Source: an uncultured Acetobacteraceae bacterium (GTDB lineage Bacteria > Pseudomonadota > Alphaproteobacteria > Acetobacterales > Acetobacteraceae). From it: DNA of 32,689 bases. The position numbers and the translations under genes were made by a program. The stretch spans positions 1 through 32,689 of the forward strand of contig CAIRCM010000089.1 in assembly GCA_903877125.1 (NCBI GenBank), written 5' to 3'. Below the pieces are notes generated by a model. That model was given only the letters and a program-made list of their open reading frames with translations. It was not told where the DNA came from and did not search any database. Below are positions 1 through 32,689 of the stretch, in pieces. Positions within the stretch are counted from its first letter, which is position 1. Each line of letters starts with the position of its first letter.

Positions 1-100
1 GCCGCAGCGCGTCGTACTCCCACCCCACCACCGCCCGCCCGCGAATCCGGCCCCGGCCTAGCCCTCCGCCCCGCGCCGTCCGCGCCGTCCGGAACCGGCC

Positions 101-460
101 ATGCTGGACGAGAGCGATCCCCGCGCATTCCGTATCCCCACGCCCGAGGAACTCGCCGCCGAGGTCCGTCGCCGCCCAGTCGGCCGCACCATCACCTATA
201 TCTGCATGGACCTCGGCCTCGCCCCCGGCCTCTGCGAGGGCGATTTCTGGTGCCGTGTCGAAAGTATCTTCCGCCGTTACGGCGGCAGTATCACCCGCCT
301 GTACAAAGTGCGCGAACGGCGCGAGGAAACCTTCCTGCGCGAACGTGACCGGAACCCCGACACCTGGCACATCGACTGGCGAGACCTCCGCCCATCCACC
401 GTGCGCATCGCGCTCGGCTGTCGGTTCGGCGAACCCCCACCCCCCATCGTCCCCAGTTGA
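101..460 (+). CDS. Hypothetical protein, 119 aa
   Basis: I do not recognise the family. The protein is soluble-looking, with no signal peptide or membrane segment. It starts MLDESDPRAFRIPTPEEL, has a central stretch with two cysteines (ICMDLGLAPGLCEG) followed by FWCRVESIFRRYGG, a strongly charged region (KVRERREETFLRERDRNP) and a proline-rich end. Codon use is GC-rich at third positions like its neighbours, which supports real coding. No clear Shine-Dalgarno sequence precedes the ATG. Its stop codon begins a hairpin at 458-475, and accD starts 273 bases further on, so it is probably a separate transcription unit. The conserved-looking WHIDWRDLRP segment could be used to find relatives. Confidence 0.6.
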   Translation: MLDESDPRAFRIPTPEELAAEVRRRPVGRTITYICMDLGLAPGLCEGDFWCRVESIFRRYGGSITRLYKVRERREETFLRERDRNPDTWHIDWRDLRPSTVRIALGCRFGEPPPPIVPS

Positions 461-475
461 CGCCGCTTGGCGTCA
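458..475 (+). terminator. Hairpin at the end of the first gene
   Basis: A perfect 7-bp inverted repeat, TGACGCC / GGCGTCA with a GCTT loop, begins on the TGA stop codon of the 119-aa gene. There is no T-tract, so a factor-independent terminator is only a possibility. The rest of the gap up to accD (476-733) shows no convincing gene. Confidence 0.35.
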
Positions 476-733
476 CCCCCATCGGCGCTGCCTCACCGGC
501 CGCGGGCACCTCGCCCACGCGCCGGAGCCCGCACGTGGCGAATGTCCGCACAAGGCGTTCCTGGCCCGGTCGCTGGCACAATGGGCGAAAGCGCCCATGC
601 GCCAGTCAAGGGACGGGCAGGGACCACCGGCCACCCGTTGCATCGTCGCCTTGCTGATCGGTCCGATGGTCGCCAATCGCTACGGGGACGGGCGCGCTTC
701 CCCGGCTGCCCCATTTCGGCTAATTCTCCGTCC

Positions 734-1600
734 ATGAGCTGGCTCACCGAATTCGTCCGCCCGAAAATCAGCACCCTCTTCGCCAAGCGGGAGGTGCCGG
801 ACAACCTGTGGCACCAATGCCCCGCCTGTCAGCAGATGATCTTTCATCGCGACATGCGCACCAACCTCAAGGTCTGCGGCCATTGCGGCCACCATATGCG
901 CGGCAACGCGACCGAACGGCTGGAGTGGACCTTCGATGAGGGCAGCTACACCCGAATCGAGCTGCCCAAAGCCAACCCCGACCCGCTGAAGTTCCGCGAC
1001 ACCAAGCGCTACGTCGACCGCTTGAAGGAAGCCCGCGACAAAACGCATTTGGACGACGCGATCCTGGTCGCGCACGGCCTGATCGGCGGACAAAAGGCGG
1101 TGGTCGCGGCGATGGAGTTCGCGTTCATCGGCGGTTCCATGGGGGCTGCGGTGGGCAATGGCCTGGTGGCGGCGGCGCGGTTGGCGGTGCTACAGGATGC
1201 GCCGCTGGTGGTGTTCACCGCCTCGGGCGGCGCGCGCATGCAGGAAGGCGCGATCAGCCTGATGCAGATGCCGCGCTCCATCATCGCCACGCGGTTGGTG
1301 AAGGACGCCGGCCTGCCCTACATCGTCGTGCTGACCGATCCCACGACCGGCGGCGTCACCGCCAGCTTCGCCATGCTGGGCGACATCCAGATCGCCGAAC
1401 CCGGCGCCCTCATCGGCTTCGCCGGGGCGCGTGTGATCGAACAGACCGTCCGCGAAAAACTGCCCGAGGGCTTCCAGCGGGCGGAATACCTGCTCGACCA
1501 CGGCATCATCGACATGGTCGTCAAGCGTACCGACATGAAGGCCACGCTGGCTCGGATCATCGGTCTGCTGCGTGTGCGGGATATGCCGGCGGCGGCGTGA
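734..1600 (+). CDS. accD: Acetyl-CoA carboxylase carboxyltransferase subunit beta
   Basis: This is the beta subunit of the carboxyltransferase that moves carboxyl from biotin to acetyl-CoA, giving malonyl-CoA for fatty-acid synthesis; it works with AccA in the cytoplasm. The 288-aa length is normal. The N-terminal zinc ribbon is complete (C29, C32, C48, C51). It is followed by the crotonase-like carboxyltransferase core with the conserved ASGGARMQEG, LTDPTTGGVTASFAMLGD and IGFAGARVIEQTVREKLP blocks. The start MSWLTEFVRPK matches the family; the frame stays open upstream to about 467, but that extension is arginine/proline-rich and unlike AccD. No clear Shine-Dalgarno precedes the ATG. The stop overlaps the folC start (GTGA), so the two are translationally coupled, an arrangement common in Alphaproteobacteria. 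Confidence 0.97.
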   Translation: MSWLTEFVRPKISTLFAKREVPDNLWHQCPACQQMIFHRDMRTNLKVCGHCGHHMRGNATERLEWTFDEGSYTRIELPKANPDPLKFRDTKRYVDRLKEARDKTHLDDAILVAHGLIGGQKAVVAAMEFAFIGGSMGAAVGNGLVAAARLAVLQDAPLVVFTASGGARMQEGAISLMQMPRSIIATRLVKDAGLPYIVVLTDPTTGGVTASFAMLGDIQIAEPGALIGFAGARVIEQTVREKLPEGFQRAEYLLDHGIIDMVVKRTDMKATLARIIGLLRVRDMPAAA

Positions 1601-2844
1601 GCGACAATACCGATCCCGTCCTCGCCCGTCTGACGTCCCTGCATCCGCGGCTGATGGACCTCAGCCTGGATCGTTTGCGGACCCTGCTGGACCGGCTCGG
1701 AAATCCCGAGCGGCGGCTGCCCCCCGTGATCCATGTCGCCGGGACGAACGGGAAGGGCAGCACCTGCGCGTTTTTGCGTGCGATCGCGGAGGCTTCGGGG
1801 TGGCGGGTGCATGTCTTCACCTCCCCCCATCTCGTGCGGTTCAACGAGCGGTTTCGCGTAGCCGGGGAGATCGTCTCCGATGCGGTGTTGAACGCGACGA
1901 TGGCGCATATCGAGGCGGTGAACGACGGCGATGCGATTACTTTGTTCGAGGTGATCACCGCCGCCGCCTTCCACATGTTCGCCGCCGAACCCGCCGATCT
2001 CTGCGTGTTGGAGGTCGGCTTGGGCGGGCGTGGCGATGCCACCAACGTCATTCCACCCCCGGCGGCGACAGCGATCGCGTCCATTTCGCTGGATCATAAG
2101 GAATTGCTGGGCGAAACGCTGGCCCTGATCGCCGCCGAAAAGGCAGGGATTATGAAGCCCGGTGTCCCCGTGGCGACCGGTGCGCAACCGGCGGAGGTGA
2201 CCGAGGTTCTGTTGGCCCATGCCGCGGAAGTCGGCGCGCCCATGTGGTTGCGCGGGCGGGATTGGTGGATCGAGCCTGGGCGGTATCGCGATGCACACGG
2301 CACGCTCGACCTGCCGCCGTTGGGTCTGCCGGGGGCGCATCAGTGGGACAATGCGGGGATCGCGATCGCCGCGCTGCGTGCGTCGGGACTGCCGGCGTGC
2401 GATGCGACGGGCGTCGCATTAGCCGAGTGGCCGGCGCGTATGCAGCGTCTTCATGGCGCGCTAGCGGCGATGTTGCCCCCGGACTGGGAGCTTTGGTTGG
2501 ACGGCGGGCACAACCCCGGGGCCGGCGCGGCCTTGGCCGAGCATTTGCGGGGCTGGCGGGACCGGCCGGTGCATGTGATCGTGGGGCTGAATCAGAACAA
2601 GGATGGTGCCGGGTTTCTGGCGCCGATCCTGCCGCTCGCCACGACGCTTTGGGCGATTGCTGAGCCGGGGCAGCATGCCGCGATGCCGGTCGAGGGCGTG
2701 ATCGCGGCGTCGGGTGGGGTTGCCCGGCCGGGGCCGGGGCTGGCGGATGCATTGCGGGCCTTGCCCCGGGATGGCGGGCCGGCACGGGTGCTCATTTGCG
2801 GGAGTCTGTATCTGGCCGGCGAGATTCTGCGGATGGAACACTGA
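1597..2844 (+). CDS. folC: Bifunctional folylpolyglutamate synthase / dihydrofolate synthase
   Basis: FolC ligates glutamate to dihydropteroate and extends the folate polyglutamate tail, using ATP in the cytoplasm. The 415-aa protein has the Mur-ligase P-loop GTNGKGS at residues 49-55. This is followed by the family block TSPHLVRFNERFRVAGE, then the LEVGLGGRGDATNV segment, the SLDHKELLGETLALIAAEKAGI segment of the central domain, and the C-terminal-domain motif DGGHNPGAGAAL. The start is GTG at 1597, overlapping the accD stop by four bases, so ribosomes can re-initiate there. folC converges on a minus-strand operon; 47 bases separate the two stop codons, with no clear terminator hairpin between them. 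Confidence 0.96.
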   Translation: MSDNTDPVLARLTSLHPRLMDLSLDRLRTLLDRLGNPERRLPPVIHVAGTNGKGSTCAFLRAIAEASGWRVHVFTSPHLVRFNERFRVAGEIVSDAVLNATMAHIEAVNDGDAITLFEVITAAAFHMFAAEPADLCVLEVGLGGRGDATNVIPPPAATAIASISLDHKELLGETLALIAAEKAGIMKPGVPVATGAQPAEVTEVLLAHAAEVGAPMWLRGRDWWIEPGRYRDAHGTLDLPPLGLPGAHQWDNAGIAIAALRASGLPACDATGVALAEWPARMQRLHGALAAMLPPDWELWLDGGHNPGAGAALAEHLRGWRDRPVHVIVGLNQNKDGAGFLAPILPLATTLWAIAEPGQHAAMPVEGVIAASGGVARPGPGLADALRALPRDGGPARVLICGSLYLAGEILRMEH

Positions 2845-2891
2845 AGCGTTGTCATACGTTGTTTAAAGGAAACGGAAATACGGATCACGTC

Positions 2892-3638
2892 TTACGCCGC
2901 GCGACACAACCGTATCGTCGTCCCGCAAATCGCCAATGTCTCGCAGGCTGCCCCAGTGTTGCTCCGAACCGAGATTTCCGCGATGCGGGCCGACGCCGCC
3001 CTGTCTCCCCCCAAAATCCGGACCCGCCCGCGCGGCAGCGGCAACGCGAAACCCCCGGCCCGATCCGGCACCACCGCCCGCCCCACGAGTTGCGAATACC
3101 AGGCTGCCGTCACCGCCGGTTCCGGCACTGTCAGAACCACCTCCTCCAACGCCAGCGCATGGTTCGGGTGCCGAACAAAACGATCCTGCCAAAGTGCTTC
3201 CGGTGTTTCATGATGCACCAGATGCACCCGCCCCTCGGGTCGGTCGAACGGTCCGATCAACCCGAAACGTGCCCGACGCCCCGCCGGATCGCCATCGTCC
3301 ACCGCCCGCTCGGTCCACGAAGCCGCCGGCACTTCGTCACAGGCGCGCTCCAGCCGGGCACCCGCACCAGCGAGGTCATCGACCCCGAAAGCCAGCAGAT
3401 GCGCCCCCGCATGCCGCGCCAGAAACCGCGCCAGGGTCGCGCTGGTGCCGCCATCGACGGTGGCCATCAGCTCCAGATACCCGCCATCCCGAAACATCGC
3501 GCAGCGATTGCCCGTGCGCCCGCCGGCATGCCGGGCGAGCGGGGTCAGATGGAATCCCGCAGCCTCGAACGCCGCCGCCATCTCGTCGAGTTCGTGCCCA
3601 ACGATCCCGACATGATCCAGTTCGCTGGCGGCGCTCAT
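2892..3638 (-). CDS. Glyoxalase-like (VOC superfamily) protein
   Basis: A 248-aa cytoplasmic protein of the vicinal-oxygen-chelate superfamily, apparently the two-module Glyoxalase_3-like type. The first module begins LDHVGIVGHELDEMAAAFEAA, typical of the first VOC strand and helix, and contains GGYLELMATV. A second module, weaker by eye, begins near LALEEVVLTVPEPAVTAAWY. The substrate cannot be deduced. The ATG overlaps the stop of the glutathione S-transferase gene upstream by four bases (ATGA), so it is the last gene of a three-gene operon with that gene and a uronate-dehydrogenase-like gene. That company suggests a role in metabolising or detoxifying small carbonyl compounds; this is inference. 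Confidence 0.8.
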   Translation of the reverse strand: MSAASELDHVGIVGHELDEMAAAFEAAGFHLTPLARHAGGRTGNRCAMFRDGGYLELMATVDGGTSATLARFLARHAGAHLLAFGVDDLAGAGARLERACDEVPAASWTERAVDDGDPAGRRARFGLIGPFDRPEGRVHLVHHETPEALWQDRFVRHPNHALALEEVVLTVPEPAVTAAWYSQLVGRAVVPDRAGGFALPLPRGRVRILGGDRAASARIAEISVRSNTGAACETLAICGTTIRLCRAA

Positions 3639-4297
3639 TTCAGGGTTTCATAATCCTCGATCAGCATCGAATCCGGTTCCGCCAGCGCCCCCCGATACCA
3701 TTCGTCGACGAGGGGATGCGCACGCACCGCGTTGCAATACGCCAAGGATGCAGCGCTGAGTTCGGGTTTCCACCCCAGGAACCGTCCGACCACCGGCGCG
3801 TACATCGCGTCCGCCGCCCCGAAGGTCGCGCCGAACAGGAACGGGCCGTCCGCCCCGAACCGTGCCCGCGTGTCTGCCCAGATCGCCTCGATTCGCGCGA
3901 TATTGACCAGCGCCCCCGGCGTGCGCCCATGTGGCGAGAAATCGCGCCCGAGGTTCATCCACATCGCCATGCGCAAATCGCGAAATCCCGCATGCATTTC
4001 CGCCGCGATCGAGCGGGCATGCGCGCGCGCCACCCGATCGGCTGGCCACAGCGACGGCTCGAACTCGGCGCAGTAATCGCAGATTGCCAACGATTCCCAA
4101 ATTTTCGCACCTTTATGTTCCAGGTAGGGAACCAGACCGGTCGGCGACAGCCCGGCGATCGCCGGCGTGGGGCCGGGCCGGACGAAGGGGATCAGCACCT
4201 CTCGCACGTTCAACTTCGCGAGTCGCACAGCCAGCCAGCCGCGCAACGACCAGGACGAATAGCGCATGTTGCCGATATACAAGGTTCCATCCGTCAT
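3635..4297 (-). CDS. Glutathione S-transferase family protein
   Basis: A 220-aa protein with the two-domain GST layout. The N-terminal thioredoxin-like domain opens with LYIGNMRYSSWSLRGWLAV, where the serines of YSSWS lie at the usual position of the catalytic residue. It carries the glutathione-binding IWESLAICDY motif (the -ES-AI- signature) after the LVPYLEHKG strand with its cis-proline. The all-helical C-terminal domain contains FLFGATFGAADAMYAPVVGRF, the usual hydrophobic-staple region. The gene starts 4 bases after the upstream uronate-dehydrogenase-like gene and has an AAGGG ribosome-binding site inside that gene's end. Its stop overlaps the next start. It may be a maleylacetoacetate-isomerase-like or detoxifying GST; the substrate is not known. 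Confidence 0.88.
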   Translation of the reverse strand: MTDGTLYIGNMRYSSWSLRGWLAVRLAKLNVREVLIPFVRPGPTPAIAGLSPTGLVPYLEHKGAKIWESLAICDYCAEFEPSLWPADRVARAHARSIAAEMHAGFRDLRMAMWMNLGRDFSPHGRTPGALVNIARIEAIWADTRARFGADGPFLFGATFGAADAMYAPVVGRFLGWKPELSAASLAYCNAVRAHPLVDEWYRGALAEPDSMLIEDYETLK

Positions 4298-4301
4298 CGG
4301 A

Positions 4302-5144
4302 TCAGCCCTTCGCGCTGTCGAAAAGCCCCGCCGGTGCGAAGGCGGAACGCGAATATCCGATCGAGCAGAATGCCCCGCCCATATAACGTTCCTCCACCGG
4401 ATCGCCGCTCACCTTCCCCGCGAGTTGCCCGGCATAGGGATCTGCGCTGTCCGTCGGCTCCCATCCCAGCTCCGCGCGCGCATCGTCGCGCCACCACGTC
4501 ATCCGGCTGTTCTTCGATGCGCCCCACACCACGCAACTGCCGGTCTGGCCCGCGGTCACGCAGGCCACCACCAGCCGCGAGAAATCGGCGTAGGATAAAT
4601 AACTCGCCAGCATCCGGTTATTGACCGGTTCCGGACAGGCCGAGCCGATGCGCAAATTCACGTTCTCCACGCCATGCTTGAACCAGTACAACCGCCCCAT
4701 CAGTTCGCCATACGCCTTCGACAGACCGTAAAATCCGTCAGGCAGAAACTGCGTATCGGCGGGGAGGGACTCAGTGCGTTCGTGGAACCCGACCGAGTGG
4801 TTCGACGATGCGAAGATCACCCGCGCCTTCTCCCGTCGCGCCGCCTCGTAGATGTGAAACAGCCCGCGGATATTCGGGCCCAGCACTTCCTCGAACGGCC
4901 GCTCGACCGATACGCCGCCAAGGTGGACGATCGCCCCGCACCCCTCTGCCAAACGCAAAATAGTCGGCCCGTCATTGAGATCGGCCTTGGTAAAGCTCGC
5001 ACCCGGCGGTAGCGGATCGGGAAATGCCGCGATGTCGGTCATCACCAGCGTCCACCCCAGACCGCCAAGCCATTTCGCCAGCACGCGGCCCAGTGCGCCC
5101 GATGCGCCGGTGAGAAAGACGGGTTTGGTTGGAACGGCGGTCAT
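4302..5144 (-). CDS. udh: NAD-dependent epimerase/dehydratase family protein, probably uronate dehydrogenase
   Basis: A 280-aa short-chain dehydrogenase of the extended type. It has the nucleotide-binding motif GASGALG (13-19), an acidic strand end (MTD) suited to NAD, and the catalytic pair Y139/K143 in FYGLSK after a serine-containing FASSNHSVG segment. The order and wording of AIVHLGGVSVERPFEE, FASSNHSVGF, NLRIGSACPEP, NNRMLASYLS and VVWGASKNSRMTWW closely follow the Agrobacterium uronate dehydrogenase as I remember it. That enzyme oxidises galacturonate or glucuronate to the aldarolactone. It is first in an operon with the GST and glyoxalase-like genes; AAGGA lies about 8 bases before the ATG. 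Only 35 bases separate it from the divergent amidase gene. The substrate could be another sugar acid. Confidence 0.82.
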   Translation of the reverse strand: MTAVPTKPVFLTGASGALGRVLAKWLGGLGWTLVMTDIAAFPDPLPPGASFTKADLNDGPTILRLAEGCGAIVHLGGVSVERPFEEVLGPNIRGLFHIYEAARREKARVIFASSNHSVGFHERTESLPADTQFLPDGFYGLSKAYGELMGRLYWFKHGVENVNLRIGSACPEPVNNRMLASYLSYADFSRLVVACVTAGQTGSCVVWGASKNSRMTWWRDDARAELGWEPTDSADPYAGQLAGKVSGDPVEERYMGGAFCSIGYSRSAFAPAGLFDSAKG

Positions 5145-5179
5145 GGCATGGTCCTTGGCAACAGACAGGAGACCGCATC

Positions 5180-6517
5180 ATGCGCACAATCGACCAACTC
5201 GCCCAGGCCCTGGACGCGGGCCATACCACCAGCAGGGCGTTGATCGAGGACTCGCTCCAACGAATCGCCGATCCCGCCGGCGAAGGCCCCCGAACCTTCA
5301 TCAAGGTGCATGCCCGGCAGGCTCGGGCGATGGCCGATGCGATGGACGGGCTGCGGAAGGCCGGACGTGCACCCGGCCGCTACGCCGGCATTCCGATCGC
5401 TGTGAAGGATCTGTTCGATATCGCCGGCGATCCGACCCCCGCCGGTTCGGCGGTACTTGCCAACGCCCCCCCGGCCGCCGGCGACGCGCCGGTGGTCGCC
5501 CGCATGGCTGCAGCGGGTTTCATCCCGATAGGCCGGGTGAACATGACGGAATTCGCGTTTTCCGGCCTCGGCATCAACCCGCATTACGGCACGCCCCGCG
5601 CGCCATGGGACCGTGCATCCGGCCGAATCCCCGGCGGCTCGTCGTCCGGCACGGCGGTGGCGGTGGCCGATGGGATGGCCGCGGCGGGTCTTGGCACCGA
5701 CACCGGCGGATCATGCCGCATCCCCGCCGCGTTCTGTGGCATCGTCGGCTACAAGCCCACCGCGCGCCGAGTGCCGATCGATGGCGTGCTGCCGTTGGCG
5801 CCGTCATTGGATTCGGTCGGACCCTTGGCCACGAGCGTCGCATGCTGCGCGGCGATCGACGGTATTTTGGCGGGAGGAGGCGCGACAACCCTGGCTCCGG
5901 TTGGCCTGAGCGGCCTCCGCCTCGCGGTGCCCGAGAACATGGTCCTGGACGGGATGGACGACGTTGTCGCGGTGGCCTTCGAACGCGCTTTGTGGGCCCT
6001 TTCCGCTGCCGGCGCGACGGTAACCCGCGTCCGTTTCGCGGAATTCGACGAAATCCCGGCCGTGAACGCCAAGGGCGGCTTCGCCGCGTCGGAGGCCTAT
6101 GCCTGGCACCGCGCACTGCTGGCATCGCAAGGGGCAGGATACGATCCGAACATCCGCGTCCGCATCGCGCGCGGGGAACACATGACGGCGGCGGATTATC
6201 TCGACCTCCTCGCCGCCCGCCGCCGCCTGATCGCGGCCTTCGATGCGCGTACGCGGGATTTCGATTGCGTGCTGATGCCGACTGTCCCGATCGTTCCGCC
6301 GCGTATCGATGGGCTGAACGATCAGGCCGAGTACAACCGGACGAATATGTTGATTCTCCGGAACACGGCGTTGGGCAATTTCTTCGATCGCTGCTCGATC
6401 AGCGTGCCCTGCCACCGAGCCGGGGAGCCGCCGGTAGGCTTGATGCTGACCGGGGAGACGATGGGCGATGCCCGGTTGTTCTCGATCGCGGGGGCGGTGG
6501 AGGCGGTGGTGCGGTAG
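5180..6517 (+). CDS. Amidase signature family hydrolase
   Basis: A 445-aa amidase with the complete Ser-cisSer-Lys triad: K76 in GIPIAVKDLFD, the cis-serine in GGSSSG (153-157) and the nucleophile S178 in LGTDTGGSCRIPAAFCG. It hydrolyses an amide in the cytoplasm; the substrate is unknown. It lacks the companions expected of GatA, so a stand-alone amidase (allophanate-hydrolase-like or a general amide hydrolase) is more likely. The chosen ATG has an AGGAG site 8 bases upstream (5167-5171); the frame is open to 5129, but that would overlap the start of the divergent udh-like gene. The next gene begins 36 bases downstream on the same strand and may be co-transcribed. Confidence 0.9.
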   Translation: MRTIDQLAQALDAGHTTSRALIEDSLQRIADPAGEGPRTFIKVHARQARAMADAMDGLRKAGRAPGRYAGIPIAVKDLFDIAGDPTPAGSAVLANAPPAAGDAPVVARMAAAGFIPIGRVNMTEFAFSGLGINPHYGTPRAPWDRASGRIPGGSSSGTAVAVADGMAAAGLGTDTGGSCRIPAAFCGIVGYKPTARRVPIDGVLPLAPSLDSVGPLATSVACCAAIDGILAGGGATTLAPVGLSGLRLAVPENMVLDGMDDVVAVAFERALWALSAAGATVTRVRFAEFDEIPAVNAKGGFAASEAYAWHRALLASQGAGYDPNIRVRIARGEHMTAADYLDLLAARRRLIAAFDARTRDFDCVLMPTVPIVPPRIDGLNDQAEYNRTNMLILRNTALGNFFDRCSISVPCHRAGEPPVGLMLTGETMGDARLFSIAGAVEAVVR

Positions 6518-6553
6518 CGCGGGGAACGTCGGCGGGGGGGAGGCGCAGGTATC

Positions 6554-7015
6554 GTGAAGCGGACGATCCTGGCTCTGGCGATTGTCGGCGGTGCCGGCGG
6601 TTTGGCCAATGCAGCCGGACCGCACCGAGCCTTTCCGCGCGGCAACGATGTTCGCACGCTGACGGGCGACACCTGCCGTCCGATTGCCGAACGGCTCGTG
6701 GAGGCGCGCAACCTGCTGAAAGCATTACCGGCATCGACGTCGCTCGATACGATACCAAGCGTTGTTCCCAGCATCTGGTTCAGAACCAATGGGGCGGGCA
6801 TCGATATTCCGTCGCATCTTCGTGCCGAATATCCGACGGACGTGGCGATCATCCTGGAATACAGATACCGGAACCTGAAGGTAACGGACACATCCATATC
6901 CGTCACCGTCAGTTTCAAGGGTGTTTGGGAAGCGCTTGTTATTCCCTGGGGCGACGTCTTAGTGGTTTCGGATCGGAAGTCCGGCAGGGATATCGACCTG
7001 CGCGGATGCCCTTAG
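6554..7015 (+). CDS. Small exported protein with an SspB-like C-terminal domain
   Basis: A 153-aa protein with a GTG start. The N-terminus looks like a Sec signal peptide: KR, then a hydrophobic stretch (TILALAIVGGAGGLA), then ANA with likely cleavage after residue 20. The region about 72-141 resembles the SspB fold, the adaptor that delivers ssrA-tagged proteins to ClpXP. IWFRTNGAGIDIPSHL, AEYPTDVAIILEYRY, NLKVTD and VSFKGVWEALVIPW line up block by block with alphaproteobacterial SspB as I remember it. There is no C-terminal ClpX-binding tail; the protein ends shortly after the domain. Two cysteines (C41, C152) flank the domain and could form a disulfide. A GGAGG lies about 10 bases before the start. 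Export of this fold would be unusual. The SspB relation is a reading by eye. Confidence 0.7.
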   Translation: MKRTILALAIVGGAGGLANAAGPHRAFPRGNDVRTLTGDTCRPIAERLVEARNLLKALPASTSLDTIPSVVPSIWFRTNGAGIDIPSHLRAEYPTDVAIILEYRYRNLKVTDTSISVTVSFKGVWEALVIPWGDVLVVSDRKSGRDIDLRGCP

Positions 7016-7046
7016 CGCCTGCCTGGGAGCAACCGCGCCGGAGACG

Positions 7047-8399
7047 TTACCCCCGCGCCCGCGATGCCGCGACCGCCCGATCGACCATGTCCGCTGCCGC
7101 GCCCAGATAATTCGCGGGGTCGGTCAGTTGTTCGATCGCCGCTGCGTCGAGATGCCGGGTGACCGCGGGATCGTGCAGCAGTGCCTCGGCCAGGGTGCCG
7201 CCGTGTTCGTTCACGACCCTGCACGCGGCATAAACGATGTCGTGCGCTTCCTGCCGGCCGGTGAAGGGGGCCAGCCCCATCATCACAGCCTCCGCGACGA
7301 TCAGGCCTTTGCTCAGGCCCAGGTTTTCGCGCATCCGGCCGGCATCGACGATCAACCCGCCGAGGGCGAATTTCGCCTGATGCAGCGCACCGGCGGTCAG
7401 CACGAAACTTTCCGACAGCGCGATCCATTCCGCGTGCCATGGCCCTGTCGCACGTTCCAGATCCTGCACCATCGCATCCATCATCAGCCCAGCCTGCTGC
7501 CGCACCCCCTTCGATGCCGCCAGCATCAACTCCGCGCTGATCGGGTTGCGTTTCTGCGGCATCGTCGACGACGCGCCCCGCCCGGTCACGAAGGGCTCGT
7601 AGACCTCGGCGAATTCGGTCGAGGCCAGAAGCATGATGTCGTACGCGATCTTGCCCAGCGAGCCGGCGATCAGCGCCAACAGGTTCACCACCTCCGCGAA
7701 GCCATCCCGCGCGACGTGCCACGTCGTCGTCGGCACGCCCAGGCCGAGTTCCGCGCAGAATGCAGCCTGCACCGCGAGACCCTTGTCGCCCAGGGACGCG
7801 AGGGTTCCCGCCGCACCAGCAAACTCCCCCACCAACACGCGAGGTTTCAACTGTTCCAGCCGTTCGGCGTGCCGGTCGAACATCGCCAGCCAGATCGCCG
7901 CTTTGTAGCCGAAGGTGATGGGCAGGGCCTGTTGCAGATGGGTGCGGCCCGCCATGACGGTGTCGCGGTGCATGTGGGCCAAACCTGCCAGGATGCCGCG
8001 AAGCGCGGCGATATCGGCTTCGATGATCGCCAGCCCGGCGTGGATGCGCAGCACATCGGCGGTGTCCATGATGTCCTGCGTGGTGGCGCCCCAATGGACG
8101 TAACGCCCGGCGTCCCCACACTGCTTCACCAACTGATGCACCAGCGGCAGGATGGGGTAGCCGACATTGTCGGTCTCCTGCCGCAGCCGTTCCAGGTCCA
8201 GACCGTCAAAGTTCGCGGTCGCGGCAATGGTCTCCGCGGCATCGGCCGGAATTACCCCGCAGCGTGCCTCGGCCCGAGCGAGGGCGACCTCCACCTCGAT
8301 ATAGCGTTCGACCAGTGTTCGGTCGGAAAACACGGCGCGCATGGCCGGCGTCCCGAATGCATCGCGGAAAAGGAGGGAGTCGAAGACGGTGCTGGCCAT
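7047..8399 (-). CDS. Adenylosuccinate lyase / PcaB-like family lyase
   Basis: A 450-aa enzyme of the fumarase/aspartase superfamily. Three conserved regions are present: HWGATTQD (102-109), GRTHLQQALPITFG (from 151) and the signature loop SSTMPQKRNP (277-286) holding the catalytic serine. A helical C-terminal ADSL-type domain with APFTGRQEAHDIVY follows. Length and wording fit 3-carboxy-cis,cis-muconate cycloisomerase (PcaB) of the protocatechuate branch of the beta-ketoadipate pathway. No other pca gene is in the window, so another carboxylic-acid lyase of this family is possible. The ATG at 8399 follows a GGACAA stretch; the frame stays open far upstream, through the antisense of the next gene, but nothing there resembles the family. 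It is convergent with the SspB-like gene, 31 bases apart. Confidence 0.88.
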   Translation of the reverse strand: MASTVFDSLLFRDAFGTPAMRAVFSDRTLVERYIEVEVALARAEARCGVIPADAAETIAATANFDGLDLERLRQETDNVGYPILPLVHQLVKQCGDAGRYVHWGATTQDIMDTADVLRIHAGLAIIEADIAALRGILAGLAHMHRDTVMAGRTHLQQALPITFGYKAAIWLAMFDRHAERLEQLKPRVLVGEFAGAAGTLASLGDKGLAVQAAFCAELGLGVPTTTWHVARDGFAEVVNLLALIAGSLGKIAYDIMLLASTEFAEVYEPFVTGRGASSTMPQKRNPISAELMLAASKGVRQQAGLMMDAMVQDLERATGPWHAEWIALSESFVLTAGALHQAKFALGGLIVDAGRMRENLGLSKGLIVAEAVMMGLAPFTGRQEAHDIVYAACRVVNEHGGTLAEALLHDPAVTRHLDAAAIEQLTDPANYLGAAADMVDRAVAASRARG

Positions 8400-8669
8400 G
8401 ATGATGCTTTGTCCGAGGGTTGCTTCATACATCTTCCCCAGCGGGAGCCTCGTGGCAATCGGGGCAGCGCATCCGGATGTACGGTCGATGTTACCGGTCG
8501 GTGAGCTCAATGTTTGACTCAGTCCGTTCGTCATGCAACGGCCGCCCGACCATATCGCATAAATCAAAGCGGTGCCGGCAGCGGCGCACCGGTGTCTCCG
8601 GCGATCGTTCAACCCAGCTTGGCAAAAGCATCGGCTTGGCGTCACACTGATCGCGGAGGAGACAAAACA

Positions 8670-10361
8670 ATGCCAATAGCCCGATATCTGCTTGCGTCGG
8701 TGGGCCTGTGCCTCGCGGCCATCCCTGGCGTGCACGCACAGTCCGCCGCACCCGCGAACGATGGTCTGCACCTGCCGCCCGGCTTCCACGCCACGGTATT
8801 CGCCGATCATCTGGGTCACCCCCGGCACCTGTCCGTCGCGCCCAACGGTACCGTTTACGTGAACACATGGAGCGGACGCTACTTCGGCAACGACAAGGTA
8901 CCCGACGGCGGCTTCCTGATCGCGCTGCGCGCCGCCGATCCGAAAGGGCCCGCGACCGAGGTCACCCGGTTCGGACCATCCGAGGCCGACGGGAACCACG
9001 GTGGCACCGGCGTCAAGGTGTACGGCGGCTATGTCTACGCCGAAACCAACGACAAGATCGTGCGCTACAAACTGCCGGACACCGGTATCGTGCCGACAGG
9101 CCCGGCCGAGACGGTGGTGTCCGGGCTCCCGATGACGGGCGATCACCCGATGCATCCGATCGCCATCGACCATGATGGCAATCTGTTCGTCGATCTGGGC
9201 TCCGCGACCAACGCATGCCAGAGCAAGAACCGCGCTGGCGGCGCCCCCGGTGCCGATCCCTGCACGGAACTGGAAACGCGCGGCGGAATCTGGCGATTCG
9301 ATGCCAATAAGCTCGATCAGGTCTTTTCGCCGGCCCAGCGTTACGCCACCGGGTTGCGCAACAGTGAAGCGCAGTCCTTCGATTCGAAAGGCCGGATGTT
9401 CGCCGTTCAACACGGTCGCGATCAGCTTTTCCAGAATTGGCCCAACCTGTATTCGCCGCTGCAAAGCGCCGAAAATCCGGCTGAGGTGCTTGTCGGGGTG
9501 CGCCAGGGCGGCGATTACGGCTGGCCGCAATGCTACTATGACGGCGCTCAGAAGAAGCTTGTCCTCGCACCGGAATATGGCGGGGACGGCGGGCACAAGA
9601 TCGGCGTGTGCGCGCAGAAATTGCCGCCGGTGGCGGCGTTTCCCGCCCATTGGGCGCCGAACGACATGCTGATCTACACCGGCAACCAGTTTCCGGCGGC
9701 CTTCAAGGATGGCGCGTTCATCGCCTTCCACGGCTCCTGGAACCGCGCGCCCGCGCCGCAGGGTGGCTATAACATCGTCTTCCAGCCGCTGAAGGACGGC
9801 GTCGCCGCCGGCCCCTGGTTCCTCTTCGCCGATGGGTTCGCGGGCGAGTTCATGGAACCGGGCCGCGCCGTGCATCGGCCCACCGGCCTGGCCGTGGCGC
9901 CGGACGGTGCGCTGTATGTCGCCGACGATAAGGGGGGACGCATCTGGCGCATCACCTATTCCGGCGATATGGGGGCCAAACTGGTAGCCGCGTCCCGCGC
10001 CCATGTCTCGGCGATGGTCCTGCCGGACATCCGCGGCTTGCCGATGCCCCCTGGTGTCGCCCGCGATCAACTGATCCTCGGCGACAAGATATTCCATGGT
10101 CAGGCTTCGGGCGGCACGTGTGCCGGCTGCCACGGCGCGGACGGCAAAGGCTCGACGGTCGGGTCGGATCTGACCAGCGGGCGGAGGCTCTGGAACGACG
10201 GGACCCTGGCGTCCATCCTGAACGTCATCCGGACCGGCGTGGCGAAACCCAAAGCGCATACCGGCCTCATGCCGCCAAAGGGAGGAGCCGAACTTTCGGA
10301 TGCCGACCTGACCGCGGTTGCGAGCTACGTCTGGGCCATCGGCTACAAGGGCGGGAAATAG
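8670..10361 (+). CDS. Periplasmic PQQ-type sugar (sorbosone-like) dehydrogenase with C-terminal cytochrome c domain
   Basis: A 563-aa exported redox enzyme. Residues 1-23 form a signal peptide (cleavage after VHA). Residues about 30-450 are a six-bladed beta-propeller of the soluble glucose / L-sorbosone dehydrogenase type, opening with LHLPPGFHATVFAD and LGHPRHLSVAPNGTVYV, with RNSEAQSFDSKGRMFAVQHGRD and GGDYGWPQCYY further on. A class-I cytochrome c domain follows, with the haem motif C484-A-G-C487-H488 and the likely axial M534 in GLMPP. The enzyme would oxidise a sugar or aldehyde with PQQ and pass electrons through its own haem to the respiratory chain; PQQ use is inferred from family. 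A strong GGAGGAG site sits 8 bases before the ATG. A strong hairpin follows the gene. Confidence 0.88.
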   Translation: MPIARYLLASVGLCLAAIPGVHAQSAAPANDGLHLPPGFHATVFADHLGHPRHLSVAPNGTVYVNTWSGRYFGNDKVPDGGFLIALRAADPKGPATEVTRFGPSEADGNHGGTGVKVYGGYVYAETNDKIVRYKLPDTGIVPTGPAETVVSGLPMTGDHPMHPIAIDHDGNLFVDLGSATNACQSKNRAGGAPGADPCTELETRGGIWRFDANKLDQVFSPAQRYATGLRNSEAQSFDSKGRMFAVQHGRDQLFQNWPNLYSPLQSAENPAEVLVGVRQGGDYGWPQCYYDGAQKKLVLAPEYGGDGGHKIGVCAQKLPPVAAFPAHWAPNDMLIYTGNQFPAAFKDGAFIAFHGSWNRAPAPQGGYNIVFQPLKDGVAAGPWFLFADGFAGEFMEPGRAVHRPTGLAVAPDGALYVADDKGGRIWRITYSGDMGAKLVAASRAHVSAMVLPDIRGLPMPPGVARDQLILGDKIFHGQASGGTCAGCHGADGKGSTVGSDLTSGRRLWNDGTLASILNVIRTGVAKPKAHTGLMPPKGGAELSDADLTAVASYVWAIGYKGGK

Positions 10362-10371
10362 GGTGTCCAAT

Positions 10372-10398
10372 CCCGCGCCGTCCTGTGGGCGGCGCGGG
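10372..10398 (+). terminator. Strong hairpin after the sugar dehydrogenase gene
   Basis: A perfect 9-bp GC-rich inverted repeat (CCCGCGCCG / CGGCGCGGG) with a 9-base loop lies 10 bases after the stop codon and is followed by GCGTTTGTC. It has a short T-run only. It sits between two converging genes and may serve both strands. Confidence 0.55.
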
Positions 10399-10488
10399 GC
10401 GTTTGTCGATGCGATCACCGCTTCGGGCCTCCCGGACGCGCAACGTCATCACGCTTGACGACGGTTGGCGCGCTGCCCGCCTGGGCGA

Positions 10489-11721
10489 CTAGGGCTCCGT
10501 CGGTGCGCCCACCGCCCGATCCAACACCGTTTGCCGGTGGCGCGGCGGGGTCTTCCCTTGTGCTTGGCGCCCACGCCACCGCCGTAGGACGGCACGACGA
10601 GCCGGCTCCTCCACGAAGCGGTATGCCAGAGCCGCAAGCGTGTAGCCGGCCGCCAGGGTTAATCCCAGGGCCAGGAGATGGGCGGGTTTATCCGCCAGGA
10701 ACCGCCCCCCGGTTCGTTCCAGCAGATCGTGTAATGAATGCAGTTCGTCATGGATCAAATAAACGCTGTAGGAGAGGTAGCCGAGCGTGAAGAAAATCGG
10801 AGCGTTCAGGATTCGCTGGGTAAGCGGTCCGCCCGCGGAAAGCCCGACCAGCAGGAATGCGAAAGCGGGAAGGGTCAGCAATTCCTGACCGTCGCGCGCC
10901 ATGGTCAGCGCCACCAGCAAGATGGATGCCGCGGTTGCCGCCGAACGGGGCCCGGGGGAAAGGGCATGAAGGACCCGCGCCGCGTCGACCCGCCAAGCCA
11001 GCACGCCAAGCCCGAAACCGCTGAACGCCCGCAGCAAGGTGCGGGATTCAAAGAAGTCATGCACGTCGTAGGGGCTGTCCTGGAGACGTGTCGTCCACCA
11101 CAGAAATCCGACCACGGCCATGACCGATACCGATGCCGCGACAGCGGCGGCGCGGCCGCGCGCCAACAGGAGCATCGTCACGATCGGAAATGCGAGATAA
11201 ACAGCGTACTCCGCACTCAATGACCATCCCGGCGCCACCACGCTGGGCGCCAGACCCCAGGCTTGCACCAGCAACACATTCGGCAGGACGATACCCAGCG
11301 GCGGATCGAACCGGTCGGGCCACCAATGCGGTCCCGTGTCAGCCGGTTGTAACGCGAGTACCACCAGCGTTACAGTGATGTAGAGTGGGTAGACGCGAGC
11401 GAAGCGCTTTACGATAAAGTCGATGTAGGCGCGCCAGGCAAAACCTTTGCCGACCTGTAATCCGTGATATTTGCTGGCGAGGATGAAACCGCTGAGCACC
11501 AGAAACATGTCGACCCAGAGGTAGCCGTGCCGCACGAAACTGCGCAAGGATTCGCCCAGAACCGAGGCGTCGGAGAAATACGCATACCGTGTCGGATTTT
11601 CCATATGGAAAACGAATACCAGGAAGGCGGCGACACCGCGCACCGCATCCAGGGGGCGAAGCTCCCGCGCATGAGTCGAAGGTGCCACCCAGGCCGCGAT
11701 GCGGCTCAGCATTGAACACAT
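10489..11721 (-). CDS. Acyltransferase family 3 (OafA/NodX-like) membrane protein
   Basis: A roughly 410-aa integral membrane protein with about ten hydrophobic helices. The N-terminal signature is ELRPLDAVRGVAAFLVFVFHM: the R-x2-D-x2-R pattern (R22, D25, R28) and the family histidine H39. It is followed by YLWVDMFLVLSGFILASKY, VKRFARVYPLY and PGWSLSAEYAVYLAFP, the standard conserved blocks. These enzymes O-acylate extracytoplasmic glycans such as exopolysaccharide, LPS or Nod factors; the target here is unknown. I chose the ATG at 11721; the frame stays open to a TTG at 11736 with no good ribosome-binding site. The cytoplasmic C-tail is basic (RRWRGRQAQGKTPPRHRQ). It is divergent from the indolepyruvate oxidoreductase gene. 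Confidence 0.88.
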   Translation of the reverse strand: MCSMLSRIAAWVAPSTHARELRPLDAVRGVAAFLVFVFHMENPTRYAYFSDASVLGESLRSFVRHGYLWVDMFLVLSGFILASKYHGLQVGKGFAWRAYIDFIVKRFARVYPLYITVTLVVLALQPADTGPHWWPDRFDPPLGIVLPNVLLVQAWGLAPSVVAPGWSLSAEYAVYLAFPIVTMLLLARGRAAAVAASVSVMAVVGFLWWTTRLQDSPYDVHDFFESRTLLRAFSGFGLGVLAWRVDAARVLHALSPGPRSAATAASILLVALTMARDGQELLTLPAFAFLLVGLSAGGPLTQRILNAPIFFTLGYLSYSVYLIHDELHSLHDLLERTGGRFLADKPAHLLALGLTLAAGYTLAALAYRFVEEPARRAVLRRWRGRQAQGKTPPRHRQTVLDRAVGAPTEP

Positions 11722-11919
11722 CGCTTGCACCGGCAATTCCCATCTGTCCGGCTGATCCGGGCATCTTGCGCGAAGGATACCCGTGGCGCTTGCCGGCGAT
11801 CAAGACCCGCCAGTGCATATGAAATGGGCGTTTTCGGGCTGGCTGCCTATTCGGTTTCCCTACGGTTTGCCGGGCATTTCGATGGAATCGACCAAACCCG
11901 CGCGCCGCGCGTTGAAACT

Positions 11920-11947
11920 ATGGCAACCGCATCCAACCCGATATACT
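11920..11947 (+). promoter_or_regulatory. Possible promoter of the indolepyruvate oxidoreductase gene
   Basis: A good -10-like hexamer, TATACT (11942-11947), lies 29 bases before the ATG. The best -35 candidate at 16-bp spacing, ATGGCA (11920-11925), is weak. It lies in the 240-bp divergent gap. Confidence 0.25.
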
Positions 11948-11976
11948 GACGGTAACGGCAAGAGAGGACAACCAGG

Positions 11977-14900
11977 ATGGACGGTGGCATCGGTTTCGCG
12001 GCACCCACGCTGGAATCGCGGTTCAGCGACTACGACCGCCCGGTCCTGCTGACCGGTATCCAGGCCCTGCTGCGCCTGCTGCTGGAGCAAAGGGTCCTTG
12101 ACAAGGCCGCCGGCCTGAACACCGCCGCTTTGGTGTCCGGCTACCGCGGCTCCCCCCTCGGCATGCTCGACCGGGAGCTTTGGCTCCAGGAAAAATTGAT
12201 GAAAGCCAATGACATCCGATTCGAACCGGGTGTCAATGAGGACCTCGCCGCGACCATGCTGATGGGCACCCAGCAGGTCGACGCCTTCCCCGGCAAGCGG
12301 GTCGATGGCGTCTATGGCATGTGGTACGGCAAGGGACCGGGCGTGGACCGCTCCGGCGACGCCTTCCACTGCGCCAACATGGCGGGCACCCACAAGCACG
12401 GCGGCGTCCTGGCACTGGCGGGCGACGATCACGGCGCCCATTCGTCCACCTATCCGCATCAGACCGAATACGTCTTCCAGAACGTCTGCATGCCCGTCCT
12501 CAATCCCGGTTCGGTGCAGGACGTGCTCGACCTCGGCCTCGCCGGCTGGGCGATGTCGCGCTTCACCGGCCTTTGGGTCGCGATGAAAACCACCGCCGAG
12601 ACCATGGAGCAGGCGGCCACCGCCATCGTCCATTCCGGCCGCACCTTCGTCACGCCTGACATCGCCCTCCCGCCGCATGGCCTGAACTATGACCACACCA
12701 TGCGCTTCCCGGCCGAACGCGCCGAGTTGGAACGCCGCCTGATCGATGAGCGGCTGCCCGCCGTCCTTGCCTGGGCCCGCGCCAACCGGCTGGACAAGCT
12801 CATCTTCGGCGCCCCCGACGCGCCTATCGGCCTCGTCACCATCGGCAAGACCCACGACGACACGCTCCACGCGCTCAAACGCCTCGGCCTCGAAAACCAC
12901 CCGCAACTCGCGCTCTACAAAATCGCCATGACCTGGCCGCTGGAGACCGAGGGTTTCCGCGAATTCGCCCGCGGCAAGCGCGCCATCCTGGTGATCGAGG
13001 AAAAGCGCAATTTCGTCGAATCCCAGATCCGCGATGCCCTTTACAACTGGCCCGAGGACGAACGCCCCGCCATCAGCGGCAAAACGCTGCCGAACGGCGA
13101 GAAACTGCTCTCCCCCCTGATGGAACTGTCCCCCGAATCCATCGCCGGTGGACTGGGCACGTTCCTCGGCGGCCTCGGCCTGAACGTCCCCGCGTTGTCC
13201 CCGCCGCAAGCCGTCCAGCGCCCCGACGGTCTGCTCCGCCGCATCCCCGCCTTCTGCGCCGGTTGCCCGCACGCTACCTCCACAAAACTGCCCGACGGCA
13301 GCTTCGCCTCCGCCGGCATCGGCTGCCACTTCATGGCGCAGGACGACGGCCCGCAAACCCGCACCTTCACCCATATGGGCGGCGAGGGCGCGCCTTTCGT
13401 CGGCCTGTCCAGCTTCACCGACATGAAGCACATGTTCGCCAATATCGGCGACGGTACCTATATGCACTCCGGCCTGCTGGCGATCCGTCAGGCCGCCGCG
13501 GCGAAAACCCGCATGACCTACAAGCTGCTGTTCAACGACGCCGTCGCGATGACCGGCGGCCAACCGGCCGAGGGCGCGCCGACGGTGCCCCTGCTCGCCG
13601 CGCAGATCGCCGCCGAAGGGATGTCCCGGATTGCCGTCGTCGCCGACGATGCCGACCGTCTGCCGGGCATCGGTCAATTGCCACCCGGCACCACCCGCCA
13701 CACCCGCGACGAACTGGACGCTGTCCAACGCGAACTCCGGGAATACGAGGGTACATCCGTCCTCATCTACGATCAGGTCTGCGCCACCGAAAAACGCCGC
13801 CGCCGCAAGCGCGGCTCCATGGCCAACGCCACCCAACACGTCGTCATCAACGAATCCGTTTGCGAGAACTGCGGCGACTGCTCGGTTCAATCCAACTGCA
13901 TCGCCATCGAACCGGTCGACACCGACCTCGGCCGCAAGCGCCGCATCAACCCGACCAGTTGCAACGTCGATCTGTCCTGCCTCAAGGGTTTTTGTCCGAG
14001 CTTCGTCACCCTGCCGGGAGCGCCCTCGGCGCCGGACGCCGACGTGTCCTGGCAGGCACGCGAAGCCGAATTCGCCGCCCGTCTCCCCGCACCGACCCTC
14101 CCCACCCTCGGCGTCTGGCGCGGTTTGTTCGCTGGCATCGGCGGCGGCGGCATCGTCACCTCCGGCGCCATCCTCGCCATGGCCGCGCATATCGAGGGCC
14201 GAGCGGTCAAAACCCTCGACTTCACCGGCATGGCGCAGAAGAATGGCGCGGTCGTCGCCCACGTCCAGATCGCCGCGGACGAAGCCGACCTCGATGTCGT
14301 CCGCATCCCCCTCGGCGCCGCCGACCTGATGCTGGCCGCCGACCTCGCGGTCTCCTGCGGGCCCGGCGTGCTCGAACGCAACAGCCCCAACGCCGTGGTG
14401 ATCGGCAACATGGACCTCGCCGCCTCTGCCGATTTCAAGCGCGACGCGCTGCTGTCGATCGACGCCGCCATGCACAAGCGCACCATAGAGAAAGTCACCG
14501 ACGCCGCCCGATCCACCTGGCTGCACGGCGTCCGGCTCGCCGAGAAACTGTTCGGCAACGCCCAAGCCATGAACACCCTTCTGCTCGGCCTCGCCTGGCA
14601 GCGCGGCCTGATCCCGGTAGGGGAGGGGGCCATCCTCCGCGCCATCGAACTGAACCGCGCCGCGGTCAAGGTGAACAAGCGCGCCTTCCTTTGGGGCCGC
14701 ATTCTCGCCGACCAGCCCGACCTGATCGCCAAGGTCCTGTCGGATACGGTCGAGCACGCGCCCCTACCGCTCGACGCCCTCGTTGCTGACCGCGTCGCCC
14801 GTCTGGTCGCCTACCAGAACAAGGCCTACGCCGACCGCTACCGCGCCGCTATCGCCGAAATCATCGAGGCTGAGACCCGCGCCCTGGGCGCAGCTGGGAA

Positions 14901-15396
14901 ATTTGCCCGTGCCGCCGCCGAAAATCTCTACCGGTTCATGGCCTACAAGGACGAGTACGAGGTCGCTCGGCTGCACCTCATCACCGACTACGGCGCCAGC
15001 CCGGTCTTCCACATGTCGCCGCCGCTGATCACCCGGATCGATCCCGCGACCGGTCGCCGCCGCAAGATCGCCGTGCCCGGCTGGCTCGCATTGCCGCTGT
15101 TTCGCGTCCTGCGGGCCTGCAAGGGCCTGCGCGGCACGTCGCTGGACCTGTTCGGCCGTCAGGCGGAGCGTCAGGCCGAACGGGCGCTGATCGAGGAATA
15201 CCTCGCCGATCTCCGCGCAGCGACATCGGCGCTGCGGGCGGAGACGTTGGAGGCCGCGGTGGGTCTGGCATCGCTGCCGGACACGATCCGCGGCTTCGGC
15301 CCGGTGAAGGATGCCAACCGGGCGAAGGCGGCCGCTCGGCGGTTGGTGCTGCTGGACGGACTGGCGAAACGGCCGATGGCGATGGCGGCGGAATAG
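11977..15396 (+). CDS. Fused indolepyruvate ferredoxin oxidoreductase family protein
   Basis: A 1139-aa thiamine-diphosphate enzyme that oxidatively decarboxylates aryl-2-oxoacids (indolepyruvate, phenylpyruvate) to the acyl-CoA, a route for aromatic amino acid breakdown. Modules in order: the pyrimidine-binding domain (VSGYRGSPLGMLDREL), the linker domain, the ThDP-diphosphate domain (MGGEGAPFVGLSSF, NIGDGTYMHSGLLAIRQA, FNDAVAMTGGQPAEG), a ferredoxin-like cysteine cluster (C629, C632, C635, C641, then further cysteines in SCNVDLSCLKGFCPSF), and the gamma (IorB-like) domain (GIGGGGIVTSGAILAMAA, MAQKNGAVVAHVQI). It is thus a fusion of the archaeal IorA and IorB, the usual form in aerobic proteobacteria, with normal length. 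The ATG has GAGAGGACAACCAGG upstream. No ferredoxin gene is adjacent. Confidence 0.93.
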   Translation: MDGGIGFAAPTLESRFSDYDRPVLLTGIQALLRLLLEQRVLDKAAGLNTAALVSGYRGSPLGMLDRELWLQEKLMKANDIRFEPGVNEDLAATMLMGTQQVDAFPGKRVDGVYGMWYGKGPGVDRSGDAFHCANMAGTHKHGGVLALAGDDHGAHSSTYPHQTEYVFQNVCMPVLNPGSVQDVLDLGLAGWAMSRFTGLWVAMKTTAETMEQAATAIVHSGRTFVTPDIALPPHGLNYDHTMRFPAERAELERRLIDERLPAVLAWARANRLDKLIFGAPDAPIGLVTIGKTHDDTLHALKRLGLENHPQLALYKIAMTWPLETEGFREFARGKRAILVIEEKRNFVESQIRDALYNWPEDERPAISGKTLPNGEKLLSPLMELSPESIAGGLGTFLGGLGLNVPALSPPQAVQRPDGLLRRIPAFCAGCPHATSTKLPDGSFASAGIGCHFMAQDDGPQTRTFTHMGGEGAPFVGLSSFTDMKHMFANIGDGTYMHSGLLAIRQAAAAKTRMTYKLLFNDAVAMTGGQPAEGAPTVPLLAAQIAAEGMSRIAVVADDADRLPGIGQLPPGTTRHTRDELDAVQRELREYEGTSVLIYDQVCATEKRRRRKRGSMANATQHVVINESVCENCGDCSVQSNCIAIEPVDTDLGRKRRINPTSCNVDLSCLKGFCPSFVTLPGAPSAPDADVSWQAREAEFAARLPAPTLPTLGVWRGLFAGIGGGGIVTSGAILAMAAHIEGRAVKTLDFTGMAQKNGAVVAHVQIAADEADLDVVRIPLGAADLMLAADLAVSCGPGVLERNSPNAVVIGNMDLAASADFKRDALLSIDAAMHKRTIEKVTDAARSTWLHGVRLAEKLFGNAQAMNTLLLGLAWQRGLIPVGEGAILRAIELNRAAVKVNKRAFLWGRILADQPDLIAKVLSDTVEHAPLPLDALVADRVARLVAYQNKAYADRYRAAIAEIIEAETRALGAAGKFARAAAENLYRFMAYKDEYEVARLHLITDYGASPVFHMSPPLITRIDPATGRRRKIAVPGWLALPLFRVLRACKGLRGTSLDLFGRQAERQAERALIEEYLADLRAATSALRAETLEAAVGLASLPDTIRGFGPVKDANRAKAAARRLVLLDGLAKRPMAMAAE

Positions 15397-15400
15397 CCCG

Positions 15401-15616
15401 TCAGGGGACCTGGAGAAGGGTTTCGACCATCTGATCGATGGTCTTCGCAATCCCGGCCTCGGTCAGTGCGGTGCGGATCAGGCGGCGTGCCTGCTGGAAT
15501 TTCACCGTATCGGGGAGGTCGACGAGGGCAGCGCGGGTCTCGGCCGTCGGAATACGCGTCCCACACCGCCTCGGCCCGGGCGGACAAGCGGGCGCAAGAG
15601 CCAGCAGACAGGTCAC
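15401..15616 (-). pseudogene. Small ORF, possibly the frameshifted remnant of an unknown gene
   Basis: The 71-codon frame ends with a convincing helical stretch (TVKFQQARRLIRTALTEAGI, then a TIDQMVETLL helix) with GC-rich codon use. Its beginning (MTCLLALAPACPPGPRRCG) reads poorly, whereas the neighbouring minus-strand frame just upstream reads LSARAEAVWDAYSDGRDP. Joining the two with a single-base shift near 15550 gives a smoother protein. I therefore suspect a frameshift or decayed gene but cannot name the family. It lies between the end of the indolepyruvate oxidoreductase gene and the end of the first substrate-binding gene. It could also be a genuine small gene. Confidence 0.3.
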
Positions 15617-15668
15617 CCTGGCGATGACGACGGCCCCTAAATTCGGGCACGCGGCGTACGAACCGCCA

Positions 15669-16661
15669 TCAGCTCCCCTGCAGATCCCAAATCTCCTGCC
15701 AGAACATGTCCTTCCAGGATTTGGCGTTCACCTTGTTGCGCCCGACCCGGAACATGAAATCCGCCCATTTCGCGGACGCCAGCGGAGTAACGCTATACAC
15801 CGTCGCGGGATCGTCCATGATCTGCTGGATCAGCGCCGGGTCGACCTTGGCATGCGTATCCTCCAGGTAGAACGCCACGGTCTCCTTCTTGTGCGTCATG
15901 ATGAAATCAGACGCTTCCTTCATCGCGTTCACCACCGCCAGGAAGACCTTCGGGTTGCCGTCGTGGAACTTCTTTGTCGCCCAGGCGTAAGACGCCGTCG
16001 CCGGCCCGAGCAGGTCCCGCGAATCGAACACGGTGTGCACTGCCGGATCCTTGAGCTGCATCTCCTGAAACGGGGGGATGGTGAAGGCGCTGTTGAAATT
16101 GCCCCCGCCCGACAGCAGCCCCAGCGTCGCATCCGACGGCGCCATCGCCAGGGTCAGCGGGTCCAGCTTCTCATACGCCGCATCGCCCCATTCCTTCGCC
16201 GCCGCCATTTCCAGCAGCACCGATTGCGCCGCGACCTTCACCGCCGGCATCGCGATACGGTCCGACGCGGTGAAATCACGGATCGTGTGGACGTTCGGGT
16301 TGCGGGTGTTGAGCAGGAAATGCAACTGAGCCAGCCCGCCGACGCCCCGCACCTCCTGTGCGCTGCCCCAGGTCTTCGACCACACCACCAACAGGCCGGG
16401 TGGCCCGCCGGACACGATGTCCACCGCGCCGGACAGCAGCGCATCGTTCATCGCATCCGGGCCATTGAACGTCGCATAGGCGACCGTGACCGGCGGCAGG
16501 CCGAGCGCGGTGGCGTGCTTCTCGATCAGGCCGAGATGCTTCATGACGTTGAATTGCAGGAACGCGATACTGGTCTGCTGCGCGATCCGGATCTCGGTCG
16601 TCTCGGCTCGCGCCGGCAGCGCGATAAGCAGAACGCCCAGTAGCCATAGGATGGGTCGCAT
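15669..16661 (-). CDS. ABC transporter substrate-binding protein, NitT/TauT-like (copy B)
   Basis: A 330-aa exported binding protein. The signal peptide is MRPILWLLGVLLIALPARA, cleaved after ARA. The mature part begins TTEIRIAQQTSIAFLQFNV and contains GLIEKHATALGL, ATFNGPDAMNDALLSGAVDI and GPPGLLVVW, the pattern of the SsuA/TauA/ThiY class that binds sulfonates, nitrate or pyrimidines. The ligand is unknown. It is a close paralogue of the next gene upstream (16727-17719): same length, colinear throughout, and the same WKD-FW-EI ending. No permease or ATPase gene is adjacent, so it must share a transporter encoded elsewhere or act as an orphan. The frame is open to 16796, but the ATG at 16661 is where the signal peptide begins. 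Confidence 0.87.
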   Translation of the reverse strand: MRPILWLLGVLLIALPARAETTEIRIAQQTSIAFLQFNVMKHLGLIEKHATALGLPPVTVAYATFNGPDAMNDALLSGAVDIVSGGPPGLLVVWSKTWGSAQEVRGVGGLAQLHFLLNTRNPNVHTIRDFTASDRIAMPAVKVAAQSVLLEMAAAKEWGDAAYEKLDPLTLAMAPSDATLGLLSGGGNFNSAFTIPPFQEMQLKDPAVHTVFDSRDLLGPATASYAWATKKFHDGNPKVFLAVVNAMKEASDFIMTHKKETVAFYLEDTHAKVDPALIQQIMDDPATVYSVTPLASAKWADFMFRVGRNKVNAKSWKDMFWQEIWDLQGS

Positions 16662-16726
16662 CGGTTGTTTCCCGTTGTTGTGCGATGAGTATGCCCGAAA
16701 CCGCACGGCGATGGCCACCGCCCGCT

Positions 16727-17719
16727 TCAGCTGCCGTCGAGGTGGTAAATTTCCGGCCAGAACAGATCCTTCCACGACGCCGGCACCGTCTTCCACTTCC
16801 CGACTCTGGCCATGAAGGTCGCGAATTTCATCGAACCCGTCGGCGTGGCGCTGTAGGCGACTCCAGGAGCCGAAATGATCTGTGTTACCGCGTCGATATC
16901 GACTTTCGCCGAACTGTCGGCGGCGTAATATTCCACCGCTTCCCGCCTATGGGCCGCCACGAAGATCGAAGCTTCCTCGATCGCTTCGATAATTGCTTTG
17001 TAAACTTTGGGGTTCGCGTCATGGAAAGCTTTGGACGTCCACGCGACGGCGGTGGTCGCTTCGCCGATCAGGTCGCGGGAATCCAGCACGGTGTGAACCG
17101 CGGGATTTCGCAACTGCATCTCCTCGAACGGAGGCACGGTGAATGCCGCGTTGAACGCTCCGCCGCCGGACAGCAGTCCCGCGGTCGCATCGGCCGGCGC
17201 CATCGAAATGGTCAACGAGTCCAGCCGGTCGAATGCGGCCTCCCCCCATTCCTTCGACACGGCCATTTGCAGCAGGACTGCCTGCGTTGACATCTTGATC
17301 CCCGGCATCGCGATGCGGTCGGCGTCGGTCAGGTCGCGAATGCTGTGCACCGCTGGATTGCGGGAGTTCAGCAACGACGGCGTCCGCGCCAAACCGGATA
17401 CGCCCCGCACCTCCTGCGCGGTGCCCCAAGTCTTCGCCCACAGCACCAGCAGGCCCGGCTGCCCGCCCGACACGATATCCACCGCGCCGGACAGCAAGGC
17501 CTGATTCTGTGCATCCGACCCGTTGAACGTTGCGAAAGTGACCTTGACCCCGGGCACGCCCAGCGCGGCGGCGTGCTTTTCGATCAGTCCCTGATGCTTC
17601 ATGACGTTGAATTGCAGGAACGCGGTACTGGTCTGCTGCGCGATCCGGACCTCGGTGACCTCGGCGCGCGCCGGCAGCGCGCAGAACAGCAGGCCCAGCA
17701 GCCAAAGCATTGGTCGCAT
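16727..17719 (-). CDS. ABC transporter substrate-binding protein, NitT/TauT-like (copy A)
   Basis: A 330-aa exported binding protein, first of a tandem pair. The signal peptide is MRPMLWLLGLLFCALPARA; the mature protein begins EVTEVRIAQQTSTAFLQFNV and carries the ATFNGSDAQNQALLSGAVDI and GQPGLLVLWAKTW blocks of the NMT1/SsuA-like fold. A GGGGAGA site lies 7 bases before the ATG. The second copy begins 65 bases after its stop codon, on the same strand, so the pair is probably one transcript. Differences are concentrated in the C-terminal lobe and in QLHFLLNTRNP versus RTPSLLNSRNP, which could alter ligand choice. The ligand is unknown. Confidence 0.87.
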   Translation of the reverse strand: MRPMLWLLGLLFCALPARAEVTEVRIAQQTSTAFLQFNVMKHQGLIEKHAAALGVPGVKVTFATFNGSDAQNQALLSGAVDIVSGGQPGLLVLWAKTWGTAQEVRGVSGLARTPSLLNSRNPAVHSIRDLTDADRIAMPGIKMSTQAVLLQMAVSKEWGEAAFDRLDSLTISMAPADATAGLLSGGGAFNAAFTVPPFEEMQLRNPAVHTVLDSRDLIGEATTAVAWTSKAFHDANPKVYKAIIEAIEEASIFVAAHRREAVEYYAADSSAKVDIDAVTQIISAPGVAYSATPTGSMKFATFMARVGKWKTVPASWKDLFWPEIYHLDGS

Positions 17720-17848
17720 CGGTCGTCTCCCCGTGTTATCGGGAGGTTATATCCTGCTTCACGCGGAGGTGGCCACTATCGCCCGGGGACCGGCGGGTGG
17801 ATGATGAGGTCAGTCGCGTCCTTGCACCGGACAGGAAGGAAATATCCC

Positions 17849-18121
17849 ATGATCATGACGACGAAGACCAGCGCGACGATCAAGAAGTTCATGGAAGATG
17901 CGAAATGGGAGATGGATTTCGCTTATCCCGGGCCCGAGGGCTTTTACCCGAAAAAGGCGACGTCGCCGCATTTACATTTCCTCATGCAAGGCGGGGGTAT
18001 GTGCTACCTGCATTGGAAGAGCACGCTGGGCGTATCGACCGAAATTTCGAGTTTTTATATCCCCAACTGTCCGGCCGACCTCAAGGGCAAGGCGCTCGAT
18101 CTCCTGGGTGCGCTGAAATAG
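17849..18121 (+). CDS. Hypothetical protein, 90 aa
   Basis: A 90-aa soluble protein of unknown family. It starts MIMTTKTSATIKKFMEDAKW with a good ribosome-binding site (AAGGA, 17836-17840, 8 bases upstream). The middle is aromatic and glycine-rich (MDFAYPGPEGFYPKKATSP, LHFLMQGGGMCYLHW), with one cysteine in each half, and it ends in a short helix (LKGKALDLLGALK). There is no signal peptide. The frame stays open upstream, but the ribosome-binding site and change in composition fix the start. It is divergent from the substrate-binding gene pair and converges on the PEP-CTERM gene, sharing a hairpin with it. I cannot suggest a function. Confidence 0.7.
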   Translation: MIMTTKTSATIKKFMEDAKWEMDFAYPGPEGFYPKKATSPHLHFLMQGGGMCYLHWKSTLGVSTEISSFYIPNCPADLKGKALDLLGALK

Positions 18122-18138
18122 ATGGATTAAAGCAACAC

Positions 18139-18164
18139 CGGCCTGACCTCACTCGATCAGGCCG
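18139..18164 (+). terminator. Bidirectional hairpin between two converging genes
   Basis: A perfect 8-bp stem CGGCCTGA / TCAGGCCG with a 10-base loop sits 17 bases after the 90-aa gene and 16 bases beyond the stop of the PEP-CTERM gene. There is no long T-tract, so efficiency is uncertain. Confidence 0.5.
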
Positions 18165-18180
18165 ATAAGGCTCGCTCGGG

Positions 18181-18753
18181 CTATTTCCGTCGGCGCCGGC
18201 GCACGACCGCCAATCCGGCGATACCTGTGCCAAGCAACGCAAAGGTCACGGGCTCCGGCGTGGAGATCTCGCCAAGGTCGGTGCCGTTATAAACCACAGA
18301 GCCAACGCTGGCGCTGTTCGTGGTACAACTCGCGTTTCCGCACGTTGCAATTCCGTCATAGCTGGCCGACAGCGTCAGCACCCCGCCCGCATCGGTCATT
18401 GGGCCCGAAAAACTGAGGAAAAGATAAGGATGACCGGTCGCGCTGCTGGTCCCGATGGTGGCCCCGGCCGTAATGGCTTGAAAGGATGAGGCACTGTCGT
18501 AACCCGTGTTGCCGACATGGGTGAAGGTAATGCCCGACGGGAACGATGTGGTCGCGGACATCGTGATATCGATGTTACTGTAGGCGGTCGTGGTCGCATC
18601 GTAATAGAAACTGCCTGTCAGGCTGGCGCCGTTGGTCAGGCTCGTGTTTTCCAAAAACCAATGGATAGGGGTCGCCTGGGCAGGCGCCGGAACCATCGAC
18701 AATAGGATGCCATTCAAACCGATGGCGGCGAATAGGGCAATACGTGAACGCAT
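18181..18753 (-). CDS. PEP-CTERM sorting domain-containing protein
   Basis: A 190-aa secreted protein. The N-terminal signal peptide (MRSRIALFAAIGLNGILLSM, then VPAPAQA) is cleaved about residue 27. The body is rich in Ser, Thr, Gly and Asn with little charge, typical of exosortase substrates. The C-terminus is the classic PEP-CTERM tripartite tag: STPEP, a hydrophobic helix (VTFALLGTGIAGLAVV) and the basic end RRRRRK. Such proteins are processed by exosortase at the cytoplasmic membrane and are often tied to exopolysaccharide or biofilm matrix; no exosortase gene is in this window. The ATG at 18753 has GGAAG about 8 bases upstream. An earlier in-frame start (18789) adds an unlikely leader before the signal peptide. 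Confidence 0.88.
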   Translation of the reverse strand: MRSRIALFAAIGLNGILLSMVPAPAQATPIHWFLENTSLTNGASLTGSFYYDATTTAYSNIDITMSATTSFPSGITFTHVGNTGYDSASSFQAITAGATIGTSSATGHPYLFLSFSGPMTDAGGVLTLSASYDGIATCGNASCTTNSASVGSVVYNGTDLGEISTPEPVTFALLGTGIAGLAVVRRRRRK

Positions 18754-19037
18754 GATTTGACTTCCAATGTGACGGATGTGTCGATGCAATTCCTGGGCCG
18801 GTCAAATATAAGCAACCAAACTATCGTCTTGGCGCTTTCACATCTGATGCAATTTAGCACCGGTGTAAAATACGCCGACAAACTTAGGTGCCTAGCCATA
18901 ATCGCATCGGAAAGATCCGAAAGCGCGATTGTCATCATCATCCTCCAACCCGATAGACTCTGACGGTCGCCCCGAACCGAATGATGTTCGGTCGCAGCGA
19001 AGGGGCGCGCAACGCTCGGCCCCGAGCGAATGGCGGC

Positions 19038-19062
19038 TCAGCCTCGGTATGAACGAGGCTGA
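19038..19062. repeat. Perfect 9-bp inverted repeat
   Basis: TCAGCCTCG and CGAGGCTGA are separated by GTATGAA. It could be a hairpin in RNA or a dyad operator. It lies about 270 bases upstream of the histidine kinase start, just after a 7-bp hairpin at 19013-19028. Confidence 0.55.
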
Positions 19063-19135
19063 CCTGATATCGGGGGATTGTCGCTCGCCGGACTGCCTTT
19101 TCGCGGGCAACGCGCCGCGGCGGGCAAATCCGAAA

Positions 19136-19251
19136 CCCATTCCGAAAACGCGAAAGATGTCTCCCATTTTGCGATAGTCCCGTTGCAAAATGGGAAGCCC
19201 CTTTTCCCATTCCAGGTGAGAAAACAGCCGATTTCGGCGGCTTTCCCCATT
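19136..19251. repeat. CCCATT repeat cluster with two mutually exclusive hairpins
   Basis: CCCATT occurs in direct orientation at 19136, 19163, 19206 and 19246, and inverted (AATGGG) at 19189. Copy 2 pairs perfectly with the inverted copy over 11 bp (TCCCATTTTGC 19162-19172 with GCAAAATGGGA 19185-19195). The same inverted arm also pairs with copy 3 over 8 bp (AATGGGAA 19189-19196 with TTCCCATT 19204-19211). The two structures cannot form together. The cluster ends about 78 bases before the kinase start codon. Confidence 0.6.
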
Positions 19252-19328
19252 TCCGAGACCTGAAGACCCTGGCGCGACATTTGCACCTGATGTCATCAAC
19301 GCAAGATGTAGCGGGGTGAGCAACGGTG

Positions 19329-21551
19329 ATGATCGCGCGGCAGAACCAGTCCGGTGGAGAGATGGACGTCGTGCAGCGTCCTGGACCGGTATGGGCGCGG
19401 TGGGCGGCCAGCGTCATGGGTCTTTACAAGACCGCTCCCAAGCGCGTGCTCGTGGGATTCTCGTCCCTCCTGCTGGGTGTGTGGATACTCACATGGGTTT
19501 GCGTCTATTTCATCGGTTATATTGAGCGCAGCGCCGCGATCGAAACCTCCCGCAACACCAGCACCATGGTGGCGGCATACGTGTCCCAAACGCTGAAAGC
19601 GGGAACCGTGGCGTTGGACAGCATGCGGTCGCTGGTGTCCCAGCACGGCATCATGGATGAGCAACAGTTCAAGGATTTTCTCGACGACATCCAAATTCAT
19701 CGGATGCTGAGAGACAGAATCGTCAGCATGCCCGAGATCGAGAAACTGGCGTTCATTTCGGCTGATGGACACGTGCTGAACTTCTCTCTGAAATTCCCGC
19801 CTCCCCAGATACGGGTCGCCGATCGGGACTATTTCATCGAACAGATGGCACCCAACGCCCCCGCCACGAGCTTGAGTGTCGTTGTGACCGACCGCAGTTC
19901 GGGCCGGCGGACGTTCTTTCTGGCGCAGAAGATCGTTTCTCCCAACGGTACCGTGCTCGGGCTGGCGATCGCCGCGATCGACGCGGATCTGGTCGCCAAA
20001 TTTTTCCAAAAGACCGCCTTGGGCGAGGCCAGCGCCATTTTCCTGACCCGTGGAGACGGCACGTTACTGACCGGCGTCGGGCTGCGGAGCGATGCTTACG
20101 GCCAGCGCATCGTGGCAGAGCCGTCGTCCTGGACCGGTGAACGCGCCGGCTATCTTCGCGGCTCCGACCGCATTCCCACGACGTTCGCCGTGACGGGTTT
20201 CGCTGCGGCCTCCCATGACGTCGACGGCGCGTCGGCACGGGTGACAGTTGTTATCGGTGATCTGGATGTCTATGCCGCATGGTGGACGTGGTTCGCGCTC
20301 ATCATGTCGATGTCGGTCATACTTTGCGGGTTTATAGGTTTCGCGCTGTGGCAGCTTCTGGTTCTGCTGCGGCGCCTGCTTAAAATCAGTGAAAAGGCCA
20401 GGGCGGCCAACAACGCCAAGTCGCAATTCATCACGAATATGAGCCATGAACTGCGTACGCCCCTCAACGGCATCCTCGGTATGTTCCGCCTGCTCGGGCA
20501 GAAGGAACTGGAACCGGATGGGAAACTGTTCGTCGAAACGGGCGTCCAGTCGGCTGAACACCTGCTCGCAATCGTTAACGATATGTTGGATTTGTCAAAG
20601 GTCGAAGCCGGATGCATGAACATCGAGAAGGCACCATTTTCCATCCGTGGGATGGTAGGGCATGCCGTGTCCATCATGCATCCAGCCAGCGTGGAACGCC
20701 GTAACAAAATCGCGTTGACGATCGATGACCAAGTACCCGATTGCGTCGTCGGCGATGAGGGACGATGGCGCCAGGTGTTGCTGAACCTGCTCGGCAATGC
20801 CATAAAATTCACGGAAAACGGCCTGGTGTCGGTGCGCGTGGAGATGTGCCCGAATGGCGACAAAACCATGCTCCGGTTTTCTGTGTCCGATACCGGTATC
20901 GGCATTCAGAAGGCGGCGCAGCCGGATATTTTTAGAAAGTTCTTCCAGGCCGATTCATCGATACGGCGGCGCTTTGGCGGCACCGGGCTGGGCTTGACCA
21001 TTTCAAGCCTGATCGTGCGAGCGTTGAATGGACGAATATATTTTGAATCGCAACCAGGACAGGGCGCCACGTTCTGCTTCGAACTGCCTTGCGTTCGGTC
21101 GCTTCCGGTGGACGGACCAGTCGCGTCTCTGAAGACCGGGATGCAGCGACCGCTGAATGTGCTGTCCGCGGAGGACTCCCCGACCAATCAGCTTGTCATT
21201 GAGCATTTCCTGACGCAGGCCGGGCACAGGTTCAGCGCCGCCCACAACGGCTTGGAAGCGGTCGAAATCGCCAGTCAAACGATCTACGACGTGATCCTGA
21301 TGGATGTGCAGATGCCTGAAATGGATGGGATCGAGGCAACGCAACGCATACGCCGGTTGCCAAATGCCAATGCCGCGACCCCGATCATCATGGTAACCGC
21401 GCACGCCATGGCCGGCGACCGGGAGAAATTTCTGGCGGTGGGCGCGAACGACTATATCTCCAAACCGGTCGAGCCAGCCGGATTGCTGGCTGCTTTAGGA
21501 CGGGTGACGGGCACGCCGGCTGCCAGAGCCAATGTCATGGTGATGGTTTGA
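19329..21551 (+). CDS. Hybrid sensor histidine kinase with receiver domain
   Basis: A 740-aa membrane-bound hybrid kinase. The first transmembrane helix spans about 40-64, followed by a periplasmic sensor region (65-317) of PDC/Cache-like character (TSTMVAAYVSQTLKAGTVAL, ADRDYFIEQM). A second helix lies at about 318-347, then a HisKA dimerisation domain with phosphoacceptor H373 in NMSHELRTPLNG. The HATPase domain has the N box (LLGNAIKFTENG), G1 (DTGIGI) and G2 (GGTGLGL). A C-terminal receiver domain from about 612 has phosphoacceptor D659 in ILMDVQMPEMDG and a conserved K in ISKPVEP. No Hpt or separate response regulator is adjacent, so phosphate must pass to a partner elsewhere. The ATG at 19329 has GGGGTGAG 8 bases upstream; a GTG one codon earlier is possible. 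The signal sensed is unknown. Confidence 0.92.
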   Translation: MIARQNQSGGEMDVVQRPGPVWARWAASVMGLYKTAPKRVLVGFSSLLLGVWILTWVCVYFIGYIERSAAIETSRNTSTMVAAYVSQTLKAGTVALDSMRSLVSQHGIMDEQQFKDFLDDIQIHRMLRDRIVSMPEIEKLAFISADGHVLNFSLKFPPPQIRVADRDYFIEQMAPNAPATSLSVVVTDRSSGRRTFFLAQKIVSPNGTVLGLAIAAIDADLVAKFFQKTALGEASAIFLTRGDGTLLTGVGLRSDAYGQRIVAEPSSWTGERAGYLRGSDRIPTTFAVTGFAAASHDVDGASARVTVVIGDLDVYAAWWTWFALIMSMSVILCGFIGFALWQLLVLLRRLLKISEKARAANNAKSQFITNMSHELRTPLNGILGMFRLLGQKELEPDGKLFVETGVQSAEHLLAIVNDMLDLSKVEAGCMNIEKAPFSIRGMVGHAVSIMHPASVERRNKIALTIDDQVPDCVVGDEGRWRQVLLNLLGNAIKFTENGLVSVRVEMCPNGDKTMLRFSVSDTGIGIQKAAQPDIFRKFFQADSSIRRRFGGTGLGLTISSLIVRALNGRIYFESQPGQGATFCFELPCVRSLPVDGPVASLKTGMQRPLNVLSAEDSPTNQLVIEHFLTQAGHRFSAAHNGLEAVEIASQTIYDVILMDVQMPEMDGIEATQRIRRLPNANAATPIIMVTAHAMAGDREKFLAVGANDYISKPVEPAGLLAALGRVTGTPAARANVMVMV

Positions 21552-21630
21552 CCTGCCTTCACAACGCGCAAGACACAACGGGAGCGGAACAACACAACCG
21601 CCGCGCCCCCCACTGACATCGGCCCTCCGG

Positions 21631-21655
21631 TTCATGTAAAACCCCTTCACATGAA
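21631..21655. promoter_or_regulatory. Palindromic operator candidate over the tetR start codon
   Basis: TTCATGT (21631-21637) and ACATGAA (21649-21655) form a perfect 7-bp dyad; the right arm contains the ATG of the TetR gene. The core ATGTAA-N6-TTCACAT resembles the ATGTAA-N7-TTACAT dyad before the next gene. CTGACA at 21613-21618 is a possible -35 element. Binding here would block transcription or translation start, consistent with autoregulation. Confidence 0.5.
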
Positions 21656-22304
21656 CTGGACCCGACAAGGACCCGGCACCGAACGGCGCGGCTACCACCA
21701 CGGCAACCTCCGGGAAGCCCTGGTCGAAGCCGCCATCGCGCTCATCGCCGCCAACGGCCCCGCCGGCTTCACGATCGCCGAAGCCGCTCGCCTCGCCGGC
21801 GTCAGCCCCGCCGCGCCCTACCGTCACTTCCGCGACGCAGACGCCTTGATCGCCGAGGTGGCCTTGCGCGGCTACGAACGCTTCGCCGAAGTCCTCACCA
21901 AGGCCTGGAACGATGCTCGGCCCGACCCGGTCACCGCCTTCGAAGCCCTCGGTCGCGCCTATCTCGCCTTCGCCCGCGAACAGCCCGCCTTTTATGCCGC
22001 CATGTTCGAGGCTCGGATCGCCGCCGAGGACCACCCCGGCCTCCAAGCCGCCGGCGACCGCGCCTTCGCCGTCCTCCGCGACGCCGCCGCCCGTCTCGCG
22101 GCAGACCTCCCGCGTGAAAAACGGCCCCCCGCGATGATGATGGCACTGCATATCTGGTCGTTGTCGCATGGCATCGCCTCCCTTTTCGTGCGCAACGACC
22201 CATCCCGCCGCAAACTGCCGATGTCGCCCGAGGACCTGCTGGAAGCGGGGGTCCTGCTCTATCTCCAAAGCCTTGGCTTGGCCGGCGCGAAAAAAAGCGC
22301 CTGA
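21651..22304 (+). CDS. TetR/AcrR family transcriptional regulator
   Basis: A 217-aa one-component regulator. The N-terminal helix-turn-helix is typical: LVEAAIALIAANGPAGF, then TIAEAARLAGVSPAAPYRHF (41-60) and ALIAEVALRGYERF. The ligand-binding domain carries LHIWSLSHGIASLF, the W...HG pattern of the TetR_C_33 (WHG) class. The ATG follows directly on an AT-rich, palindromic leader with no Shine-Dalgarno sequence, so translation may be leaderless or weak. It lies upstream of a DUF2852 gene on the same strand, 127 bases away, and a matching palindrome precedes both genes. I infer that it represses itself and that gene. The effector is unknown. Confidence 0.9.
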   Translation: MNWTRQGPGTERRGYHHGNLREALVEAAIALIAANGPAGFTIAEAARLAGVSPAAPYRHFRDADALIAEVALRGYERFAEVLTKAWNDARPDPVTAFEALGRAYLAFAREQPAFYAAMFEARIAAEDHPGLQAAGDRAFAVLRDAAARLAADLPREKRPPAMMMALHIWSLSHGIASLFVRNDPSRRKLPMSPEDLLEAGVLLYLQSLGLAGAKKSA

Positions 22305-22372
22305 TCCCGCCGGTCCGGGCTGGATATCGCGGCGATCGCCACCGAAACCACACCTCTTGCCCACGGAAATGC

Positions 22373-22417
22373 TTGACGCCAGCCGTTGCCGTGCCTAATG
22401 TAAATGTGTCTTACATT
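22373..22417 (+). promoter_or_regulatory. Promoter with overlapping palindromic operator before the DUF2852 gene
   Basis: A -35 element TTGACG (22373-22378) and a -10-like TAATGT (22396-22401) are 17 bases apart. A perfect dyad AATGTAA-N7-TTACATT (22397-22417) covers the -10 element, and an interleaved ATGTG/CACAT pair extends it to 22422. Repressor bound here would block RNA polymerase. The transcript would start close to the dyad and have a leader of only about 25 bases. Confidence 0.6.
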
Positions 22418-22431
22418 CACATGAGGACGCC

Positions 22432-22947
22432 ATGATCAACGCCGCCAACCAACAAGCCTACGCCACGCGTTACGACGCCTACCCGCCCGGGGGTCCGCCA
22501 TTCTGGCACCCGGCCGGTCTCAGCCGGCCCCTGGGCATCCTCGCGATGATCCTGGGTTTCGTCTTCTGGTGGCCAGTCGGACTGGCCGTATTGTTCACAA
22601 TGAAATGGAGCGGTCACATGGGGTGCTGGGGCAAACGCCAACAGTCGATGTATAACAACGGAACATGGCAGGGTCCGTTCCAGGGCTGGGCCCCCTGGAA
22701 AAACTGGAACACCCAGCCCCAGGCGAACTCCACCGGCACGACCACTGGCACCCCCAGCGGAAACCACGCTTTCGACGAATACCGTGCCGCCACGCTCCGC
22801 CGGCTCGAAGAGGAACAGCAGGAATTCGGCAGTTTCCTCGAACGCCTTCGCTTCGCCAAGGACAAGGCCGAGTTCGACCAGTTCATGGCCGAACGCCGTG
22901 AAAGCCCAACCCCCCCGACAGGGCCGGAACCCCACCCCCGCGCATAG
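22432..22947 (+). CDS. DUF2852 domain-containing membrane protein
   Basis: A 171-aa protein matching the alphaproteobacterial DUF2852 family. It has an N-terminal cytoplasmic segment, one transmembrane region at about 35-57 (LGILAMILGFVFWWPVGLAV), a Gly/Asn/Trp-rich linker (WQGPFQGWAPWKNWN), and the conserved C-terminal charged helix NHAFDEYRAATLRRLEEEQQ followed by LERLRFAKDKAEFDQFM. Function is unknown; the helix looks like a coiled coil. GAGGA lies about 5 bases before the ATG. An operator-like dyad covers its promoter, so the adjacent TetR regulator probably controls it. A 17-bp palindrome begins on its stop codon. Confidence 0.85.
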   Translation: MINAANQQAYATRYDAYPPGGPPFWHPAGLSRPLGILAMILGFVFWWPVGLAVLFTMKWSGHMGCWGKRQQSMYNNGTWQGPFQGWAPWKNWNTQPQANSTGTTTGTPSGNHAFDEYRAATLRRLEEEQQEFGSFLERLRFAKDKAEFDQFMAERRESPTPPTGPEPHPRA

Positions 22948-22962
22948 ATTCAACTTGAATCT
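22946..22962. promoter_or_regulatory. 17-base perfect palindrome between the DUF2852 gene and sucA
   Basis: AGATTCAA-C-TTGAATCT (arms of 8 with a single central base) starts within the TAG stop codon of the DUF2852 gene. It is too short-looped to be a normal terminator, and its form is that of a dimeric operator. The AT-rich stretch after it (TTAACCTTTTCCC, 22973-22985) may hold the sucA promoter. Confidence 0.45.
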
Positions 22963-23002
22963 TCACGGGGCATTAACCTTTTCCCTGATACAGTGCATAT
23001 CG

Positions 23003-23042
23003 CGCGCCAGAGGGCCGGACCAAGGGCCGGCTCTCTGGCGCG
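23003..23042 (+). promoter_or_regulatory. Long stable stem-loop in the sucA leader
   Basis: CGCGCCAGAG (23003-23012) pairs with CTCTGGCGCG (23033-23042). After one G-U pair, GCCGG (23014-23018) pairs with CCGGC (23027-23031). The result is a 16-bp GC-rich stem with an 8-base loop (ACCAAGGG), ending 55 bases before the sucA ATG. No T-run follows. It may stabilise or regulate the operon mRNA, or may terminate transcripts from the DUF2852 gene. Confidence 0.55.
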
Positions 23043-23097
23043 TGCCTTGCAGGGACCGCCGGCGACGGTGTTACGCAGATATCAGGGAACTGAACAA

Positions 23098-25920
23098 ATG
23101 GACGGTGCCGACCTTCTCGCTTCGGCTTTCCAGGGAACCGACAGCGCGTTCCTGATGAACCAATACACGGCCTGGCGCGCGGATCCCACGACGGTCGATC
23201 CCACCTATGCCTCCATCTTCGGCGCCATGGACGACGATGCCCTCGCGCTCCTCAACGAGGCCGTCGGTGCGAGCTGGAGCCCTCTGGCCGCGCCCAAAAC
23301 CTCGGCAAATTTCGCTCAGCCGGCATCCCGTGCCGAGACTATCGCCAGTCTGCGCGCCCTCATGCTCATCCGCTCCTACCGAGTACGCGGCCATCTGGAA
23401 GCGCATCTCGACCCCCTCGGCCTCCAGGTGCCCAAGCCGCACCCCGAACTCGACCCGCGCAGCTACGGCTTCACCGACGCCGACTGGGATCGCGGTATTT
23501 TCATTGACAACGTCCTCGGCCGCGAAAGCGCCACGTTGCGCGAAATCTCCACCATCCTGCGGGAAACCTACTGCGGCTCCATCGGCGTGGAGTTCATGCA
23601 CATCCAGGATCCCGACCAGAAATCCTGGATCCAGCGCCGGGTTGAAGGCGCGCCCTGGAAACACGCCTTCGACCGCACCGCCCGCCGCAAAATTCTACAG
23701 CAACTGACCGAGGCCGAGGGCTTCGAGATGTTCTGCCAGAAGCGCTACGTCACCACCAAGCGCTTCGGGCTGGAGGGCGGCGAGATGACCATCCCGGCCA
23801 TCCACGCCATCATTGAAACCGCCGCCGCCGCCGGGGTGAAGGAAATCGCCATCGGCATGCCCCATCGTGGCCGCCTCAACACCCTCGCCAACATCGTCAA
23901 GAAGCCGCTGCCGGCCATTTTCTCCGAATTCGGCGGCGAAAGCTTCAAGCCCGACGACGTGCAGGGATCGGGCGATGTCAAATACCACCTGGGCACCTCC
24001 ACCGACGTCGATATCGCCGGCCGCTCGGTGCATCTGTCGCTGCAGCCCAATCCCTCGCATCTGGAAGCGGTCAATCCCGTCGTCGCCGGCAAGGTCCGGG
24101 CCCGGCAGGATCAGGCGGGCGATACCGACAAGCGTGCCTCTGTCATGGGCATACTGATGCATGGCGACGCAGCCTTCGCCGGACAGGGCATGGTCTACGA
24201 GACCTTGGCCATGAGCCAGTTGATCGGCTACCGCACCGGCGGCACCGTCCATATCGTGGTCAACAACCAGATTGGCTTCACCACCGTTCCGGTGCACGCC
24301 TTCTCCGGCCTTTATTGCACCGACGTCGCCAAATCGATTCAGGCGCCCATCCTGCACGTCAACGGCGACGACCCCGAAGCCGTGATCTTCTGCGCCCGCA
24401 TGGCTGCCGAGTATCGCATGCGCTTCGCCGCTGACATCGTGCTGGACATCGTCTGCTACCGCCGCCATGGCCATAACGAAACCGATGAACCGGCCTTCAC
24501 CCAGCCGATGATGTACAAGGCCATCGGCCTGCAGCCGACCACCCGCAAGCTCTACGCCCAACGCCTCGCCGAGGACGGCATGGTCTCCGCCGAGGACGCC
24601 CAGGCGATGGTCGACGAATTCTCCAAGACGCTGGAGGAGGCATACCAGGCCGCCCAGTCCTACAAGGTCAACAAGGCCGACTGGCTGGAAGGCCACTGGT
24701 CCGGGCTGAAACAGGCGGATCAGGAGGTCGAGCGCCAGGAAGACCCCACTGCCGCGCCGCTGGACACCCTTCGGCAGGTCGGCGACGCCTTGACCCGCCT
24801 GCCCGGGGATTTCGCCGCCAATCCGAAGATCGTCCGCCAGCTCGAAGCCAAGCGCGCCGCGATCGACAGCGGGGAGGGGATCGACTGGGCCACCGGCGAA
24901 GCCCTCGCCTTCGGCACCCTCCTGCTCGAAGGCCATCGCGTCCGCCTGTCCGGCGAAGATTGCCAGCGCGGCACCTTCAGCCAACGCCACGCTGTGCTGA
25001 TCGATCAGACCAACCAGCACGAATACGTGCCGCTGAACAACATCGCCCCCGATCAGTCGAAGATCGAGATCTACAACTCCCTCCTCTCCGAGGTCGGTGT
25101 TCTCGGCTTCGAATACGGCTACTCTCTCGCCGATCCGAAGACCCTGGTGCTGTGGGAAGCCCAGTTCGGCGATTTCGCCAACGGCGCCCAGCCGATCATC
25201 GATCAGTTCCTGGCGAGCGGCGAAACCAAATGGCTGCGCATGTCCGGTCTGACCCTGCTGCTGCCGCATGGCTACGAAGGGCAGGGGCCCGAACATTCTT
25301 CAGCGCGCCCCGAACGGTATCTGCAATTATGTGCTGAGCGGAATATGGCGGTGTGCAATCTCACCACCCCCGCGAACTATTTCCATGCGCTTCGCCGGCA
25401 GATGCATCGCAATTTCCGCAAACCGTTGATCATCTTCACGCCGAAATCGCTGCTGCGCCACAAGCTCGCGGTCTCCCCGCTGGCGGACTTCGCCGAGGGT
25501 TCGAAGTTCAAGTTCGTCATTCCCGAAATCGACGACATCGCGCCGCCCGACCAGGTCAAGCGCGTGGTGATGTGCACCGGCAAGGTCTATTACGACCTCC
25601 TCCAGACCCGCCGCGAGAAGGGCATCAAGGACGTCGCCATCGTCCGTCTCGAACAACTCTACCCCTTCCCGATCCGCTCGATCACTGCCGCCCTCAGCCC
25701 CTACGTCAATGCCGAGGTCGTCTGGTGCCAGGAAGAGCCGGAGAACATGGGCGGCTGGCGCTTCCTCGACCGCCGCATCGAGGAGGTGTTGAAGAACCTC
25801 GACATTGCCGCCAAACGCCCGAGCTACATCGGCCGCGATGCGGCGGCGAGCCCGGCGACGGGTTTGGCGCGCACCCATAACGCTCAGCAGGCGGCCCTGG
25901 TCGCCGCGGCCCTCGGTTAA
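23098..25920 (+). CDS. sucA: 2-oxoglutarate dehydrogenase E1 component
   Basis: E1 (ThDP-dependent) of the 2-oxoglutarate dehydrogenase complex, which decarboxylates 2-oxoglutarate and transfers the succinyl group to the lipoyl arm of SucB in the TCA cycle. The length (940 aa) is typical. The N-terminus has the E2-binding segment AFLMNQYTAWRADPTTVDPT; then come FCQKRYVTTKRFGLEGGE, GMPHRGRLNTLANIV, the ThDP/magnesium region GDAAFAGQG (about 356-364) with NNQIGFTT, CYRRHGHNETDEPAF, and the C-terminal transketolase part (RGTFSQRHAVL, LPHGYEGQGPEHSSARPERYLQL with its conserved histidine). The ATG has AGGGAA 8 bases upstream; the upstream open frame from 22993 includes the leader hairpin and is not part of the protein. 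sucB follows by 12 bases. Confidence 0.98.
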   Translation: MDGADLLASAFQGTDSAFLMNQYTAWRADPTTVDPTYASIFGAMDDDALALLNEAVGASWSPLAAPKTSANFAQPASRAETIASLRALMLIRSYRVRGHLEAHLDPLGLQVPKPHPELDPRSYGFTDADWDRGIFIDNVLGRESATLREISTILRETYCGSIGVEFMHIQDPDQKSWIQRRVEGAPWKHAFDRTARRKILQQLTEAEGFEMFCQKRYVTTKRFGLEGGEMTIPAIHAIIETAAAAGVKEIAIGMPHRGRLNTLANIVKKPLPAIFSEFGGESFKPDDVQGSGDVKYHLGTSTDVDIAGRSVHLSLQPNPSHLEAVNPVVAGKVRARQDQAGDTDKRASVMGILMHGDAAFAGQGMVYETLAMSQLIGYRTGGTVHIVVNNQIGFTTVPVHAFSGLYCTDVAKSIQAPILHVNGDDPEAVIFCARMAAEYRMRFAADIVLDIVCYRRHGHNETDEPAFTQPMMYKAIGLQPTTRKLYAQRLAEDGMVSAEDAQAMVDEFSKTLEEAYQAAQSYKVNKADWLEGHWSGLKQADQEVERQEDPTAAPLDTLRQVGDALTRLPGDFAANPKIVRQLEAKRAAIDSGEGIDWATGEALAFGTLLLEGHRVRLSGEDCQRGTFSQRHAVLIDQTNQHEYVPLNNIAPDQSKIEIYNSLLSEVGVLGFEYGYSLADPKTLVLWEAQFGDFANGAQPIIDQFLASGETKWLRMSGLTLLLPHGYEGQGPEHSSARPERYLQLCAERNMAVCNLTTPANYFHALRRQMHRNFRKPLIIFTPKSLLRHKLAVSPLADFAEGSKFKFVIPEIDDIAPPDQVKRVVMCTGKVYYDLLQTRREKGIKDVAIVRLEQLYPFPIRSITAALSPYVNAEVVWCQEEPENMGGWRFLDRRIEEVLKNLDIAAKRPSYIGRDAAASPATGLARTHNAQQAALVAAALG

Positions 25921-25932
25921 GGAGTTTCCCGC

Positions 25933-27225
25933 ATGTCGACCGAAATCAAGGTGCCCACCTTGGGCGAAAGCGTGACCTCCGCGACCATCGCGCGCTGGAT
26001 GGTCCAACCCGGCGATGCCGTTGCCGCCGACCAGCCGGTGGTGGAACTGGAAACCGACAAGGTCACGGTCGAAGTCTCCGCTCCCACCGCCGGCGTCCTG
26101 GCGGCGATTTCCGCACCCGAGGGGAGCGAGGTCGAGGTCGGCGCCCTCCTCGGCGTGATCGATGCCGAGGGTGCCGCCGCCAAACCGGCGGCCCCAGCCC
26201 CGGGCCCGGCCGCCAATCCGACGGCCGGGGTTCGCCCGCCGCCGCGTCCCCTTGGGCCGGTCGCCCGACCGGCCGTGGCACCAGCCCCAATCCACGCACC
26301 GCTGCCCGCCGCCGCGAAACTGATCGAGGAGCAGAACGTCGCACCATCCGCCCTCGGCACCGGTTCGGGCAAGGATGGCCGTATCACCAAAGGCGACGTG
26401 CTGGCCTTCCTCGCCCGCGCCAGCGCGCCCGTCGCACCGCCATCCAAACCCACCGAACCCGTTTCCGCGGCACCTCGCCCAGCCCCGGCGCCCGCGCCCG
26501 TCCCGGCTTCGAAACCGGAAGCCGAGGGCGAAGAACGCGTCCGCATGACCCGCCTCCGCCGCACCATCGCCGCCCGACTGAAGGAGGCGCAGAACACCGC
26601 CGCCATGCTCACCACCTTCAACGAGGTGGATATGTCCGCGATCATGGCCCTGCGGACCCAGTACCGCGACGCCTTCGAAAAGAAGCACAACGGCGTCCGC
26701 CTCGGCTTCATGAGCGTCTTCGTCCGCGCCTGCTGCGTTGCGCTGAAGGAGTTCCCGGCGGTGAACGCCGAGATCGACGGCGACGACATCGTCTACAAGC
26801 ACCACGTCCACATGGGCATCGCCATCGGCGGCGCCAACGGCCTCGTCGTCCCCGTCGTCCGCCATGCCGACCAACTCGGTTTCGCGGGGATCGAGGGCGC
26901 CATCGCCGATTTCGGCAAACGCGCCCGCGACGGGGGCCTGAAAGCGGATGAGCTGTCGGGCGGCACCTTCAGCATCACCAACGGCGGCATCTACGGTTCG
27001 CTGATGTCCACCCCGATCCTGAACCCGCCGCAATCGGCGATCTTGGGCATGCACAAGATCCAGGACCGCGCGATGGTCGTCGGCGGCAAGATCGAGATCC
27101 GCCCGATGATGTACCTGGCGCTGTCCTACGATCACCGCATCGTCGACGGGAAGGAAGCGGTGTCCTTCCTCGTCCGCGTCAAGGAGGGCGTCGAGGATCC
27201 AAGGCGGTTGTTGCTGGATTTGTGA
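25933..27225 (+). CDS. sucB: Dihydrolipoyllysine-residue succinyltransferase (E2 of 2-oxoglutarate dehydrogenase)
   Basis: The core subunit that accepts the succinyl group on its lipoyl arm and passes it to CoA. The 430-aa protein has one lipoyl domain with K43 in ETDKVTVEV, an Ala/Pro-rich linker, a peripheral-subunit-binding domain ([35 protein letters not shown]), a second Ala/Pro linker and the catalytic domain. That domain has [38 protein letters not shown] and the active-site DHRIVDG (H401, D405). The ribosome-binding site AAGGAG overlaps the TAA of sucA, so the two are tightly coupled. Instead of lpd, the next gene is an unrelated nuclease-like gene 19 bases downstream. Confidence 0.98.
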
Positions 27226-27244
27226 TGGTACGGTCGCTTCGAAC

Positions 27245-27667
27245 ATGGCACAGTCCGCCCGCCGCCCCCCAATCTTTGAGGTATGTGTGCATGGCCAGGC
27301 TTATTCCGCGCAATCGGATAACCGGAACGCGCTCAATGCCTGGAAGCGTCACGTGACCCGCGAAGCAGTTGCGGCCTGGGGTGAGGCGGCACCGCTGGCT
27401 GGCGCCGTCGAACTGCATATCGTCCATTACGGTGAAACCCGCTCGGGCGACCTGGACAATTTGAATAAGCCGATCCAAGACGCCATGCAGGGAGTCGTAT
27501 TCGTTAACGACAGGCAGGTATCGTCGGTACGTGGCGGCTGGCGGGACATTGAGGGCGAATACCGCGTCCGCTACATCCCCGCGGTATTGGGCGCCGCCTT
27601 CAGCGATGGCAGGCCATTCATCCATATCCGCGTGTGGCACGCGATCACGACCAAGGAGCTGGATTGA
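27245..27667 (+). CDS. RusA-like Holliday junction resolvase family protein
   Basis: A 140-aa protein that opens FEVCVHGQAYSAQSDNRNAL and carries the RusA signature GDLDNLNKPIQDAMQGVVFVNDRQV. The acidic residues D69, D71 and D89 and the lysine K75 sit where E. coli RusA has D70, D72, D91 and K76 (from memory), so the active site appears intact. RusA enzymes cut branched DNA and are usually phage-borne; here the gene stands between sucB and lpd. No clear ribosome-binding site precedes the ATG, and its stop overlaps the next start by one base (TGATG). With the next gene it may form a two-gene DNA-processing or defence module. The role of the pair is inference. Confidence 0.8.
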   Translation: MAQSARRPPIFEVCVHGQAYSAQSDNRNALNAWKRHVTREAVAAWGEAAPLAGAVELHIVHYGETRSGDLDNLNKPIQDAMQGVVFVNDRQVSSVRGGWRDIEGEYRVRYIPAVLGAAFSDGRPFIHIRVWHAITTKELD

Positions 27668-28365
27668 TGTCCGCTACGACCGAACAATCCGTCGAGCGCG
27701 CCCGCAAGCGTGTGATTCGCGACTACAAACGGCGGGGCTATCGTGTGACGGATCACCCCACACCCGATCTCGTTCCGGGTTTCTTGAGAGATTTTCACCC
27801 CGGTCTCATGGTGGAGCGTGCGGACGATCATGCGGTGGTTGAAGTGCGAACCGCACAGTCCCTGAAGGGCGCGAACGAATTCGTCGAATTGGCGGAGCGG
27901 ATCGAAAGCACTGAAGGCTGGCGCCTCGAGTTGGTCACCGTTCGTCCAGAGGAGCCGTCAACCGACCTCTCGTATGCAACGAAAGCATTCAGGGCGTTAT
28001 GCGAGCAACCCATCACGGCGCATGGCTCTGACGTTTGGACGGTATATTTTATATCGTTGATAGAGGAGCTTGTCACGGAACTCGCGCGTACCCAAGGTAT
28101 ACGGCCTCGCGACAAGTCCGTGGAATTCTACGTGCGGGAATTGGCATTCCGCGCTGTCATCGATGACGATACCGAGGCGGATATTATGAATGCCCTGGGC
28201 CTGCGGAAGAGGGTGCTACTTTCTCCCAACCAGATGCGGCAGACCGCACCTGACGTTGCGAAGGATTTGGGAAAGCTGTGCGAATTGCTGTTTGCGATGC
28301 TGTCGTCGGCTCGAAGCGACCGGACGAATCATCGCGGTGCGATCAAGAATACAGGGTTCGCATGA
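27667..28365 (+). CDS. Restriction-endonuclease-fold (AHJR-like) protein, active site probably altered
   Basis: A 232-aa protein. The N-terminal part (about 15-95) reads like the AHJR-like branch of the PD-(D/E)xK nuclease fold: [19 protein letters not shown], then [20 protein letters not shown], then [19 protein letters not shown]. In relatives as I remember them the strands read RPDL and VVEVK; here they are HPGL (G at 46) and VVEVR (R61), so the catalytic Asp and Lys appear lost. The C-terminal half is helical ([20 protein letters not shown]) and unknown. Codon use is less GC-rich than in the neighbours, especially near 28030-28070, suggesting transfer. It starts one base into the RusA-like stop, and lpd starts four bases before its end, so it is firmly inside the operon. 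Confidence 0.65.
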
Positions 28366-29753
28366 CCCAAACATATGACGTCATCGTCATCGGCGCCGGC
28401 CCCGGCGGCTATGTCTGCGCGATCCGCGCCGCGCAACTCGGCCTCAAGGTCGCCTGCGTCGAAAAGCGCGCGACCCTCGGCGGCACCTGCCTTAATGTCG
28501 GCTGCATCCCCTCCAAGGCGCTGCTGCAATCGTCGGAGGACTTCGACCACGCGGCACATGGCCTGTCCGACCACGGGGTGATCGTCGAGAACGTCCGCCT
28601 CGACCTGACACGCATGCAGGCCCGCAAAGCCGAAGTCGTCGGCGCCAACGTCAAGGGCGTCGAGTTCCTGTTCCGCAAGAACAAGGTGACCTGGCTGAAA
28701 GGCACCGGCCGCATCGTCGCGGCGGGGCAGGTGGACGTGGACGGCACGATCCACACCGCCAAACACATCGTCATCGCCACTGGCAGCGAGAGCACGCCGC
28801 TCCCGGGTGTGATCGTGGACGAAAAGCGCATCGTCACCTCCACAGGCGCGCTGGAACTGGACGCGGTGCCGAAACATCTGGTGGTCATCGGCGCCGGCGT
28901 GATTGGGCTCGAACTCGGCAGCGTCTGGCGCCGGCTGGGCGCCGAGGTCACGGTTATCGAATTCCTGCCCCGCCTCGTCCCGTCATTGGACACCGAAGTC
29001 GCGACAGCGTTCCAGCGTATCCTGGCGAAACAGGGCCTGAAATTCCGGCTGGGCTCCAAGGTCACCGCCGCCACGCCGACCGCAACCGGTGTCTCTCTGA
29101 CCGTCGAACCCGCCAAAGGCGGCCCGGCCGAAACGCTCGAAGCCGATATCGTCCTGCTGGCGATCGGCCGCCGGCCCTACACGGAAGGTCTCGGCCTGGA
29201 AGCGGCCGGCGTCGCGCTGGACGAACGCCGCCGGATCAAGACCGACACGCATTTCGCCACCAACGTCCCCGGCATCTACGCGATCGGCGACGCGATCGCC
29301 GGCCCGATGCTGGCCCACAAGGCGGAGGACGAAGGCGTCGCATTGGCCGAACGCCTCGCCGGTCAGGCGGGCCACGTGAACTACGATGTCATCCCCAGCG
29401 TTGTGTACACATGGCCGGAAGTCGCCGCTGTCGGCCAGACCGAGGAAGAACTCAAGGCTGCCGGGATCGCTTACAAGGTGGGCAAATTTCCATTCCTCGC
29501 GAACGGCCGTGCCCGCGCGATGGGCAGCACCGACGGGTTCGTGAAGGTGCTGTCGGACAAGACCACCGACAAGCTGCTCGGCGCCCATATCCTTGGGCCG
29601 GACGCCGGCACGCTGATCGCGGAACTGGCGTTGGCGATGGAATTCGGCGCCTCGGCCGAGGACATAGCCCGCACCTGCCATGCGCATCCCACCTTGAATG
29701 AGGCCGTGAAGGAAGCCGCCCTCGCCGTGGATGGCCGAGCGTTGCACATTTAG
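28362..29753 (+). CDS. lpd: Dihydrolipoyl dehydrogenase (E3)
   Basis: The flavoprotein that re-oxidises the dihydrolipoyl arm of SucB and reduces NAD. The 463-aa protein begins with the FAD-binding GAGPGG (11-16). The redox disulfide C43/C48 lies in [16 protein letters not shown]. The NAD-binding motif is [16 protein letters not shown], and the second FAD contact is [19 protein letters not shown]. The C-terminal active-site pair H442/E447 lies in HPTLNE. The start overlaps the preceding stop (ATGA), so it is translationally coupled to the restriction-fold gene; the frame is open upstream, but [16 protein letters not shown] is the natural start. A strong stem-loop follows its stop. Confidence 0.97.
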
Positions 29754-29775
29754 GCAGTTCCGAGGGCCGGAAAAC

Positions 29776-29812
29776 CTAGGCGGCCCCGCCCCGCGGTGCG
29801 CTCGCCGCCTAG
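29776..29812 (+). terminator. Bidirectional stem-loop after lpd
   Basis: CTAGGCGGC (29776-29784) and GCCGCCTAG (29804-29812) form a perfect 9-bp stem around a 19-base GC-rich loop. It begins 23 bases after lpd. The right arm contains the TAG stop codon of the converging gene. No T-tract is seen on the plus strand. Confidence 0.55.
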
Positions 29813-30660
29813 CCCCCCACCGCCCGCACCAACCCAGCCCACTTATCCAGCTCCGGCAGAATCTTCTCCGCCCCGGCGGAATCCACCGAAACCACCAGCC
29901 GGTCCACCCCGATATCCCGGTAGTGCTTCAGCTTATCCACATCCGGCGGCACCCCGAACATCGTCACCGGCAGATGCTCCCGCCCGGCTTCGGCGGTCAT
30001 CTTCCGGAACTCCGGCAGAAATGCGCTGACATCCCCATACTGCGGCCGAGACCCATGCGGCACCCAACCGTCGCCGTAAGCAATCGCGCGACGGGCGCCA
30101 TAGGGAAACGCCCCGCCGACGATCACCGGCGGGTGCGGCTTCCGAGCGGGCTTCGGGTAGGCCAGCATCGGCGGGAAATCGACCAGTTCGCCATGGTATT
30201 CCGGCTTGTCCTGAGTCCAGATGGCCTTCATCGCCTCCACCCGTTCCCGCACCAGCTTCCAGCGGCCCTTGAAATCGGTGGTGCCGTGGTCGGCCATTTC
30301 CTCGGCGTTCCAGCCGCCGCCGATGCCGAACAGGAACCGCCCGTCGGAAACCTGATCGATCGAGGCCACCAGCTTCGCCGTCTGGATCGGGTCGCGCTGC
30401 ACCACCAGGCACACGCCGGTGCCCAGCAGCAGGTTCTTCGTCACCGCCGCCGCGACCGACAGCGACACGAACGGGTCCATGCAATCGGCGTATTTCTTCG
30501 GCAGTTCCCCGCCCGCCGGAAACGGCGATTGCCGCGACAGCGGAATATGGGAGTGTTCGGGCGCCCACACGGACTCAAACCCACGATCCTCCACGGCCCG
30601 CGCGAAATCGGCGGCACCCATGGCATAATCGGTAAAGAACATCGCAACGCCGAACTTCAT
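29809..30660 (-). CDS. LLM-class (luciferase-like) flavin/F420-dependent oxidoreductase
   Basis: A 283-aa TIM-barrel enzyme of the bacterial luciferase superfamily, nearest in wording to the group named for F420 (TIGR03619-like). Motifs: MKFGVAMFFTDYAM, FESVWAPEHSHIP, LLLGTGVCLVVQRDPIQTAK, LFGIGGGWNAEEMADHGTT, PPVIVGGAF and AIAYGDGWVPHG. Cofactor (FMN or F420) and substrate cannot be read from the sequence. It probably reduces or oxygenates a small organic compound in the cytoplasm. It lies downstream of a VOC gene on the same strand, but a nested palindromic repeat separates them. Its stop codon is within the terminator stem shared with lpd. Confidence 0.88.
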   Translation of the reverse strand: MKFGVAMFFTDYAMGAADFARAVEDRGFESVWAPEHSHIPLSRQSPFPAGGELPKKYADCMDPFVSLSVAAAVTKNLLLGTGVCLVVQRDPIQTAKLVASIDQVSDGRFLFGIGGGWNAEEMADHGTTDFKGRWKLVRERVEAMKAIWTQDKPEYHGELVDFPPMLAYPKPARKPHPPVIVGGAFPYGARRAIAYGDGWVPHGSRPQYGDVSAFLPEFRKMTAEAGREHLPVTMFGVPPDVDKLKHYRDIGVDRLVVSVDSAGAEKILPELDKWAGLVRAVGG

Positions 30661-30681
30661 GGTGGGGTATCTCTCAACAAC

Positions 30682-30753
30682 GTCATGGTCGGGTCTGACC
30701 CGACCATCTCAGGCCAATGGGAAACTGCTGGTCGGGTCAGGCCCGACCATGAC
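30682..30753. repeat. REP/BIME-like nested palindromic element
   Basis: A 72-base element between two minus-strand genes. Outer arms GTCATGGTCGGG (30682-30693) and CCCGACCATGAC (30742-30753) are a perfect 12-bp inverted repeat. Each end is itself a palindrome: 30685-30707 has 11-bp arms around one central base (ATGGTCGGGTC / GACCCGACCAT), and 30729-30749 has 8-bp arms (TGGTCGGG / CCCGACCA). This is the form of a paired repetitive extragenic palindrome. The RNA could form one long or two short hairpins. No other copy is seen in the window. Confidence 0.8.
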
Positions 30754-30759
30754 GGAACG

Positions 30760-31296
30760 TCAGGAAGCCAGCCGCTTCGCCATCAGCGCCTGATACTCGT
30801 CCATCATCATGAACCCCGGAGTAGCTCGGCAATGCGCCTCCGTCTCCTTCATGATCTCTTCATCCGACTTCATCAGATCGAACGGCGCGCCGTGCGGCTG
30901 CGGCACATGGAACGGCGTGTCCAGATACGCCTCCACCGTGTTGCCCTCGGGGTCCTTGAAATAGCAGGACCACGCGTTGCCGTGCGTCGTCACTCGCATC
31001 TCGGTCGCGCCATGCTCCAGCGCCCGGTTATGCACCGTGCGCAGATCGCCCAACGAGTCGACCATGAACGAGATCTGATTGATCGGGTTGAAACCCGCCG
31101 TATCCGGCCGGCCGGACACGATCACGAACTGGTGGTGGTTGCCGGGGCTGGCGCTCATGAACGTCAGCTCCATGCCGCTGCGGGCGGGGCCGCTGTCCGT
31201 GACCACGAGGCCCAGTACCTCGGCATAGAACTTTTCCAACTTCGGCTTGTCGTGCGCGTAGATGCCGACATGTGCCAGACGGGCGTGAATCGCCAT
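30760..31296 (-). CDS. VOC family protein (extradiol-dioxygenase/glyoxalase-like)
   Basis: A 178-aa single-module vicinal-oxygen-chelate protein with an extra C-terminal tail. Metal-ligand candidates are H9 (LAHVGIYA) and E122 (GNTVEAYLD). The position usually filled by His at the start of the second half (N-H-I-x-F) reads INQISF here, with Gln74. H55 in NHHQFVIV may contribute. The tail VPQPHGAPFDLMKSDEEIMK suggests a defined subfamily rather than a fragment. It probably acts on an aromatic or catecholic compound; the substrate is unknown. AGGGAGA lies 8 bases before the ATG at 31296; the frame is open further upstream, but only low-complexity sequence is added. It is divergent from an AEC-type permease. 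Confidence 0.85.
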   Translation of the reverse strand: MAIHARLAHVGIYAHDKPKLEKFYAEVLGLVVTDSGPARSGMELTFMSASPGNHHQFVIVSGRPDTAGFNPINQISFMVDSLGDLRTVHNRALEHGATEMRVTTHGNAWSCYFKDPEGNTVEAYLDTPFHVPQPHGAPFDLMKSDEEIMKETEAHCRATPGFMMMDEYQALMAKRLAS

Positions 31297-31381
31297 GGTC
31301 GTATCTCCCTTTATGCGGTAGCCCCCATTCAAGTCCCGCCTGCCCGACGCTGGCAAGGGGGGCGCCGAAAGGGTCGATCGA

Positions 31382-32311
31382 TTGCTCGCCGTTCTCTCTG
31401 TCGCAATGCCGGTCTTCGGCCTGATACTCACGGGCTGGGGCGCCGGCCGAGCGCGCTTGTTGGGCGGCGACGCGACCGGTGCGCTGAACCTGTTCGTGGT
31501 TTGGCTCGCCTTGCCGTCCGTGTTGTTCCGGGCCATGGCGCGCATTCATCCACCGGATCTGCTGAACGCCGGGCTACTGGCATCCTTCGGCTTGGGCATC
31601 GTCATTCCCTTTGTTCTGTGCGCGCTCTGGTCGCGGCGGTCGGGCGCGCCGTTGGCCAACAGTGCCCTCCACGCGCTCAGCGCCACGTTCTGCAACGTCG
31701 GCTACATGGGTATTCCGCTTTGCCTGATGGCATTCGGAGAGGCGAGCGTCGTGCCGGGTATCGTCGTCATGGTGATCACGGCCTGCCCGCAATACGCCGC
31801 CGCGATCGTGTTGGTGGAGATGGACCGGCCGGGGCCGCCCGACGCGTTGCGCATGGCGCGCCGGATCGGCGGCGCCCTGATACGCAACCCGCTGCTCATC
31901 GCCCCCGTATGCGGCTTGATCGTGGCGCTGGCGGGCCTTCCTTTGCCGTTGGCGCTCGACCGGTTCCTTCTGTTGCTCGGCAATGCGGCGACGCCGTGTG
32001 CGCTGGTCGCCACGGGGCTCATGCTGTGCGAAACCACCGAAACCTTCGAAACCGCCCTGGTCGCGCGGCTGGTGGTGCTGAAATTGCTGGTCCAACCCGC
32101 GATCGCCTGGGTCGTCGCGTTCCATGTGCTGACCCTGCCGCCGGCCTGGGGGGAGACTGCGGTTCTCATGAGCGCCTTGCCCACCGGCGCCGGAGCCTTC
32201 ATCCTGGCTCGGCTGTATGGGCGGGAGACCGCGTCCACCTGCGGCGCGGTTCTGGTGTCCACGGTTTTGTCCTTTGCGACGCTGTCTTTTCTGCTGGCCT
32301 GGATGGAATAA
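31382..32311 (+). CDS. AEC (auxin efflux carrier) family transporter
   Basis: A 309-aa inner-membrane protein made almost entirely of hydrophobic helices (about ten). It is typical of bacterial AEC permeases, which carry organic acids such as malate or malonate, or other anions. Characteristic segments are MPVFGLILTGWGAGRARLL, ALNLFVVWLALPSVLFRAM, SATFCNVGYMGIPLCLMAFG with the conserved N-x-G-Y/F-x-G-I-P motif, and the late ALPTGAGAFILARLYG. The start is probably TTG at 31382, with AAAGGG about 10 bases before it, because the first helix then has normal length; the first ATG (31406) would cut it. The substrate is unknown. Confidence 0.88.
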   Translation: MLAVLSVAMPVFGLILTGWGAGRARLLGGDATGALNLFVVWLALPSVLFRAMARIHPPDLLNAGLLASFGLGIVIPFVLCALWSRRSGAPLANSALHALSATFCNVGYMGIPLCLMAFGEASVVPGIVVMVITACPQYAAAIVLVEMDRPGPPDALRMARRIGGALIRNPLLIAPVCGLIVALAGLPLPLALDRFLLLLGNAATPCALVATGLMLCETTETFETALVARLVVLKLLVQPAIAWVVAFHVLTLPPAWGETAVLMSALPTGAGAFILARLYGRETASTCGAVLVSTVLSFATLSFLLAWME

Positions 32312-32439
32312 GCGGATGCCGGGATCGTCCCACACATCGAGCGCTATCGTTTGCGCGCGGCTTGGCGCCTGTGCCATGCTGACAACCGAGGGTAGCGGAC
32401 AGACAGTTTCGTGAACCGACGAACGGGAAGGGGTTAAGC

Positions 32440-32689
32440 ATGAGGAAAGTATTGCTTCTTGGGGCAGTGGCGCTGCTCGCCACGACGGGTCTCGCTCGCG
32501 CGGACGGACCGAGCCCGATCGAGATCCGGCAGACGGGCCTCGATCTGTTGAGCGGCGATTTCGCCGGCATCCGCGCCGTGGTCGCGGCCAAAGGCGATGT
32601 GAAGCCGTTGGAATCCGCCGCGAAGGCCATGCAGCGCTGGGCCGCGATCATGCCCGCGTTCTTCCCGGCCGGCACCGAAGCCGGTTCGA
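32440..32689 (+). CDS. Cytochrome c'-type protein, partial (runs off the right edge)
   Basis: Only the first 83 residues are present. The signal peptide is MRKVLLLGAVALLATTGLARA, cleaved before DGPSP, followed by IEIRQTGLDLLSGDFAGI and ESAAKAMQRWAAIMPAFFP. This is the first two helices of the cytochrome c'/c-556 four-helix bundle (IxxRQxxL pattern, helix spacing). The haem-binding CxxCH at the C-terminus lies beyond the window, so the call rests on the N-terminal pattern alone. GGGAAGGGG lies about 8 bases before the ATG. It would be a periplasmic haem protein. Confidence 0.75.
   Translation, partial: MRKVLLLGAVALLATTGLARADGPSPIEIRQTGLDLLSGDFAGIRAVVAAKGDVKPLESAAKAMQRWAAIMPAFFPAGTEAGS

Follow-up and report, generated by a model that had tools for sequence, protein, structure and literature searches.

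RusA is a resolvase known best from phage recombination, and its E. coli representative (family PF05866, structure 1q8r) has four positions, D, D, K and D, which we take to be the catalytic residues. In the type VII toxin-antitoxin system HepT-MntA a HepT-like RNase domain is part of a coupled two-gene unit, the antitoxin being the adjacent MNT nucleotidyltransferase. A table in Anantharaman et al., 2013 (PMC3710099) lists a DUF86 HEPN which is now and then joined to an REase domain resembling archaeal Holliday junction resolvases (REase_AHJR). That survey also describes AbiD1, a HEPN abortive-infection protein which interferes with a phage RuvC-like resolvase, and notes that loss of the motif need not abolish the toxicity of a HEPN protein. 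The name RusA does not appear in its main text, nor in passages of PMC12839542 and PMC8195603. The locus described here joins these known families in a combination, a RusA gene followed by an AHJR-HEPN gene, of which no description was found among the open-access PubMed Central papers listed by the searches.

The DNA analysed (hereafter the window) is a 32,689-nt stretch from an uncultured Acetobacteraceae bacterium, in which the pair lies within the 2-oxoglutarate dehydrogenase operon, between sucB and lpd. This placement, as originally predicted, agrees with the ORFs and with the flanking genes, since 2-oxoglutarate dehydrogenase E1, sucB and dihydrolipoyl dehydrogenase all score above their NCBIfam cut-offs. 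The features are as follows:

25933 to 27225, + strand: 5' flank, sucB (2-oxoglutarate dehydrogenase E2); ORF, NCBIfam TIGR01347 at 512 bits against a cut-off of 379
27245 to 27667, + strand: RusA-family endonuclease, 140 aa, four of four catalytic positions; PF05866, PHROG 140 (RusA-like, E=8e-11), profile A2 aligned to 1q8r
27449 to 27511, + strand: RusA active-site codons by alignment, D69 (27449), D71 (27455), K75 (27467) and D89 (27509)
27667 to 28365, + strand: AHJR-HEPN protein (P0002), 232 aa; ORF, PF18743 at E=2.3e-16
27667 to 27957, + strand: N-terminal REase_AHJR half (Hjc-like PD-(D/E)xK); Pfam, alignment and Hjc structure matches, dN/dS 0.06
27958 to 28362, + strand: C-terminal HEPN/HepT-like half with a degenerate motif at residues 180-185 (28204-28221); HepT-like matches in relatives, dN/dS 0.53
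28362 to 29753, + strand: 3' flank, lpd (E3); ORF, NCBIfam TIGR01350 at 576 bits against a cut-off of 409

The sucB stop codon is the TGA at 27225. The pair overlaps by 1 nt (TGATG), with the AHJR ATG at 27667 inside the RusA stop codon, and the second gene overlaps lpd by 4 nt (ATGA), with the lpd start at 28362 inside the AHJR stop, both as the original prediction had claimed. Its claim of tight coupling to lpd also agrees with the consensus scans of 27100-28500, which found neither a sigma-70-like promoter nor a terminator-like site, and its remark on codon use with GC3 values of 0.72 for RusA and 0.65 for AHJR against 0.83 for sucA, 0.86 for sucB and 0.84 for lpd, a comparison made within the operon. 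The gene order of the window is repeated in genomes G062 (locus L005) and G212, and the window's assembly holds one copy of the pair.

The first protein belongs to the RusA family (PF05866, E=8.2e-9, 36.6 bits against the Pfam cut-off of 22.8), and its residues D69, D71, K75 and D89 align to D70, D72, K76 and D91 of 1q8r. The four active-site residues are invariant in 15 of the 15 rows of profile A2. On its sequence, then, the protein appears to be what was first proposed, a RusA-type resolvase with an intact acidic site. It differs from E. coli RusA in belonging to a subfamily found on chromosomes and plasmids and linked to AHJR, and its activity is a predicted one.

The second protein is a member of PF18743 (REase_AHJR-like; 59.9 bits against a cut-off of 26.1), and the AHJR profile matches the archaeal Hjc resolvase structures 2eo0 (E=1.3e-4) and 1hh1 (E=2e-3) across the PD...ExK core, which bears out the PD-(D/E)xK-like fold expected of it. 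The original prediction had overlooked a third domain. The 17 aligned AHJR proteins have PD...ExK in their N-terminal half and, in most rows, an LRNxxVHG motif in their C-terminal half. By sequence the latter is a HEPN/HepT-like RNase region, in which most relatives carry a motif of the RNxxxH type. The HepT-like family PF01934 (cut-off 23.5) scores above its cut-off in L011 (26.2), L034 (25.8) and the Azospirillum copy L035 (24.1), which, with the Hjc matches, speaks for a two-domain module protein. Counting against this, PF01934 falls below the cut-off in L014, L019 and L109 and is absent from the Pfam matches of L005-L008 and L060, and the window protein itself has no HEPN family among its Pfam matches at E<=10. 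An Agrobacterium relative is annotated as HepT-like in its plasmid record. A single-sequence AlphaFold model of P0002 was uninformative (pLDDT 41), and a PDB fold search with it gave nothing at E<=0.001, the best matches, enoyl-CoA hydratases at E=0.016, being deemed meaningless. The proteins of L007 (1099-1419) and L008 (1177-1497), from G220 and G202, have in common an additional C-terminal stretch of some 107 aa, with 36% identity across 105 columns; a GIY-YIG-like appearance of this tail was seen by eye only, and Pfam gave two sub-cut-off DUF matches and none above cut-off.

In the window the REase site reads G-E-R rather than D-E-K, through D to G at residue 46 (27802-27804) and K to R at residue 61 (27847-27849), and the HEPN motif reads R-K...L in place of R-x4-H. 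With PD changed to PG, ExK to ExR and the HEPN R...H lost, nuclease activity of the second protein is improbable in the window. It is of the same two-domain kind as the REase_AHJR-DUF86/HepT-like fusions noted in the survey (PMC3710099), but has lost both motifs. Two Holliday-junction-related folds, RusA and an Hjc-like domain, do stand side by side as was first suggested; the supposed two nucleases are, however, better described as one intact nuclease with a degenerate partner, since one site is kept and the partner's sites are lost. By motif, RusA alone is catalytically complete in the window, because the window and L005 both have G-E-R and lack the HEPN motif.

These losses were placed in context with 31 pairs (L046, with its split RusA, and L060, L105 and L106 were excluded from the trees and motif table). 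RusA keeps D-D-K-D in 30/31 pairs, the HEPN R...H is present in 26/31, and the REase D-E-K in 16/31, the lysine position being non-K in 14/31, a departure from the archaeal Hjc enzymes. The HEPN motif is missing from five pairs, namely the window, L005, L039 (G212), L040 (G220) and L041 (G202), and both trees place these five together with support (100/100 and 100/99). In this group the REase site reads D-E-K in L039 and L041, D-E-R in L040, and G-E-R in the window and L005. The near-constant RusA site, and an RNase motif missing only from the window's own group, both favour the module reading. Counting against it, the window copy, without two of its three active sites, may have a role which differs from that of the family.

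Selection was estimated between the window and G062 with simple Nei-Gojobori counts on two sequences and 95% bootstrap intervals. RusA gave a dN/dS of 0.105 (0.05-0.19), AHJR residues 1-97 gave 0.058 (0.01-0.14) and the HEPN half, residues 98-232, gave 0.53 (0.29-1.0), against 0.14 for sucB and 0.06 for lpd in the flanks. The AHJR half is under purifying selection and the HEPN half looks relaxed, a pattern which also favours the module reading. The conservation of the AHJR half despite its two lost catalytic residues suits a binding role. The toxicity of motif-less HEPN proteins reported in the survey (PMC3710099) advises caution before calling the HEPN half of the window dead.

The window pair is one of many copies of a two-gene module that is both conserved and mobile. 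The gene for RusA lies directly upstream of AHJR in 33 of 35 AHJR loci (the window, L005, plasmid L021, L022, L034-L037, L038-L060, L099, L105, L106 and L109), a count which leaves aside L032, L033 and L062, where only the HEPN part of the query matched and no RusA lies beside it, and L061 (G780), a decayed pair. Among the 33, RusA is split over two frames in L046 and the AHJR frame is broken in L105 (G057), which with L061 counts as a decayed copy. The 35 loci are partly non-independent: the RusA domains of L036 and L054 are identical and their neighbours shared, the copies on Rhizobium plasmids are nearly the same as one another, the suc copies of the window and L005 represent one insertion, and L042, L049 and L050 have a common CoA-transferase neighbour family. 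At 16 distinct junctions the two genes are separated by anything from a 4-nt overlap to a 1-nt gap, with start codons chosen by the analyst. RusA and AHJR protein distances correlate at r=0.896, with 0 of 2000 permutations as high (31 pairs; shared species history contributes). The expectation that the pair co-occurs and moves as a unit was thus upheld by the survey.

The association also holds when approached from RusA. Profile A2 matched 14 of 289 genomes of the class. All five matches at E<1e-30 have an adjoining AHJR (two of them, the window and G256, are rows of the profile), compared with 0/8 of the weaker matches within a 1.5 kb flank, where the contig extends that far; the remaining genome is G780, with its decayed pair. 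Adjacency, this split between strong and weak matches, and the co-divergence all count in favour of the module. Against it stand the two exceptions among the 35 loci, L060 (G841) and L106 (G223), in which the RusA profile found no copy elsewhere in either genome, and the HEPN-only loci, likewise without RusA. Beside the exception in G223, its sister locus L109 (G218) has the same upstream helix-turn-helix gene (MqsA-like by eye), and RusA is present in G218 only.

Presence is patchy. In the genus, P0002 matches 12/33 genomes and profile A1 15/33, at 18 places, counting the window's own genome; in the class sample A1 matches 11/385 genomes, four of them through the HEPN part of the query only. 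In the phylum sample PF18743 occurs in 6/398 genomes (five above cut-off, own genome included), and among 14 control genomes in one, Caulobacter vibrioides. The P0002 query found three Rhizobium plasmid records, and a Rhizobium copy used as query found six, including those three. A DNA search gave no match in E. coli genomes.

The gene order, the coupling and the matching distances would also be expected of a toxin-antitoxin system in which AHJR-HEPN acts as toxin and RusA, encoded upstream and coupled to it, as antitoxin, and three relatives match the HepT toxin model NF047751 below its cut-off. We consider this improbable: an antitoxin would not need the catalytic residues which RusA keeps in nearly every pair, the partner is not an MNT nucleotidyltransferase, and the G223 AHJR-HEPN protein retains its RNxxxH motif without any RusA beside it. 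The module further differs from HepT-MntA in that its HEPN domain is fused to an REase domain and, in the window, has lost its motif.

Within the genus the sucB-lpd gap was readable in 25 genomes, at 26 loci of which one is truncated by a contig end. The gap holds the pair in three (the window, G062 and G212), is 1-13 nt long in six, contains a glyoxalase-family gene in four, and comprises 66-659 nt of other or unrecognised sequence in the remaining 12. The glyoxalase-family (PF00903) gene was seen in four species of the genus (L073, L077, L080 and L081), and insertion into this gap may therefore be general. In the comparison of the window with G062, dS is 0.60 for RusA and 0.26 for AHJR, with 0.82 for sucA, 0.65 for sucB and 0.43 for lpd; neither gene of the pair evolves faster than the flanking range of 0.43-0.82. 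Between the window and G212 it is 0.88 for sucB and 0.76 for lpd, whereas for RusA it is 4.3 and for AHJR saturated, which disfavours simple vertical inheritance of these two copies. Because the pair is so much more divergent than its flanks, we read the window and G212 copies as separate insertions of related modules in one gap. The three suc copies group together in the AHJR tree (93/87) but not in the RusA tree, so an old linkage followed by exchange is a possible alternative.

In G221 and G219, where the C-terminal 230 residues of sucB are 95% identical to those of the window, sucB and lpd are separated by 1 nt, the pair having been lost or never present. This and the other sequence found in the gap elsewhere weaken the earlier suggestion that the pair would be hard to lose without damaging lpd. 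Such short gaps in close relatives, together with the lost HEPN and REase sites, the relaxed HEPN half, the low GC3, and the decayed or split copies L105, L061 and L046, are what might be expected if the window copy were a functionless, decaying passenger kept solely through its embedding in the suc operon. That explanation seems to us distinctly unlikely, as the comparison of the window with G062, in which both frames are open, shows clear purifying selection on RusA and on the AHJR half.

The genomic surroundings give mixed signals. Apart from the pair itself, no neighbour set among the 25 largest listed occurs in more than 4/32 loci. Pfam was run on module neighbours only, 109 of 209 ORFs within about 5 kb, covering 25 of 27 loci. 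It found 135 families, and of the 25 listed none occurs in more than 3/109 neighbours; the most frequent, counted three times or twice, belong for the most part to solute binding, CoA-transferases, cobalamin, signalling and transporters, and defence-like matches are few. This lead of metabolic and transport families counts against a conflict role. PADLOC models on the neighbours gave 39 families, and 12 of the 25 listed are AbiE models, matched by the AbiE pair of one locus. For RusA and P0002 themselves PADLOC-DB 2.0.0 gave 0 families at E<=10. AHJR protein queries had no match in the phage collection, and scans of viral contigs with three relatives returned no locus, one stretch in one scan encoding a relative; this absence is likewise a point against. 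In favour is the copy on the Rhizobium sp. T136 plasmid, which lies near AbiEi/AbiEii, a restriction-like ATPase, a type IV REase-like protein and GajB/GajA (Gabija-like) matches. Of the joint DNA-processing or defence function first proposed, the defence part is thus weakly indicated by the T136 neighbours, set against the metabolic neighbours and the lack of PADLOC and phage-collection matches.

Two further observations concern neighbouring genes. A convergent ATPase gene lies near the pair on three Rhizobiaceae plasmids (L034:10679-12613, L037:18274-20250 and L022:3732-5678), and those of L034 and L037 resemble restriction enzymes of the BbrUII/HgiDII family, at E about 1e-21 but with a score well short of the curated cut-off. 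In G218 a second weakly HEPN-like protein, with no PADLOC match, is encoded about 2.7 kb from the module (L048:3877-4689).

Other neighbours bring DNA repair to mind. On the Agrobacterium CFBP2177 Ti plasmid the pair directly follows ligD, with genes for ImuA, DNA polymerase Y and an error-prone polymerase beyond, and in T136 ligD and xth lie about 7.6 kb and 4.7 kb upstream of the pair. The pair could accordingly be one of repair or recombination, RusA resolving host junctions and AHJR-HEPN serving as an accessory junction binder with no conflict role, a proposal which the nearly invariant RusA site also fits. We regard it as rather unlikely, since patchy presence within the genus, movement from site to site, and an RNase motif in most pairs would all be unusual for a repair pathway, and no repair family is found among the 25 Pfam neighbour families listed of the 135.

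The explanation we prefer, tentatively and at somewhat less than an even chance, is a mobile, coupled RusA and AHJR-HEPN DNA-conflict module, of which the window carries a lineage without the RNase motif. In this module a RusA endonuclease gene is translationally coupled to a second gene, in which an Hjc-like REase domain precedes a HEPN (HepT-like) RNase domain; the two products may be coupled at the protein level too. The module travels as one unit and occupies many host sites, some within host operons. RusA would be the constant catalytic part, cutting branched (junction) DNA, and such DNA may also be what the AHJR domain docks on or recognises. The HEPN half would, in most members, contribute an RNase output, halting growth upon foreign or aberrantly branched DNA in a defence or addiction-like manner. 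The sub-lineage to which the sucB-lpd copies belong has lost the RNase motif, and the window copy has lost the REase site as well, which would leave RusA with a conserved, non-catalytic, probably DNA-binding partner.

A bolder version is possible but doubtful. Here the module would be an undescribed two-gene immune system, in which RusA and the Hjc-like domain would read and cut the branched replication DNA of phages or plasmids and license shutdown by the HEPN RNase. The window lineage would have discarded the suicide arm and domesticated the DNA-cutting arm in a TCA-cycle operon, with at least two insertions there.

The module links a resolvase with a HEPN RNase domain as one portable unit of two genes, conserved among its copies. 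The contents of the sucB-lpd gap suggest that this one position, within a single genus, takes unrelated genes in different species. The series of copies, intact, REase-degenerate, HEPN-degenerate and RusA-less, allows a direct test of the role of each arm.
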